A stretch of 64,000 bases of DNA from Anaerolineaceae bacterium (GTDB taxonomy: Bacteria; Chloroflexota; Anaerolineae; Anaerolineales; Anaerolineaceae): positions 206,078 to 270,077 of the forward strand of contig JAENYZ010000002.1 in assembly GCA_016841525.1 (NCBI GenBank). The letters run 5' to 3'. The translations under genes and the position numbers were made by a program. This document shows, one piece after another, positions 1 through 64,000 of the stretch. How positions within the stretch are numbered: the first letter of the stretch is position 1; every line of letters begins with the position of its first letter. The notes under the pieces are model-generated. The model was not told where the DNA came from, did no database searches, and saw only the letters and a program-made list of their open reading frames with translations.

Positions 1-118
1 AGAAAGTTATTTTATTGGGGTAAAGGAAAAGCTTTTTAAGAAGGGGCGTTTTTCCAGCTATAATTGACCTTGTCCGATATTGTATTTTTATCCCCACAAA
101 TCACCTTCGGAGGATCTT

Positions 119-1957
119 GTGCCGCTGTTTGTCATTGTGATTTTGATAGTCCTTGGATTGGTGTTCATCTGGCTAATCTACAGCCTGGTGTGGGGGACGC
201 CGCCTTCGATCAACCTGGCGGTGGAACGTCTATCCTTGAAAATGATTCTTAATAATCCTGAAGCTCTGACCACCTTGGGCGTGATTGACAACACCCTCCT
301 GGATTTTCACAGCGGACAATTGACGGATGTTTCCCCGAGTGCGGCACAAAGGAAGCATCAATTGGACCGAGAAAGCCTGGCATTGATCCGACGATACCAG
401 GGGCGAGATTTATCGTATCAGCAGCAAATCACAATCCGGATGCTGCTTTGGTATTTTGACCAGAACCTGCGAGGGCATCGCTTTTTCTATCATTGGGAGC
501 CAAATTCGGTCTTTATGGGACCTTATCCCGTGAACCATGTTTTTGGTGTCCAGATTGACCTGATCAATTTTTTAACGACCTACCATCAAATTAAAGGGCA
601 GCGAAGTGCCAGGCGCTATATCCAGCGTTTGAATATGATCCCTTCGAAGATTGCCGGCTTGTTGGAAAGCCTGAACCTCAGGCAGGAAGCGGGTGTCACC
701 CCGCCAAGGTTTGTGATTGAGAAATCCTTAAGGCAAATAGAAAACTTCTTATCCATACCTATTGAAGAAAACCCACTCTATACAAGCTTTACCGAAAAGG
801 CGACGGCATCTGCGCAGTTTCCTGAGTATGCCATTGTGCGGTGGCAGGATCGTGTTAAGGACGCTATCGAAAACGAGGTTTATTTGCCCTATCGTTTACT
901 GCAAAATTACCTAGAGGATTCCCTGGCGCTTGCATCGGATGATGATGGTGTTTGGAAGCTTCCGAATGGCGATGGCTATTATGCTTTCTTACTGCGCAAT
1001 CACACAACGATTGAAGCAACACCCGAGGAAATTCACCGGTTAGGACTGGATGAGGCAGCAGCGATTGAGGATTCTATTCAGGAGGTGCTTGAGGATTTAT
1101 GCTTGCCCACTGAGAATCCAGGGGCACAGCTCATGGCATTGATGGCAGATACTCAATTTCATTTCAGCGGTGAAAACCGAAGAGAATTGATTCGGCGAGA
1201 TTACCAGGATATTCTGGACGAGATCAACCAGAAGATGCCAGAGGTTTTCTCCTTTGGCGCCCTGGACGAAATTATTGTGGAGAGGCTGCCTGAATTTCGG
1301 GAACCGGATTCACCCATTGCGTATGGAGAAGCACCTTCAGTTGACGGCAGTCGACCGGGCAGGATGTGGATCAATTTACGCGACCCGGATAACATCTACC
1401 AGTGGGGGATGCGCACTCTGGCATATCATGAAGGCATTCCCGGTCATGTGTACCAGCTCGCTCAGGCACAGAAAATTAAAGGCCTTCCAACTTTTCGTAA
1501 AACACATTTTTTCAACGCTTATGTAGAAGGCTGGGCTTTGTACGCTGAACGATTGGGTTGGGAATTAGGACTGGAAGATGCACTCAGTAATTTAGGGCGC
1601 TTGCAGGCATTACTCTGGCGGGCAGCGCGTTTGGTTGTGGATACCGGCATTCATGTCAAAGGCTGGACCCGCCAGGAGGCGATCGATTACATGGTGCAAA
1701 CGACTGGCTTGCCAGAACGGGACGTGGTCACAGAGGTGGAAAGGTATATCGTCATGCCAGGCCAGGCGTGTGCGTATTATGTGGGGTATCTCAAAGTGCT
1801 GGGATTACGTCAAAAAGCCGAAGCGATCCTGGGAGACAAATTCCAGTTGAAGGAATTTCATGATGTGATCATCAACAGTGGGGCTTTGCCGCTCAAAATG
1901 CTTGAGCTTCTTGTCGATGATTATATTGATCAAAAAGCTGGTTTTCAAAAGATTTAG
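119..1957 (+). CDS. DUF885 family membrane-anchored putative metallopeptidase
   Basis: About 612 aa. I place the start at GTG 119, because GGAGG at 109-113 sits 5 nt before it; an in-frame TTG at 80 lacks such a site. The N-terminus is a strong hydrophobic helix (roughly residues 2-22), so the protein is probably anchored with the catalytic part outside. The DUF885 hallmark HEGIPGH lies at residues 437-443, followed by an EGWALYAE motif at about 470. In this family the two His and the downstream Glu are the expected zinc ligands of a gluzincin-like peptidase. The substrate is unknown and peptidase activity is inferred from family fold. It converges on trpS with only 7 nt between stop codons. 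Confidence 0.85.
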   Translation: MPLFVIVILIVLGLVFIWLIYSLVWGTPPSINLAVERLSLKMILNNPEALTTLGVIDNTLLDFHSGQLTDVSPSAAQRKHQLDRESLALIRRYQGRDLSYQQQITIRMLLWYFDQNLRGHRFFYHWEPNSVFMGPYPVNHVFGVQIDLINFLTTYHQIKGQRSARRYIQRLNMIPSKIAGLLESLNLRQEAGVTPPRFVIEKSLRQIENFLSIPIEENPLYTSFTEKATASAQFPEYAIVRWQDRVKDAIENEVYLPYRLLQNYLEDSLALASDDDGVWKLPNGDGYYAFLLRNHTTIEATPEEIHRLGLDEAAAIEDSIQEVLEDLCLPTENPGAQLMALMADTQFHFSGENRRELIRRDYQDILDEINQKMPEVFSFGALDEIIVERLPEFREPDSPIAYGEAPSVDGSRPGRMWINLRDPDNIYQWGMRTLAYHEGIPGHVYQLAQAQKIKGLPTFRKTHFFNAYVEGWALYAERLGWELGLEDALSNLGRLQALLWRAARLVVDTGIHVKGWTRQEAIDYMVQTTGLPERDVVTEVERYIVMPGQACAYYVGYLKVLGLRQKAEAILGDKFQLKEFHDVIINSGALPLKMLELLVDDYIDQKAGFQKI

Positions 1958-1964
1958 AGCTAGT

Positions 1965-2957
1965 TTAATCAATCCCAGTGGCTTTGCGGGCGGCTGCAAG
2001 GTAAGGTTTGCCCATAGAGCGCGCCCTGGCTGCGCCTTCAAGTAGAACCTTATCAAGATAGGCTTTGTCATTGATCAACTCATTAAACCTGGTGCGAGCA
2101 TCGGCGAAATGATCCAGGATGCTGTCCGCCAATTCTTTTTTAAGCGTCCCATAGGCGGCGCCGCCATGCAGGTAAAGATCTCGTATTTCTTCAAGACGCT
2201 CAGGTTTCACAAAGAACCTTAGCAGGGCAAAAAGGTTATCTTCTTCCGGGTCTTTTGGGTCTTCAGGTCGTTTGCTGTCGGTGACGATCCGCATCACGCG
2301 TTTGCGCAGCTGTTTTTCTGGAGCGAAGATCGGGATGGTGTTGTCATAGCTTTTGCTCATTTTTCGCCCATCAATCCCCGGCACTTTCATCACGGATTCT
2401 TGAATTACGCCTTCCGGAACCTTGAGAACTTCGCCATAGGTGCGGTTGAAAGCCTCGGCAATGTCCCGGGTGATCTCGATGTGCTGCTTCTGGTCTAAAC
2501 CTACCGGTACGACATCTGAGCCGTAGAGCAGGATATCGGCAGCCATCAGGACTGGGTAGTAGAATAGGCCGGCATTGATGCCTTCATCCGGATCGCGCCC
2601 GGTTTCAAGATTTGCATCAACAGCATCTTTGTAAGCATGCGCTCGGTTCAGCAGTCCTTTGGAAGTGAAGCAGGATAAAATCCAGGTGAACTCGGGTATC
2701 TCTGGAATGTCTGACTGCCTGAAGAAAATTGCCTCGTCTGGGTCCAGACCAAGGGCGATCCAGCTGGCAGCGACCTCATAGACGAGTTCTCTCAGTGCTT
2801 CAGGATCACGCATTGTCGTCAGCGCATGGTAATCTGCGACGAAATACATCCCCTGGTAATTTTTCATCAAATCCAGGGCTGGGCGATACATGCCCAGGTA
2901 ATTACCAATGTGAGGCCTGCCTGTGGGTTTGATGCCGGTTAATGCGATCGGTTTCAT
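1965..2957 (-). CDS. trpS: tryptophanyl-tRNA synthetase
   Basis: 330 aa class I aminoacyl-tRNA synthetase that charges tRNA-Trp in the cytoplasm. The HIGH-type motif is PHIGN (residues 15-19) and the KMSKS loop is present as GRKMSKSYDN. An upstream in-frame ATG at 2981 exists, but the sequence between contains GGAAGG immediately before ATG 2957, and the family N-terminus (MKPIALTGIKPTG) begins there, so 2957 is the start. Length is normal for the compact bacterial form. No T-box consensus is visible in the 700 bp upstream. Confidence 0.96.
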   Translation of the reverse strand: MKPIALTGIKPTGRPHIGNYLGMYRPALDLMKNYQGMYFVADYHALTTMRDPEALRELVYEVAASWIALGLDPDEAIFFRQSDIPEIPEFTWILSCFTSKGLLNRAHAYKDAVDANLETGRDPDEGINAGLFYYPVLMAADILLYGSDVVPVGLDQKQHIEITRDIAEAFNRTYGEVLKVPEGVIQESVMKVPGIDGRKMSKSYDNTIPIFAPEKQLRKRVMRIVTDSKRPEDPKDPEEDNLFALLRFFVKPERLEEIRDLYLHGGAAYGTLKKELADSILDHFADARTRFNELINDKAYLDKVLLEGAARARSMGKPYLAAARKATGID

Positions 2958-3228
2958 TCTTTTTCCTTCCAATAAGTACAACTACCATACTTCTGATTTT
3001 CAAATTATAAATGATTTTATCAGGAAAGATTTTACCTAAAAGCCCCAGGTTTAGCCAATTGTTTACTACGGTCGTATTGCGAACCAAATTTATCTTTATG
3101 CGCTAACTTTTTAACTAAGCCTAAATGAACTTGTCTGAAAAGTAACAAATAGCCACGAGACAAAGCTGATAATATCCCTGGAAATTTTGAATGAAGCTTA
3201 CCGTTCGGTTTGTGTTCATAGTATAAAC

Positions 3229-3272
3229 CCTCTCCCTTGCCAAAGGGAGAAGGCACAGGGTGAGGGTTTCCA
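3229..3272. repeat. dispersed palindromic element, CTCCCTT/AAGGGAG type
   Basis: The segment reads as a short hairpin, CTCCCTT-gcc-AAGGGAG, followed by a GGGTGAGGG tail. It resembles the elements at 17173, 32972, 34844, 34979 and, in decayed form, 40019. This is a REP-like family by appearance; transposition is not shown. Confidence 0.6.
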
Positions 3273-3327
3273 TTAGAAATTTGAATAATTGGTTTGGTTA
3301 AGATCTTCCTATCAATTGACGAGCTTC

Positions 3328-3376
3328 CCACCCCATTCTTCCTCTCCCTCGGGGAGGGAGAGGAAGAATGGGGTGG
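3328..3376. repeat. 49-bp perfect palindrome (23-bp arms, 3-nt loop)
   Basis: The arm at 3328-3350 (beginning CCACCCCATT, ending CTCTCCCTC) is exactly complementary to 3354-3376, with only GGG between. The inner part matches the CCTCTCCCTC/GAGGGAGAGG core of the other dispersed repeats in this window. There is no T-run on either side, so a terminator is unlikely. Confidence 0.85.
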
Positions 3377-3671
3377 TGCCGAAAAAATGGACACTTGCTA
3401 TCCTAGGTGATCAATTCGATTAGAAGTACTTATAGGACAGCCTCCTTTAAGCACCTGGCTTTATTAATTCTTTGGCGTGAGTCTTAATTTTTGGTGTTTA
3501 AGTCGTTTCAGGAAATTGAAAAATTAGGTATGAGACATTTTTGATACCTTTATGTCACTTCTGTTTAACTAGACTCCTCAGGGATTGTACTGCCATTTAT
3601 TTGCCACAAGATTGCCAAGTCACGATATTATTATAGGACATTGTATGATGGCTTGGAGTAAAGGATAGGAT

Positions 3672-4475
3672 TTGGAAAAGCTTGAAGTATTGAAAAAGAT
3701 CAAATGTTTCCTGGTTGATATGGACGGCACAATTTTTATTGAAGACCGTCTTCTGCCAGGCGCAAAGGCCTGGGTGGATTTGCTGGATGAAAAAGGTGTG
3801 GATTATTATTTCCTGACGAATAATTCTTCGCGTTCCCGGCTGGAATATGCACAAAAATTGAAGGGATTGGGGCTTGTGGTTCCAGAAGAGAAGATTTTCA
3901 CATCGGGTGAAGCAACGGCAATTTATCTAAAGAAATTTATTTCTCCTTCAAGCCTGTACGTTGTGGGAACGCCAGCCCTGGTTGCCGAATTTAAACGACA
4001 TGGATTTACCATCACGGATGTTGACCCTGATGCCGTTGTGCTGGGGTTCGACACAACACTCACCTATGAAAAACTCTGGAAGTTGTGTGATTTCGTGGTC
4101 GCTGGAAAACCTTATATTGCCACCCACCCGGACATCAACTGTCCAACGAAAGATGGGTTCAAACCTGATATCGGTGCAATGATTGCGCTGGTGGCTGCCT
4201 CAACCAAACGGCGGCCCGATGTGGTGGTTGGAAAACCCAATGCACCCATCGTGGACGCCCTGGCAGAGAAAACTGGATTACCACTTGAATCGCACTGCAT
4301 GATTGGCGACCGCCTGTATACGGATATCGCATTGGGCAAGTGGGGGATTACCACAGCCCTTGTGTTGAGCGGTGAAACCAAAAGGGAAGACCTGGCAGAC
4401 TCACCCTTTGAGCCCGACTTTGTCCTGACTGACATATCCGAAATGGTCGAGCTCTTGCAGGAAGTCCTGGATTGA
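3672..4475 (+). CDS. HAD-IIA family phosphatase (NagD-like)
   Basis: 267 aa cytoplasmic hydrolase. Motif I is DMDGT with the nucleophile and acid/base Asp at residues 16 and 18; motif II is the TNNSSRS segment; the Lys motif is VGKPNAP; motif IV is GDRLYTDI. The C2-type cap between motifs II and III is of the size expected for the NagD / phosphoglycolate / p-nitrophenyl phosphatase group. Start is TTG 3672, preceded by AGGATAGGA. The stop codon overlaps the start region of birA, so the two are probably cotranscribed. Substrate cannot be read from sequence. Confidence 0.88.
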   Translation: MEKLEVLKKIKCFLVDMDGTIFIEDRLLPGAKAWVDLLDEKGVDYYFLTNNSSRSRLEYAQKLKGLGLVVPEEKIFTSGEATAIYLKKFISPSSLYVVGTPALVAEFKRHGFTITDVDPDAVVLGFDTTLTYEKLWKLCDFVVAGKPYIATHPDINCPTKDGFKPDIGAMIALVAASTKRRPDVVVGKPNAPIVDALAEKTGLPLESHCMIGDRLYTDIALGKWGITTALVLSGETKREDLADSPFEPDFVLTDISEMVELLQEVLD

Positions 4476-4477
4476 GA

Positions 4478-5314
4478 ATGTCAGTGACAGCTGATATAGA
4501 AGAGAACATGCACCTGGACAACGAAAGAATTTTAAAGCGATTGCTTGAGCATCTTGGCTGGCTTGATTGGCAGTATTACCCGGTAGTGGGGTCCACCAAT
4601 GACATCGCGCTTAAATGGGCAAGAACAGGCGCGCCAGATTGGGGGCTGGTGATTGCCGACCAGCAAAGCGCTGGGCGGGGCAGGGGCGGTCGGAACTGGG
4701 TCACAAAACCGGGGTCAGCCCTGGCGATCAGCCTGGTTATTAAGCCTTCACCCAAGGAGCTGCAAATGCTGCCGCGTTTTACTGCCCTGGCAGCTTTAGG
4801 ATTGGTTAACGCGCTGGAAATCCTGGGCTTACAGGCGGAAATCAAATGGCCGAACGATGTGCTGCTGGATGGGAAGAAGGCTGCCGGTATTCTGGTGGAA
4901 ACAGAGTGGCAGGAAAGTGACTTTACCGCCCTGGTGATTGGCCTGGGGGTGAATGTTTTGCCTGAAAGTGTTCCCCCCGTCGAACAATTGCGTTACCCGG
5001 CAATCTCAGTCGCTGAGGCAACAGGCAGGCCAATTGACCGTTGGGTCTTGATGGTGGAATTGGTCAAGGGTATGAAAAATTTGCGACCTTTGCTGACCTC
5101 GGATGATTTCATAAGGGTATGGAATAACAAACTGGCTTTTCGCGGTGAGGTGAAACGTATTCATTTACCTGGCGGCACGGTGGAGGAATTTGAGGTTTTA
5201 GGCGTGACGTCTGAGGGCGCGCTTGAAGTTCGTGATCGTCATGGAAAGCGGGTTGAAATCGTGTCCGGGGAGATTGAAATGGGCGATTCTGTGAAACGGA
5301 ATTCACAAAGTTAG
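4478..5314 (+). CDS. birA: biotin-[acetyl-CoA-carboxylase] ligase, class I
   Basis: About 278 aa. It attaches biotin to carrier proteins such as acetyl-CoA carboxylase. The biotinyl-AMP loop GRGRGGRNW (about residues 66-74) and the KWPNDVLLDG motif (about 122) are intact, followed by the small C-terminal SH3-like domain. There is no N-terminal helix-turn-helix, so this form should not repress biotin genes. Three starts are possible: TTG 4472 (overlapping the preceding stop), ATG 4478 and ATG 4508; none has a decisive ribosome site. Confidence 0.92.
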   Translation: MSVTADIEENMHLDNERILKRLLEHLGWLDWQYYPVVGSTNDIALKWARTGAPDWGLVIADQQSAGRGRGGRNWVTKPGSALAISLVIKPSPKELQMLPRFTALAALGLVNALEILGLQAEIKWPNDVLLDGKKAAGILVETEWQESDFTALVIGLGVNVLPESVPPVEQLRYPAISVAEATGRPIDRWVLMVELVKGMKNLRPLLTSDDFIRVWNNKLAFRGEVKRIHLPGGTVEEFEVLGVTSEGALEVRDRHGKRVEIVSGEIEMGDSVKRNSQS

Positions 5315-5404
5315 AACTATTATCACGGAAATAATCCTAAAATTTAGTGATTTGTTATGAAAGTGAATAAATTCAGATTAGCTATGTTTTCCAAGTGTAA
5401 AAAA

Positions 5405-5450
5405 TGCGGACTGAAGTCCGCACTCCGAATCACGATAATGATTATCGGAT
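5405..5450. repeat. two adjacent short palindromes
   Basis: TGCGGACT-GA-AGTCCGCA at 5405-5422 is a perfect hairpin without a T-run. It is followed by GATAAT-G-ATTATC flanked by GAATC/GATTC. Both lie between the convergent birA and gyrA genes. They look like dispersed repeat units rather than terminators, but only one copy is in this window. Confidence 0.5.
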
Positions 5451-5474
5451 TCCAAATCCAAGCATTAACAAATG

Positions 5475-5516
5475 AAAAAACCCGCAGGTTTTGAACAATC
5501 CTGCGGGTTGATTTTT
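5475..5516. terminator. bidirectional intrinsic terminator between birA and gyrA
   Basis: AACCCGCAGG (5479-5488) pairs with CCTGCGGGTT (5500-5509). A-run 5475-5480 on the left gives U6 for the minus-strand gyrA transcript; ATTTTTATT on the right serves birA. Its position between two convergent stop codons fits. Confidence 0.9.
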
Positions 5517-7986
5517 ATTCCTCTTGCTCTTCTGGCGGTGCTTCTTTTTCAAATGGGATGCGAGCCATGGCAGCGACGGAGTCTCCCGCTTCAATGTTCA
5601 TAATTGTTACGCCCCTTGTGGCGCGCCCCTGGGTAGAAATGTCGGCAACGGCCATCCGGATGACAATGCCGTTGCTGGATATCAGGGAGACCTCATCCTT
5701 TTCCTGGACAACCCTTGCTTCAGCAAGCTTACCGATGCTCTTGAGCGCTCGCTTATCAATGGTTGCGATGCCCATTGTGGCACGGCCTTTGGGTGTGTAC
5801 TCAGAAAGTTTCGTTCGTTTTCCAAAGCCCTTATCTGTCACCACCAACAGATCGCCGTTTGGTTCAAGTACTTCCAGTGCAGCCAGTTGATCTCCCGGTC
5901 GGGTGCGAATCCCGATCACGCCCATTGCCTGCCGTCCCATGGGTCGGATCAATTCTTCATTGAATCGCAGTGCCTGCCCGTTGCGGGTGATCAGCATGAT
6001 CTCATCTTTACCGCTTGTCAGGCTTACCCAACCTAGCTGGTCCTGTTCATCGAGGGTGATGGCAATCAGTCCGGAAGGGCGCACGGATTCAAATTCGGAA
6101 AGCTCCACGCGCTTGACCCGGCCGCTGACGGTTGCCATGGTGCAGTATTTGGCATCCTCAAAATCAGCCACGGGCACTACTGCGGTAATCTTTTCGTTGG
6201 GTGCAATGTTGATTACGTTAACAATCGAAATGCCGCGCCCGGTGCGGCTTTCTTCCGGCAGCTGCCAGACCTTTTCGGAATAGACCTTGCCCTTGTTGGT
6301 GAAGAACAGCAAAACGCTCAGAGTATGGCAGCGTAAGAAGAATTCGACTTCGTCTTCGTCCCGCATGGACTGACCGATCACGCCGCGTCCGCCGCGTCCC
6401 TGTGAACGGTAGGTTGTTTCTGACACGCGTTTGACATAACCTTTACGGGTGATGCTGACCAGCACATCCTCTTTTTTGACCAGGGCTTCCTCGGAAAGGT
6501 CGCTGCTGGCATCGGGAGAGATCACTGTGCGGCGTTCATCGCCGTATTTCTCGGATATTTCGTTGAGATCTGTGCGGATGATCTCAAGGATCTTTTTGGG
6601 GTTTGCAAGGAGGTCTTCGAGGTATTCAATCTGTGCCATGACCTCTTTGTGTTCGTCCATGATTTTCTGACGTTCCAACGCTGCCAGACGCCGTAATTGC
6701 ATGTCGAGAATCGCCTGTGCCTGGGGATCAGTGAGTTTAAAGCGCGTCATTAATCGCTCTTTGGCTGTTTCGGCATCGTCTGATTCCCGAATGGTTTGGA
6801 TGACTTCATCCAGGTTTGCCAGGGCAATCAATAGCCCTTCCAGAATATGCGCACGTGCTTTTGCTTTGTCAAGATCGTACTGGGTACGCCGGGTGATGAC
6901 TTCCTGCCGGTGCTCCAGGTAGAACTGAAGGGCACGTTTGAGGGGCAGCAAGCGAGGTTCTTCATTGACGAGGGCTAAGATTTGTGCGCCGAAGGTGGAC
7001 TGCAGGGGGGTGTATTTGTAAAGCTGGTTCAGGACCCGTTTGGGCTGTGCACCGCGCTTGAGTTCGATGACGATACGCATCCCGGTTCGGTCAGATTCAT
7101 CGCGCATGTCGCTGATTGAATCCAGCCGGCCTTCTCGCACAAGCTCGGCGATACGCTCGATCAGGGTGGTTTTATTGAGCTGATAAGGAATTTCCGTGAT
7201 GGTGATGACGAATTTGTCGCCGGACTTTTCCTCGATGGTGGCGGTGCCGCGCATGATGATGCGGCCGCGACCGGTGCTGTACGCCAAACGAATACCCTCA
7301 TCGCCGATAATCATCCCGCCTGTGGGGAAATCTGGCCCGGGGAGGTATTCCATCAGCGTTTCCACACTGACGTCATCCATGTCGTCATAGCGATCAATCA
7401 GGTGGTTGAGGGCAGCCACCAACTCTCTCAGGTTGTGGGGCGGCACGTTGGTTGCCATACCGACGGCAATGCCCGAAGAGCCATTTAACAAGAGGTTCGG
7501 AAGGCGTGACGGCAGGACCATGGGTTCCTGCAGGGCACCGTCGAAATTGTCGATGAAATCAACGGTTTCTTTGTTGAGATCAATCAGCATTTCCTCGGCG
7601 ATGTTCGCCAACCGCGCTTCAGTGTAGCGCATGGCTGCTGGCGAGTCTCCGTCGATGGAACCGAAGTTGCCCTGGCCGTCCACCATGGGGTAGCGCATGG
7701 AAAAGTCCTGTGCCATTCGTGCCATGGCATCGTAAACCGCCATATCACCATGAGGGTGGTATTTGCCGAGCACCTCGCCGACGATACGGGCAGATTTTCT
7801 ATGGGGCGTATTTGCCCGGATACCCATATCACGCATGGCGTAAAGGATGCGGCGATGGACGGGTTTAAGCCCATCGCGCACATCGGGAATGGCGCGGGCT
7901 ACGATCACACTCATGGCGTAATCGAGGTAAGCCTCGCGCATTTCGTTATCAATATCAACTTGCTGAACAATTCCAATTTCTGACAT
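5515..7986 (-). CDS. gyrA: DNA gyrase subunit A
   Basis: 823 aa. It carries the breakage-reunion activity of the A2B2 gyrase that introduces negative supercoils. The active-site Tyr is residue 121 in AAMRYTEAR. The C-terminal beta-pinwheel carries a GyrA-box of the form QGRGGRG, which separates gyrase from topoisomerase IV ParC. In the quinolone-resistance region the residue equivalent to E. coli Ser83 is Met82, while Asp87 is kept as Asp86. Start ATG 7986 has AAGGA upstream. Monocistronic: it is followed by a strong terminator, and gyrB is not in the window. Confidence 0.97.
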
Positions 7987-8549
7987 TAATTCTGGTCCTT
8001 ATTGTGAGATTTCAATGTTTTTATTATTAAACAAACACCTCCGACTCGTGCAAAATAGGAGGCGTATGTTATGCTTGCATAACCCTCTTATTATACCCCA
8101 GGATGATGTTTTGAGCATTATTTGGCAGCCAAAAATTTGATGTATTAAATGAAGGAACACTTCATAAGTGAGGGATGTTTCAATAGAAGGTCAGGATAGT
8201 TGGGGTATTTGTTAAATATAATTTTTTATGTACTTATTCTAAAAGCCAAAAGTTATTCTTATTGATCTGATCATGCTTCAAGTAAATTTTTGCGATGCTG
8301 CAATCGTTCAGGCTGTATCGTTTAAATGACCTTTTCAATGATTATAGTGACCGTTGAATACCTTTTGTTTCTTGGATATGACTGATTCCATTAATTTTTA
8401 CATAAACCTGCCCCAAGAGGTTAGTGTTTCTCTCAGGGCAGGATCTATTGTTTTTAGTTTAGAGCTGATCTGATGTGATTATTCGGCTTTGTAATTGCCA
8501 ATATCGAAACCTCAATAATATGTATCAGATCGTGTCGGAACCAATCAAC
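7987..8549. other. intergenic region upstream of gyrA
   Basis: Holds the gyrA promoter side and the 3' side of the GH16 gene. I see no gene. A hairpin at 8407-8442 is listed separately; otherwise the segment is AT-rich and featureless. Confidence 0.5.
8407..8442. terminator. possible hairpin terminator downstream of the GH16 gene
   Basis: CCTGCCC at 8407-8413 pairs with GGGCAGG at 8436-8442, and the inner AGAG pairs with CTCT. T-runs are weak on both sides (TTTATGT on the minus strand, ATTGTTTTT 8 nt away on the plus strand), so this is tentative. Confidence 0.4.
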
Positions 8550-11500
8550 TCAATTATCATTGTATATCAGTAGTAATATCACCTTGTAAATTAGCTCTTC
8601 AGATCCCCTGGATTCGTAGGCGCCAATATCGCAATGAAGACCTTGTGGTCGTACTACACCGCGCTGATCTATCCCAGGGCAAAGCGAATCGTCACCTGCA
8701 TCAATTGCAGGACTGCCAGGAAGCAGGGCATGGGTCAATGTTGGGCCGCTGTTATCAGCCAGAGGACCGAGCAGGGCGTCAACGCCGATCAGATCACTTG
8801 CCACCGGTGAACAGCTGTCATCCTGAACCAGGTTGTGCCCCATGGAAACCACATTCCCTGTAACGCCAGATGCAAATTTCTCGCAGGCGTACCATTGATT
8901 GCCGGTGATGATGGTGTTCGAAAGCGTCAGCGTTGGAATAAAGGAACTGTAACTTCCGATGAAAATTGCCGATGACGCATATTCGGGCGCAATGTTGTTG
9001 GCGATGGTTGAGTTGTTGATGGTGATATCGCCGTCGGTCATGAAGATTGCGCCGCCGTGCCATCCAGTTGCGGTGTTGCCGCTGATGGTGCTGTTGGTGA
9101 TGGTCATGTTACCGAGGGACCGGATGGCACCGCCGGTGTCATTTGAAACGTTTCCACTTATCGTGGAGCGGACGATGGTGGTCGTTGTATTGAAGAAGGC
9201 GTAGATGCCGCCGCCAGACCATCCTGCTTGGTTATCCGCAACTGTGCTGTCAATTAAATTGAGTACTGCGCCATCGCCGTTGTAAATCCCGCCGCCGCCC
9301 TGCCAGTAATCACCGGCATCGGTTGCCATGACATTATTAATGACAGCTACATGGTCGAGGGTCAGGTGACCGTTGTTCAAAACGCCACCTGCTAGCTGCC
9401 AGCCGTAACCGTTTGCAAGGTTAAGATGGCGCACCTCTGCTGTTGTACCGGCATTGATGATCAAAATCCGGTCCGAGGAATTACCGCTGACCGTTAAGTC
9501 GGGTGCATCAGATCCATCAATGGTCAGGTTCTTTCCGAGTGTCAATGGGCCCGAAAGAAGGGTAATTGTCTGCCCTTCCAGATCGGGTGAAAAAGTGACG
9601 GTCCCATCTGCACAAACAGCATTTAACGCATTGCGGAGCGATCCGACGCCGCTGTCAGCTGTGTTCTCAACCATAACAGTTTCCGGACAGGTTAAGCGAA
9701 TCTGATCAACCATCACCGGTTCAGATAAGCCGTCAGGAATGATGAATGCAATCCTGTCAACATCTTCTAAATCAAGGGTGGCTCCTGTGTCGTTTACAAA
9801 CGCATCAAAGGGCAGCTCAATTTTTTGCCATCCAGTGAAATCATCTATGAAGGAGGTGCTAAAGGATGTCGAATTTTTATCCGCCTGGTACAAGCGCACG
9901 TAATCGACCTGCATCGACTGCGGGAAAGTGGTTTCTTCTCCAACCGGACCGCCGAAATTGCCGCCAACAGCGACATTCAGGAGAATATAGAAGGGGTGAT
10001 TGAAGACCCATTGTTTGCCCAACAAGTAATCATCATCCGGGGTGGCTGTAAAGAACGGTACGCCGTCGAGCAACCAAACAATCTTGTCCGGTTCCCATTC
10101 TACGGCAAAGATGTGGAATTGGTTGCCAACAGGTTCACCGAGATCATAATATTGACCATAACTTGCCCCACCGGAATAGCCTGGCCCATGCAAGGTGCCA
10201 AAAATCTCGTTTGGTACTCTGCCGACATATTCCATGATATCAATCTCACCGGACTGCGGCCAACCCACATGATCGAGATCTGTACCAAGCATCCAGAATG
10301 CCGGCCATAAACCTGCACCCTCGGGCACTTTAATACGGGCTTCCACACGACCATAGGCGACTTCAAAGCGATCTTTGGTAAGCAAACGTGCGGAGGTATA
10401 TTCGCAAGGTCCGTAATAACACATCAGCGAACCATCTGCTTCCTTTGCAGTAATCTGCAGGTTGCCGCCGCCGTCCAAAGCAGCATTTTCCGTGCTGGCT
10501 GTGTAGAATTCGAGTTCATCATTCCCCCAACCTGGGATGCCGTTGGCGGTGCCGTCGCCGTATTCCTGCCCCCATATCGATTCATCAGGTGCCGTACCCG
10601 CTTCGTCGTTGAATTCGTCGCTCCATACCAGCTCCCAATCAGACGGCTGGTTGTTAATTTCCTCTTGATTGACAAGGTTGATTTCGATATCCTTGCTGCT
10701 GTTCTGGCCGTAGTACCAGAAATTCAGACCGCCTGAATCGCTCCAGTTTTGCCCGATGGGGAAGGTACGGCTGAATGTGAAGGATCCTCTGCCATGTTTT
10801 TGAGCTGCTACCAAAACATGCTCAAAGGCTCCCTGGCCGGGTAATGCTAGGGCATCATCTGCTTCAATTTCCAGGTTTGTCAATGTCGCTTTTTTATCAA
10901 CTTCCCAAAAATAAGGGGTGGTCTCGAAGTCATCCAGCAAGTTAGGATCGTAGGATTCATCATCAAGGATTGTCAGGCGTGCAATCGGCGGGAGACCCAG
11001 TTCAGCACCGCCGGTAGGATTGGAGAGTGAAAGCACGACGCCAAGGTCCCCTTGATACTTATTGTCATTAATGGTTTGGACAGTGAAGGTTTGCTGGGTC
11101 GTATTCGGGTCAAAAATCAGGGTTTCCTGGGTTGGGATGTAGTCACGATCAGGGATTGCTGCCCCGTACTCTGTCGTTACATCGATGGTAACAGTTTCTT
11201 CGACAGGCTTGTTGAGCTTGACAATAGCATTGGCAGTAGATCCCTCGAGGACGTCATAATTGATTGAGCCGAAGCTTACCGTCAGGGGGCGTTCTGGTGC
11301 GAGGCCGTACACCATGACATTATCCAAATAATAAACTGCTGGTCCACCTGTGTTGAGTGTACCCAACCCGTAGCCGTGAACCTCAGATAAGTTGAAGCCG
11401 TCGTTCGGTGCACCATTGCCAATTTCTTTGCGGGTCATGTCAACAAAGGGGATTTTGATCTCTTGCCATCCGCTGAAATCATCGATGAAGGTAAAGGTCC

Positions 11501-12542
11501 AGCGTTCAGCGTCGTCCGTGGTTGAATCCGGGTTGCGGTTATCCAGCACATCGAAGAATATGGTTGTGCCTGATCCGGTCCCGTACAACCAGAAGGAGAT
11601 GCCTTCATAGGCGCTCCAATCCTGGGGGATCCAGGTGTCGACAGTTTCATTTTCGAAGTTGTGCACAAAGCCAGCCCAAGCGTCAACATTGAGGTCCATT
11701 TGCAAAACAAAGTTGGGTTCCTCTGCATTTGGTAAGGGGGCTGGAGGTGAATCGGTTGTTGACAAAATTGGTGGGTCACTGTTGGGGTCATTGAAGGTAA
11801 CGAAACCGATTTCTATACCATTGGCATCCGTTCCGTAGGGCAAACCCGATTCGAAATCGTCAACCAGAGCAGTTGGCTCTGTATCGGCGGATGTGAATGA
11901 GAACAGGTCAAAATCAACCTCGACAGTGGAACCAGAAATCCCGGATACACCGGAAATCACAACCACAATCTCATCAAGATTGCCGTTGAAGGTGCCGTCA
12001 CCGCCGGTGTTCAGGTTGATGAAGTCGCTGACCGGTGCGCTGATCAAGGTCCATTGGTCATCAAAATTAGCGCTAGTGAAGACGGTGTCAAGTCGGAAAG
12101 AATCTTCCACGCCATCTGTCCAGCCGTTACCGTCCAGATCCTCCCGAATAGTGATTTCGAGGGTGTACTGGTCAACGGTGGCATTGCTCTGGTTGAGCAC
12201 CCAGACGTTGAAGATTGGGCTGGAGGGGGGGACAATTTGAGCCGCATTATCCATGTTGCGATATAAACCGCCGTAAAAGACGGAGGCCGATCCTTCACCG
12301 CCCCAACCTGTACTGAGGTAATAAGCACCTTCATAGGGACGGTCATCAGCAATGCCGTACCCACCGCCGGCCGAATTACCTCCGAAGTATCCCCAATCTG
12401 ACACGTCGCCGTCCTCAAAATCATCGATGACTATCAGTTCATCAACGGCGCCGACTGGGGTTGAAGGGAACGCTCCCAAAACCATGCTAAATAAAAGTGT
12501 AAAGGCAATAAATTTTATTGAAAATGGAAAATTTGCTTTCAT
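8550..12542 (-). CDS. secreted multidomain GH16 endo-beta-1,3-glucanase-like protein with nested catalytic domain
   Basis: 1330 aa with a Sec signal peptide (residues 1 to about 32). Domains in order: two galactose-binding-like beta-sandwiches (about 36-215 and 225-413); a Calx-beta domain (about 418-528); a third beta-sandwich split into 536-626 and 890-952; the GH16 domain (about 636-886) sitting inside that split; and a C-terminal right-handed beta-helix with repeated NSTISGN-type turns (about 955-1310), ending in a DIGAYE motif. The GH16 signature GEIDIMEY is at 765-772, with nucleophile Glu766 and acid/base Glu771. Laminarin or a similar beta-1,3-glucan is the family-based guess. The protein probably feeds on or remodels polysaccharide outside the cell. 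Start ATG has AGGAG upstream. Confidence 0.9.
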
Positions 12543-12928
12543 TTTTGCTCCTATAATGAAATATGTGGATGAGAAGTCCTTTTGGTTTTATTACCCGAAA
12601 TTTTTTAATAGAACCTCCTTATTTCAAGACATCCCCCAAGGATTGACCAGGGATATATATTTCCTGCAAGTATATTATTGCAGCAGTGTGTTGTGATGAA
12701 AGCTGGTATGCTTGAGAGCAAAGCGGTAAACCCTGTTATTCAATTAACTAATTCATTCTTTGATCTTTTATTGATTATACATTAAAAAAAAGTGAACAAT
12801 CAAGGGATTTTTATCAAATTTACCTGTCAATTTTCTGCGAATTAATTACTGAACCAGGGTCCTTATTGAGGATGAAAAATAATGAGTGATAGGATCATTT
12901 GAAATTTTTTTGGAGCGGGAGAAAATTA

Positions 12929-13079
12929 CTAAGAAACAATCTCTGCTTTGACAAATCCCGCATCTAGAAGAATGTTTTTTATTGGGTTTTTGTCTTCCAA
13001 AACCTGTAGAACGAAACACGCTTCACCGGTCAATTGTTGTGTGAGGGTTCTACTTGAAATTTGGGTTAAACAAAAGTGA
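12929..13079 (-). pseudogene. possible C-terminal gene remnant
   Basis: Read on the minus strand, about 50 codons are open and end at TAG 12929-12931. They encode a protein-like segment ending in NPIKNILLDAGFVKAEIVS. There is an in-frame stop just upstream and no start codon. The peptide looks like the tail of an alpha/beta enzyme, but I do not recognise the parent. It could be chance. Confidence 0.3.
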
Positions 13080-13115
13080 TAAAGTTAATGCTGAAAAGTA
13101 AAAAATCACCTGTAT

Positions 13116-13150
13116 ATATGACGTGATATGACATATTAAGAAACTATAAT
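13116..13150 (+). promoter_or_regulatory. uvrA promoter with putative TGAC-repeat operator
   Basis: TATAAT at 13145-13150 is a good -10 box. The 21 bp at 13116-13136 contain two direct TGAC repeats 10 bp apart, TGAC-N6-TGACATAT, covering the -35 zone. The same pattern in the same spacing occurs upstream of the WYL regulator at 18219-18239. A -35 hexamer is not obvious, as expected of an activator- or repressor-controlled promoter. Confidence 0.5.
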
Positions 13151-13195
13151 CATCTCAGATAACCAAATATACTTCCAAGCAGGTGAGTAATAAGC

Positions 13196-16099
13196 ATGTA
13201 TCCAGATCGAATCATCATTAAAGGCGCAAAAGAACATAATTTAAAAAAGGTGGATGTCAGCTTGCCAAGGCATAAGCTCATCATCCTGACGGGTGTATCC
13301 GGCAGCGGGAAGTCTTCGCTGGCTTTTGACACCCTCTATGCTGAAGGGCAGCGGCGTTATGTAGAATCGCTTTCATCCTTTGCCCGTCAGTTCATTGGGC
13401 AGATGGAAAAGCCGAAGGTGGACTTTATTGGCGGCTTGAGTCCGGCGATTGCCATTGAGCAGAAACCTGTCAGCCGCAACCCCCGCTCAACCGTTGCTAC
13501 CGTGACGGAGATTGCGGATTATTTACGGGTCTTGTTCGCCCGGGTCGGAACGCCCCATTGTTACGAGTGCGGCCGTGAACTTCATGCCCAAACTGCGCAG
13601 GAAATTGTTGAACAGGTGTCAGATTTGCCCCCTGGGAACCGCTTCCAGATATTGGCACCCCTGGCACGCCAGCGCAAAGGCACTTTCAAAGATGTGATTG
13701 CCCAGGTCAAAGCGGATGGGTATACACGGATTCGCATTGATGGCGAAACCTATGAACTGGTTGAAAAGATCAGGCTTGATAAGAATAAAAAGCACAATAT
13801 TGACCTGGTTGTGGACCGCCAGATTGCAAAGAACCCGAAAGATACGGATTACCGAGATTATTTAACGCGATTAACGGATTCCATCGAAACAGCCTTAAAA
13901 GCAGGTGAAGGCATGGTGGTGATTCAGCGGGAAGGCGAAGCGGATTGGCTGCTCTCGGAATCCCTTGCCTGCCCGGATTGCGGCATCAGTTTTCCTAGCC
14001 TGGAGCCGACCATGTTTAGCTTCAATTCCCCAATGGGGATGTGCCCCTCCTGCAACGGCCTGGGTGAACATTACGAATTTGATATTGACCTGATCATTGA
14101 TCCTGCAAAATCCGTAGGTGAGGGTGCCGTTCGTCCCTGGGGTGAAGTTAGCAAAAAGAAGAGCACGTATATTTATGATGCTGCGGGACAAATTCTTTCA
14201 GCCTTTGGCGTGAACCTGGATACTCCCTGGACGGAAATACCGGTTGAAGGCAGGCAGGCGATTTTGCATGGAGGGGTGCAGGTGACTTCAAGATGGGATA
14301 ATGACCGGGGCAGCGGCGAATATGAATATATCACAGAAGGCATATTAAAATCGCTTGCACGTCGATATAAACAAACCAGCTCTGAAAATTCACGACGATA
14401 TTACCAGAGCTTTATGAGCCAGCAGCCCTGTAAGGAATGCAGCGGAAAACGCCTCAGACCTGAAAGCCTTGCTGTGAGTATTGATGGGGTCAACATTGAT
14501 GATGTGATGCATTTGAACATCAGCGAGGCTTATGATTGGGCGGCGAGTGTTGAATCTGCATTGAATTTGGAATCTCGGGTGATTGCAGAAGAAGTACTTA
14601 AAGAAATCCAGGGACGACTGCAATTTTTATTGAATGTCGGATTACACTACCTGACATTGAGCCGTTCAGCACCAAGCCTTTCAGGTGGCGAGGGACAACG
14701 CATTCGCCTGGCAAGCCAGATCGGCTGTGGATTGGTGGGTGTCTTATATGTACTGGATGAACCAACGATCGGTTTGCATCAGCGGGATAATAAACGACTG
14801 CTGGAAACCTTAACCCATTTGCGGGATATGGGCAATACCGTTGTTGTAGTGGAGCATGATGAAGAAACCATCCGGACGGCTGATTACATTGTTGACCTTG
14901 GACCCGGTGCTGGTGTGAAAGGCGGTGAGATCGTCGCATGCGGAAACTTACAAATGATATTGGAAGAACCAGGGTCTCTTACGGGACGCTATCTTAGGAA
15001 GGAGCTACAGGTTCATTCGCCGCATGAGAAGCGGCGCCCGATCAATGGAAAATGGCTGCGCCTGGTTGGCGCTCGCCAGAATAACCTGAAAAACATAACT
15101 GCCAGCTTTCCCCTGGGTTTGTTTACCTGTGTGACTGGCGTTTCAGGCAGCGGCAAATCATCACTGGTTGCACAAACATTGCAGCCGCTCCTCGCCCGGG
15201 AACTGCATCGCGCCAAGGATAAACCGGGTGACCACGATCACCTGGAGGGGCTGGATTATGTTAACAAGGTCGTGAACATTACCCAAGAGCCGATTGGGCG
15301 CACGCCGCGGTCGAACCCTGCCACTTATGTAAACGTGTGGGGTGAGATCCGGGATTTGTTTGCCCTGACACCGGAAGCCAAACTTCGAGCATATGATAAA
15401 GGTCGCTTTAGCTTCAATGTCAAGGGCGGCCGCTGTGAAGCCTGCAAAGGCTATGGGCGGAAAAAGGTCGCCATGCACTTTTTGCCGGATGTTTGGGTGA
15501 CCTGCAATGTCTGTAAAGGTGAACGTTTCAATCGTGAAACTTTACAGATTAAATATAAGGGAAAATCAATTGCAGACGTGCTTGATATGGATGTGGATGA
15601 GGGGTTGGCGTTTTTTGAGAACGTACCGAAGATCAAACGCATTTTACAAACCCTGTCAGATGTCGGATTGGGATACATCAAACTTGGTCAAAGCGCTACA
15701 ACGCTTTCAGGTGGCGAAGCGCAGCGTGTTAAACTGGCGAAGGAATTGTCACGGATCAGCACGGGCGACACGGTTTATGTTCTGGATGAGCCAACCACCG
15801 GGCTGCATTTTGCCGACATTCAAAAACTGCTGGATGTGCTGCATCGCCTGACGGATGCTGGTAATACGGTTATCGTCATCGAACACAACCTGGATGTGAT
15901 AAAGACAGCGGATTGGCTGATTGACCTCGGCCCTGAAGGTGGTGATCAGGGCGGACAAATTGTGGCAGAAGGTACCCCGGAATCCGTCGCGATGATGGAT
16001 AAGAGCTATACGGGAACTTTTCTTCGAAAAATTTTAGGTATCCCATTGCGGACACTTGATCTATCGGAGCGGCTTGTGGGCTTGAGAGAGCTTTCGTGA
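13196..16099 (+). CDS. uvrA: excinuclease ABC subunit A
   Basis: 967 aa damage-recognition ATPase of nucleotide excision repair; it loads UvrB (encoded at 57773) onto lesions. Two ABC modules are seen: Walker A GVSGSGKSS at residue 33 and again at about 648, with signatures LSGGEGQR and LSGGEAQR. The zinc modules are present as CxxC pairs (CPDC...CPSC in the first half and CEAC...CNVC in the second). Start ATG 13196 follows AGGTGAG. Length is typical. Expression is probably damage-responsive given the repeat motif in its promoter. Confidence 0.97.
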   Translation: MYPDRIIIKGAKEHNLKKVDVSLPRHKLIILTGVSGSGKSSLAFDTLYAEGQRRYVESLSSFARQFIGQMEKPKVDFIGGLSPAIAIEQKPVSRNPRSTVATVTEIADYLRVLFARVGTPHCYECGRELHAQTAQEIVEQVSDLPPGNRFQILAPLARQRKGTFKDVIAQVKADGYTRIRIDGETYELVEKIRLDKNKKHNIDLVVDRQIAKNPKDTDYRDYLTRLTDSIETALKAGEGMVVIQREGEADWLLSESLACPDCGISFPSLEPTMFSFNSPMGMCPSCNGLGEHYEFDIDLIIDPAKSVGEGAVRPWGEVSKKKSTYIYDAAGQILSAFGVNLDTPWTEIPVEGRQAILHGGVQVTSRWDNDRGSGEYEYITEGILKSLARRYKQTSSENSRRYYQSFMSQQPCKECSGKRLRPESLAVSIDGVNIDDVMHLNISEAYDWAASVESALNLESRVIAEEVLKEIQGRLQFLLNVGLHYLTLSRSAPSLSGGEGQRIRLASQIGCGLVGVLYVLDEPTIGLHQRDNKRLLETLTHLRDMGNTVVVVEHDEETIRTADYIVDLGPGAGVKGGEIVACGNLQMILEEPGSLTGRYLRKELQVHSPHEKRRPINGKWLRLVGARQNNLKNITASFPLGLFTCVTGVSGSGKSSLVAQTLQPLLARELHRAKDKPGDHDHLEGLDYVNKVVNITQEPIGRTPRSNPATYVNVWGEIRDLFALTPEAKLRAYDKGRFSFNVKGGRCEACKGYGRKKVAMHFLPDVWVTCNVCKGERFNRETLQIKYKGKSIADVLDMDVDEGLAFFENVPKIKRILQTLSDVGLGYIKLGQSATTLSGGEAQRVKLAKELSRISTGDTVYVLDEPTTGLHFADIQKLLDVLHRLTDAGNTVIVIEHNLDVIKTADWLIDLGPEGGDQGGQIVAEGTPESVAMMDKSYTGTFLRKILGIPLRTLDLSERLVGLRELS

Positions 16100-16208
16100 T
16101 AGAGGAATATTCTTATCAAAAAATGTGTATTAATCGATTAACGTGAGTGAATTAACACCTAAAAACCAGATTGAATTTTTTAATAAACTTGCATGAAAGG
16201 AGATTGTA

Positions 16209-16694
16209 ATGCCAATAATTGAAGTAATATCTCACCCTGAAGTTAAGGTGGTTGGGTTGAAGTATCATGGAAAAAACCAGGCCGGGGAGATCCCGAAGCT
16301 CTGGCAGGAAATTGATCAATACTGGGATAAGATCCAATCTTTGGATGAGGCTGCCCATGCCGGTTATGGGATTAGCATGATGGATGAGGATTTTGAGAAG
16401 GCCATGGTTTTTGATTACATTGCCGGGTTCCCAGTTTTAGATGAAGAAGCACAACAACCTGAAGATTTGGACGCTTTCACCATCCCCGCCGGTGAATATG
16501 CGGTGATCACCGTACCAAACCTTGAAAGCATCATGCAGGCTTATGATGCCGTCTATCGCTGGGTATCCCAATCCGACGAATATGACCTGGACCTTTCAAA
16601 AGGAAATTTCAATTTTGAATTGTACGGGGAGGAATTTATGCCCAATGAGGGTTCGGAAAAATTTTATATTTACGTTCCTATCAGAGAAAAATAG
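16209..16694 (+). CDS. GyrI-like small-molecule-binding domain protein (first of two)
   Basis: 161 aa, stand-alone GyrI-like (AraC effector-binding / SOUL-type) domain with no DNA-binding region. The fold is recognisable from the spacing of the two beta-alpha-beta-beta halves and the closing EKFYIYVPI strand. Such proteins bind, and in a few studied cases hydrolyse, drug-like molecules. GAAAGGAG lies just before ATG 16209. The next gene, 9 nt downstream, is a second, diverged copy of the same fold, so the two form an operon. Ligand unknown. Confidence 0.8.
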   Translation: MPIIEVISHPEVKVVGLKYHGKNQAGEIPKLWQEIDQYWDKIQSLDEAAHAGYGISMMDEDFEKAMVFDYIAGFPVLDEEAQQPEDLDAFTIPAGEYAVITVPNLESIMQAYDAVYRWVSQSDEYDLDLSKGNFNFELYGEEFMPNEGSEKFYIYVPIREK

Positions 16695-16703
16695 GAAACT
16701 CAA

Positions 16704-17159
16704 ATGGAACCCCAAATTATCTACAAACCTGCCTTCACAGTCATTGGCATTCCTTATGTGGGCGAGAACCTGGAAAGGGACATGGATGCCTTGTGGGCTC
16801 AGCTTGCAAAACGATATGCCGAGCTGCCCCATGCAGACCCGGACCAGGGGTTTGGGGTCCACAAATTTTCAGATGATGGCCGCAGCTACCTGGCGGGTTT
16901 TGCGGCACATCGCGATGGCACATTACCCCCAGGGATGGTCGAGCAGTGGATTTGTGAGAACGCCTATGCTGTTTTCATTCACAGGGGGTCTTTGGCGAGT
17001 TTGGCGGAAACAATGACGCGAATCTTTGATAGGTGGCTGCCCGGTTCAGGTTACCAGCTTGCCGAGGATTATTTTTTTGAATGCTATGATGACCGCTTTA
17101 ATCCAGGATCGCCAGATTCGGTGTTGTTTGTTTATGTGCCGGTGAGAGAAATAAATTGA
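16704..17159 (+). CDS. GyrI-like small-molecule-binding domain protein (second of two)
   Basis: 151 aa, the same fold as the preceding gene but low identity to it; it closes with the VLFVYVPVRE strand. AGGAAA precedes ATG 16704. It is translationally close to its partner (9 nt) and convergent with the WYL regulator gene, which suggests a ligand-sensing or detoxifying role in the same locus. No catalytic residue is certain. Confidence 0.78.
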   Translation: MEPQIIYKPAFTVIGIPYVGENLERDMDALWAQLAKRYAELPHADPDQGFGVHKFSDDGRSYLAGFAAHRDGTLPPGMVEQWICENAYAVFIHRGSLASLAETMTRIFDRWLPGSGYQLAEDYFFECYDDRFNPGSPDSVLFVYVPVREIN

Positions 17160-17172
17160 AGCTGTATGGATG

Positions 17173-17217
17173 ACCTACCCCCTGACCCCCTCCCTGAAGG
17201 GAAGGGGAAGTTCATTT
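17173..17217. repeat. dispersed palindromic element between GyrI-like gene and WYL gene
   Basis: Contains CCCCCTCCCT followed by AGGGAAGGGG, a variant of the CCTCTCCCTC family. It sits between convergent stops and could double as a transcription barrier, though there is no T-run. Confidence 0.45.
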
Positions 17218-17244
17218 ACGGTGCCTTTCTTGCTGAATTGAATA

Positions 17245-18198
17245 TTATTGCTCATATTGTGCTAATAAATCCCTGGCTGCCTGCTGGACGCGTTCTGCCA
17301 GTTCGGGCGGTTCTATTGCTTTCGCCAGCTTTCCCCAGCTGAGCACGAAACCAGCCGCCCAATCGAGGTTGTCCACATCGAAGCAGATTTCGACCGAACC
17401 ATCTTCAATATCCTTAACCTTCATCCATTCGTCCGAGCGTTCGCGCATTCGGGGTGCAGCTTCAGGCGCCATGCGAACCACCACGTGGTACTGGTTTTCA
17501 AAGCGCATGGTTTCTTCTAAATAAGCTTTTGCATCAAAATCTGATGGCATCTTGAAAGGCGTTTTGGTTTCTTCCATTCCCAGGATGCGGTCAATACGGA
17601 AAGTACGCAGTTCTTCACGCATGTGGCAGTAGCCAACCAGGTACCAGTTCCCCCATCGGAAGCTGAGCGCGTAGGGGTCAACCAAGCGATCGGTTTCTAC
17701 ACGAGAAAAACTGTGATAACGCAATTTGACCTGCTGCGCCTGTGCCATGCAGTCACGCAGGTCTGCCATCAGGTCGTGATAGGGTGTGTAATCCCTGGAA
17801 GTACTGGTCATGATTACCAGGCTGCGCTGCGCCCTTTGTACTTCCTGGCGAATGTCATCCGGTAAAACGTTGTCGAGCTTGGCAGTGACCCCTGTGATCG
17901 CGTCTTTGAAGGGTTTGCCCCAGAAATCCAACATCAGCTGTGTGCCCATGTAGAGCACGGTAGCTTCTTCGGGTGTGAAGATCAAAGGGGGCAGTTTATA
18001 GGTCTTCAGAAGCGAGAAACCCCCGTAGGGACCGCGCTCGGAATACAGCGGGATGCCCATCTCTTCCAGCATGCCGATGTAGCGGTGGATCGTTCGGTCG
18101 GAGACATCCAGCTCATTGGACAGCTCCGAGACCGTCCAGTGCCGGCGGGACTGGAACAGGAAGATCATTGAAAGCAGACGGGTGGCAACGCTGGTCAT
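17245..18198 (-). CDS. HTH-WYL domain transcriptional regulator
   Basis: 317 aa from ATG 18198. A longer frame to 18237 is open, but those extra codons overlap the promoter elements. The N-terminal winged HTH (residues 1-70, with WTVSELSNELDVSDRTIHR) is followed by a WYL sensor domain (around 120-205, with WGNWYLVGYCH and FRIDRI) and the C-terminal WCX extension. WYL proteins such as PafB/PafC respond to DNA damage by sensing nucleic acid or nucleotide ligands; others are defence regulators. The upstream operator-like repeat shared with uvrA suggests this protein autoregulates and controls uvrA. That link is inference. Confidence 0.88.
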   Translation of the reverse strand: MTSVATRLLSMIFLFQSRRHWTVSELSNELDVSDRTIHRYIGMLEEMGIPLYSERGPYGGFSLLKTYKLPPLIFTPEEATVLYMGTQLMLDFWGKPFKDAITGVTAKLDNVLPDDIRQEVQRAQRSLVIMTSTSRDYTPYHDLMADLRDCMAQAQQVKLRYHSFSRVETDRLVDPYALSFRWGNWYLVGYCHMREELRTFRIDRILGMEETKTPFKMPSDFDAKAYLEETMRFENQYHVVVRMAPEAAPRMRERSDEWMKVKDIEDGSVEICFDVDNLDWAAGFVLSWGKLAKAIEPPELAERVQQAARDLLAQYEQ

Positions 18199-18204
18199 GG
18201 AGAT

Positions 18205-18239
18205 AGTATACCGCGAAAATATGACATAAAATGACATAT
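18205..18239 (-). promoter_or_regulatory. WYL-gene promoter and putative operator, leaderless
   Basis: On the minus strand: TGTCATAT (18226-18219), 8 nt, then TATACT (18210-18205), then only 6 nt to ATG 18198. The transcript would therefore begin at or within 1-2 nt of the start codon. On the plus strand 18219-18239 reads TGAC-N6-TGACATAT inside ATAT flanks, matching 13116-13136 upstream of uvrA. Confidence 0.5.
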
Positions 18240-18435
18240 AATTTTCAATTTGAGGATTTTTACCAGCGATAAATCGGCAGTTTCAATTGTAGTTTATCTG
18301 TCAATTGAATTAATCCCAAAAAAAATGATTATTTTTACAAAATAACGCTGTAAAGCAATGGGCTCAGGGTTAATTTTTTATATCCAGTAGAATGAAAATG
18401 AGAAAGTTAAAAGACAAGTAATTAAGGAGGAAAAA

Positions 18436-18792
18436 ATGACAGACTATAAAGATGAGCAAGGTGTAGCTGAGTCGGAAGAAAGTAAAAGCCGGTTTAAGAC
18501 CTACAAAAGTACCCAAATCATCTGGTTTATCTTTGGCTTGATTGAGGCTATTCTTGGTTTGCGATTCTTATTCAAATTGGTTGCTGTTAACCCTGAAAAT
18601 CCATTTGCATCGCTGCTTTACTCAGTCTCAGATCTGCTGCTCAAACCTTTTGTAAGTTTGGCTGGTGCACTGTCAGCAGGGGGAATTGTGTTTGAAACAT
18701 CCACGCTTCTTGCGATGCTATTTTATGCCTTGATTGGCTGGGCACTTAAACGAATCATTTATGTGCTGTTCTTTAAGCCGAAGAATCTCTGA
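18436..18792 (+). CDS. YggT family membrane protein
   Basis: 118 aa. A charged 25-residue N-terminus is followed by three hydrophobic segments (about 28-52, 56-77, 84-108). The NPENPFASLLYSVSDLLLKPF stretch resembles the conserved core of the YggT/YlmG family, which is linked to cell division and membrane organisation. AAGGAGG precedes the ATG. It is monocistronic with a strong terminator right behind it. Confidence 0.8.
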   Translation: MTDYKDEQGVAESEESKSRFKTYKSTQIIWFIFGLIEAILGLRFLFKLVAVNPENPFASLLYSVSDLLLKPFVSLAGALSAGGIVFETSTLLAMLFYALIGWALKRIIYVLFFKPKNL

Positions 18793-18812
18793 CATATCAT
18801 TGCTGGTAAGAG

Positions 18813-18856
18813 AAAAGAGCTGCTGTCTATCATTTATAGCAGCAGCTCTTTTATTA
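18813..18856 (+). terminator. strong intrinsic terminator after the YggT gene
   Basis: A 13-bp perfect stem, AAAAGAGCTGCTG (18813-18825) with CAGCAGCTCTTTT (18840-18852), followed by ATTA. It separates this gene from the histidine operon promoter. Confidence 0.92.
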
Positions 18857-18927
18857 CGAGATGGATTGACATCAACCGATCATTTCCAGTTTGAGTTTGA
18901 TCAAATCAGGCTGGGCTGTACAATATC

Positions 18928-18956
18928 TTGACAATCTTCGTTCTAAAATCTATAAT
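18928..18956 (+). promoter_or_regulatory. histidine operon promoter
   Basis: TTGACA (18928-18933), exactly 17 nt, TATAAT (18951-18956): a full-consensus sigma-70 type promoter. The expected start point is about 18962-18964, only 3-5 nt before the leader-peptide ATG at 18967. Confidence 0.9.
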
Positions 18957-18966
18957 CATCAACACT

Positions 18967-19044
18967 ATGACCGCAAACGCACGAAACCATCACCATCATA
19001 CTAATTTTAATCCCCTCACGAGCGAGGATTGGTCGTTTGTTTAA
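18967..19044 (+). CDS. hisL: his operon leader peptide (first attenuator)
   Basis: 25 codons, ATG 18967 to TAA 19044, with four consecutive His codons (CAT CAC CAT CAT) at 18988-18999, codons 8-11. It lies between a consensus promoter and an intrinsic terminator directly upstream of hisD, the arrangement of classical histidine attenuators. There is no room for a Shine-Dalgarno site if transcription starts 7 nt after the -10 box, so translation is probably leaderless. Confidence 0.85.
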   Translation: MTANARNHHHHTNFNPLTSEDWSFV

Positions 19045-19106
19045 ACCTTAACAAGCACGAAAAAGACCACCTGAAAATTATCCCGCTCACCGGGATTTTT
19101 TATTTT
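19009..19106 (+). promoter_or_regulatory. histidine attenuator: alternative hairpins and terminator before hisD
   Basis: The terminator is ATCCCG (19080-19085), loop CTCAC, CGGGAT (19091-19096), then T6. Alternative pairing: GAGCGAGGAT (19020-19029) pairs with ATCCCGCTC (19080-19088) with one bulged A, which would destroy the terminator. A third hairpin, AATCCCCTC (19009-19017) with GAGGATT (19024-19030), would lock up the antiterminator strand. A ribosome stalled on the His codons ends near 19012-19015 and would block that lock. This is exactly the logic of His-starvation antitermination. Confidence 0.82.
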
Positions 19107-19117
19107 AAAGGAGCAAA

Positions 19118-20446
19118 ATGATGCTAAAAATTTATACTTCTGAAGAAGCCCAAAATACCATATTGAAGCGCGTACCATTGGATGATATGCCAGTTTCTTC
19201 CCGGATTCTGGAGAGCATTAAGCAATTATTTGGTGCACCTCTGACCCCTGATGAAGCTGTCAGGCAGATACTAAGAGAAATACGTTCAGATGGGGATGAT
19301 GCGCTAAGGCGCTGGTCCAGATTGTTAGATGGCCTGGATAAAGCGGATTTCCGTGTACCGCTGAGTGAGATTCGTGCCGCTGAGGGAAAAATTTCAGATG
19401 AAACAACACAGGCTTTGACCGAGTCCATTGAACGCATTCGCCGGTTTTATTCTCAGCAGCCCCTTTCATCATGGTCATTCCAGGAAGGGGCGGGTTCTCT
19501 GGGTCAGCTTGTCAGACCAATCAGGCGGGTGGGTATCTACGTGCCGGGTGGAACAGCACCTTTGCCTTCTTCCGTTTTGATGTCCGCGGTGCCAGCCCAG
19601 GCAGCCGGCGTCAAAGAAATTGTCCTGGTTGTCCCTCCAGAAAAAGGAACGGGGAAAATTGCACCTGTCATTCTGGCGGCAGCGGATCTTTTAGGCATTG
19701 AAGAAATTTACACACTGGGCGGTGCGCAGGCAATTGGCGCGCTTGCTTATGGGACTCAAAATATTCGACCGGTTGACAAGATTTTTGGCCCTGGCAATCT
19801 ATTTGTAACCCTTGCAAAACGCCAGGTTTTTGGGACAGTAGGGATTGACGGTCTTGCCGGGCCAACTGAAACAATGGTGATCGCTGATGAAACTGCCAAT
19901 CCTGATTGGGTCGCTGCAGACCTATTAGCCCAGGCGGAGCATGATGTTTTGGCAACTGCGATTCTGCTGACTTCCTCAGCCAATATTACCAAAGCTGTTC
20001 AAAAAGCTGTGGCTAAACAGCTTTCAAGCTTACCCCGAGCGGAAATTATTACGCAGTCCCTGGATGCCAATTCCGGGATCGTGATCACAGAGAATTTGGA
20101 TGAATCTATTCGCCTGGCAAACAATTATGCTCCCGAACACCTTTGTCTTTCAATTGGCAAACCTTTTGATGCTGTTGAAAGCATTAATGCTACGGGCGGT
20201 ATATTTGTAGGAGAATACTCTTGCGAGGTTTTGGGCGATTATGTCGCAGGACCCAGCCACGTTATGCCCACCAGCGGAACGGCTCGTTTTGCATCACCTG
20301 TTAATCTTTTGGATTTTGTGCACCTGGTCAGCCTGGTTGCCCTTGATAAAAAAACGGCATCTCAAATAAGCAATTCTGCAGCAGTTCTTGCCCGTGCTGA
20401 AAACCTGGAAGCCCATGCCCGCGCGGCAGATCTACGGAGAGGGTGA
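19118..20446 (+). CDS. hisD: histidinol dehydrogenase
   Basis: 442 aa zinc- and NAD-dependent enzyme that oxidises histidinol to histidine in the last two steps. Recognisable blocks: GPGNLFVTLAKRQVFG, GIDGLAGPTE, LLAQAEHD, NNYAPEHL and the C-terminal GDYVAGPSHVMPTSG. Two ATGs stand in tandem (19118, 19121) behind AAAGGAG. First gene of the operon, placed behind the attenuator. A 221-bp gap to hisG contains a second attenuator. Confidence 0.97.
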   Translation: MMLKIYTSEEAQNTILKRVPLDDMPVSSRILESIKQLFGAPLTPDEAVRQILREIRSDGDDALRRWSRLLDGLDKADFRVPLSEIRAAEGKISDETTQALTESIERIRRFYSQQPLSSWSFQEGAGSLGQLVRPIRRVGIYVPGGTAPLPSSVLMSAVPAQAAGVKEIVLVVPPEKGTGKIAPVILAAADLLGIEEIYTLGGAQAIGALAYGTQNIRPVDKIFGPGNLFVTLAKRQVFGTVGIDGLAGPTETMVIADETANPDWVAADLLAQAEHDVLATAILLTSSANITKAVQKAVAKQLSSLPRAEIITQSLDANSGIVITENLDESIRLANNYAPEHLCLSIGKPFDAVESINATGGIFVGEYSCEVLGDYVAGPSHVMPTSGTARFASPVNLLDFVHLVSLVALDKKTASQISNSAAVLARAENLEAHARAADLRRG

Positions 20447-20513
20447 TAAATAAATGGCAGGAACACTATACAAGTATTTGAGTTCAGGCTTTATATTCGA
20501 TAAGCTTAAGATC

Positions 20514-20570
20514 ATGAAAACAAAAATTCAATCCATCCATCATATGCATGCTCATTCAGCCAATATCTGA
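20514..20570 (+). CDS. second his leader peptide, internal to the operon
   Basis: 18 codons plus TGA. Codons 9, 10, 12 and 14 are His (HHMHAH), so four of six consecutive residues are His. It lies between hisD and hisG and is followed by its own terminator and competing hairpin. The sequence is unrelated to the first leader apart from the His run. No clear ribosome site: TTAAGATC is the only purine-rich stretch before the ATG. Confidence 0.8.
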   Translation: MKTKIQSIHHMHAHSANI

Positions 20571-20655
20571 GGATATCGGTCCGGTTTGCTTTAAGAAAGT
20601 GGATTAAGTAGTAGAAATCACAAAAGCGCTTCAGACCGGAAGCGCTTTTTTATTA
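20560..20655 (+). promoter_or_regulatory. internal histidine attenuator before hisG
   Basis: Terminator: AAAAGCGCTTC (20622-20632), loop, GAAGCGCTTTT (20639-20649) with further Ts; an 11-bp stem. Competing antiterminator: CCGGTTTG (20581-20588) pairs with CAGACCGG (20632-20639), one G-U, extended by CTTT with AAAG. A first hairpin, CCAATATC-tgag-GATATCGG (20560-20579), spans the leader stop codon. A ribosome reaching the stop would cover 20581 onward and favour the terminator; one stalled on the His codons would leave it free. Confidence 0.78.
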
Positions 20656-20667
20656 TGAGGAGAATTT

Positions 20668-21693
20668 ATGTCTTATATTAATGGAAAAGATCGTAAAGTT
20701 AGAATTGCCCTCCCGAGCAAAGGACGATTGTCGGAAGACAGCCTGAAATTGATGGAGGAATCAGGTTTGGCTGTGAAGAAAACCAATGAGAGACAATACA
20801 TGGCAAGGATCCCTGCAATGCCGGAGGTGGAAGTCCTCTTTCAAAGAGTGGCAGATATTGCGCTCAGCGTCAGAGATGGCATTGTTGACTTTGGTTTTAC
20901 CGGCCTGGATGTTGTCAGCGAAACCCAGAATGAATCAAAGGATATTTTGGTGATGCTGGAAAAATTAGGCTTTGGCAGCTGTAAACTATGTGCCATTGTG
21001 CCCGAGACGTCTGAATCTGTATCAGAAATGAAGGATGTGATGGCGCTGGTGCCAGTAAAAAAAGAAAGCCTCAGAGTGGCGACAAAATTCCCCAACCTGA
21101 CAAGGCGATTTTTTGAAGCGCACAATATCTTCAACGTGGACTACATCCAGGCAGAAGGCGCCTTAGAAATTGCCCCGCTTATCGGTTATGCAGATATGAT
21201 CACTGATTTGGTATCCTCCGGCCTGACTTTGCGAGACAATCGGCTTAAAGTTCTGGATGACGGTTTGATCCTTGACTCTCAGGCATGCCTGATTGCTAAT
21301 CGCAGCAACCTGGTTACTTCCCCCCGGGTGATGGAAGTAGCACGCAGGCTGTTAGAATTTATCGTCGCATATTTACGGGCGCAAAACAATGTCACTGTAT
21401 TTGCGAACATTCGCGGTGACTCTCCAGAGGCAGTGGCTGAATTAGTCCTTGGGAAAAAGGTGATACGCGGCTTGCAAGGGCCAACAATTTCAAGGGTAAT
21501 CACCCACCAGGGTGAAAATTGGTTTGCTGTCAACCTGGTCATTCAGAAATCTCAGCTGGCGGATGCGATTATTGAACTGCGTTCAATTGGCGGCAGTGGA
21601 GTTGTTGTCACACCGGTTAATTTTATTTTTGAAGAAGAACCTGAAGCATACACCAGGTTGCTGGCAGAATTGAAGGTGGATGATGCGCGATAA
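20668..21693 (+). CDS. hisG: ATP phosphoribosyltransferase, long form
   Basis: 341 aa enzyme for the first step, condensing ATP with PRPP; normally feedback-inhibited by histidine. The catalytic domain has ALPSKGRLSEDS near the N-terminus and the PRPP-binding segment MITDLVSSG. The last 75 residues or so are the ACT-like regulatory domain of the HisG_L type, so no HisZ partner is needed and none is seen. GAGGAG precedes ATG 20668. It sits directly behind the second attenuator. Confidence 0.95.
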   Translation: MSYINGKDRKVRIALPSKGRLSEDSLKLMEESGLAVKKTNERQYMARIPAMPEVEVLFQRVADIALSVRDGIVDFGFTGLDVVSETQNESKDILVMLEKLGFGSCKLCAIVPETSESVSEMKDVMALVPVKKESLRVATKFPNLTRRFFEAHNIFNVDYIQAEGALEIAPLIGYADMITDLVSSGLTLRDNRLKVLDDGLILDSQACLIANRSNLVTSPRVMEVARRLLEFIVAYLRAQNNVTVFANIRGDSPEAVAELVLGKKVIRGLQGPTISRVITHQGENWFAVNLVIQKSQLADAIIELRSIGGSGVVVTPVNFIFEEEPEAYTRLLAELKVDDAR

Positions 21694-22771
21694 GTATATC
21701 AGGGATCACATTATGTCTATCAAGCCCTATGAACCCATTGTTCCCCTGGATGTGCTTTCAGACCAGTTGGGAATTCCCATTGGTGAATTGATAAAATTAG
21801 ATGCCAACGAGAACCCATACGGTATGCCGCCAGCATCCATCCGGCGTTTAGCAGATCTATCCTTTGGACACATCTACCCCGACCCTGAAAGCCGATATTT
21901 AAGGCAGAGTTTATCAGCCTATTCAGGGGTACCTTATGAAAACATCCTGGTTGGCGCCGGGGCAGATGAATTGATCGATTTAATTATGCGATTGACCATG
22001 GCGCCCGGGGATAAAATGATCAATTGCCCGCCTACCTTTGGTTTTTACGATGCAGATGCCCAGGTGAATAATCTTGAAATCCTTGAAGTGCGCCGGAAGT
22101 CTGACTTTTCATTGGATCTCCCGGGGATAGAAAAGGCAGTTTCAGAGGGTGGAAAATTGATCTTCCTTGCCAACCCTAATAACCCGGATGGGGGGGTAAT
22201 AAATCCCGAGGACCTGGTGAAGATCTTATCGCTTCCCATACTGGTTGTGCTTGATGAGGCTTATATAGAATTTGCCAGCCCTTATCAAAGTCTTGCTCCT
22301 GAAGTGCTGAATAGGGACAACCTGGTTGTCTTGCGAACGTTCAGTAAATGGGGAGGTCTGGCAGGGCTTCGACTGGGGTATGGTTTTTTCCCGCTGCCAC
22401 TTGCGATTGCAATTATGAAAATCAAACAACCCTACAATGTTTCTGTGGCTGCCGCCGAGGCAGGCTTGGGGGTGCTTGAGGATCGTCTTATTGTGAATAA
22501 ACGCTTGGGGCTGATTATTTGGGAAAGAGAAAAATTGATGGCTGGGCTGAATCAACTGGATTACTTAGTTCCATATCCATCCCGGGCGAATTTTATTTTG
22601 TGTAAAGTGTTGGAGGGCAGCGCCAGAAAGCTTAAAGAGGATCTCACCCAACGAGGGATATTAATTCGGTATTTCAACAAACCCGGTCTTGAGGACCATG
22701 TGCGTTTCAGCATTGGCAAACCGGAAGATACAGAGCGGTTGTTAGCCGCATTGGAGGTGCTTCGACCATGA
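21683..22771 (+). CDS. hisC: histidinol-phosphate aminotransferase
   Basis: 362 aa PLP enzyme converting imidazole-acetol phosphate to histidinol phosphate. The PLP lysine is in TFSKWGGLAGLR; the NPNNPDGG motif is present. ATG 21680, 21683 and 21713 are all possible. I favour 21683 because GAAGG stands 6 nt upstream and the IRDHIMSIKPYEP segment matches the normal family N-terminus. The gene overlaps hisG by 11 nt and its stop overlaps the hisB start (ATGA). Confidence 0.95.
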   Translation: MRDKYIRDHIMSIKPYEPIVPLDVLSDQLGIPIGELIKLDANENPYGMPPASIRRLADLSFGHIYPDPESRYLRQSLSAYSGVPYENILVGAGADELIDLIMRLTMAPGDKMINCPPTFGFYDADAQVNNLEILEVRRKSDFSLDLPGIEKAVSEGGKLIFLANPNNPDGGVINPEDLVKILSLPILVVLDEAYIEFASPYQSLAPEVLNRDNLVVLRTFSKWGGLAGLRLGYGFFPLPLAIAIMKIKQPYNVSVAAAEAGLGVLEDRLIVNKRLGLIIWEREKLMAGLNQLDYLVPYPSRANFILCKVLEGSARKLKEDLTQRGILIRYFNKPGLEDHVRFSIGKPEDTERLLAALEVLRP

Positions 22772-23355
22772 GAAAAGCGATTGTAGAAAGAAAAACAAAC
22801 GAGACAGAGATCAAACTTAAATTGAACCTTGATGGTTCCGGTAAGCATATCATTGATACAGGCATTCCCTTCTTTGATCATATGCTGACCCAGGTCGCTG
22901 TCCATGGTTTATTTGATTTGGAAGTTGAGGCAAAGGGCGACCTCGCTGTTGATCCCCATCACACGATTGAAGATGTGGCATTAACACTGGGTGAGGGATT
23001 TGCGCAAGCCCTGGCTGGGAAAAAGGGCATCGAAAGGATGGGTGAGGCGCTGGTGTCCATGGATGAGTCCTTATGCCGGGTGGTTATCGACTTTTCCGGA
23101 AGGCCTTACCTGGTTTACCAGGCGGATTGGCAGGACCCGATGGTAGCAGGGATCCCGGTGACATTGATCGAGCATTTTTTCTATTCCTTTAGTATGATGG
23201 CTAAAGCCACTATGCACGTGGCGGTGCTGTATGGACGGGATAATCATCACAAGACAGAAGGGATGTTTAAGGCTTTTTCCCGCGCTTTAAAAAGTGCTGC
23301 CGCTATGGACCCTCGCAGAGAAGGTCAAATCCCCAGCTCGAAAGGCGTCTTATGA
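22768..23355 (+). CDS. hisB: imidazoleglycerol-phosphate dehydratase
   Basis: 195 aa, monofunctional dehydratase with no fused N-terminal phosphatase. The metal-binding motifs FFDHM, HHTIEDVA and DNHHKTE(GMFKA) are all intact. Its ATG overlaps the hisC stop, and its own stop overlaps the hisH start, so the three are translationally coupled. Because it lacks the HAD phosphatase half found in E. coli HisB, histidinol-phosphate phosphatase must be supplied by another gene. Confidence 0.97.
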   Translation: MRKAIVERKTNETEIKLKLNLDGSGKHIIDTGIPFFDHMLTQVAVHGLFDLEVEAKGDLAVDPHHTIEDVALTLGEGFAQALAGKKGIERMGEALVSMDESLCRVVIDFSGRPYLVYQADWQDPMVAGIPVTLIEHFFYSFSMMAKATMHVAVLYGRDNHHKTEGMFKAFSRALKSAAAMDPRREGQIPSSKGVL

Positions 23356-23963
23356 GAGTCGCGTTGATCGATTACGGCATTGGAAATTTGCGTTCCGTCA
23401 ATAAAGCCCTTGAGCATGTGGGTGCGGTGGTGGTTCAAACGGCTGATCCCGAAGAAATTCTAAAGGCTGAAAAAGTCATTCTCCCAGGCGTTGGTGCCTT
23501 CAAAGATGGCATGAAAGGTTTGCAAGCGCGTGGTTTAATCTCGACCATTGATGAAATCGTCAAACGCCAGACTCCCCTGCTCGGGATTTGTTTGGGAATG
23601 CAGTTGTTTTTTAGCCGCAGTTCAGAAATGGGCGAGACCCATGGTCTGGGTTATGTTGCTGGTGAAGTAAGAGAATTCTCCATGGACCACTTAAAAATCC
23701 CGCAGACCGGGTGGAATCAACTTCAAATGACTTCACCTTCGCCATTATTGCGTGGCGTTGATGATGGCACATTTGTTTATTTCAACCACAGTTATTACTG
23801 CGACCCTTCTGCCCCGTCGGTTTCTATTGCAAAAACGGACTATGGGATTTCATTCGCATCCGCCATCCAGGAAGAGTCAATTTACGGGGTGCAGTTCCAT
23901 CCTGAAAAGAGCCAGGATGCTGGTTTGATGATTTTAAGAAACTTTGTGGAGGTGTGCCAATGA
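23352..23963 (+). CDS. hisH: imidazole glycerol phosphate synthase, glutamine amidotransferase subunit
   Basis: 203 aa class I glutaminase that delivers ammonia to HisF. The catalytic Cys80 lies in GICLGMQ, and His183/Glu185 in FHPEKS; the triad is complete. ATGA overlap with hisB upstream and with hisA downstream. Confidence 0.97.
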   Translation: MRVALIDYGIGNLRSVNKALEHVGAVVVQTADPEEILKAEKVILPGVGAFKDGMKGLQARGLISTIDEIVKRQTPLLGICLGMQLFFSRSSEMGETHGLGYVAGEVREFSMDHLKIPQTGWNQLQMTSPSPLLRGVDDGTFVYFNHSYYCDPSAPSVSIAKTDYGISFASAIQEESIYGVQFHPEKSQDAGLMILRNFVEVCQ

Positions 23964-24688
23964 CACCTTTTACCGTTTACCCTGCGATTGACCTTAAAGA
24001 AGGTCGTGTTGTCCGGTTGGCGCAAGGGCAGCGGGATAAATCAAAAATTTTTGAAGTCCAGCCTTCGGAGGCAGCAGAGAAATGGATCGAACAGGGTGCC
24101 GATTGGCTGCATGTGGTCAATTTGGATGGTGCTTTTGGTGATGCGCTTCAACCCAGGCTCACGGCATTAGAAGAAATCCTGTCTGTCTCTATCGGCAGGG
24201 CGTCTGTTCAATACGGCGGTGGGCTGCGTTCAATGGATTTGATCAGGGAAATCCTATCCATGGGGGCGGCACGCGTGATCATCGGGACAGCAGGGGTGGA
24301 AAGCCCGGCTTTGATGATTGAGGCTTTAGAGACCTTTGGTCCAAACCGCATCGTTCTCGGCATTGACGCTCGAGATGGATTGGTTCGGGTAAGCGGCTGG
24401 GAGAAAAAAACCAGTGTGACGCCTATTGATTTAGCGAACCGTTATATTGAATACGGATTGCGAACCATCATTTTCACAAATATCAAACGCGATGGCATGC
24501 AGTCCGGCGTGGATATCTCTTCCACCAGCGCGCTTTCGAATGGATTAGGACTGGCGGTGATCGCCAGCGGGGGTGTGGGTACCCTTGAGGATATCCGCCA
24601 GGTGAAAGCTGCCGGCTTGCCCGGGGTTGTGGTAGGAAAAGCCCTGTATGAAAAGAAATTCACATTATCGGAGGCGATTAAATGTTAG
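23960..24688 (+). CDS. hisA: ProFAR isomerase (phosphoribosylformimino-5-aminoimidazole carboxamide ribotide isomerase)
   Basis: 242 aa (beta/alpha)8 barrel. The first catalytic Asp is in [14 protein letters not shown] and the phosphate-binding ends are GGGLRS and the VVGKALYE strand. GTG 23954 is in frame, but GGAGGTG at 23948-23954 positions the ribosome on ATG 23960, which overlaps the hisH stop as ATGA. The gene overlaps hisF by 7 nt. Confidence 0.96.
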
Positions 24689-25446
24689 CAAAACGAATTA
24701 TCCCCTGCCTGGACATAAAAGATGGCAGGGTCGTCAAGGGAATCAATTTCATCAACCTGAGGGATGCCGGCGACCCTGTGGCGCAGGCGAAAATCTACAA
24801 CGATGCCGGGGCTGATGAACTGGTCTTCCTGGATATTTCAGCCAGTCTTGAAGGGCGAAAAACAATGGCTGAAGTGGTCACAGCCGTTGCAGACCAGGTT
24901 TTTATGCCCCTCACCGTTGGCGGGGGGATCAAATCTGTAGAAGATATGCATCGTTTGCTCTCTGCAGGCGCGGACAAGATCAGCATTAACACTGCGGCTG
25001 TGAATGACCCGTCTCTGATCACCCAGGGTGCCAAACGTTTTGGCAGTCAATGCATCATTATCGCTGTGGATGCACGCAAAACGGAGGAAGACCGCTGGGA
25101 AGTGGTGACTTACGGCGGCAGGAAGTCCACCGGGCTGGATGCCATGGAATGGGTCAAAAAAGCCATTTCCCTCGGTGCAGGTGAGGTGCTGCTGACCAGT
25201 ATGGATGCAGATGGCACCCTTTCAGGTTACGATCTTGAGCTGACTCGCCGAGTGGCGGAGTCGGTGAAGGTTCCGATCATTGCCAGCGGGGGGGCGGGCA
25301 GCATGAAGGATTTTGCGGATGTTCTGACAATTGGCAAAGCCGATGCCGCCCTGGCAGCTTCGCTTTTCCATGACAACGAGCTCACCATCCCAGATTTGAA
25401 AGTCTATTTAGCGGAAAGAAATATCCCTGTCAGGATCACAAAATGA
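24682..25446 (+). CDS. hisF: imidazole glycerol phosphate synthase, cyclase subunit
   Basis: 254 aa barrel, partner of HisH. It joins ammonia and PRFAR to give IGP plus AICAR. Catalytic Asp residues are seen in [12 protein letters not shown] and IIAVDARK. Strongly similar in layout to HisA, as expected from their common origin. Overlaps hisA by 7 nt and hisI by 4 nt. Confidence 0.97.
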
Positions 25447-25787
25447 AACCAATCAACCAGGAAAACCCAAAAATCACATATAATTCCCAGGGGCTTGTGC
25501 CGGCGATCGTTCAGAATGCTGCCACAAAAAAAGTGCTGATGATGGCATGGATGAACCAGGAAGCATTGCAATTAACCCAGTCTACGGGACAGGCGCATTT
25601 CTGGAGTCGAAGCCGCGAAGCCTTATGGCGCAAAGGAGCGACATCCGGGAACATACTTAACGTGAAGCAGATTTTTATTGATTGTGACGGCGATACCCTG
25701 CTACTGATGGTTGATCCTGCCGGACCTGCCTGCCATACCGGGAATGAAAGCTGTTTTTATCGATCGATGGAGGACGAAAATGTTTGA
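25443..25787 (+). CDS. hisI: phosphoribosyl-AMP cyclohydrolase
   Basis: 114 aa, stand-alone cyclohydrolase (step 3). The zinc/magnesium site residues are present: DCDGD, CHTG and the SCFYR end. The WRKGATSG motif is intact. It is not fused to HisE, which follows as a separate overlapping gene. Confidence 0.96.
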
Positions 25788-26061
25788 TGAATTATTCCAG
25801 ATCATTGAAGACCGGAAGAAGGATAAACCTGCCGGCTCTTATACCGCACAGCTGATGGACACCGGTGAAAACCTGATCCTGAGGAAAATTGGCGAAGAAA
25901 CGCTGGAAGTAATTTTTGCAGCAAAGGATGAGGGGCAGCAAAGATTGATCGAAGAATCGGCTGATTTGATCTATCATCTGTGGGTTTTATTGTCTTATAA
26001 AGGTGTTAGCATTGAACAGGTAAAAAAGGAACTTGCCTCCCGCCATAAGAGGGATCAATGA
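25780..26061 (+). CDS. hisE: phosphoribosyl-ATP diphosphohydrolase
   Basis: 93 aa, MazG-like all-alpha pyrophosphatase (step 2). Motif [14 protein letters not shown] and ESADLIYHL supply the acidic metal ligands. Start ATG 25780 lies inside the hisI end, with GGAGGAC upstream; a longer frame from 25711 merely reads hisI out of phase. The stop overlaps the ATG of the next gene (ATGA). Confidence 0.95.
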
Positions 26062-27182
26062 CAAAGAAAATTCTGCTGTTTGACATGGATGGTGTCCTGT
26101 TAACTCCCGGCGGTTACCATCAAGCTTTGACAGCTACTGTTTTGCGGATTGGAAAAGCATTGGGCATTCCTGCTGCAGAACTTACGGAGGATCAGATCGC
26201 CCATTTTGAAGCATTGAGCGTCACGAACGAATGGGACAGTGCGGCAATCAGCGCTGCCTTGATCCTGCTGGAAGCCTGGCGGTTTGACCCGGACATTTGC
26301 CTGGGATATCAACCGCTTACAGCCGATGTTCTAACGGACCAGGCGCCGAAAATCAACGCGTTTTTGGACACTTTCAATAAAGTGGGAGACCTTCCCACCG
26401 TTTCTGCGTATCAAAAAATCACGCGGGAGAATCCCTGGTTGAATGCAAACCAAAGGGACTACCTTGAAAAAATCTTATACAATTCTCGAGATATTTATCA
26501 AAGCCCAACCTTACCCTGGCACCAGGAGACGGTTCTTGGCAGCATGGCTTTCCAGGATAATTACGGTTTAGAACCCCGGCTGAACATTGAAAGCTTTCTG
26601 ACGATTTATGACCGCACGGTGATGAGCGTAGAAACGAAGCGGATCATCCAAACATGGCTGGGGGACCATGATCATCGGGCAGGGATCATGACCAACCGGC
26701 CCTCCAGCACCCCTGCGGGATACCTGAGCTCTCCTGAAGCAGAACTGGGGGCAAAACTGGTTGAGCTTGACCATCTGCCACTGCTTGGTTCCGGGATGCT
26801 GGCATGGTTTGCAGTCACCCAATGTGCGCTCCCGGATCACACTTTTCTAAAGCCCAACCCGGTGCATGCCCTGGCATTGATGCAAATGTGCCTGGGCGAG
26901 TCGGCAGAAAATGGGCTTAAGTTAGCTTATGATTTATGGCGGGGTGAGGGAATCAGGGGGGATTGGGTCAAATTTAATAACTGCCAGGTGACGATTTTCG
27001 AGGATGCCGTAAAGGGTTTGCAGTCAGGGAAAGCAGCAAGGACCTTGTTGGCGAGTGTAAATGTTGATGTTGACATGCATTTGATTGGGATCAGCAATCA
27101 TCCGATCAAGAAAAGGGAGCTGGAGAAAATCGCCGATCATGTCTGTCCGGATATTAACCAGGTGGATTGGGGAGAGATTTAG
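26058..27182 (+). CDS. HAD superfamily phosphatase, last gene of the his operon
   Basis: 374 aa. Motif I is DMDGVLL (residues 9-15), a Thr motif II is GIMTNRPSS, the Lys motif is in FLKPNPVHA and motif IV is TIFEDAVKGLQSG, the spelling typical of the phosphoglycolate-phosphatase side of HADs. A large insert (about 40-190) between motif I and II forms an unusually big cap. It overlaps hisE by ATGA and so is translated with the pathway. The operon otherwise lacks a histidinol-phosphate phosphatase, so this is the obvious candidate for that step. That assignment is inference from position, not from any recognised HisN-specific motif. Confidence 0.75.
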   Translation: MTKKILLFDMDGVLLTPGGYHQALTATVLRIGKALGIPAAELTEDQIAHFEALSVTNEWDSAAISAALILLEAWRFDPDICLGYQPLTADVLTDQAPKINAFLDTFNKVGDLPTVSAYQKITRENPWLNANQRDYLEKILYNSRDIYQSPTLPWHQETVLGSMAFQDNYGLEPRLNIESFLTIYDRTVMSVETKRIIQTWLGDHDHRAGIMTNRPSSTPAGYLSSPEAELGAKLVELDHLPLLGSGMLAWFAVTQCALPDHTFLKPNPVHALALMQMCLGESAENGLKLAYDLWRGEGIRGDWVKFNNCQVTIFEDAVKGLQSGKAARTLLASVNVDVDMHLIGISNHPIKKRELEKIADHVCPDINQVDWGEI

Positions 27183-27258
27183 GAACTGTACGAAAAATTA
27201 TGGTTATGTACCTAGATAAAAATTGATGGAATCTAGAATGATCGTAAATAATGAATTT

Positions 27259-28521
27259 TTATTCTTTCTTTACTATCACCAGGGTGAAATCATCCTGGAA
27301 GGGTTGGAAGTCATTGAAAATTCTCGTTTGATTGATGATCTCTTGGATCAACGCCTTTGCTGGTAGGTTTCTGTATTTTGTGACAGCCGCCATCAATCGC
27401 TTGGTGCCAAAGGCTTCTCCACATCGGTCTTCTGTGTCAACAACACCATCTGTGAAAATCACCAGGATGTCTCTGGGAGAAAGTATTTTGGTTTCATCCA
27501 TGTACTGAACTTTTCTGTAGATCCCAAAGGCTGGTTTATTAACATGCAAAACTTCTGAACTGCCATCACTATGTATCAATGTGGGTGAGGGATGACCGCA
27601 GCGGGTGAAAGTCAATTTACCCAATGTTGGATCTAACAGACCGTAAGCCATGGTAATGAAATGGTTTCCACCGGTGAATTCAGGTAAGCGTTCATTTATT
27701 GAACAAGCAATTTGGGCAGGGCTATCACTTCCATGAGTGTAAGTCCGAAGTTGACTCCGGAAAGCGCTCATCACCAGGGCAGATGAAATGCCATGTCCTG
27801 ATACATCTGCCACAACGATGCCCAGCTTTCCACCTTGAAGATATAGATAATCATAATAATCCCCGCCGATTTTCTCTGCAGGGATACAAATCCCAGAGAT
27901 ATCGTAACCAGGAATAACGGGATCACTCATAGGGAGCAGGTGGGTTTGGACGTCTTTAGCCATTTGAAGCTGTTTATCCAGCAGTTCTTTTTCCATAAGC
28001 TGCCGATGCAGGATTGCTTTTTCAATAGCGATGGCTGCCGCATCAGCAAAGAATTGGAGGATTGATAGGTCATTCTCGTTGTATGCTCCCAATTGATCCG
28101 ATTCTAAATTTACCGCACCAATAGACTGGTTATTAACCTGGATGGGAACAGCGATCTCTGAAAGGGTTTCACTTCGACCTTCAACATAGTGTTCATCCAG
28201 GCGAATGTCCGGCACAACCAGGCTGGTGTTGTTCGTAATGACAAAACCGATAATCCCCTTGCCATGAGTGAGCATATCATCCCCGTTGGGCAGCTGCCCA
28301 TAACCGCGAAAGCTCATCCCGGCAATAAGATTCTTTGAAGATAAGCCTGTCCCCCGAGAAAATGCCTGGTTAAGGACAAAGATACCCGCAGCATCATAGT
28401 CCACGACGGATTTTATGGTATCTAACAACTGCACCATAATTTCATCCAGATCGAGTGTGTCGCTGGTCTTATGGGAAATCTCAAATAAGAGCTTGTACTT
28501 TTGTTCTATTGAGAGATTCAT
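27259..28521 (-). CDS. GAF-domain SpoIIE-type PP2C serine phosphatase
   Basis: 420 aa. An N-terminal GAF sensor (about 12-165) is joined by a short helix to an RsbU/SpoIIE PP2C phosphatase domain (about 205-418). Metal-binding Asp residues are seen in GGDYYDYL, VVADVSGHG and FTDGVVDTED. Such proteins dephosphorylate anti-sigma antagonists (STAS proteins) in partner-switching stress pathways; no STAS or RsbW gene is adjacent, so the partner is elsewhere. Start ATG has only a weak purine stretch upstream. Confidence 0.88.
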   Translation of the reverse strand: MNLSIEQKYKLLFEISHKTSDTLDLDEIMVQLLDTIKSVVDYDAAGIFVLNQAFSRGTGLSSKNLIAGMSFRGYGQLPNGDDMLTHGKGIIGFVITNNTSLVVPDIRLDEHYVEGRSETLSEIAVPIQVNNQSIGAVNLESDQLGAYNENDLSILQFFADAAAIAIEKAILHRQLMEKELLDKQLQMAKDVQTHLLPMSDPVIPGYDISGICIPAEKIGGDYYDYLYLQGGKLGIVVADVSGHGISSALVMSAFRSQLRTYTHGSDSPAQIACSINERLPEFTGGNHFITMAYGLLDPTLGKLTFTRCGHPSPTLIHSDGSSEVLHVNKPAFGIYRKVQYMDETKILSPRDILVIFTDGVVDTEDRCGEAFGTKRLMAAVTKYRNLPAKALIQEIINQTRIFNDFQPFQDDFTLVIVKKE

Positions 28522-28678
28522 TTGTCTCTATCATACAATTTTTTGAGATCTGATTCAAATATATCATTAATTTACGAATTGCCAAATTAAATAACCCCAA
28601 TAATGTGACATATATTGGGATTGAAGATGATGACATTATTATTTTGGAATGGGTGATGAAAAGTTGATAGGGATTAAG

Positions 28679-28705
28679 GGTAAATTTTGCTATAATGCAT
28701 TCCAC
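28679..28705 (+). repeat. duplicated, decayed tRNA promoter block
   Basis: 27 bp containing TATAAT (28691-28696), matching 28986-29012 with one mismatch. Here the -35 position is not conserved (TAGGGA instead of TTGACC). It is followed by a decayed 5' half of the tRNA, so a whole tRNA locus seems to have been duplicated. Confidence 0.65.
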
Positions 28706-28710
28706 TAACG

Positions 28711-28767
28711 GTGCAAAACTTCGAAGATCCCTATAGGGACTGCTGGTTAAAGCGCACGTTTCACATT
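28711..28767 (+). pseudogene. decayed tRNA-Val 5'-half relic
   Basis: GCTGGTTAAAGCGCAC-TTTCACAT matches the D-arm and anticodon part of the tRNA at 29075, interrupted by an insert with GATCCC-tata-GGGA. No 3' half follows. Confidence 0.5.
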
Positions 28768-28812
28768 GAAGCGGCAGAAGGGTTGCATTTTTAATAATTG
28801 AAATTTGTTTTT

Positions 28813-28914
28813 GGGCTCTTAGCTTCGCAGATCCTGTAAAGGACTGCCGGTTAAAGCGCACGGTTCACATCCGTGCCCCCTACGGGGGTGCTTCGCGAAG
28901 GTCTCGGTTCGAGT
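28813..28914 (+). pseudogene. tRNA-Val relic with two palindromic inserts
   Basis: Order: GGGCTCTTAGCT (acceptor and D-stem), a 20-nt insert, CGGTTAAAGCGCACGG and TTCACATCCGTG (D-arm and anticodon arm), an insert with CCCCC-tac-GGGGG, then AGGTC and GGTTCGAGT (T-arm). The 3' acceptor strand is missing. Both inserts are in loops of the original tRNA. Confidence 0.65.
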
Positions 28915-28974
28915 GAATACTAAACTAATGAACCCCAAATGGGTTCTTTTTCATTTAAGGACAAGGGATTTTCA

Positions 28975-29003
28975 TTGACCTTAAAGGTAAATTTTGCTAT
29001 AAT
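28975..29003 (+). promoter_or_regulatory. tRNA-Val promoter
   Basis: TTGACC (28975-28980), 17 nt, TATAAT (28998-29003). It lies 71 nt before the mature tRNA start. Confidence 0.85.
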
Positions 29004-29015
29004 GCATTTCACTGC

Positions 29016-29063
29016 GGGCTCGTGGCTACGCAGATCCCCGTTGGGACTGCTGGTTAGAGCGCA
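29016..29063 (+). pseudogene. tRNA-Val 5'-half relic in the leader of the real tRNA
   Basis: GGGCTCGTGGCT, then a hairpin insert GCAGATCCCC-gttg-GGGACTGC, then TGGTTAGAGCGCA. It duplicates the 5' half of the tRNA at 29075 and would be part of the same primary transcript. Confidence 0.6.
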
Positions 29064-29074
29064 AAGAGTAAGAA

Positions 29075-29159
<85 letters not shown>

Positions 29160-29180
29160 ATTATCATGTCGATAAGAAGG

Positions 29181-29275
29181 CACATCCGTGTCCCTGGAGC
29201 GAAGCGCAATCCCCGAAGTGTACATGAAGGGTATGACAAGGTCGATGGTTCGAGCTCTATGCAGTTCGCGCCCAT
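29181..29275 (+). pseudogene. tRNA-Val 3'-half relic with insert
   Basis: CACATCCGTG, then an insert containing CCTGGAGCGAAGCG and CCCCGAAG, then AAGGTCGATGGTTCGAG, a short insert, and GCAGTTCGCGCCCAT. It follows the real tRNA by 32 nt. Confidence 0.6.
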
Positions 29276-29390
29276 ATTTTATGCATGAGGTCATGTAATA
29301 ACTCATGTTTTTTTAATTAATCCCCATAAATGGTATTATCTACTTAAAAAAGTTTTTTGAGGATTCTATCCAATAGGAGAACTACAAAAC

Positions 29391-30473
29391 ATGAAAGAGA
29401 TCACGAAAAACATCAGAAACCTTGGCTTTGACAATTGGTTCCAATCCAATACAGACTCTCAATTAATTGAAAACCATCGTATCGCGCGTGTCATTACTGT
29501 ACATAAAAACAGTTACATTATATCTAAAGGGATTGGGGATGTTTTTGCGGAATTAGCAGGAAAAATGCTCTACTCTGCTGACTCTTCTGTGCTGTTGCCA
29601 ACCGTTGGCGATTGGGTAGCTGCCGAATTTTTCGATGATGATAGCCATGCGATAATACACAATCTGCTTCCAAGAAAAACGCTCTTGAAGAGAAAAACTT
29701 CCGGAAAGAATGTGGACTTTCAACTGATTGCAGCCAACATCGATACAGCATTTATCATCCAATCCTTGGATGAAAATTTCAATCTTCGGCGTTTGGAGCG
29801 CTACCTCGTAATGATCAACGAAAGCAGTATCACTCCAATTGTGTTGTTGAGCAAAGCCGATCTACTGTCGACACCAAAGATTGAAGAAAAGATAAACAGC
29901 ATCCTCGCGTTAATGCCCGAGGTGAAAGTGATTCCGTTCAGCAATGATAATGGGGTCAATATTGATAAAATCAAAAACCTCCTCCTGCCGGGAAAAACCT
30001 ATTGTTTGCTTGGCTCTTCTGGCGTCGGAAAAACAACCTTGCTGAATAGTGTAATGGGCAATTCGCTCTTGGTCACCAACCCCGTTAGAGAAAAAGACAG
30101 CAAAGGCAGGCACACCACCACCACCCGCCAATTGATCCAGCTAAAGGAAGGTGGGATCATGATCGATTCCCCTGGAATGCGGGAGCTTGGGAACATTGCT
30201 GTAGAAACAGGCATCGATGAAACCTTTTCAGAAATAATCTCGTTGTCAAACCAGTGCAAATTCAGTGATTGTACCCATGTCAATGAAACGGGCTGCGCAA
30301 TTCAGAATGCGATAAAAAAAGGCACGCTTTCTACAAACAGATTTCAAAATTACCTGGCCATGAATAAAGAATCAAGCTTCAACGAGATGTCTTATTATGA
30401 AAAACGCCAGAAGGATAAGCAGTTTGGTAAGCATATAAAATCAGTCCTGAAAAACAAGAAGCGAAATCCATAA
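29391..30473 (+). CDS. rsgA: ribosome small-subunit-dependent GTPase A
   Basis: 360 aa. A late 30S assembly GTPase. An N-terminal OB-fold is followed by the circularly permuted GTPase: LSKADL (G4) comes first, then the P-loop GSSGVGKTT (208-216), TTTR, and DSPGMRELG (G3). The C-terminal zinc site is Cys289, Cys294, His296, Cys302. All motifs are intact, so it should be functional. AT-rich, Lys- and Asn-rich coding contrasts with the his operon, and the gene sits alone between two copies of the tRNA-Val 3' end, which suggests acquisition as a cassette. AGGAG precedes the ATG by 11 nt. Confidence 0.95.
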   Translation: MKEITKNIRNLGFDNWFQSNTDSQLIENHRIARVITVHKNSYIISKGIGDVFAELAGKMLYSADSSVLLPTVGDWVAAEFFDDDSHAIIHNLLPRKTLLKRKTSGKNVDFQLIAANIDTAFIIQSLDENFNLRRLERYLVMINESSITPIVLLSKADLLSTPKIEEKINSILALMPEVKVIPFSNDNGVNIDKIKNLLLPGKTYCLLGSSGVGKTTLLNSVMGNSLLVTNPVREKDSKGRHTTTTRQLIQLKEGGIMIDSPGMRELGNIAVETGIDETFSEIISLSNQCKFSDCTHVNETGCAIQNAIKKGTLSTNRFQNYLAMNKESSFNEMSYYEKRQKDKQFGKHIKSVLKNKKRNP

Positions 30474-30630
30474 GGGTTCATTAAGCTTGGGATCAGGTTG
30501 AATGGTTGTTAATATGGTTGATAAGTAGGTGATCTGATATTTTATACTCGAATCAGTTCCTCAAAAAAGAAAGTAATGATACTTACTAAACAATTAACAT
30601 GGTTTATATACCTACTGGAATCATTTCATA

Positions 30631-30678
30631 ATCCGTGAGGTCGATGGTTCGAGTCCATTCGCGCCCATTTTGTATTTA
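30631..30678 (+). repeat. 48-bp direct repeat, right copy (tRNA 3' end)
   Basis: Identical to 29112-29159. Nothing of the tRNA 5' half lies upstream of it. It is therefore a displaced 3' end, not a broken whole gene. Confidence 0.85.
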
Positions 30679-30696
30679 CTGGACAAAAGAATAAAG

Positions 30697-30780
30697 TTCA
30701 CATCCGTGCCCCCTTGCTACGCTTCGGGGGTGCTGCGCGAAGGTCGATGGTTCGAGCGCTATCGCAGTTCGCGCCCATTT
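30697..30780 (+). pseudogene. tRNA-Val 3'-half relic with CCCCC/GGGGG insert
   Basis: TTCACATCCGTG, then GCCCCC...GGGGGTGC hairpin insert, GCGCGAAGGTCGATGGTTCGAG, a small insert, and CGCAGTTCGCGCCCA. Confidence 0.6.
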
Positions 30781-30807
30781 TTCATTTAATTCTTTCTCTA
30801 AGAAGGG

Positions 30808-30980
30808 TTCACATCCTGCCCTGGAACGAAGTGGAACCCCCGAGGCGCTAGCGGAGTGGGACAGACTGCGTTTCAGGGGTGCTTCGCAAAGGCGTCAGTC
30901 CCCGAAACGGAGTGGAGTGGGATGATGGTTCGAGCAGACGCTCTGCGCTCCCTTTGGTCGTTCGCAGTTCGCGCCCATTT
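30808..30980 (+). pseudogene. tRNA-Val 3'-half relic, most expanded copy
   Basis: TTCACATCC followed by about 100 nt of GAAGTGG/CCCCGAGG-type palindromic inserts, then GATGGTTCGAG, a second insert containing GACGCTCTGCG and TTTGGTCG, then CGCAGTTCGCGCCCATTT. Confidence 0.55.
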
Positions 30981-31006
30981 CGTAATTAACTGACAAAAGA
31001 AAAAGG

Positions 31007-31107
31007 TTCACATACATGGGGTTGAAATCCCCGAAGCGCAGCGGAGTGGGACGATGGTTTGAGCAGACGCTCTGCGGTCCCTTTGGTCGTCCGCAGTTCG
31101 CGCCCAC
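31007..31107 (+). pseudogene. tRNA-Val 3'-half relic, last of the cluster
   Basis: TTCACAT, GTTGAAATCCCCGAAGCGCA insert, GATGGTTTGAG, an insert nearly the same as in the previous copy, then CGCAGTTCGCGCCCAC. The overlapping 70-codon frame on the minus strand is a product of these repeats, not a gene. Confidence 0.55.
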
Positions 31108-31602
31108 ACTTACAAAGCCGCCGAAAGGTGGTTTAGTGTTTCAGTTGAAATACAAAAAATACTCTTGAGGACATTACAAAGTCAATAGGGACGAAAAGCC
31201 CTTATGGGACTATCAAACTGCTGTTCTCAAGAACCCCAGCCCTTATGATTAGCGCCTGCCCGACACTTTGAGCAAAGCCCATGAGAACGATCACCGTCAT
31301 TCTTGGATGTTATCAGCTTTGCTCCACTTTATTTTAATTAACTCTGAGACTCTTCCAATCGAAACATATTCGCTTTGGGGTAAATATATTGAATCGAATT
31401 GATATCAATTCTTGCGTTCTACTAAGTTTCTTAATTTGTATCCCTGTATTTCAGTAAGTGGCCGTTCAAAACATTCGATTTTTATAGTTTACAAAGGTGT
31501 TGTAAATTGATGATTTTTAGAACACCTCTGCTCAGCTCAAAAAGAGAAATTAGGGAACCGGTGCACACGGGCAGCCATCTTCAGCATAGTATTGAAGGAA
31601 TA
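31108..31602. other. intergenic region without recognisable features
   Basis: Between the relic cluster and the M23 gene. AT-rich; I see no gene, tRNA fragment or convincing terminator in it. Confidence 0.5.
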
Positions 31603-32541
31603 TTACTTGGCGCGTTTGATGAGGCGATAGAGACCCAGGGGGATGGATGCGGCAGAAAGCCCAAAAAGCACGATACTTAGTAAAGAGTGTTTGGTAAATA
31701 GCAGCCAGGCAGCAACAATACACAGCGCACCAAAAGAAACCAGTAAGTGAGGCTTTTCTCGTTTTCTTGTATAAACCAGCAAACACATCCAGCTGAATAT
31801 ATAGATTCCCCCAAACACCAGCGGGAACCACCAGATCGCGAAAAAATTGCCGACAGGCATCGTAAAGCCGCCTTCTGGGATGTGTTGATTCGAAATCACC
31901 AATGATGGCTGCAGCCAGCCAGCGTCCTGTGGGCAGATAGCAATCCATCCAGCCATCCAGCGCCATTCCCCAGAGCCAGGATACTTGATGCGTTGACCGG
32001 TGCGGATGCCAAAGTGTAGATGAGGGATTAATGGCTGTTCGGGGCTGCCGCCATTTTCATCCGCGTCGCCCAGATAGCCAATCAACTCCCCTTTTTCAAC
32101 AGGGCCGCGTTTTGCCTCCCAACGGCTGGGGCTGAGATGACCGTAGAGTGAATAAAGATTGGCTTGGGGGTGGTCGATGATAATCAACCAGCCGTAACCG
32201 CCCATCGGGCCGGAGAAGCTGATCTCCCCATCAGCGAATGCGTAGACCGGAGTGCCAGGTTCACCGATGTAATCTTCAGCCGAATGACATTCGCGCCTTC
32301 TTTCGGTAACCTGACGACACGACCCGAAGTTGTACAGGATCGGTTGTGTATAGCTTTCGGCGTTCTCCAGCGGAAATTGGAAAGGGAGTTGATCGTTGCC
32401 CTGGTAGCTTTTTGGATTAACCAGCTCTACATCAGTATATTTTGGACAAGATTCGGGTCCTTGCTCACAGCCAGAGAGTAAACCAACCGATATAAAAATA
32501 ATCGCGGTCAGTAAATGAAAACGAGTAGTCCTGGCGCTCAC
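31603..32541 (-). CDS. M23-family peptidase lipoprotein with C-terminal membrane segments
   Basis: 312 aa, GTG start with GGAGG 6 nt upstream. Lipoprotein signal with lipobox LLSGC (Cys25). The LytM/M23 zinc site is His86-xxx-Asp90 and His174-x-His176 (HLHFG), with YGHL between, so it is probably an active peptidoglycan endopeptidase or a degenerate relative. Unusually, residues from about 225 to 305 form three or four hydrophobic helices after the peptidase domain, so the enzyme would be tethered at both ends. Neighbours do not indicate a partner. Confidence 0.85.
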   Translation of the reverse strand: MSARTTRFHLLTAIIFISVGLLSGCEQGPESCPKYTDVELVNPKSYQGNDQLPFQFPLENAESYTQPILYNFGSCRQVTERRRECHSAEDYIGEPGTPVYAFADGEISFSGPMGGYGWLIIIDHPQANLYSLYGHLSPSRWEAKRGPVEKGELIGYLGDADENGGSPEQPLIPHLHFGIRTGQRIKYPGSGEWRWMAGWIAICPQDAGWLQPSLVISNQHIPEGGFTMPVGNFFAIWWFPLVFGGIYIFSWMCLLVYTRKREKPHLLVSFGALCIVAAWLLFTKHSLLSIVLFGLSAASIPLGLYRLIKRAK

Positions 32542-32785
32542 TTCCCACCTCCTGATCGAATGCTAGCGGAATAGATTGTGAGATATATAACAATATTACC
32601 ATGAGGATTAGTCTAATTTATTGGACAGGTCATAAAGAGAATTATCTGCTGATAAGAATTGTTTTGCTGATTTAATAAAATTGAACAACACTCAGGAAAA
32701 TGCTCTATTCCAAATTATGTTATCCAGAACTCCGTCTACTAACACATAAAATTTCTAAAATTATGTCCGAAATGGATTAACCGTA

Positions 32786-32940
32786 ACATCCGTACCCTGG
32801 AGCGAAGCGGAAAACCTTTAGGTGCAGTAACAAAGTGGAACCCCCGAAATGCAGTGGAGTGGGGCAAACTACGCTTCGGGGGTGCTGCGCGAAGGTCGAT
32901 GGTTTGAGCGCTACGCAGTTCGCGCCTATTTTGTATTTAA
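32786..32940 (+). pseudogene. tRNA-Val 3'-half relic with long insert
   Basis: ACATCCGT, about 80 nt of GAAGCGG/CCCCCGAA-type inserts, a CGGGGGTGC end, GAAGGTCGATGGTTTGAG, short insert, CGCAGTTCGCGCCTATTTTG. It shares the TTTTGTATTTAA flank with the real tRNA, so flank and tRNA tail moved together. Confidence 0.6.
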
Positions 32941-32971
32941 ATAGCTGTTTGATGTAAAAAATTTTTTCCGC

Positions 32972-33063
32972 GATCGCGTCGTCGCTGCTGCGCAGCTTCC
33001 TCGCGATGACATACTTTGTTGTCACCCTCACCTCAGTCCTCTCCCTCAGCGAGGGAGAGGAGG
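32972..33063. repeat. 92-bp composite palindromic repeat, copy 1
   Basis: Starts GATCGCGTCGTCGCTGCTGC, continues CAGCTTCCTCGCGATGACAT, and ends with CCTCTCCCTC-agc-GAGGGAGAGG. The same two-part unit of the same length is at 34979-35070. Confidence 0.8.
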
Positions 33064-33339
33064 TTAAGCCGATTGCACTTTCAAGGTGGTCGGACAGGAG
33101 GCTGAGGGCTCATATTTGTGAGCAGTTGACGGGGCATTTTGGTAAGTTTGCAGAGGTTGCTTACCACGCTGCTCCACTTCGGGCACTTTGTCGCTGCTTC
33201 GCATCTCCCTCGCGCGGACAAATGGTTGGGTTTGGCATTATAATATTCAAACCTCACCTCTATTGTCATTCAACACAATTACCGCGAAAATCTGAAAGGG
33301 GTGAAGCAATCTTAGATTTTCATGAGATGGAGAAAGAAC

Positions 33340-33669
33340 ATGGTTACGAATAAGGATCTTGCAAGTGATTTTCATCACGCTATGATTGCTATTTATGATA
33401 AAGCGAAGGAAGCGTGTGATTATAAACCTACTCGCTTTTTGCAAATGGTTCTAGAATGTGGTGGCGTAAAAACTGCTAAGCGACTTCTCGCAAAGAACGA
33501 GGTCCAGACCGGTTTGCAAACATTATGGGAATGTCATCGCCTGGATCTCTCAGTGGAGGCATTGGTGCTGAAGTCTCGTTTTCAATCATTATTTACTAAA
33601 GAAGAATTGGATACAGCCAGGGATCGATTAATAGCACATGGATATGAGTTTTTCAAAGAAACGAATTAA
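33340..33669 (+). CDS. small conserved-looking protein of unknown function
   Basis: 109 aa from ATG 33340 (GGAGA upstream); an ATG at 33322 is also open. Predicted all-alpha and soluble. The C-terminal half, with LWECHRLDLSVEALVLK and LFTKEELDTARDRL, looks like a conserved motif that I have seen in uncharacterised small proteins, but I cannot attach a function. It and the following gene lie between two copies of a 92-bp composite repeat. Confidence 0.65.
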   Translation: MVTNKDLASDFHHAMIAIYDKAKEACDYKPTRFLQMVLECGGVKTAKRLLAKNEVQTGLQTLWECHRLDLSVEALVLKSRFQSLFTKEELDTARDRLIAHGYEFFKETN

Positions 33670-33742
33670 AGTTAGTTTAATTTAATAACAATACTTGTTA
33701 AGTCACAACGCCACAAACTCTACGAAAGAAAAGCTAAATATT

Positions 33743-34795
33743 ATGTCCATTATTAGCGATATAGACGTCATTGAAGGCCTCCCATTTCCCCTCCACGACA
33801 TGCTGGCCTTGCCGAAATCAGAATCCCTAGTTGTAGATGTCATCCCCGGACCGACGACAGCGATCACTCTGCGGGTTCAATCGCAGGACCTTTCCGACCT
33901 GCAAGCCTTTGTGAAGACCAACAAGAAGGGAACTGCTTCAGGCGCTCACATCAGGTTGGGGGTTCGGGAAGTCCGGTTTTATCAATTTATCGACTCTCTC
34001 GATCCTGACCCTTACCCGAACATCCCCAGGTGTCTCAACAGCCGCATTTCCCCGGATGAGCAAGCGTACTTCCTGGTACTGGAAGACCTATCCGACTCTC
34101 ATCAAGATTACCAGTCGATGGACTTTTCAAAGATCAATAATTGGAAATATGGACTGCGCGCCCTGGCAAAATTCCATCGCAGCTTCACCCAAAAGCTGAG
34201 CGAAGAACAAATCCAGGCGCACGCTGATGATGAGCAGGATATTGAGGCTTATATCGGCAAACTGGAGGACGCTTTCTCCAAATTTAAGTGTGATAATCGG
34301 GATTGTGTCCCGGATACGACGATTGAATTGCTGGAAAGATGCATCCCCCTGATCAGGGCTTTTGAGCTTGAGAAGGTTTATCAGGTTCGTCAGAACCAGT
34401 TGACAACCATTCTCCATCGTGATGCTCACCTGAAGAACTTCCTCTACCCAAAGGATGCAGGCTGTGAGACCATGATCGTCGATTGGCAGTTCTGGGGTGT
34501 TGGGATTGGGACTTTTGATCTACGGCACCTGCTGGGTTCCGCACTGCCAAAGGAACTGCGCGGGCATCAGGAGGAATTGGTGCGGTATTATCATCACAAC
34601 TACTCAACGGGGTTCGACTGCATTTATTCATTTGAGGACTGTTGGTCCGATTACCGGAAGGGGATTGTGGATAACCTGTATATGCCTGTCTGGCAGTACA
34701 CAGGTTTTGGATGGGGGGTCGACCGGTGGGGGAAGACTCTGGCGTCGGCAGTGGAAAATTTTTATGACCTGAACTGCGATGAATTCTTACGGTAG
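33743..34795 (+). CDS. phosphotransferase of the APH / protein-kinase-like fold
   Basis: About 350 aa from ATG 33743; a TTG at 33695 would add 16 residues. The Brenner motif LHRDAHLKN (His225, Asp227, Asn232) and the metal-binding IVDWQFWG segment show a kinase-fold small-molecule phosphotransferase. The N-terminal ATP lobe is recognisable only weakly. Substrate could be a sugar, choline-like compound or aminoglycoside; nothing in the context decides. Flanked on both sides by palindromic repeats. Confidence 0.8.
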   Translation: MSIISDIDVIEGLPFPLHDMLALPKSESLVVDVIPGPTTAITLRVQSQDLSDLQAFVKTNKKGTASGAHIRLGVREVRFYQFIDSLDPDPYPNIPRCLNSRISPDEQAYFLVLEDLSDSHQDYQSMDFSKINNWKYGLRALAKFHRSFTQKLSEEQIQAHADDEQDIEAYIGKLEDAFSKFKCDNRDCVPDTTIELLERCIPLIRAFELEKVYQVRQNQLTTILHRDAHLKNFLYPKDAGCETMIVDWQFWGVGIGTFDLRHLLGSALPKELRGHQEELVRYYHHNYSTGFDCIYSFEDCWSDYRKGIVDNLYMPVWQYTGFGWGVDRWGKTLASAVENFYDLNCDEFLR

Positions 34796-34843
34796 AAATA
34801 AAAAAAAGAGAATTGCTTGCATTTCAATCCGAGAGCTTTTTTT

Positions 34844-34889
34844 GATGACACCCTCACCTCAGTCCTCTCCCTCGCTGAGGGAGAGGAGG
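34844..34889. repeat. palindromic repeat, CCTCTCCCTC core only
   Basis: GATGACACCCTCACCTCAG followed by CCTCTCCCTC-gct-GAGGGAGAGG. This equals the second half of the 92-bp composite repeat. Confidence 0.75.
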
Positions 34890-34978
34890 TTAAGTTCTTG
34901 CTCTTTTGAACTGCTTGGATTGAAAGAGAGGGTTCATATTTGTTAGTATTTAGCAAATCGTTTTGATAGATTTTCTGA

Positions 34979-35070
34979 GATCGCGTCGTTGCTGCTGTGC
35001 AGTTTCCTCGCGATGACATGCTTTAATGGCACCCTCACCTCAGTCCTCTCCCTCGGTGTGGGAGAGGAGG
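34979..35070. repeat. 92-bp composite palindromic repeat, copy 2
   Basis: Same order and length as 32972-33063, with a few substitutions, including a broken loop (CGGTGTGGG instead of CAGCGAGGG). Confidence 0.8.
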
Positions 35071-35186
35071 CCAACCCCCTTTTCCTTACTTGGGAATGGA
35101 TGGAAATGTTCTAATTCCTTCTGTCAATGCTATTTACTTTTGCATTAATTCCTCAAAACATTAACAAAATGTTTATCAAAATCTTC

Positions 35187-35215
35187 TTGACACGTATAAA
35201 CAGCAGGCATATAGT
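35187..35215 (+). promoter_or_regulatory. promoter of the marR-ABC operon
   Basis: TTGACA (35187-35192), 17 nt, TATAGT (35210-35215), 33 nt before the marR start. Confidence 0.88.
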
Positions 35216-35232
35216 TAAGTCCGTTTAACTAT
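35211..35232. promoter_or_regulatory. MarR operator, perfect inverted repeat over the -10 box
   Basis: ATAGTTAA-N6-TTAACTAT, 8-bp perfect arms. It overlaps the -10 box and the start point, the usual place for an autorepressor of the MarR family. Confidence 0.78.
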
Positions 35233-35247
35233 TAAGTGAGGTAAAGC

Positions 35248-35727
35248 TTGTCAGATGAAGACATCTTCTTAAACGCTCTCCGTGAATGGATGGAAACTTC
35301 AATGCACCGTTCCTTTCATGCCTTTATCCGCCATAACCGTGAAAGTGACCTTTCGCTCTCCCAGGTAAATGCCCTGTTTCGTCTCTATCACCACGGCGGC
35401 AGTTCGGTGAATGACCTGGCGAATCACCTGGGGATCACCACAGCGGCTGTTAGCCAGCTTTTAGATCCGCTGATTGCTGCCGGGTTGGTACTGCGGTCAG
35501 AAAACCCAGAGGACCGTCGCAAGAAGCGGATCGCGCTGACAGAAAAGGGTCAGGGCATGGTTGAAAAAAGCATGAACACCAGGCATGCTTGGCTTTTGGA
35601 ATTGTCACAGGTATTATCCGATGATGAGAAAGAAGCGCTGCTCCCTGCCATCAAACTTTTAAATCAGCGAACTCGCGAATTATATGTTGAAGGCAATCGA
35701 CCCTGCGAGGCTGATTCAGGGAAATAA
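35248..35727 (+). CDS. MarR family transcriptional regulator
   Basis: 159 aa winged-helix repressor. Recognition region: VNDLANHLGITTAAVSQLLDPLIAAGLV; wing: NPEDRRKKRIALTEKG. TTG start with GAGGT upstream. It is followed by a two-gene ABC exporter, and the operator over its own promoter suggests that it represses the whole operon until a ligand (probably a substrate of the exporter) releases it. Confidence 0.92.
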   Translation: MSDEDIFLNALREWMETSMHRSFHAFIRHNRESDLSLSQVNALFRLYHHGGSSVNDLANHLGITTAAVSQLLDPLIAAGLVLRSENPEDRRKKRIALTEKGQGMVEKSMNTRHAWLLELSQVLSDDEKEALLPAIKLLNQRTRELYVEGNRPCEADSGK

Positions 35728-35814
35728 ATCCAATCTGAAATGACGATATATAAAAAATTTTTAACCAAAGAAATAATCAAAAAATTTAAATACACAATGA
35801 AGGACCAATAATTA

Positions 35815-38052
35815 ATGATTCGACTTCTTAAATACCTCAAACCTTATTTATTATCTGTGATTGCAGCGATTGCCCTTTTGTTTGTGATGGCGAATGCCGA
35901 TCTGGCGCTGCCGGATTATCTCTCTCGGATTGTCAACGTTGGCATCCAGCAAAATGGTATTGACAGTGTCATCCCGCAGTACATTCGCAAGAGCCAACTT
36001 GATAATATGGTTTTGTTTTTCGATGATCAAGAATCGGCATTGGTGTCTGATGCTTATCAGTTGGTTGATGAGGCATCACCTGATTACGATGAATTGGTCG
36101 AGACGGTTCCAGCTTTAGCGTCAGAACCGATATATGTTTTGCGAGACCTGACGAATGAGGAATTGGATACACTTGAACCGGTGATGTCACGGGGTTTGTT
36201 GATCCTGTACGGCATCCAGCAGATCGTGGATAACCCTGAAAGAGCCGGGCAGATGCTGGGCGAACTACCTTTTGAACCATCTCAAATCCCAGAAGGAATG
36301 GATATTTTCTCAATTCTCAAGATGGCACCGGATCGTCTTGACACGATAAGACAGGGCATCACTGAGCAGTTTCAATCCATGCCGAATACCCTGCTCACGC
36401 AATTAACATCCGAGGCAATCCGTGAAGAATACCAGAATATGGACATTGACCTTGGGCAAATTCAGACCAATTATATCCTCCGAACGGGCGGGGTTATGGT
36501 GCTGCTCTCCATTCTCTCAGGCGTAACGAATGTTGGCGTCAGCTTTTTGGCGGCTCGCACCTCAGCCAGCGTGGCGAGAGATATCCGTAAGGATGTGTTT
36601 ACCAAGGTGGAATCCTTTTCCAGCCAGGAATACAATAAGTTTTCAACCGCCTCGCTGATCACCCGGGCTACCAATGATATCACCCAGATCCAGCAAGTGG
36701 TGTTCCTGGTGATGCGGTTGGCGTTTTTTGCACCTATTATGGGAATCGGGGGGGTGATCCGCGCAGTGGATAAGAGCCCGAACATGTGGTGGATCATTGC
36801 CCTGGCAGTCGCCATATTGATTTTGCTAATTGTGATCGTATTCTTTATTTCCGTACCAAAGTTCACCATCATCCAGAAATTGATCGACCGGTTGAACCTG
36901 GTCACCCGGGAGAACCTATCTGGCATGATGGTCATCCGAGCCTTCAACAAGCAGGATTTTGAAGAACAGCGCTTTGATAAGGCAAACAAGGATCTGGCGG
37001 ATGTCACCCTGTTCATCAACCGCATAATGGCAACCATGATGCCGGTGATCATGCTGATCATGAACGGATTATCCATCCTGATCATCTGGGTCGGTGCGCA
37101 GCAGATTGCTGCTTCAACACTCCAGGTAGGGGATATGATGGCATTCCTGCAGTACAGCATGCAGATTATGTTTGCATTCCTGATGCTTTCGATGCTGTTC
37201 ATTTTCCTACCGCGTGCCTTTGTTTCAGGTGAGCGGCTCTCAGAAGTCCTGGACACAGAAAATGTGATCAAAGATCCGCAGGACCCCAAGCTTTTGCCAA
37301 CTCCATTCTCGGGGAAGGTTGAGTTCAGGGATGTCTACTTCCGCTATCCGGATGCTGAGGAGGATGTGCTCCAGGGCATCTCCTTCACCGCTCCTCCCGG
37401 GGAGGTGACAGCCATCATCGGCTCCACTGGCTGCGGTAAGTCCACCGTGGTAAACCTGGTGCCGCGTTTCTTTGATGTTTATAAGGGTGCAGTATTGGTG
37501 GATGATATTGATGTTCGGGATGTACGTCAGCACGATTTGCGGGAAAAAATAGGATACACACCCCAAAAAGGTGTTTTGTTCTCAGGTACGGTGGAATCCA
37601 ACCTGCGTCTTGCAGACGAGGACGCCAGCGAAGAGACCCTGCGTGAGTCTATTGAAATCGCCCAAGCAACCGACTTCATTTTTGATAATCCCGAGGGCTT
37701 GGAAGCGCCAATTTCCCAGGGGGGTGCAAACGTCTCAGGTGGTCAGAAACAGCGCTTGAGCATCGCCCGATCGCTTGTAAAAAAACCGCCAATATTCATT
37801 TTTGATGACACTTTTTCGGCTTTGGATTTCAAGACAGATGCCGCTTTGCGGAAAGCACTTAAGGAGAAAACCGGTAAAAGCACTGTACTGCTGGTCACCC
37901 AGCGGGTAGCGACTGTAATGAGCGCTGATCAGATCATTGTTCTGGATAACGGCAAAATTGTTGGAAAGGGCACCCATCAAGATCTGATGGAGACTTGCCA
38001 AACCTACCAGGAAATTGCCACATCACAGCTCAGCAAGGAGGAACTGGCATGA
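35815..38052 (+). CDS. ABC exporter, degenerate-site half-transporter with large extracellular insert
   Basis: 745 aa. First half of a heterodimeric type IV (MDR-like) exporter. Walker A GSTGCGKST at 536-544, signature NVSGGQ, Walker B IFIFDDTFSALD. In place of the catalytic Glu after Walker B there is Asp, typical of the inactive site in heterodimers such as BmrC or TM287. TM1 is at about 13-33 and TM2 at about 222-247, so some 170 residues lie outside the membrane between them, far more than usual. The stop overlaps the next ATG (ATGA). Confidence 0.93.
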   Translation: MIRLLKYLKPYLLSVIAAIALLFVMANADLALPDYLSRIVNVGIQQNGIDSVIPQYIRKSQLDNMVLFFDDQESALVSDAYQLVDEASPDYDELVETVPALASEPIYVLRDLTNEELDTLEPVMSRGLLILYGIQQIVDNPERAGQMLGELPFEPSQIPEGMDIFSILKMAPDRLDTIRQGITEQFQSMPNTLLTQLTSEAIREEYQNMDIDLGQIQTNYILRTGGVMVLLSILSGVTNVGVSFLAARTSASVARDIRKDVFTKVESFSSQEYNKFSTASLITRATNDITQIQQVVFLVMRLAFFAPIMGIGGVIRAVDKSPNMWWIIALAVAILILLIVIVFFISVPKFTIIQKLIDRLNLVTRENLSGMMVIRAFNKQDFEEQRFDKANKDLADVTLFINRIMATMMPVIMLIMNGLSILIIWVGAQQIAASTLQVGDMMAFLQYSMQIMFAFLMLSMLFIFLPRAFVSGERLSEVLDTENVIKDPQDPKLLPTPFSGKVEFRDVYFRYPDAEEDVLQGISFTAPPGEVTAIIGSTGCGKSTVVNLVPRFFDVYKGAVLVDDIDVRDVRQHDLREKIGYTPQKGVLFSGTVESNLRLADEDASEETLRESIEIAQATDFIFDNPEGLEAPISQGGANVSGGQKQRLSIARSLVKKPPIFIFDDTFSALDFKTDAALRKALKEKTGKSTVLLVTQRVATVMSADQIIVLDNGKIVGKGTHQDLMETCQTYQEIATSQLSKEELA

Positions 38053-39935
38053 GCGACAATAGACCGAAGCAAAAAGAACAATCAGAACAAAAGTCCAGCA
38101 AACCAGCCATCCGGATGGGACGCGGCGGCCCACATGCACTGAGACCAGGAGAGAAAGCGCGTGACTTTAAAGGGACATTCAAGCGCCTGGTTAATTATTT
38201 AGGGAAATATAACCTTCTCATCTTGGGCGTGTTGGTGATCGCTGCAGCCTCCACGGTTTTCACCATTCTTGGACCAAAGATCCTCGGTCGGGCAACCACC
38301 CAACTGTTCCAGGATGTGGCGGCGGAGATTGCCGGTACCGGCAGTGGGGTCGACTTTTCGGCTATCAGGAGTATCTTGATCCAGGTCCTGACCCTGTATG
38401 TGCTCTCAGCTTTCCTGGCGTTTCTTCAAGGTTTCATCATGTCGGGTATTTCAACCGATATTACCTACCGTTTCAGGCAGGACATTGCCCAAAAAATTAA
38501 CAAACTTCCTCTGAATTATTTTGATAAAGTCAGCCAGGGTGAGGTTCTCTCACGGGTGACCAATGATGTGGACACAGTCAGCCAAACTCTTAACCAGAGC
38601 CTATCGCAGATCATTACTTCCATAACAAGCGTGATCGGTATTTTGGTGATGATGCTGACCATCAGCTGGCAGATGACCATGGTAGCGCTGTTTACGATCC
38701 CCTTAACGATTTTAGCAATCAACCTGATCGTAAAAACCTCGCAGAAATACTTCATGGAACAGCAGAATTACCTCGGGCATGTCAATGGTCATGTGGAAGA
38801 GATGTTCGGCGGGCATATAGTGATCAAGGCTTTCAATGCAGAAGAAGAATCGGTTAAAATTTTTAATGGTTTGAATGAAAAATTATTCACATCTGCCTGG
38901 CTCTCACAATTTCTCTCACAGGTGATCATGCCCATCATGCGATTGATCAGCAACCTGGGTTATGTCGCAGTCAGCATCCTGGGCGGCTATTATGCCATCC
39001 GGGGCATGGTCACCGTTGGTGATATCCAGGCGTTTATCCAGTACGTGCGCCAATTCAACAATCCCCTGATGCAGATCGCTAATATATCCAATATTCTTCA
39101 GCAAACGGCAGCTGCGGCTGAGCGAGTGTTTGAATTCCTCAATGAACCGGAAGAGATCGCAGAGACCGAGAACCCGTTCAAGCTGGATCATGTGGAAGGG
39201 TCTGTGGAATTCCGTGATGTGCACTTTGGCTATGAACCAGAGACGACCGTCATCAAAGATCTCTCCTTCAGCGCTCACCCCGGGCAAAAGATTGCGATTG
39301 TGGGACCCACTGGCGCTGGGAAGACGACCCTGGTTAAGCTGCTGATGCGCTTCTACGATGTGGACAGCGGCGCGATCCTTGTGGATGGACATAACATCCA
39401 GGACTTCAGACGTGAAGATCTGCGGGAGATGTTTGCCATGGTGCTGCAGGATACATGGTTGTATAATGACACGATTTGCGAAAATATCCGCTATGGCCGG
39501 GAAGATGCGAGCGATGAGGAAGTTGTTCAGGCGGCTGAGACTGCCCATGTGGATCACTTCATCCGCACCCTGCCCGGTGGGTATGGGTTGGAGTTGAATG
39601 AAGAAGCGACTAATATATCCTCTGGTCAGAAACAACTTTTGACGATTGCTCGCGCTGTGCTGGCGGATCCTCCGATGCTGATTTTGGATGAGGCAACCAG
39701 TTCGGTAGACACTCGTACAGAAATCCTGATCCAGCAAGCCATGGACCGATTGATGCACGGGCGCACCAGTTTTATCATCGCCCACCGGTTGTCGACTATC
39801 CGCAATGCGGACCTGATCCTGGTGATACGGGATGGCGATATTGTTGAGAAGGGGAAGCACGAGGAGCTGCTGGAGCAGAATGGCTTTTATGCTGAGCTTT
39901 ACAACAGCCAGTTTGAGATGGTGGCGCTGCAATAA
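38049..39935 (+). CDS. ABC exporter, catalytic half-transporter
   Basis: 628 aa. Second half of the exporter, coupled by ATGA overlap and AGGAGG to the preceding gene. Walker A GPTGAGKTT at about 419; Walker B MLILDEATSSVD carries the catalytic Glu. Its signature reads ISSGQ rather than LSGGQ. In the heterodimer, the intact Walker B of this chain pairs with the normal SGGQ of the partner, giving one competent site. The N-terminal 50 residues are charged and outside the membrane domain. Confidence 0.93.
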   Translation: MSDNRPKQKEQSEQKSSKPAIRMGRGGPHALRPGEKARDFKGTFKRLVNYLGKYNLLILGVLVIAAASTVFTILGPKILGRATTQLFQDVAAEIAGTGSGVDFSAIRSILIQVLTLYVLSAFLAFLQGFIMSGISTDITYRFRQDIAQKINKLPLNYFDKVSQGEVLSRVTNDVDTVSQTLNQSLSQIITSITSVIGILVMMLTISWQMTMVALFTIPLTILAINLIVKTSQKYFMEQQNYLGHVNGHVEEMFGGHIVIKAFNAEEESVKIFNGLNEKLFTSAWLSQFLSQVIMPIMRLISNLGYVAVSILGGYYAIRGMVTVGDIQAFIQYVRQFNNPLMQIANISNILQQTAAAAERVFEFLNEPEEIAETENPFKLDHVEGSVEFRDVHFGYEPETTVIKDLSFSAHPGQKIAIVGPTGAGKTTLVKLLMRFYDVDSGAILVDGHNIQDFRREDLREMFAMVLQDTWLYNDTICENIRYGREDASDEEVVQAAETAHVDHFIRTLPGGYGLELNEEATNISSGQKQLLTIARAVLADPPMLILDEATSSVDTRTEILIQQAMDRLMHGRTSFIIAHRLSTIRNADLILVIRDGDIVEKGKHEELLEQNGFYAELYNSQFEMVALQ

Positions 39936-39973
39936 AACTTTGATCGAATTAATTACGCTGTAAAAAAATGGAT

Positions 39974-40013
39974 AAAAATGGCTGTTCCTTGCTTTTGGAG
40001 CAGCCATTTTTTT
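39974..40013 (+). terminator. intrinsic terminator of the ABC operon
   Basis: AAAAATGGCTG (39974-39984) pairs with CAGCCATTTTT (40001-40011), then more Ts. Confidence 0.88.
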
Positions 40014-40018
40014 AGATG

Positions 40019-40060
40019 ACACCCTAACCTCAGTTCTCACCCTCCCAGTAACCCCCCCAT
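40019..40060. repeat. decayed palindromic repeat
   Basis: ACACCCTAACCTCAGTTCTC matches the left part of the 34844 element with substitutions; the right arm is missing. Confidence 0.5.
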
Positions 40061-40134
40061 TATTCAAGTATAAAGAATTCTCCGATTTGGTCTGGGAAAA
40101 AATTAGACCGAACTAAAGCTATACTTAACTATTA

Positions 40135-40178
40135 ATGAAAACTCCCCTCAGCTTGTTGAGGGGAGTTTTCATTTTGTA
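40135..40178. terminator. bidirectional terminator, 16-bp stem
   Basis: ATGAAAACTCCCCTCA (40135-40150) is perfectly complementary to 40157-40172. A TTTTGT tail is on the right, while the left side lacks a long A-run. It lies between convergent genes (ABC operon and the lipoprotein). Confidence 0.85.
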
Positions 40179-40242
40179 AAAAATCTTTCCCGTAATCCAG
40201 CAATCCAATAGAAAGAATAAGTTCTGAATCTTGAGATGGATC

Positions 40243-40725
40243 TTATTGGCGAACGCCTATGCCCCAGGCCATTCCAATGCCGTTTGTTTCCGAGTTCTGA
40301 GACCATGTTTCAGGGTCCGAGTCAACAACTGTATAGGTTCCAGAAGGAATCACGATGTTAGGATTTACCACCCAATATGCATCGGGGACACCACCTGATC
40401 CTTGCAATCCATCAGCTTGCCATGTGCCCAGAACTGTACCATCGTCAGCCATCAAGCCTATGGTTCCTGGTGTTACACCATTCCCATCGTTCCAATGATA
40501 TGTCTTTATTTCAGTCACTAGCCATGACTCACTGATAGTAAAAGTAGTTGGAGTAGCTCCTTTGTGGGCGCTACCAAGACTTGTTACAATGAACATCTCT
40601 TCCAAGTTTTCGTTTGGTATGGGATTAGAAGAGACATCTTCAGTTGGCACCAATAATTCTTGAGCGCTGCACGCTAGAAGAGTAGTTAGCAACATTAACG
40701 AGTAAATTAACATGATTTTCTTCAT
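40243..40725 (-). CDS. small secreted lipoprotein, domain of unknown function
   Basis: 160 aa, lipobox TLLAC (Cys19), AAAGGTG upstream of ATG. The mature part is a beta-rich domain with conserved-looking TYHWNDGNG and GTYTVVDSDPETWSQN stretches. I recall similar segments at the ends of secreted proteins from environmental bacteria but know no function. It stands alone with its own terminator. Confidence 0.75.
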   Translation of the reverse strand: MKKIMLIYSLMLLTTLLACSAQELLVPTEDVSSNPIPNENLEEMFIVTSLGSAHKGATPTTFTISESWLVTEIKTYHWNDGNGVTPGTIGLMADDGTVLGTWQADGLQGSGGVPDAYWVVNPNIVIPSGTYTVVDSDPETWSQNSETNGIGMAWGIGVRQ

Positions 40726-41403
40726 AGAAATACACCTTTCTAAAACACAGAATTTATCTTGGTTTTAGTCGTTGAGAATGACAATGGCTGGTGGCAGGTT
40801 ATAGACACCTGAAATCCACATTAAGATAAAATTCCCTTCAATCATGTTCAATTGATGAAGAATTTTTGGTAACTTTGTCCATTGTATCATATTTCGCCGC
40901 CACCTTGGGTTGTTAAGATGATCAAGCACAATAATTTTCACTTTAGTTATATATTATCATTTCTTAAAAGTGTAAGTATTTCTTAGAGTCGCCTTTCCCA
41001 TTTTCGTGTGCAGCTCTTCTGGAAATAATGGACACAATAGACGGAAATATTCACTATGGAAACATCTTCAGTTTAATAGGATGCAAGAAGTCGGAGGTTT
41101 ATTACCTCTCAATTTGTATTGATCTTTATTCCATTGAGTTGAAACTCATATCGACATATTTAAATGATTTTTTAAATACCGAATTGACTTAGTTGTACAT
41201 CTGTGAGGTCGATCGTTCGAGCAGACGATTTACGCTTCCTTTGGTCGTACGCGATTCTCCTCTTATTTTCTATTTCATGGCTAAATCACATCCATACGCA
41301 ACAGCGTAACCAAACTTCCGAACGGAGTGAAGAAGAAGGTTGTCTATTAAATTTAACATCCCTGCAGCAATCTGGCGTGATATATAATAGACACATCACA
41401 ACT
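40726..41403. other. intergenic region with a distant tRNA relic
   Basis: No gene seen. AT-rich apart from the relic at 41197-41275. Confidence 0.5.
41197..41275 (+). pseudogene. distant tRNA-Val relic
   Basis: ACATCTGTGAGGTCGATCGT, TTCGAG, then the GCAGACG...TTTGGTCGTACGC type insert. The acceptor end is decayed to CGATTCTCCTC. This is 12 kb from the real tRNA. Confidence 0.5.
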
Positions 41404-42396
41404 CTATTTCATCCAGCCTTTTCTCACAAAATATACAAGCATACCCAGGGGGAAAATCACGCTGGCCAGGATGACGATCACCAGGACAGGTGTGCTGGTC
41501 CACCATGTGTAGTGCTCAATCGGAGCAAAGAAATTCATTCCAAAGAAACCGGCTAAAAAGGAAATCGGCATGAACAGGGTTGTGATGACGGTTAAGGTTT
41601 TCATAATCCCATTCATTCGGTTGTTGATGGTGGAAAGGAATATTTCAAGAGTATTGCTTGTGAGGTCCTGCAGGTTCTCTGCGATTTCATATAAGCGGAA
41701 GAAGTGATCGTAGACATCCCTGAAATACATGCTTGCGCGGCCGCCCAGGAGGGGGAAATCGCCTCGTGCCAATTTATTTAAAACCTCACGCTGGGGGCTG
41801 ACGCTTTGTCTCAGGTTAAGTATGCTTCGTTTAAGAGCAAATATATCTTCGAGCAGGGCGGCATCAGAATGATCGAACAATTTATCTTCAATATCATTGA
41901 TCATCAGGGCAAATTGGTCTGTTTGAGCGATATAATCGCTTGCTGTTTCATCCAGCAAAAGATAAAGGAGATTCTCTGATCCTCGTTCAAAGATGCGGTT
42001 ATTTATCGAGACTCGGTCCCAGACCTTTTCAATTGTATCACTTTGACCCTCATGATAGGTGAGGATATAGTTTTTGCCAATGAAGATATCCACTTCTTGA
42101 TTTTGAAATCCAGGTATTTCTCCCTGTGGATTCTTGTTGATCACCTGGCTTACCAGGCATAAATAGTCTCCCCAATCATCGATCTTTGGCACATGATTTT
42201 CTTCAAGTGCGTCATCTATCGCCAATGGATGGAATTTAAAGATATCCTTTAATACGAAAAGGCTTTCTTCATAGGCAGCATCGAAGATATCGACCCAGAT
42301 CAGATTCTCAGGGCATGATAGTTTTTCATTTAAATCTTCTAGAGGTGAAATTTTTGCGATCTCACCTTTTTTATTCCAGAGGATGGTCTTGATCAT
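41404..42396 (-). CDS. corA: CorA-family magnesium/cobalt transporter
   Basis: 330 aa from ATG 42396 (AAGGA upstream); the longer open frame to 42486 has no support. A cytoplasmic alpha/beta funnel is followed by two C-terminal helices. The GMN selectivity signature lies in LAGFFGMNFFAP between TM1 and the periplasmic loop, and TM2 ends in FVRKGWMK. Length and layout are normal. Confidence 0.93.
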   Translation of the reverse strand: MIKTILWNKKGEIAKISPLEDLNEKLSCPENLIWVDIFDAAYEESLFVLKDIFKFHPLAIDDALEENHVPKIDDWGDYLCLVSQVINKNPQGEIPGFQNQEVDIFIGKNYILTYHEGQSDTIEKVWDRVSINNRIFERGSENLLYLLLDETASDYIAQTDQFALMINDIEDKLFDHSDAALLEDIFALKRSILNLRQSVSPQREVLNKLARGDFPLLGGRASMYFRDVYDHFFRLYEIAENLQDLTSNTLEIFLSTINNRMNGIMKTLTVITTLFMPISFLAGFFGMNFFAPIEHYTWWTSTPVLVIVILASVIFPLGMLVYFVRKGWMK

Positions 42397-42552
42397 TTTT
42401 ATTTCCTTACGATACGAAAGGCTGGATGTTTTTGTTGATATTATAACTTTATGCATCAATTTTATGTTTATTAAAAGAATTCTCAATTAAAATTAGGATA
42501 TCAGCATATACAGATATGGATGATCACAAGATATTAATAATTTGAGGTGCCA

Positions 42553-43434
42553 ATGACAGTACAAAGTTTTTTAATTGACAATATTAATAGATTGGATCTT
42601 CAGATCCTTCTGGAACGACAGCAAAAGCCGGCGCCATTTACCCCAGGAGAGCCATTGTTTTGGGATGACCCGCACATCTCTGGACAGATGCTGGCAACCC
42701 ACCTTGACCCGAATACGGACCTCGCCAGCCGCAAACCAGAGACAATTGATAAGTCTGTCGCCTGGATAATGACCGAGCTAGGCCTACAGTCCGGAGATAA
42801 CCTGCTGGACCTGGGCTGCGGACCCGGTTTATATGCAAGCCGTTTTGCCAGGCTCGGCGTCCGGGTGACAGGTGTGGACTATTCCAGGCGATCGATCGAT
42901 TACGCCAGGGAAAATGCGAAAATCCACGATCTGGATATTACCTACCATTATCAGAATTATCTTGAGCTTGAAGATGAAAACCTGTACGATTCTGCGGTGC
43001 TGATCTTTGGCGATTACTGCGTGCTCAAGCTTGAAGATAGGAAAAAGCTGCTGGCCAATGTTCACCGTGCATTGAGACCCGATGGCTTGTTTGTGCTGGA
43101 TGTAACGACTCCTCAATTGCGGCATCACCAGGGGGATAAATGCAGCTGGTATGTGGCAGATGCCGGCTTTTGGCGTCCGACCCTGCACCTGGTGCTTGAG
43201 AATGGCTTTGCCTACCCTGAAGAGAAGATATTCCTGGATCAATATATTGTTATTGAAGGGGATGGAAGATTGACGATTTACCGTAATTGGTTCCAGGATT
43301 TTGATCGGGAGATGATCGTCAATGAGCTTGATAATGGCGGTTTTCACGTTCAGAGCCTGTGGAGCGACCTCACGGGCACACCTTACGAGGAAAGCTCTGA
43401 ATGGATGGGTGTGGTAGCTCGAAAAAGGGTTTGA
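42553..43434 (+). CDS. class I SAM-dependent methyltransferase, full-length copy
   Basis: 293 aa. The SAM motif I is LLDLGCGPGLYA, followed by GVDYSRRSIDYA (motif II) and the DGLFVLDV strand. Substrate unknown. GAGG precedes ATG 42553 by 5 nt. A second copy lies at 49329; 560 bp (42760-43319) are identical between them, while both flanks of that core differ, pointing to recent gene conversion. Confidence 0.9.
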   Translation: MTVQSFLIDNINRLDLQILLERQQKPAPFTPGEPLFWDDPHISGQMLATHLDPNTDLASRKPETIDKSVAWIMTELGLQSGDNLLDLGCGPGLYASRFARLGVRVTGVDYSRRSIDYARENAKIHDLDITYHYQNYLELEDENLYDSAVLIFGDYCVLKLEDRKKLLANVHRALRPDGLFVLDVTTPQLRHHQGDKCSWYVADAGFWRPTLHLVLENGFAYPEEKIFLDQYIVIEGDGRLTIYRNWFQDFDREMIVNELDNGGFHVQSLWSDLTGTPYEESSEWMGVVARKRV

Positions 43435-43458
43435 AATAAGAAAAAAAAGGATCAGGCG

Positions 43459-43755
43459 ATGGAAAAATTTAACAAGGCAAATATAGGTATTTTAGATTAA
43501 TTATTACTGGATCACCCAGCCGTTTCCCCGGGCCATATGTTCGGCTATCCTGCTTATTATGCGGGTGGCAAATTAAGCATTTGTTTATTTGAGCAAGGTG
43601 TCGGCATCAAAGTCCTCGAAGCAACGGCAAAGAAGCTGTTAGCTGAGGACCCCAATGTGATTCCTTTTCAGCCCCTGGCTCGGCCAAAGATGCGGGAATA
43701 GGTCTGGATCAACCTATCCCAATCAGAGAACTACTGTAAATATTGTGTTGTTTGA
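43459..43755 (+). pseudogene. broken small protein, TfoX-N-like
   Basis: One reading frame from ATG 43459 has two in-frame stops, TAA 43498 and TAG 43699, and ends at TGA 43755. The codons around them still encode HMFGYPAYYAGGKL, GVGIKVLEATAKKLL, PFQPLARPKM and, after the TAG, VWINL. The pattern resembles the small TfoX N-terminal-domain family, where a Trp is expected at the TAG. Lies 25 nt after the methyltransferase. Confidence 0.75.
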
Positions 43756-44158
43756 CTAGTCGATTGAATTTGTGCTCAGCTTGCAAAATGGATAAGTCAT
43801 TTTTGCAACTTTGGACTTCCCGGGATTATCCAACATGTCCTGTCAAACATTATTGGGAAAGCTGATTATTTCCGATCTGCCAAACGCAAAAGAAGCGTTT
43901 AGATATTTTATTGAACGGATAATAAAAAAATATATTGTTATTCTTATTATTTCCTTGGTGCAAAGAATAAAAGGAACAAAGCAAGGGTGATTAAAGATTT
44001 AATTAACTTTTGCTGCTGCAAAGTCTAGCATCTTAATAAAATTATCAGAAATCACAATAATTAACTCAAAACCAGCAATTTTTGCTGTATAATATAAAAA
44101 TAATCTTTACATCACCTTCTCTTTGCTGCCTTTCAACTTAATATTAAGATTTTTTGTA
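43756..44158. other. intergenic region, AT-rich, featureless
   Basis: I see no gene or structured element here. Confidence 0.5.
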
Positions 44159-44599
44159 ATGGATAAGAAGCGTTGGCCTTTGATATTCCTTTTCATTCAA
44201 TTTCTAATATGGCTTAGTAGCTGTTCGGGCATTCACTTGTTGAGAGACACGCCTACTGAAAATGGCGATTCACCTGCTTTCGTGCCTTTATCTGCCGGCG
44301 TCCAGGAAATAAGTGGCTTGGTGTTAAGCGGTGATGATCAAACCCCGGAAGGATTGCTGGATACACCCAGAGGATATAAATATCTGGTTCGGCTTGATTC
44401 CGGTGAGCAGATTTCCATTACCTACACAGCATATCCACCTTCCCCTGCGGGTCAAGAACAGCCATAGCCCCTGCTTGATTTTTTTAATGGAATCATCAAT
44501 AATGGCGATCGCATCATTGCAAAAGGTGTTTATGACCCCGATACAGAAACATTGATTATTGCTGAAGAATCAGATTTTATCAAGACCATTAATGAATGA
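44159..44599 (+). pseudogene. lipoprotein gene interrupted by an in-frame TAG
   Basis: ATG 44159; lipobox WLSSC (Cys22). The frame stops at TAG 44465-44467 after 102 codons but continues open with protein-like sequence (GDRIIAKGVYDPDTETLII) to TGA 44599, 15 nt before the M6 protease gene. A single point change therefore seems to have truncated a 146-residue lipoprotein. The shorter product could still be exported. Function unknown; position suggests a partner of the protease. Confidence 0.7.
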
Positions 44600-44614
44600 A
44601 ATAAGGAGAATATC

Positions 44615-47600
44615 ATGAAGATACGCTGGCCGGTACTCATCGTTGGATTCTTGTTAGGCATTTTTTTAATCTTAGGTTTTACAATAAGGGTATCCGCAGC
44701 CCCAGCTGCACCGATTGACTTTCAACTCACTCAACCTGACGGTTCCAAATTTACTGCCCGTCAGTGGGGGGATGAATGGCTAAATGGTTTTGAGACTGCA
44801 GAAGGGTATACGATTCTCCAGATTGAAAGCGGGTGGTGGGTCTATGCGGGAGAAACCGCTGATGGTTCCCTGGTGCCTGAAAAGCTGGGGAATAATTATT
44901 TACGGGTAGGCGTTGATTACCCATTCGATATTCCCTTACACCTTCGGCCAACCAAACCTGCATCAGTCCGAACCGATTCTCTTGAGAATCTTGGAAGAGC
45001 TCAAAATATTGGTGAACATCCCACGTTGGTTTTATTGGCAGAATTTGACGATAGAGTTCACAATTACGCCGCATATAATTTTTCTCAGAAGATTTTCGGC
45101 AATTCTCAGAGTCTTAAGGATTATTACCTGGATGCCTCATTTAACCAATTAACCATTACACCAGCCAGTGAAACCTATGGTACAGCCAATGATGGTGTTA
45201 TTGGATGGTTGAACCTGGGTTACAACCATCCAGATACTGGCTCACATACTAATACAGACAATTATTTAATTGTAAAAAATGCATTAATCGCAGCAGATCC
45301 CTATATCGATTATTCAAATTTTGATACGAACAGTGATGGCTATATATCCATTAATGAATTGCACATTGTGGTTGTTGTGGCAGGGTATGAAAGGGCCTAC
45401 ATACCCTATTCTTCCCCGAGCATCTGGGCACACCACTGGTATCTTGACGCTGTTACACCACCGACGCTGGACGGTAAAATCCTCGGAGACAGTGAGCATA
45501 ATGGTGGATATGCCCAATTTGGGGAGATTCATAACGATCACGAGGCGACCATTGGGATTATGGCTCATGAACTGGGACATGATATCACCTGGCCTGATCT
45601 TTATGATACTGATAAATCATCTGAAGGTGTGGGGTTTTGGTCAATCATGGGATCTGGAAACTGGAATTTCACGGGTACGAATTATCATGGTACCTCTCCT
45701 GCTTTGCCGGATGCCTGGTTAAAATATTACCAGGGCTGGATTACGCCCACCATTGTAAGCGGTAATTTTACTGGGGTAGAAATCCCACAAGCAGAAACAA
45801 CTGGCTCAGCTTTCATGCTTCGTCCCAACCCGGGTGGGGTCGATTGGGATTTCTGGCAGGAATCCGGCAGTGGAGAATATTTCCTTATTGAGAATCGCCA
45901 GCTGACAGGATACGATGCAGGGTTGCCCGGCTGCGGTTTATTAATCTGGCATATTGATGAAAGTGTTACGGAAACAAATGCGGCAAATGCAAATGAACTG
46001 GATCCTCTGGTGAAACTTGTTGAAGCTGACGGGCTGGATCAGCTCTTTTACGGCGCTAATCGGGGTGATGCCGGTGACTCGTTTCCTGGTTCGAGCAGCA
46101 ACAAAAGGTTTGATTATTACTCTGACCCCAACAGCCGACTTTATAGTGGGGCTGATAGCTTGGTTGAGGTCAATAATATCAGTGATTGTGCAATAACCAT
46201 GGCCGCCGATTTAACCTTCAGCGGACTCAGCATCCCAACTGTTCCAGCGCTCGTGTGGGCTGGTGACGGCAATTTTTATGATAAGGTTAGGGTATCCTGG
46301 CTCCCTTCGGAGGATGCAACTTATTATGAAGTTTATAGGAATACCAGCAATACTGGCGATGGTCGGATTACGCTAACAACCAGCCATGTAGCCAGCCCTT
46401 ATGATGATACTTCAGCCGACTTGAATACCGTCTATTATTACTGGGTGAGAGCCTGTAATGTTATCGATTGTTCGGATTTCTCCTCTTCTGATTCAGGGTA
46501 CAGCTCGTTACCCGAACCACAAGCGCCTATCGATGTATTTGCAACGGATGGTGCCTATGATGATAAGGTCAGGGTATCCTGGGAAGCCCCAGCTGGGGTG
46601 ACATATTATGAAATTTATAGAAATATTATCGATAGTCATGAAGACCAAAAACGATTAACAGATGACCACGCCTCCGGTCCCTATTATGATTTTACTGCTG
46701 ACCTGGATACAACATATTATTACTGGGTGAAGGCTTGTAATGTGTCCGGGTGTTCCGAGTATTCGGTCTCTGACCCAGGTTATAGCACGGCTGCCACCAC
46801 GGTTCCTGATGCCCCGAGCGATGTTTCTGCCAGCGACGGTGCTTATTCAGATAAAGTGAGAATAACCTGGCCGGCAGTCATCGGTGCCTCCGGATATCAG
46901 ATATTTAGAAATGAAAGCAACGACCATACGGATGAAAAATCACTGACGGAAGTTATCAATGCCAGGTCTTATGATGATACTTGGGTCGAACAGGGAACAA
47001 CCTATTATTACTGGGTGATCGCCTGTAACTCAGCTGGTTGCTCAAGCTATTCAAAACATGATACAGGCTATGCTGCAAGCGCTGCTACGATTCCACCTGT
47101 GCCAATCGGGGTGACTTCCAGCGATGGAGAATTTACAGACAAAGTGAGAATCACCTGGGCCCCCTCCAGTGGGGCAACGTATTATAAGGTTGTTAGAAAT
47201 CACTTGAATACAACGTATGGGTCGACCGAGTTAACAGGCAGCCAAACAACAACCACCTATGATGATGTCAGTGCGCAGCAAAATGTGGCTTATTACTATT
47301 GGATCGCGGCATGCAATGCATCAGATTGCTCAGATTATTCATCCTCTGATTCGGGTTGGCGTGCAAATAGTACCATAATCAATGGTGATTTTGAACTGGG
47401 ACAGGAGGGTTGGACGGAGTCTTCAAGCGGAGGATATGATCTAATAAATCTTGACGGTATTACGCCATACACGGCACATGATGGATCCTGGTTAGCCTGG
47501 TTAGGGGGCTATAATGGTGCCACTGAACAAATATCTCAACCTCTGACGGTGTCTGCTTCCCAACCCTATTTAGATTTTTGGTACAGGATAAATTCAGAGG

Positions 47601-48430
47601 ATGTTTGTGGCAACGACGACAGCTATATTATTGTGAATGGAATCTTAATCGCATATTCTGATCTATGTGCAAGCAATAATACCTCGGACTGGACTCATGC
47701 CGTAGTAGATCTTTCAACTTTTACAGGTCAATTGGTGACCATTCTTGTTAAGGTTGAGACAAATGGATCTTCAATCTCCAGTTTATTTATTGATTCTGTT
47801 TCAATGGTGTCAGGTGATTCGATACCTCCTGCGGCACCAGCAGGCGTATCAGCCAGTAATGGGAGTTTCACTGATAAAATAATGCTGAGCTGGGATGCAT
47901 CAGCAAATGCAACTTATTATAAAGTCCTTAGAAATACGAGTAATGTGTCTGAAGGCGCGATTGAATTTACCAGCAGCCCCTCCGCCAGCCCTTATGATGA
48001 TTTCAGCGCTACACCAGGTGAAACTTATTACTACTGGGTAAAGGCTTGCAATTCAAGTGGATGCTCGGATTATTCAGCCTCTGATTCGGGGTATCGCCTA
48101 ATACCCATACCAGGGCCGCCCATCGGTGTGTTTGCTACGGATGGCACCTTCACAGAAAAAGTCCGTATTTCCTGGGAAGTCTCAAGTGGCGCGACTCATT
48201 ATGAGGTTTTCAGGAATGCCAGTGATAGTCATACTGGAGAAGCAGTACTCGTAACCAACCATCTATCCAGTTCTTACGATGATTTTGAAGCCACACCAGG
48301 TGTAACCTATTACTACTGGGTGAAGGCATGCAATTCGACGGGTTGCTCAACCTATTCAACATCTGATGAGGGGTGGCGAGATGAGATGATGATTAATAAC
48401 AGCATTTTCCTTCCGCTTGTGCTTAAATGA
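44615..48430 (+). CDS. secreted M6-like metalloprotease with six FN3 domains
   Basis: 1271 aa, AAGGAG upstream. Signal peptide residues 1-31. M6 (immune inhibitor A-like) protease domain with HELGH at 318-322 followed by the D of WPDLYD. From about 540 on there are six fibronectin-III repeats of about 90 residues, each with DKVR at the start, YYYWV and a CN-x3-C pair, probably a disulfide. Between repeats 4 and 5 lies a jelly-roll binding domain starting INGDFELGQEGW. The C-terminus is IFLPLVLK, the tail many Chloroflexota secreted proteins carry. It probably degrades proteins at the cell surface or in the surroundings. Confidence 0.9.
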   Translation: MKIRWPVLIVGFLLGIFLILGFTIRVSAAPAAPIDFQLTQPDGSKFTARQWGDEWLNGFETAEGYTILQIESGWWVYAGETADGSLVPEKLGNNYLRVGVDYPFDIPLHLRPTKPASVRTDSLENLGRAQNIGEHPTLVLLAEFDDRVHNYAAYNFSQKIFGNSQSLKDYYLDASFNQLTITPASETYGTANDGVIGWLNLGYNHPDTGSHTNTDNYLIVKNALIAADPYIDYSNFDTNSDGYISINELHIVVVVAGYERAYIPYSSPSIWAHHWYLDAVTPPTLDGKILGDSEHNGGYAQFGEIHNDHEATIGIMAHELGHDITWPDLYDTDKSSEGVGFWSIMGSGNWNFTGTNYHGTSPALPDAWLKYYQGWITPTIVSGNFTGVEIPQAETTGSAFMLRPNPGGVDWDFWQESGSGEYFLIENRQLTGYDAGLPGCGLLIWHIDESVTETNAANANELDPLVKLVEADGLDQLFYGANRGDAGDSFPGSSSNKRFDYYSDPNSRLYSGADSLVEVNNISDCAITMAADLTFSGLSIPTVPALVWAGDGNFYDKVRVSWLPSEDATYYEVYRNTSNTGDGRITLTTSHVASPYDDTSADLNTVYYYWVRACNVIDCSDFSSSDSGYSSLPEPQAPIDVFATDGAYDDKVRVSWEAPAGVTYYEIYRNIIDSHEDQKRLTDDHASGPYYDFTADLDTTYYYWVKACNVSGCSEYSVSDPGYSTAATTVPDAPSDVSASDGAYSDKVRITWPAVIGASGYQIFRNESNDHTDEKSLTEVINARSYDDTWVEQGTTYYYWVIACNSAGCSSYSKHDTGYAASAATIPPVPIGVTSSDGEFTDKVRITWAPSSGATYYKVVRNHLNTTYGSTELTGSQTTTTYDDVSAQQNVAYYYWIAACNASDCSDYSSSDSGWRANSTIINGDFELGQEGWTESSSGGYDLINLDGITPYTAHDGSWLAWLGGYNGATEQISQPLTVSASQPYLDFWYRINSEDVCGNDDSYIIVNGILIAYSDLCASNNTSDWTHAVVDLSTFTGQLVTILVKVETNGSSISSLFIDSVSMVSGDSIPPAAPAGVSASNGSFTDKIMLSWDASANATYYKVLRNTSNVSEGAIEFTSSPSASPYDDFSATPGETYYYWVKACNSSGCSDYSASDSGYRLIPIPGPPIGVFATDGTFTEKVRISWEVSSGATHYEVFRNASDSHTGEAVLVTNHLSSSYDDFEATPGVTYYYWVKACNSTGCSTYSTSDEGWRDEMMINNSIFLPLVLK

Positions 48431-49024
48431 GGCGTGAACCATCGGATACAATGTTCATTTTGATAAGAAGAAAGGGTAGCTTATTTCTCCTGAAAGGTGA
48501 TAAAGTTGCCCTTTTTAATCAGCACGCTGAACATTATCACACCATGAACATATATTATCTTCTACATTTAGGTTGACATTATCTATCTATTTTTAGAAGG
48601 AAAAATTCAATGATTGGGGGTGTTGTAAGTGTTTGATTGAAGGATAGGATACCTATTTAAAATTATTTATCTTGCAGCGGATGGTTGCGCTAGATCGAAG
48701 GAAGAAAGTCCGCAGTGTAATTTTCACTAATATTTAGTATTATGCCCTTTGAATTGAATTCACATTATGAAGCCTCTTGCAATTGATCCAATTAGATCAG
48801 TGAAATTCTCGCGGGGATGAAACGAGGTATTCAGCAGAAAGTGTCATTGGTGAGATCCAGTTCCAACACGAACCACATTACAATTGAATTAATCCAAAAA
48901 ATTTTATCCTTACGCATAATATCACCCTTGCTATGCTACATCTGTGGTGTTCACCGAAATCTTTATATGAGATAATCATTATATAAAGAACTTTTTTAAT
49001 AATCCTGTTAAATAAGAGGAAAAG
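48431..49024. other. intergenic region with a possible RNase P RNA-like fragment
   Basis: No gene. The fragment at 48676-48870 is listed separately; the remainder is AT-rich without structure I can name. Confidence 0.45.
48676..48870 (+). ncRNA. RNase P RNA-like remnant (tentative)
   Basis: GAAGGAAGAAAGTCCGCA resembles the conserved GAGGAAAGTCC block of bacterial RNase P RNA, and 110 nt later GGGGATGAAACGAGGTATTC and AGCAGAAAG resemble the later GGTGAAA...GGTAAGAG and ACAGAA blocks. Several conserved bases differ and the closing P1/P4 partners are not clear, so if real it is a decayed copy. Confidence 0.22.
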
Positions 49025-49282
49025 GAGAATAAAAAAGAAAATCACTTTATCAGCACGACAATTTCCTTTTTATTAATTTCAACATGCAGTTCACCAGATT
49101 ATAGCGAAATTTTAGAATCTGAGATTCCAGAGGAAATAGAAACGTTCCCAGAAGAGAATATTAGTACACAAATGGCTGACCCACAGAAGAATGAAAAGGA
49201 AACCAAACCAGCAGAAATTATTTATCTCGATGAGGATCATACCAGCATGCGAATTCTATGGCGACTTTTAGATTATGTTTAG
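49025..49282 (+). pseudogene. decayed lipoprotein gene without start codon
   Basis: An open frame ending at TAG 49282 encodes a lipoprotein-type signal (TISFLLISTCSSP) and an acidic linker-like stretch (EIPEEIETFPEEN), but no ATG/GTG/TTG lies between it and the upstream in-frame TAA. It mirrors the broken lipoprotein gene at 44159. Confidence 0.5.
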
Positions 49283-49328
49283 AGTGAGAATTTTGTTGGT
49301 TAGGAATCTGATGCAAGCGCTATGATTT

Positions 49329-50135
49329 TTGAACCCCTTTACCCCTGGCGAGTCGCTGTTCTGGAACGATCTGCACATCTCTGGACAGATGCTGGCAACC
49401 CACCTTGACCCGAATACGGATCTCGCCAGCCGCAAACCAGAGACAATTGATAAGTCTGTGGCCTGGATAATGACCGAGCTAGGCCTACAGTCCGGAGATA
49501 ACCTGCTGGACCTGGGCTGCGGACCCGGTTTATATGCAAGCCGTTTTGCCAGGCTCGGCGTCCGGGTGACAGGTGTGGACTATTCCAGGCGATCGATCGA
49601 TTACGCCAGGGAAAATGCGAAAATCCACGATCTGGATATTACCTACCATTATCAGAATTATCTTGAGCTTGAAGATGAAAACCTGTACGATTCTGCGGTG
49701 CTGATCTTTGGCGATTACTGCGTGCTCAAGCTTGAAGATAGGAAAAAGCTGCTGGCCAATGTTCACCGTGCATTGAGACCCGATGGCTTGTTTGTGCTGG
49801 ATGTAACGACTCCTCAATTGCGGCATCACCAGGGGGATAAATGCAGCTGGTATGTGGCAGATGCCGGCTTTTGGCGTCCGACCCTGCACCTGGTGCTTGA
49901 GAATGGCTTTGCCTACCCTGAAGAGAAGATATTCCTGGATCAATATATTGTTATTGAAGGGGATGGAAGATTGACGATTTACCGTAATTGGTTCCAGGAT
50001 TTTGATCGGGAGATGATCGTGAATGAGCTTGAAAATGGCGATTTTCAAGTCCAGAGCCTGTGGAGCGACCTGACAGGCACGCCTTACGAGGAAAGTTCAG
50101 AATGGATGGGTGTTATTGCTCACAGGAAACCGTAA
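49329..50135 (+). CDS. class I SAM-dependent methyltransferase, 5'-truncated copy
   Basis: 268 aa from TTG 49329. It matches the gene at 42553 but lacks its first 29 residues or so and has no ribosome site, so expression is doubtful. The SAM-binding core is intact and identical to copy 1 over 49461-50020; the last 35 codons and the first 40 differ. The duplicate lies just upstream of the second FN3-repeat protein gene. Confidence 0.75.
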   Translation: MNPFTPGESLFWNDLHISGQMLATHLDPNTDLASRKPETIDKSVAWIMTELGLQSGDNLLDLGCGPGLYASRFARLGVRVTGVDYSRRSIDYARENAKIHDLDITYHYQNYLELEDENLYDSAVLIFGDYCVLKLEDRKKLLANVHRALRPDGLFVLDVTTPQLRHHQGDKCSWYVADAGFWRPTLHLVLENGFAYPEEKIFLDQYIVIEGDGRLTIYRNWFQDFDREMIVNELENGDFQVQSLWSDLTGTPYEESSEWMGVIAHRKP

Positions 50136-50476
50136 ACATGTGAAAATTATCAAAGAGTTATCATCGATATTCAAGAAAAACGCCAAATTTTTAGTGTTGG
50201 ATTATTGCTGAAGATTGATTATAATAGACTCAGTCTGAAGGACCTATTCCGCCGATCGCCTCATTTATTCTTTGCATTGATCTTCGTGCCCAGAATAAGA
50301 TCCTCGTGTTTGCGCATTTTTTGGCATTAAATCCCCTTGAGACACATCAATCGTCATCACAACTTAATAAGATCCTTTTTCAATATTTACAGGATTTAGG
50401 GGGCTACCCTTTATTCAGTGCGGAATGTTTTTCCCGCAGCAGGCTTATTGTGTTTTGGTTAATAATTGGAGATTTG
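50136..50476. other. intergenic region upstream of the C39-FN3 gene
   Basis: An open frame from 50306 reads into the next gene but has no ribosome site. The strong GGAG before ATG 50477 and the signal peptide that follows show that the gene starts later. No other feature seen. Confidence 0.5.
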
Positions 50477-53400
50477 ATGCGCACAAAACATGTTTCATCC
50501 TTCTTGTTTTACCTGTTCTTGATCCTGATAATTACAATCACACCTGGGTTCAGTGGCCTTTCAAGCGTCTTTGCAAAGGGGGCGCCAGATAAGGATATGC
50601 CGCCGCCCGTGGTGGAGGTGGTCAACCCCTATTACACCCTGGAAATGATCACTTTGGAGGATGGTACAGCCATTGAGAAGGCGACGATTAGCGGCCCACC
50701 GAGACCGCTGCCCGAATATGAAGTTTCGCGCCAGGCCTCGATCCAGCCATTACCGAGTGATGGGATTATTGCGAGTTTCCCATCCTATGACTGGGTTTTT
50801 GGCTGTTCTGCAGTATCCGGGGCGATGATTGCCGGCTATTATGACCGTAATGGGTATCCCAATATGTATGCCGGGCCTACAAATGGGGGCGTCATGCCGC
50901 TGACGGATACCTCATGGCCGACTTGGTCTGATGGTTATGAATCGTACCCGAATAACCCGCTTATTGCATCGCATCTTGGGGTGGACGGCAGAGCGATTAA
51001 GGGGTCCATTGATGATTATTGGGTAAGTTACGGCAGCACTGCCAGTGATCCTTATATTGGCAATTGGGCTCAGCATACATGGTCGGATGCCATTGGGGAT
51101 TTTATGAAGACCAGCCAATCATCCTATAGTAACACAGATGGTTCTACGCATTTTTATAACTATACAGATATAAGCGATCCTTTGACCTGTTCTGAAATGG
51201 AATATTACGAAATTGATCATCTAGATGGCACTTACGGACGGAAACTGTTCTATGAAGCCAGGGGATACACCGTCACGGATTGTTACAACCAGAAAACCGA
51301 AAACAATGCCGGCGATTTCACACTGGCTGATTTTCAAGCGGAAATTAATGCTGGCCATCCAGTGCTGTTGAATCTTTTTGGACACTCAATTGTCGGGTAT
51401 GGCTACAGTGGCAGTACGATTTATATTCGGGATACCTGGGACAATAATCCGTCCAATACTTATACAATGACCTGGGGTGGCAGTTACGGGGGGATGGTGC
51501 TCCTATCCGTAAGCATTGTCCGTTTGAATCCAATGCCTGTTCCGCCATCAGCACCGACAGGGGTATCCGCCAGCGATGGAACCTTTACTGATAAGGTGCA
51601 AATTTCATGGAATGCTTCAAGTGGTGCTGCTTATTATAAAATTTATCGCAACACCAGCAATACAACAGCCGGTGCTGCAGAACTCTCCGGCAACTCTGCA
51701 TCCAGCCCCTATGATGATCTGACGGCTGTGCCAGGCGGGATGTATTACTACTGGGTAAAAGCTTGTAATTCAGCAGGCTGTTCGGGTTTCTCATCCTCCG
51801 ATTCAGGCTTTATTATAGGTTTACCTCCTGCGCCAATCGTGGTGGCAGCCAGTGACGGCACTTTTTCTGATAAAGTGCGGGTGACCTGGGGCAGGCAGGA
51901 TTCCGATTATGCAATTTTCTTGCCTTTGATACTCAATGGCGATGGGGAGCCTGCGCCGATACCTGAAGAGGTCTGGTATGAAGTATATAGAAATACGGCT
52001 GACTCTACAGGGGGTGCACTACTGCTGTCAAACAACCATCCTGGCAGCCCTTATGATGATACTTCAGCTATACCAGGCACAACTTATTTCTACTGGGTGA
52101 AAGCGTGCAATTCAGGGGGGTGTTCAGGTTTTTCTGCTTCCGATTCGGGTTACCGTTCGGGTGAAATTACAGTGCCATCAGCGCCGCAGGATGTGGATGC
52201 GAGTGATGGCACTTATGCGGACAGGGTGCACCTGACCTGGACAGCATCTACCGGTGCGACTTATTACAAAGTTTTCAGGAACACTGATGATAATTCTTCC
52301 ACAGCAATGACACTATCAGCCAGCCATCCTGCAAGTCCTTATGATGACACTTTGGCTGTACCGGAAATAAGTTATTATTACTGGGTAAAAGCCTGTAATC
52401 CAGCGGGCTGTTCAGGGTTCTCATCATCGGATTCGGGTTACCGAGCAGGTGAATTAACGGTACCTTTAGCACCAGATCAGGTCGATGCCAGCAACGGCAA
52501 CTATTCAGACAAAGTGCACCTGACCTGGGCAGCATCTGCTGGTGCAACTTATTACAAGATTTACAGACATACAGTGGATAATCCAGATACTGCCATACCT
52601 TTGTCTGAAAGTTTTCCTGGCAGCCCTTATGATGATACATCGGTTGTGCCAGGTACAACGTATTACTACTGGCTTAAAGCCTGCAATTCTGCAGGCTGCT
52701 CAGGTTTTTCATCATCCGACACAGGATGGCTTGCAGAAAACAACTTGGTAAATGGTGATTTTGAAGAGGAACATGTAGGTTGGACCGAGTATTCTTCTCA
52801 TGGTTGGGACCTCATCATGCCAGAAGTTTCCACACCAATAGATGCACAGAGCGGTGACTGGTTGGCATGGTTGGGAGGCGGGGATAATGAGATTTCTGCA
52901 CTGTCACAAGATGTTTTAATTCCTGCAGGAACACCAATATTAAATTTTTGGTATTGGATTAATTCCAGTGATATTTGTAATTGGGATTATGCATACTTAA
53001 AGGTAAATGAGATTACCTTGTTAACTTACGACCTGTGCCTTGATACCAACACGGGAGGATGGGTATTGGAAGACATTGACCTGACGGACTATGCTGGCAG
53101 TACGATTGATTTAAAATTTGAAGTCACAACAGATGGTTCTACCGTTTCAAACTTTTTCCTGGACCATGTTTCCCTTTCAGCAGCCGCTTCAGAACCGCCC
53201 TTGCCGCCAACAGGCTTATCTGCCAGTGATGGAATTTATACAAATAGAGTCCGACTTTCCTGGAATACCTCGGATGGTGCAACAAGTTACCAGGTATTTA
53301 GGAATACGATCAATTCCCCTACGGATGAAAACCTGGTAAGTGACAGCATTGTAACCAATCTGTTTGACGATTATTCTGCACCAGTAGATACAACGCTTTA

Positions 53401-53971
53401 TTACTGGGTCAAAGCTTGCAATTCGATTGGTTGCTCAGACTTTTCCAGTGTGGATACAGGTTATCTGGGAAGCAGTACTTTATTCAATGGTAATTTTGAA
53501 CTTGGGGATACAGGATGGACCGAATATTCGACATTCGCATATGATGTAATCCGAGAATTTTCACCAGGCTCAGCTCACAGCGGAACCTGGGCTGCTTTTT
53601 TGGCAGCCGATAATACTCAGAATGGAAAAAATGGGGTTATGCAAATTGTCACCGTACCTGTTGATATGCCCTACCTTCATTTTTGGTATCAGATCGATTC
53701 GGATGATTGGTGCAATTATGATTATGGCTATGTCCGTGTAGATGGGTCAGACGAAATGACATTCAATCTTTGTGTGGACAACAATACTTCAGGTTGGACA
53801 GAAACAGTTGTTGATCTCACGGTTTATGTTGGTCAATCAGTCACCCTTGAGTTTGAAGGTGACACGGATTCTTCATATGATTCCTACTTTTATATAGATA
53901 CCGTTTCGTTTTCATCAAATTCCACGGCTGCCTCTGAGATTCAAGTTTTTCAAAAACAGCCTTTGAATTAA
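50477..53971 (+). CDS. secreted C39-like cysteine protease with five FN3 domains
   Basis: 1164 aa. Signal peptide residues 1-35. A papain-fold C39-type domain (about 85-345) has Cys110 in FGCSAVSGAM, His303 in FGHSIVGYG and Asp in RDTWDNN. Five FN3 repeats follow, of the same type as in the M6 protein (YYYWVKACN-x3-C), with two jelly-roll NGDFE/NGNFE domains. Repeat 2 is interrupted by an insert containing YAIFLPLILNGDGEP, a C-terminal-tail motif now inside the chain. The real C-terminus lacks that tail. Likely a surface or secreted protease; partner or substrate unknown. Confidence 0.85.
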   Translation: MRTKHVSSFLFYLFLILIITITPGFSGLSSVFAKGAPDKDMPPPVVEVVNPYYTLEMITLEDGTAIEKATISGPPRPLPEYEVSRQASIQPLPSDGIIASFPSYDWVFGCSAVSGAMIAGYYDRNGYPNMYAGPTNGGVMPLTDTSWPTWSDGYESYPNNPLIASHLGVDGRAIKGSIDDYWVSYGSTASDPYIGNWAQHTWSDAIGDFMKTSQSSYSNTDGSTHFYNYTDISDPLTCSEMEYYEIDHLDGTYGRKLFYEARGYTVTDCYNQKTENNAGDFTLADFQAEINAGHPVLLNLFGHSIVGYGYSGSTIYIRDTWDNNPSNTYTMTWGGSYGGMVLLSVSIVRLNPMPVPPSAPTGVSASDGTFTDKVQISWNASSGAAYYKIYRNTSNTTAGAAELSGNSASSPYDDLTAVPGGMYYYWVKACNSAGCSGFSSSDSGFIIGLPPAPIVVAASDGTFSDKVRVTWGRQDSDYAIFLPLILNGDGEPAPIPEEVWYEVYRNTADSTGGALLLSNNHPGSPYDDTSAIPGTTYFYWVKACNSGGCSGFSASDSGYRSGEITVPSAPQDVDASDGTYADRVHLTWTASTGATYYKVFRNTDDNSSTAMTLSASHPASPYDDTLAVPEISYYYWVKACNPAGCSGFSSSDSGYRAGELTVPLAPDQVDASNGNYSDKVHLTWAASAGATYYKIYRHTVDNPDTAIPLSESFPGSPYDDTSVVPGTTYYYWLKACNSAGCSGFSSSDTGWLAENNLVNGDFEEEHVGWTEYSSHGWDLIMPEVSTPIDAQSGDWLAWLGGGDNEISALSQDVLIPAGTPILNFWYWINSSDICNWDYAYLKVNEITLLTYDLCLDTNTGGWVLEDIDLTDYAGSTIDLKFEVTTDGSTVSNFFLDHVSLSAAASEPPLPPTGLSASDGIYTNRVRLSWNTSDGATSYQVFRNTINSPTDENLVSDSIVTNLFDDYSAPVDTTLYYWVKACNSIGCSDFSSVDTGYLGSSTLFNGNFELGDTGWTEYSTFAYDVIREFSPGSAHSGTWAAFLAADNTQNGKNGVMQIVTVPVDMPYLHFWYQIDSDDWCNYDYGYVRVDGSDEMTFNLCVDNNTSGWTETVVDLTVYVGQSVTLEFEGDTDSSYDSYFYIDTVSFSSNSTAASEIQVFQKQPLN

Positions 53972-54035
53972 GAGTTTCTTTGGAAAGATTAATCACTAAA
54001 AATTGAATATATTTGAACGCTTATCTGGAATGTAG

Positions 54036-54278
54036 ATGTATTGGTTCTGGATAGCCTACGGGGGCGTTTTAATCTTGCATTGGTTTTCAACAGTGCATAT
54101 GGCTGACTGGATTGTGATGCTGCAAGACGGAAAAATTCATGAACTGGGGAGTCATGAAGCCCTGCTTTCTCGAAATGGTGTTTATGTGCATTTGTTTAAT
54201 TTGCAGGCTGAGGGGTATCGGCAAATTGGAAATTTCAACTATGAGTTGCCCAACTTTAAAAGGAATTTATTTATTTAG
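54036..54278 (+). pseudogene. ABC exporter C-terminal fragment
   Basis: The 80-codon frame encodes the end of an ABC-transporter nucleotide-binding domain: HWFSTVHMADWIVMLQDGKI matches the H-loop region (normally AHRLSTV), and GSHEALLSRNGVYVHLFNLQAEGY matches the usual tail. Everything before it is missing. Remnant of a lost transporter. Confidence 0.75.
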
Positions 54279-54361
54279 CGTTATACTTACATTAGCAGTA
54301 TTGAATTTTGAAAATTGGATAAAAATTTTGGGGAATCTTAGCTTTCAAGGAAGGAAGCAAA

Positions 54362-57300
54362 ATGGACCAAATCTTTATTGCGAGAGAAAAACAACTTGAG
54401 CAGTTGACGGGCTGGCTTAGCCAGACATTCAGTGGAAAGGGGAGGGTTTGTTTTGTGAGTGGGGAAGCAGGCAGCGGCAAAACGACCCTGGTAAAGGAGT
54501 TCACCCGACGGGCACAGGAGAAGGACAATGCGCTGGCAGTTGCTGTCGGATTATGCGATGCCCAAACCGGGGTGGGCGATGCCTACTTACCCTTCCGTGA
54601 GGTGTTGGGCCAGCTGACAGGGGAAGTAGAAAGCAAGTTGGCTCAGGGTGCCATCACCCAGGAAAATGCCGGACGTCTGCGCAGCACGCTGGCGTTGGTG
54701 GGACAGGCGATTGTGGATGTGGGGCCGGATTTAGTGGGGGTATTTGTGCCGGGGGTGGGGCTGGCGACCAAGCTGGGAGCCTTTGTGGCGGAGAAAGCAG
54801 GCTGGTTGGAGAAGCTGGAGAAATTGGTTGATCAGCCGAAGCAGAAGGTGGGGGAAAGCGGGATCGAGGAGAGCCACATATTTGAGCAGTTTGCCAATGT
54901 TTTGTGCCGAATTGCGGAAAAGAATCCCTTATTGATCATTTTGGATGATCTACATTGGGCGGATTCAGCTTCTGTTAACCTGTTGTTTCACCTGGGGAGG
55001 CGGATTGCCGACCATCGGATATTGATTTTGGGAACCTACCGAAGCGCCGAGGTAGCAATCGGGCGTGGCGGGGAGCGCCACCCGCTTGAGAAGGTGCTGG
55101 CAGAATTTAAGCGCTATTATGGGGATATTACTCTTGATTTGGATAAGGTAGTGGAGGAGGAGGGGGCAGCCTTTGTGTCAGAATTTCTTGCAACTGAGCC
55201 GAATGCGCTGGATGACAGCTTCAAAAACCAGCTTTTCAAGCATACGGGCGGGCATCCGCTGTTCACGGTGGAGCTGTTACGGAACATGCAGGAACGGGGT
55301 GACCTGGTGGAAGATGATGAAGGCAGGTGGGTAGAAAGCGGGAGCTTGAATTGGGATAAGCTGCCGACCCGAGTTGAGGGTGTGATTGAGGAACGGATTG
55401 GGCGACTGCAGGCAGAACTCAAAGAAGTTCTGACAATCGGCTCGGTGCAGGGGGAGGACTTCACGGCGGAAGTGGTGGCACGGGTGCAGCAGGCGGAAGC
55501 ACGAGGATTAATCCGCCAGTTGAGTGGGGAACTGGATCGTCAGCACAGGCTGGTGCATGCAGAGGGCGTTAGACGATTGGAAAGCGGGGGGCAGCGATTG
55601 TCGTTGTTCAGGTTCCAGCACAACCTGTTCAGGACTTACCTGTACAATGAACTGGGCGAAGCTGAACGGGCTTATTTGCATGAGGATGTGGGCGTTGCCC
55701 TGGAGACATTGTATGGGGACGAGGCAGATGAGATAGCAGTCCAGCTGGCACACCATTATGAAAAGGCTGGGTTGAATGAAAAGGCACGGGATTATCTGCA
55801 GAAGGCAGGTGAGCAAGCTGCAGCGCGCTACGCCAATGAGGAAGCTATTGACTACTTCAGCCGGGCATTGGCGCTGGTGCCGGCAGATGATCTGGAAAGG
55901 CGGTATGCGTTATTGCTGCTGCGTGAGAAGGTTTATGATTTAAAGGGAGAGATTGAGTTACAGAGTAAGGATCTTGATGAACTATGGCTTCTCACAGAAG
56001 AACTGAACGATGAAAATAAGTTTGCTGAAGTAAGTACGCTGAAAGCCTCATTTTGTCTTTCAAAAGGAGATTTTGCAGGCGCGCTCAGTGCGGCTGAGCA
56101 AAGTATAAAATTTACTGAGAGAAGTCATGACCAGGCATTGTTAGGGCTGGGTTATTATCTTGCTGGTGATTCTTCAATGCGTTTAAGCCAAAATGATAAA
56201 GCACGCGATTGTTTTACCCGTGCATTAATAATTGCCAGAGAATCAGGGTTGAATGTATTAGAATCTGGAAGTTTACGGGGATTAGGTGTTATTGCATACA
56301 ACCTGAGTGATTTTGAATTATCGCTGAAATACAACCAGGAGTCCTTAGCTATTTCAGATAAATATGGTGATCGCATTGGGAGCAGCAAAACATTGAACAA
56401 CCTTGGTTTCATTTTCCGAAGGTTTGGCGACATTGATAAAGCCAAAGATTGTCTGAGAAAAGCAATTTCAGTATTCAGGGATATAGGTGATCGTCGTCGT
56501 GAGGCTGTAGTACTCGGCAATCTGGGTGCTGCATTTGCTAACCAAGGAAATCTTCAGGAAGCAAAAACCTATTTTCATGAATCCTTCAATGCCAGTCGGT
56601 TGGTAGGGGATCTTGAATCCCAATCAATTATGTTGTCCAATCTTGGCAATCTGTCTGCACAAACTGGGGATTTTAAATCAGCCTTGGATTATTTGCATAA
56701 AGCGAGGGAAGCAAACCTTCAAATAGGAAACAAATATTATGAAACAGATACGCTCTGGTCAACTGGTATGGTGTTTAATAAAATCGGCCAATACACTAAG
56801 GCGATTCAATATTTGCATGAGTCTCTTGAGATGGCACAAGAATTAGGAATAAGAACTACAGAAGAAAACTGTTTATTAGAGTTAGGTAGGGCGTATGATT
56901 ATTTGGGTCGATTTTCTAAGGCAGAAGACTATTTCAATGCTGGCTACGAAATCATCCTAGAGATAAAAGAGCCGACAGGTGAATATGATTACAACTGGGA
57001 AAAAGCATTACTTTATCATCATATCGGAAAGAATGATCTCTCTCAAGAATTGAGTTTGGAGGCGATTAACCAAGCAAAAGAATTTGGCGATCAAGAATCA
57101 GAAGCATCAGCCCTATTAATTTATGGGCATTCACTAGTGTCGAAAGGGAAATTAGGTGATGCAAGGAATGTGTATCTTGAAAGTCTTTCAATCAGGCAGG
57201 CCATGGATCAGGAATATCTACTACCAGAGTTAAAAGCTAGTATGGCAAGAATCGCGATGCTCGATGGTAAACTGGACGAAGCACTTGAATTGGTTGATCA

Positions 57301-57550
57301 AATTCTTGAATACTTGGAGAATCATGATTTGAATGGCAGTGAAGAACCTTTGCGAATTTATCTGACCTGTTTCCGTGTACTTGAAGCGAATAATGATAAG
57401 CGTGCTGATGATATCTTGAAAAAGGCATATGCTCTTTTGGAGGAACGTACCAGCATGATTGCTGAAGAAACCTTACAGAAGACTTTCCTTGAGAATGTAG
57501 AAGTGAACAGGGAAATATCTCAGGCATATGCAAATCTTGAAAATCAATAA
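54362..57550 (+). CDS. STAND-type AAA ATPase with C-terminal TPR repeats
   Basis: 1062 aa. Walker A GEAGSGKTT (34-42) and Walker B LLIILDDLHWAD (about 190-201) mark an AAA_16/STAND ATPase. From about 480 to 1050 run tetratricopeptide repeats. No DNA-binding or cyclase domain is attached, so it may act through a protein partner. The ATPase half is GC-rich, while from about 55950 on the coding turns AT-rich: the two halves seem to have different histories. AAGGAAG precedes the ATG. Confidence 0.85.
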   Translation: MDQIFIAREKQLEQLTGWLSQTFSGKGRVCFVSGEAGSGKTTLVKEFTRRAQEKDNALAVAVGLCDAQTGVGDAYLPFREVLGQLTGEVESKLAQGAITQENAGRLRSTLALVGQAIVDVGPDLVGVFVPGVGLATKLGAFVAEKAGWLEKLEKLVDQPKQKVGESGIEESHIFEQFANVLCRIAEKNPLLIILDDLHWADSASVNLLFHLGRRIADHRILILGTYRSAEVAIGRGGERHPLEKVLAEFKRYYGDITLDLDKVVEEEGAAFVSEFLATEPNALDDSFKNQLFKHTGGHPLFTVELLRNMQERGDLVEDDEGRWVESGSLNWDKLPTRVEGVIEERIGRLQAELKEVLTIGSVQGEDFTAEVVARVQQAEARGLIRQLSGELDRQHRLVHAEGVRRLESGGQRLSLFRFQHNLFRTYLYNELGEAERAYLHEDVGVALETLYGDEADEIAVQLAHHYEKAGLNEKARDYLQKAGEQAAARYANEEAIDYFSRALALVPADDLERRYALLLLREKVYDLKGEIELQSKDLDELWLLTEELNDENKFAEVSTLKASFCLSKGDFAGALSAAEQSIKFTERSHDQALLGLGYYLAGDSSMRLSQNDKARDCFTRALIIARESGLNVLESGSLRGLGVIAYNLSDFELSLKYNQESLAISDKYGDRIGSSKTLNNLGFIFRRFGDIDKAKDCLRKAISVFRDIGDRRREAVVLGNLGAAFANQGNLQEAKTYFHESFNASRLVGDLESQSIMLSNLGNLSAQTGDFKSALDYLHKAREANLQIGNKYYETDTLWSTGMVFNKIGQYTKAIQYLHESLEMAQELGIRTTEENCLLELGRAYDYLGRFSKAEDYFNAGYEIILEIKEPTGEYDYNWEKALLYHHIGKNDLSQELSLEAINQAKEFGDQESEASALLIYGHSLVSKGKLGDARNVYLESLSIRQAMDQEYLLPELKASMARIAMLDGKLDEALELVDQILEYLENHDLNGSEEPLRIYLTCFRVLEANNDKRADDILKKAYALLEERTSMIAEETLQKTFLENVEVNREISQAYANLENQ

Positions 57551-57772
57551 TAAGAATAGAAGTTAGACTATAAGCAAGCTTGCCTTTACAGGAATTTAAA
57601 AATGAACAATATGGCGCATCACCAGTTTATATCACTTAAGTTGGCGACATTGCACATAAGCTTGTTTTCCTATATGGACCAATAAGGTTTTTTCATTGGT
57701 TCTTTTCTGGTAGAATTTTCTCAATGTCCAGCAGCTCATCTGAATTATTCAGTCAGTAGAGGAATAAGTCTC

Positions 57773-59812
57773 ATGCCATTTGAATTGAATGCGCCTTATG
57801 AACCCACCGGTGACCAGCCAAAAGCGATCCAGCAGATCCTTGAGGGGATTAAAAAGGGATACCAGCACCAGGTTTTACTGGGTGCGACCGGTACGGGCAA
57901 GACCTTCACTGTTGCCAACATTATCCAGGAAATCCAACTGCCAACATTGGTGATGGCGCATAATAAGACCCTGGGCGCACAATTATATTCGGAGTTCAAA
58001 GAATTTTTTCCAAACAACGCTGTGGAATACTTCGTCTCTTATTATGATTATTACCAGCCTGAAGCTTATGTGCCGCAGCGCGATCTTTATATTGAAAAAG
58101 AAACGGACATCAATGAAGAGATTGACCGTTTGCGCCTGGCAGCCACAACAGCGCTCATGTCCCGCAAGGATGTGATCATCGTCGCTTCGGTTTCTGCCAT
58201 TTATGGTTTGGGAGACCCCGAAGCCTATAAAAACATTGTCATAAAATTGGAAGTTGGCGAAATCTATCGGCGAAATGCCCTGTTACGGAAGCTGGTTGAA
58301 AGTCAGTATTCACGCAATGATTTTGAACTGAAACCGGGTGTATTTCGGGTGCGCGGTGACACACTTGAGATATTGCCTGCCTATGATGACACCCGTGCTT
58401 ACAGGGTCAGCTTCTTTGGAGATGAGATTGAACAGATCATCTCTGTAAACCCTTTGACCGGGGAGATTTTCCAGGATTTGGAATCGGTGGAGATTTATCC
58501 TGCCAAGCATTACATCACTGAAGATGAGCGCATGAAGCAGGCGATCACCAATATTGAACAAGAATTGGAAGAGAGGCTGGCGGAGCTTCGAGCTGCGGAT
58601 AAATTGCTGGAAGCGCAACGTTTGGAGCAGCGCACCCGCTATGATCTTGAGATGCTGCGAGAAGTCGGCTACAGCTCGGGGATCGAAAACTACTCCCGGC
58701 ATATTGACGGCCGCCCTCCGGGATCTGCACCGTGGACACTGATCGATTTTTTGCCCAAAGATTACCTGCTGGTGCTGGATGAATCCCATATGATGATCCC
58801 GCAAATCAGGGGCATGTACAACGGCGATCGTGCAAGGAAAGAGGTTTTGATTGATTACGGCTTCCGGCTCCCATCGGCGTTGGATAACCGCCCACTGAAA
58901 TTTGAAGAGTTCAAAGAGCAAATGGGGATCACCCTTTACACCTCCGCTACCCCGGCAGATTATGAGCTGCAGCTTGCAGACCAGGTGGTTGAGCAGATCA
59001 TCCGCCCGACGGGTTTGATTGATCCGGAGGTCATTGTCCGTCCTTCGGGGGGACAGGTGGATGACCTGGTCGGTGAGATCTATCAGCGCGTAGAGAAGGG
59101 GGAACGGGTGCTGGTGACGACTTTAACCAAGCGTATGGCGGAGGACCTTTCGGATTATTTGCTGGAGTTGGGCATGAAGGTGCATCATTTGCACTCGGAG
59201 ATTGATACTCTGGAACGCGTGGGGATCTTGCGTGATCTTCGTTTGGGCGTGTTTGACGTTGTGGTGGGTATTAACCTGCTGCGTGAGGGGTTGGACTTGC
59301 CGGAGGTGTCGCTTGTGGCGATATTGGATGCCGATAAGCAGGGCTTCTTGCGTTCGGGGATCGCGTTGATCCAGACCATCGGGCGTGCAGCCCGGCATGT
59401 GCATGGGCAGGTGATCATGTATGCCGATCGGGTGACCGATGCCATGCGTTTTGCTATCGATGAGACTAACCGCCGTCGGGAGATCCAGGTTGCTTACAAC
59501 AAGGCGCATCACATCGAACCTGCCAGCGTGGTCAAGTCAGTGCGCGATCTCACGGACAGGATAGCACGGGAATCAGGGGCTGAAGACGGCAAAGATATCC
59601 GCGGCAAAGCCAGCAAGATGGAGCAGAAAGAACTGGCACGAATGATCAAGGAATTGGAACAGCAGATGAAAGCGGCTGCCAAGGAATTGGAATTTGAGCG
59701 GGCGGCTTTGCTGCGCGACCAGGTGTTTGAGCTGCGAGCGATGCTGGCAGATGAATCGGATTTGCCGCCGTGGAAGAAGGTGCAGCTGTTGTCAGGGGGA
59801 CGGGATTCGTAG
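57773..59812 (+). CDS. uvrB: excinuclease ABC subunit B
   Basis: 679 aa, the damage-verifying helicase-like subunit of nucleotide excision repair. Walker A GATGTGKT (37-44), the beta-hairpin region [16 protein letters not shown] box [11 protein letters not shown], motif [11 protein letters not shown], and the C-terminal UVR motif ending in [12 protein letters not shown] that binds UvrC. Length is typical. Not linked to uvrA (13196) and without the TGAC motif of the uvrA promoter. Confidence 0.97.
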
Positions 59813-59879
59813 GTTGGGGAAAATTGTGATCGCGAGGAACTGCACGGCAGAGACGCGGCGATCCTTTGTTTACATGTGG

Positions 59880-59898
59880 GTCAGGTTTCCAACCTGAC
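59880..59898. repeat. short perfect palindrome
   Basis: GTCAGGTT-tcc-AACCTGAC, 8-bp arms. Confidence 0.7.
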
Positions 59899-59966
59899 AA
59901 AATTGTCGGTTCTTTTTAATTGATAGAGTTAGGTTGGGATCAATAACTTAAGATGTCCGATTTTGA

Positions 59967-60101
59967 TTTTGTCACGTAGGTCGCTGGGGCGACCATACGT
60001 GACCTACGAATTTTGACTTTTTTGAGAAAAATACGAGTTAATCCACCATCCACTTATGTAAACTGAGATTGCCACCTCGCACCCTTTGGGTGCTCGTCGC
60101 A
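59967..60101. repeat. 135-bp tandem unit, copy 1
   Basis: Starts TTTTGTCACGTAGG, contains a hairpin (GGTCGC-tggg-GCGACC nested in CACGTA/TACGTG-like arms), and ends CACCCTTTGGGTGCTCGTCGCA. Confidence 0.85.
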
Positions 60102-60128
60102 GTAACTGTGTTGAATGACGGATATATG

Positions 60129-60262
60129 TTTTGTCACGTAGGTTACGGGGCGACCATACGTGACCTACGAAGTTTGAATTTTTTAAGGAAAATACGAGTT
60201 AACCCACCATCCATTGATGTAAACTGAGATTGCCACCTCGCACCCTTTGGGTGCTCGTCGCA
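60129..60262. repeat. 134-bp tandem unit, copy 2
   Basis: About 90% identical by eye to the unit at 59967, separated by 27 nt. The hairpin loop has changed (GGTTACGGGGCGACC), so one arm no longer matches perfectly. Confidence 0.85.
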
Positions 60263-60346
60263 ACGAATATATGCTGCAGGCGTTTATTGTCGTTTCAAAT
60301 ATATATCCGTAAGGGCTCGGCACGCCGAGCCTTTGCAGAAAAATTA

Positions 60347-60640
60347 TTACACTGTGTGACGTGCGAAAAACCGATCAAATTCCCCTGTGGCATCAGAAAA
60401 TTCATAGTTAACATCCCGCACCTCAGCACTCACTGGTCCTTTGCGTAAGACTTGCAACAGATTATTGAGGTCCTCATGTTTACCTTCAGCTAGAACCTCA
60501 ACACGCCCGTCGTGAAGGTTGCGAACCCATCCCGTTAGATTATACTTTTCGGTTGCTGTCATGGTGAAATATCGGAAACCAACACCCTGGACCCGTCCTG
60601 TGATGTAGGCGTGCAATCTATGATTTTGATTCTTGCTCAT
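60347..60640 (-). CDS. acyP: acylphosphatase
   Basis: 97 aa ferredoxin-like enzyme that hydrolyses acyl phosphates. The phosphate loop GRVQGVGFR with catalytic Arg23 and the catalytic Asn41 in GWVRNLHDGRVEV are intact. Monocistronic. Confidence 0.95.
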   Translation of the reverse strand: MSKNQNHRLHAYITGRVQGVGFRYFTMTATEKYNLTGWVRNLHDGRVEVLAEGKHEDLNNLLQVLRKGPVSAEVRDVNYEFSDATGEFDRFFARHTV

Positions 60641-60709
60641 GATTTTACTTTCTACTCAAGCATCTAAAAAACATTTTACCTAAAATTTTAAGGCGAATGC
60701 AAGCCTAAC

Positions 60710-60739
60710 AAAAAGCACCTGGGAGGAATCCACAGGTGC
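60710..60739 (-). terminator. terminator of the rseP-HEAT operon
   Basis: On the minus strand, GCACCTG (60739-60733) pairs with CAGGTGC (60721-60715), followed by T5. It lies 30 nt after the HEAT gene stop. Confidence 0.85.
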
Positions 60740-60770
60740 ACTAATTTTTATTCAATATAAAGAAGGGTTT

Positions 60771-61775
60771 TTAATAATCCTCTTCGTCGTCCAGCAGCCA
60801 TTCATCGGGGTCTTCACCTTCGAAAGCCATCATATCGAAACCGCTGATTTGTTCTGTGAAGTCCAGGTTTTCTAATGATTCTTCTAAGAACTGGATTTCT
60901 TCTGTATCTTCGGCTTCGTCAAGGCGGGTTTCGATCATTTGGCGAACACGTTTTCCGCCAATCTTGCTGAGGGACCAGATGGCTGCATAATACAGATCTT
61001 CGTCATCTGTGCCTTCTTCAAGCAGATCGAAAAGGGGTTCCAGGGCGGCTTTTGCTTCCAGTTCACCGGCGGCACGGACAGCCTCATAGCGGACAAGGGA
61101 ATCGGGGTGGTCAAACATACTCAATACCCAGTCAATCCAGCGCTTGTTATAGGTTCTGCCCATGGCAAATAACGCGCTTTGCAGCCATTCTTCATTGTCA
61201 GTTTCGTAAGCTTGCTCGATGAACCCCGGTACGTCTGGATGCGTGGCATAACCCATTGATTCCAATGCCCGCCTGCGTACCAGGCGATCATCCGTGCCTG
61301 TATGCACATTTACCAGGTTCTCTAATATCCTATCGTAGGTCGATTGCTTGATCTCTTCCAATTCTCCCTGATAAACAAAGACGCCCAATGCTGTTGCAGC
61401 AGCAGCCCGTACAATCACTTCCGGATCTTCTAAAAGCATTTTGATCAGAATCGGCACCAGGGATTCTTCGTCCGACTGCCATAAGAGACGGATGGCTGTT
61501 GCCCGGGCAACGGGGTCGGCGTCTGAAAGACACTTGACAGCCATGTGATCAAAGAACAGGAGGGTGTCATTTTCTGAAAGATTTTCCATATCTTCCAGCA
61601 GCCCCCGTCGGCGTTCCGTCCAGACTTCTGGCCAGATTTTCTCAATCTCTTTGAGTTCGCTTGCGGAGATATCCGAAAAGAAGTACAGGAAGCCTGGTGG
61701 GAAAGGTGCTTCCATATTCATCAGGGCTTTTTTGATTTCTGTTAAATCGTAATCTCGATTATAGGGTGCCGTCAT
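60771..61775 (-). CDS. HEAT-repeat protein
   Basis: 334 aa, soluble, built of HEAT-like helical repeats (for example DPVARATAIRLLWQSDEES and DSLVRYEAVRAAGELEAKAAL) with an acidic C-terminus ending DEEDY. No catalytic motif; a protein-binding scaffold. It starts 7 nt after the rseP stop, so the two are cotranscribed and may work together, but there is no direct evidence for that. Confidence 0.85.
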   Translation of the reverse strand: MTAPYNRDYDLTEIKKALMNMEAPFPPGFLYFFSDISASELKEIEKIWPEVWTERRRGLLEDMENLSENDTLLFFDHMAVKCLSDADPVARATAIRLLWQSDEESLVPILIKMLLEDPEVIVRAAAATALGVFVYQGELEEIKQSTYDRILENLVNVHTGTDDRLVRRRALESMGYATHPDVPGFIEQAYETDNEEWLQSALFAMGRTYNKRWIDWVLSMFDHPDSLVRYEAVRAAGELEAKAALEPLFDLLEEGTDDEDLYYAAIWSLSKIGGKRVRQMIETRLDEAEDTEEIQFLEESLENLDFTEQISGFDMMAFEGEDPDEWLLDDEEDY

Positions 61776-61782
61776 AAATACC

Positions 61783-62859
61783 TCAGGGGATTACAACCGG
61801 GTTCGTAAAGTCCAGAATGGTGATCACGACCATCAGCCCAATCAATAACAGGAAGCTCACGGTGTTGACCGCGTTTTCCCATTTCTGTGGGATGCGTTTG
61901 CCAAAGATGAACTCGGGCAGCGTGAATAAAATTCGACCGCCATCCAATGCAGGTATGGGCAGCAAGTTGGTGATACCCAGGGCAATGGATATGTTGGCGA
62001 TGATGGATAATGTGAAGACCGGGATGGGTTCTGCAGTGTACACATCGGATTCCTGGTCCATCTCAACAGCCTGGTTGTAAATATCAAAGATGCCTTTATA
62101 GCCAACCGGTCTTGCAACAGCCGGGTCTACATTGCCGCTGATTAAACGACCCGGCAGCAGAATAGTTTCTCGGATAATGTAACCGGTGGTTTCGAAGGCG
62201 TAGCCAATGGATTGGAACAAAGGTGTTGGCTCGAGGGGATTGCTTAATCCCACGCCCATTGCCCCTTCGCCCTGCGGCGGGTTCTCCCTCGGTGTGATAC
62301 GGATATCCTGGGTTGTGCCGTCCCTGTTGATTGTCAGTACGATTTCGTTGCCAACATTGTTATTGACGGTTTCAATCAATTGTTCAATATTTTCGATATT
62401 CTCCCCGTCGACAGCCAGGATGATATCACCGGGAAGCATGCCGACTTGCATGGCAGGGGAGTCGGGTGCAATTTGGGTGACCATGGCTTCATTGGAGACA
62501 GGCGTGCCCATTGCGCCGTAAACGATGACCAGCACAATGATGCCTATGATGAAGTTCATCACGGGTCCCGAAAGGGCAATTACCAGGCGTTTCCATGCGG
62601 GCGCAGCAGCCATGCCGCCTTCAACGGTTTCATCCGCTTCCCCTTTGGGACGGACAAAGCCGCCAAAGGGAATCCAGTTAATAGTGATTTCTGTGCCCTT
62701 CCATTCGCCAATTTTTGCCAGGCGCGGTGGGTAGCCGAAACCAAATTCTTCAATCGGGACGCCAACTGCCCGGGCAGCAATAAAGTGACCCAGTTCGTGG
62801 AAAAATACCAGTAAACCGATCACAAAAACTACCTGTAATAGTACTAAGAGAAAGCTCAT
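61783..62859 (-). CDS. rseP: RIP (site-2) membrane metalloprotease
   Basis: 358 aa. Zinc motif HELGH at residues 21-25 in the first membrane helix, a single PDZ domain (about 120-200) and the third ligand in PALDGGR near the C-terminus. It cleaves membrane-bound anti-sigma factors or leftover signal peptides. GAGGT precedes the ATG. Forms an operon with the HEAT-repeat gene. Confidence 0.95.
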   Translation of the reverse strand: MSFLLVLLQVVFVIGLLVFFHELGHFIAARAVGVPIEEFGFGYPPRLAKIGEWKGTEITINWIPFGGFVRPKGEADETVEGGMAAAPAWKRLVIALSGPVMNFIIGIIVLVIVYGAMGTPVSNEAMVTQIAPDSPAMQVGMLPGDIILAVDGENIENIEQLIETVNNNVGNEIVLTINRDGTTQDIRITPRENPPQGEGAMGVGLSNPLEPTPLFQSIGYAFETTGYIIRETILLPGRLISGNVDPAVARPVGYKGIFDIYNQAVEMDQESDVYTAEPIPVFTLSIIANISIALGITNLLPIPALDGGRILFTLPEFIFGKRIPQKWENAVNTVSFLLLIGLMVVITILDFTNPVVIP

Positions 62860-63068
62860 TGAATTACCTCGTTAAATTCATGTGTCTGACGACACTTTTA
62901 TTATTATCTTTATTTTGATTAATTATACCTGTCAGGCAAAGGCCTGGTGTTTTTGTCTGGATTCATATTGACAGCAAAGACGCGCTTGTCCAAGCAAGTG
63001 TTAATATAACTTTATTCTATTTTGACTTCATTCTGTTGGATTTGTATAAGCGTTTTTGAATTTTTTGG

Positions 63069-64000
63069 TTAATTTGGGGAGGTCCCGCTGTCTTCATTGG
63101 GGACCAGTTTTGCAGGTCCGCCGGGTTTTCCGTGAAGCACATTGATCACGCCAGGAAAGGCGCTTACACGTTCAATGAGGGCATCAAAGGTATTTGGAAT
63201 GCAGATCAGGTGAACGTTGGGGCCGGCATCCAGGGTGTAGGTGACTTCAAGGCCTTCTGACTGCCATTCTTTAACGGCTTTCATCAATGCCAGGGAACCA
63301 GGCTGCCAGTAAAACAGGGGTGGTTTGGAGGTCATCATGACGGCGTGCATCATGTTGCTATCCAGTTCGGTGATGGCTGACAGGGCAGCGAAATCTTTAT
63401 TCAATATTGCTGAACGGCAAATCTCAAGCCGGCGTGTTGAGTCCTGCAGGCGTGCTGCCTGGAACGGGCTGGTGTCCGCTAAAAGCATGCCTGCTTGGGA
63501 GCCTACGGGTTTATGGTCTTCGCTGAAGATGGCGATGCAGTCGACCAGGTGCCAGTGGTCAGCCGGGGCAATCGACTTCGCATAGCTTTCGCCTGTGTCA
63601 GGGTCGGTGTGCCATTCCACGAAACCGCTTGGTATGGATCGGCTGGCGGAACCGGAGCCAAAACGGGCTAAAGCGGAGAGTTCTTCGCTGCTCAGGTCCA
63701 GACCCAGGGCTGCGGTGCCTGCCAGAGCGAGGGCGGCAAAACCAGACGCCGAAGAAGCCACTCCTGCACCGGTTGGGAAGTTGTTTTCGCTGGTGATATA
63801 CGCGAAAAGATGAATATCCGCAAGCTGGCGCATGCGATCCATAAACTTCTGGACGCGGGATAGGCTTTTGCCTGTGATTTCATCTCCATTAAGGGACAGC
63901 TGGTCTTCCTGTAAGGAAGTGTCGAATTCAACACTTGTGCGCGTGGTCAGCCCATCAATATTCATGGAGATCGAATCGTTGGCAGGCAGGCGATTTTCCT
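63069..64000 (-). CDS. mevalonate-pathway decarboxylase (GHMP fold), 5' end outside window
   Basis: Partial: 310 codons visible, and the frame stays open through the right edge with ENRLPANDSISM, the usual segment before MNIDGL. The ATP loop PTGAGVASSASGFAALALA, the SGSASRSIPSGF block and DAGPNVH show a diphosphomevalonate decarboxylase-type enzyme. In Chloroflexota the close relative phosphomevalonate decarboxylase exists (known in Roseiflexus), so the substrate (mevalonate phosphate or diphosphate) is open. It makes isopentenyl (di)phosphate for lipids and quinones. Confidence 0.88.
   Translation of the reverse strand, partial: ENRLPANDSISMNIDGLTTRTSVEFDTSLQEDQLSLNGDEITGKSLSRVQKFMDRMRQLADIHLFAYITSENNFPTGAGVASSASGFAALALAGTAALGLDLSSEELSALARFGSGSASRSIPSGFVEWHTDPDTGESYAKSIAPADHWHLVDCIAIFSEDHKPVGSQAGMLLADTSPFQAARLQDSTRRLEICRSAILNKDFAALSAITELDSNMMHAVMMTSKPPLFYWQPGSLALMKAVKEWQSEGLEVTYTLDAGPNVHLICIPNTFDALIERVSAFPGVINVLHGKPGGPAKLVPNEDSGTSPN

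Follow-up and report, generated by a model that had tools for sequence, protein, structure and literature searches.

We find that the histidine operon of the window, by which we mean the whole 64,000-nucleotide stretch of DNA analysed, holds the parts of two histidine attenuators, attenuator 1 upstream of hisD and attenuator 2 between hisD and hisG. On balance, we favour the reading in which 20514-20656 is a ribosome-mediated His attenuator that hisG inherited, the operon having formed by the placing of a hisD unit, complete with promoter and His attenuator, upstream of an attenuated hisGCBHAFIE. The parts themselves, their homology, the covariation in kin and the unusual gene order were computed; from these we infer the docking event, the translation of leader 2, termination and regulation in vivo.

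The operon and the gap between hisD and hisG

The window belongs to a genome of 3.2 Mb in 9 contigs. Its operon runs from hisD across a gap of 221 nt to hisG, which begins at 20668, and on through hisC, B, H, A, F, I and E (Table 1); each of these nine genes passed a curated NCBIfam cut-off. The hisI gene and the listed hisE frame (TTG 25711) overlap in the window (25443-26061), and the true hisE start probably lies further in. Upstream of the operon, 16209-16694 and 16704-17159 encode adjacent small proteins that are similar to one another (cross-matches at 25-29% identity) and that are also paired in G013, a genome of the same genus.

Table 1 Features of the histidine operon and its two attenuators, in window positions
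Feature	Position	Strand	Description and basis
P1 promoter TTGACA-17-TATAAT	18928..18956	+	12/12 consensus positions; scores 22.4 on the profile, a level reached by 0.06% of 1728 background stretches
Leader 1, MTANARNHHHHTNFNPLTSEDWSFV and stop	18967..19044	+	ATG 10 nt past the -10 box, without Shine-Dalgarno
Antiterminator 1, 5' arm	19020..19029	+	pairs with 19080-19088; duplex -14.0 kcal/mol
Terminator 1	19080..19096	+	6 pairs, T tract after
hisD, histidinol dehydrogenase	19118..20446	+	NCBIfam TIGR00069, 500 bits
Possible extended leader 2, 38 codons	20454..20570	+	start 8 nt past the hisD stop; GGAGAGGG at 20436-20443
P2 candidate TTGAGT-17-TAAGCT, weak	20478..20506	+	7 nt before ATG 20514; score 6.3, 7% of 1728 background stretches as good
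Leader 2, MKTKIQSIHHMHAHSANI and stop	20514..20570	+	ORF; shuffles; profile matches to kin
Former leader 2 end, in frame past TGA	20571..20594	+	GYRSGLL and stop, cf. QRFRSGVL and stop in G003
Antiterminator 2, 5' arm	20580..20588	+	pairs with 20632-20640, 9 bp; duplex -14.3 kcal/mol; kin pairing
Terminator 2	20622..20649	+	11 pairs, 6-nt loop, then TTATTATGAG; -14.9 kcal/mol
hisG, ATP phosphoribosyltransferase	20668..21693	+	NCBIfam TIGR00070
hisC, hisB, hisH, hisA, hisF, hisI, hisE	21680..26061	+	NCBIfam

Within the gap, the initial annotation had described a leader ORF with four His in six codons, an 11-bp terminator and an antiterminator formed by 20581-20588 with 20632-20639. All of these are present: the ORF occupies 20514-20570, the terminator 20622-20649, and the antiterminator, which includes one G-U pair, extends by one further pair to 20580/20640. 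By chance, a random His-rich ORF might simply lie beside an ordinary terminator, and four CAY codons in a row do occur with some frequency in the genome (45 pattern matches in 3.2 Mb, both strands, any frame). Dinucleotide shuffling of the 221-nt gap, repeated 20,000 times, produced a leader with 4 or more His in 7 codons in 12 cases and a terminator of 9 bp or more with a T tract in 6, and in no case the two in order, which argues against such a coincidence; similarly, 1160 tiles of 221 nt from both window strands gave 7 leaders, 2 terminators and a single tile with both, the hisD-hisG gap itself. With the homology to the hisG attenuators of kin set out below, the comparative data in effect refute chance as the explanation, and we give it next to no weight.

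A search of 18850-20720 against Rfam for a His leader or T-box returned no such family at E values up to 5, and the whole window at gathering scores gave tRNA only; with no Rfam match, a T-box or other Rfam element was dropped as the identity of the attenuator.

Most related hisG loci examined carry a His leader

Homologues of hisG were found in 54 of 121 relatives, 44 of 147 genomes of the family and 172 of 400 genomes of the order (overlapping sets). We fetched 90 hisG loci and kept 87, to which the partial locus of G079 does not belong, setting aside three divergent ones (L186, L187 and L188, from G139, G129 and G135). In these three, HisG is about 33% identical and no His leader was detected; the hisD of G139 has one. 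A leader, meaning an ORF that has 3 or more His in 7 codons and lies no more than 330 nt upstream of hisG, was present at 81 of the 87 Anaerolineales loci, and a leader together with a terminator at 78 (for example L005, L012 and L023); in this set of loci, hisG is thus as a rule preceded by a His leader. The loci in which no His leader was found are those of G013, G116, G101, G094, G407 and G385: in G116 a His ORF and terminator lie farther out, or the reading is broken by N, and in G385 the contig breaks off some 40 nt before the match.

Attenuator 2 falls within this group. When 18 related hisG attenuators, the window's not among them, were made into a profile (eight of its members being the best hisG matches in the order search, not chosen by tree), its best match was 20533-20652 at an E value of 7e-7, with the next row at 0.23 and leader 1 absent from the rows listed, while a 10-sequence profile found attenuator 2 at 3.6e-6 and its next match at 0.44. 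Leader 1, in turn, was matched best by the profile of the family's hisG attenuators (f1, 6e-4), with the f12 hisG profile at 0.019; the f12 hisD profile reached 0.021, and matched leader 1 of G013 only, and the f1 stand-alone hisD profile gave no match to leader 1. The profiles thus separate the two attenuators, bearing out the earlier view that attenuator 2 is not a copy of attenuator 1 and ruling out leader 2 as a copy of leader 1.

The pairing that defines the antiterminator is also seen to covary among kin. When matched arms were compared with re-dealt ones, 61 hisG loci scored -24.1 against -20.5 (0 of 2000 re-dealings as good), the 10 window-type sequences -23.3 against -20.0 (3 of 2000), and 11 hisD loci likewise gave 0 of 2000. 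At single loci, 50 of 72 were beaten by at most 10 of 200 shuffles, and the window's antiterminator, taken alone, is only mildly unusual (20 of 200 shuffles as good). In terminator 2, 7 of the 11 pairs show two-sided changes among the 10 window-type sequences. On these comparative grounds, attenuator 2 is the hisG attenuator inherited in the window's own lineage.

Leaders of kin are probably translated from leaderless mRNA

In 87 of 90 leaders (promoter score at least 8.5), the first in-frame ATG or GTG lies 6-11 nt past the -10 box, compared with 1 and 0 in the other frames; as leaders were selected for having a start, it is the narrow position that counts and not the mere presence of a start codon. 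Over equal 25-nt stretches, a Shine-Dalgarno duplex of -6 kcal/mol or stronger was present at 2 of 90 leader starts against 64 of 90 estimated starts of the genes downstream. Taken together, the narrow position and the rarity of Shine-Dalgarno sites suggest that in kin translation of the leader probably begins at the RNA end or only a few nt from it. The same scarcity applies to leader 2, before which no Shine-Dalgarno was found, as for the apparently leaderless leaders of kin. The spacing of the P2 candidate (7 nt) matches the geometry of kin, as does that of leader 1; P2 is too weak to tell.

Different histories of hisD and hisG, and three states in one genus

Among the matches listed, 129 genomes have both hisG and hisD, and in 94 of these the two are adjacent in the order hisG-hisD with a median gap of 25 nt. 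The order hisD-hisG was found in two, the window genome (225 nt between matched ends) and G013 (286 nt); in 3 the genes share a contig and strand and lie apart, and in 30 they lie on different contigs or strands. These counts rest on the 150 matches listed for each gene.

A His leader of its own precedes hisD in 17 genomes (for example L066, L070, L189, L226 and L231) in which hisD stands apart from hisG or no hisG was found, a count that leaves out the window, G013 and two artefacts, G096 and G097, whose "leaders" lie inside the preceding gene. The hisDs with their own His leader span several genera and two families. In one set of 20 such hisDs, 7 have a leader and 13 do not, and a His leader was also not found before further such hisDs, including those of G046, G098, G068, G129, G135, G178 and G189.

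Phylogenetic analysis placed the hisG of the window genome (G000), G013 and G003 in a 13-row clade (100/95) with seven genomes of other families and three others of the window's family; forcing them into the main family clade gave a borderline AU p of 0.04. For hisC and hisB combined, the genus lies outside the main family clade, and forcing it inside was not rejected (p 0.16). Placing the hisD of G000 and G013 with the hisDs of the hosts of their hisG kin was rejected (AU p 7e-5, 48 rows), and with family f12 added (68 rows) the two became sister to the stand-alone hisDs of G382, G396 and G385 (99/90), before which no His leader was found. The groups for the AU tests were chosen after seeing the trees; proteins that were too short were left out, and 80 distant hisDs from a contig scan were not used. 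The idea that the window's hisD is the operonic hisD of its own family was dropped once the f12 hisDs were in the tree and three of them came out as the sister group of the window pair; the view of leader 1 as native to a hisG since lost was given up at the same time. The usual hisG-hisD order, the existence of hisDs with their own leaders and the different kin of hisD and hisG suggest that two attenuated units were probably docked in tandem.

Within the genus, hisG was found in 3 of 16 genomes. The other genomes, several of which are over 95% complete, appear to lack histidine synthesis. G003 has hisG with a leader, MIKNTMCTTHHAHHPIPGQRFRSGVL (from a GTG start, or a shorter version from ATG), and a terminator, and no hisD was found in this genome, which is 75% complete. 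G013 shares with the window the upstream flank, which we take to encode a UvrA-like protein, two small paralogous proteins and a regulator, and the genes from hisD to hisE in order; the genes just before hisD differ. It keeps leader 1, of the same kind as the window's (MFKSFLGHHHHTNYNPSLSEVSLAV), and its hisD-hisG gap, by the same criteria, yielded no His leader and no terminator. Aligned to the window gap, that of G013 retains the T tract and ribosome-binding site and has lost the hairpin and His codons; none of 1000 shuffles aligned as well over the whole length, and 16 to 97 of 1000 did so when the last 35 nt were left out or when the leader part was aligned by itself. The window's terminator hairpin is still perfect where that of G013 is lost. 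The conservation of His codons and stems in relatives, on which the earlier proposal had been made to depend, is therefore seen before hisG at large and has broken down in G013, the sole other genome with the order hisD-hisG among the matches listed. We infer a single docking event before G000 and G013 parted, with later decay in G013. Attenuator 2 looks like a partly worn switch, which is the only one of one relative and has been lost by another.

How attenuator 2 might switch

In the model that we favour, once the hisD unit, with its promoter and His attenuator, had come to adjoin the upstream end of the attenuated hisGCBHAFIE, transcripts would pass both controls. A scan of the + strand between the hisD stop and leader 2 (20447-20513) found no terminator-like site, so that transcripts from P1 that read past attenuator 1 must cross attenuator 2 before reaching hisG. 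When charged tRNA-His is short, a ribosome would stall on CAT CAT ATG CAT GCT CAT, leaving 20580-20588 free to pair with 20632-20640, and transcription would continue; when it is ample, a ribosome at the stop would partly cover the 5' arm and the terminator would form. Thus hisD would be gated once, and hisG onward twice; the initial annotation had proposed that two attenuators in series would let hisD be read separately or would multiply the repression of hisG.

In folding calculations, the two structures are nearly equal in energy (-14.3 kcal/mol for the antiterminator against -14.9 for the terminator), and while a ribosome occupies the His codons the probability of the antiterminator is 0.86-0.96 until the 3' arm of the terminator has been transcribed. 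The stop of leader 2 lies about 9-10 nt short of the antiterminator arm at 20580, whereas the leader ORF encloses the arm in 9 of 9 window-type kin for which a terminator was called (one arm 1 nt past the stop). A ribosome is described as covering about 12 nt past its codon (PMC4833913). With cover of this extent at the TGA, about three nucleotides of the arm would be masked and the other six pairs form at 0.89-0.99; with no ribosome, six antiterminator pairs also form, at 0.84-0.94, as long as the terminator's 3' arm has yet to be transcribed. In full-length folds the terminator is preferred whatever the state, so the switch would have to depend on a kinetic argument. A protector hairpin at 20564-20577 was rejected as too weak (+1.1 kcal/mol alone, -4.0 extended; probability 0.0). 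With the TGA early and the arm mostly unmasked there, attenuator 2 probably exerts less control than its counterparts in kin.

Alternative readings of the gap

The claim of a second, independent His attenuator within the operon is thus strengthened by homologous hisG attenuators across the order, the profile match, the covarying antiterminators and the decayed counterpart in G013, while the early stop and weak promoter leave room for a relic. On that account, attenuator 2 served a separate hisG unit, and its promoter and stop decayed after docking, leaving a weak constitutive terminator or an inactive sequence, with the decay further advanced in G013; the lack of a Shine-Dalgarno before leader 2 and the loss of attenuator 2 in G013 point the same way. 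It is hard to square with the persistence of four His codons, a perfect 11-bp stem and a T tract in the window while the G013 gap diverged almost past recognition, and we think it unlikely, if well worth keeping in mind. A different possibility is offered by the in-frame ATG at 20454, which has a Shine-Dalgarno and could serve as the start of leader 2 instead: its anti-Shine-Dalgarno duplex is -7.4 kcal/mol, against -8.3 for hisD and -8.6 for hisG. Tentatively, a leaderless attenuator may after docking have become an internal one coupled to translation: ribosomes finishing hisD may reinitiate at ATG 20454, read 38 codons through the former promoter region into HHMHAH and so set attenuator 2. 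The open frame upstream of leader 2 was dropped as evidence in its own right, as 30 of 77 leaders have at least 20 open upstream codons.

A further possibility is that the two units are merely adjacent, with hisG expressed mainly from P2 through a leaderless leader 2 and attenuator 2, and hisD from P1 through attenuator 1, so that the series hardly matters. The kin, with their leaders 6-11 nt from promoters in 87 of 90 cases, and the P2 candidate, at 7 nt, lend this some appeal. The initial annotation had raised the possibility of a promoter between 20446 and 20514, and a candidate does lie there, at 20478-20506; its strength is the difficulty, since it scores 6.3 against 10.1 for the G003 promoter and 22.4 for P1, a level that 7% of background stretches also reach. 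The scan also found no terminator that would part hisD from leader 2, and we regard expression as two neighbouring units as rather improbable.

Significance and relation to known systems

If it works, this would be a biosynthetic operon in which two leader-peptide attenuators for the same amino acid stand in series with a gene between them. Were leader 2 rewired to reinitiation, histidine would be sensed in two stages ahead of hisG, and the second of these would report on the translation of hisD as well. The locus would illustrate the building of an operon by the docking of whole regulated units, with three states in one genus: the hisG unit alone (G003), both attenuators (the window) and the second one lost (G013). 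Beyond it lies a set of apparently leaderless His attenuators across Anaerolineales, of which we found no description in the open literature. Lopatovskaya and colleagues have surveyed amino acid attenuation, and their work may touch the same ground. In the open-access literature that our search covered, we found neither His attenuators of Chloroflexota nor a his operon with two leader-peptide attenuators, in agreement with the earlier statement that no his operon with two leader peptides in series had been described.

Several attenuators within one operon are known from the pyr operon of Bacillus subtilis, where a number of PyrR-controlled attenuators, some of them between genes, serve one pathway. 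The window resembles it in having several attenuators, some between genes, for a single biosynthetic pathway, and differs in that sensing in the pyr operon falls to an RNA-binding protein rather than to a ribosome translating a leader peptide. Closer in mechanism is the enterobacterial his operon, with its hisL leader-peptide attenuator (PMC3896937, PMC9413887); His attenuators have also been described in Firmicutes (PMC9413887). Like hisL, the window has a His-rich leader ORF, a terminator before the structural gene and a competing antiterminator; unlike hisL, which is one attenuator before the first gene, it has a second one inside the operon, and its leaders are without a Shine-Dalgarno. 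The internal promoters of the E. coli his operon are reported not to be subject to attenuation (PMC3896937).

Leader peptides translated from leaderless mRNA have a parallel in mycobacteria, where leaderless attenuator ORFs rich in Cys are described (Canestrari 2020, cited in PMC9031893) and further candidates are given in PMC4633059, although these concern another amino acid, other genes and another phylum, and are not in series as described in those two sources. For the series itself, a related case is the mgtCBR operon of Salmonella, whose tandem attenuators are called a singular example for different signals, ATP and proline (PMC3641672). Both systems have two short ORFs and attenuation in series on one transcript; whereas mgtCBR senses two signals within one 5' leader, the two leaders of the window are both His-rich, and a structural gene, hisD, stands between them.
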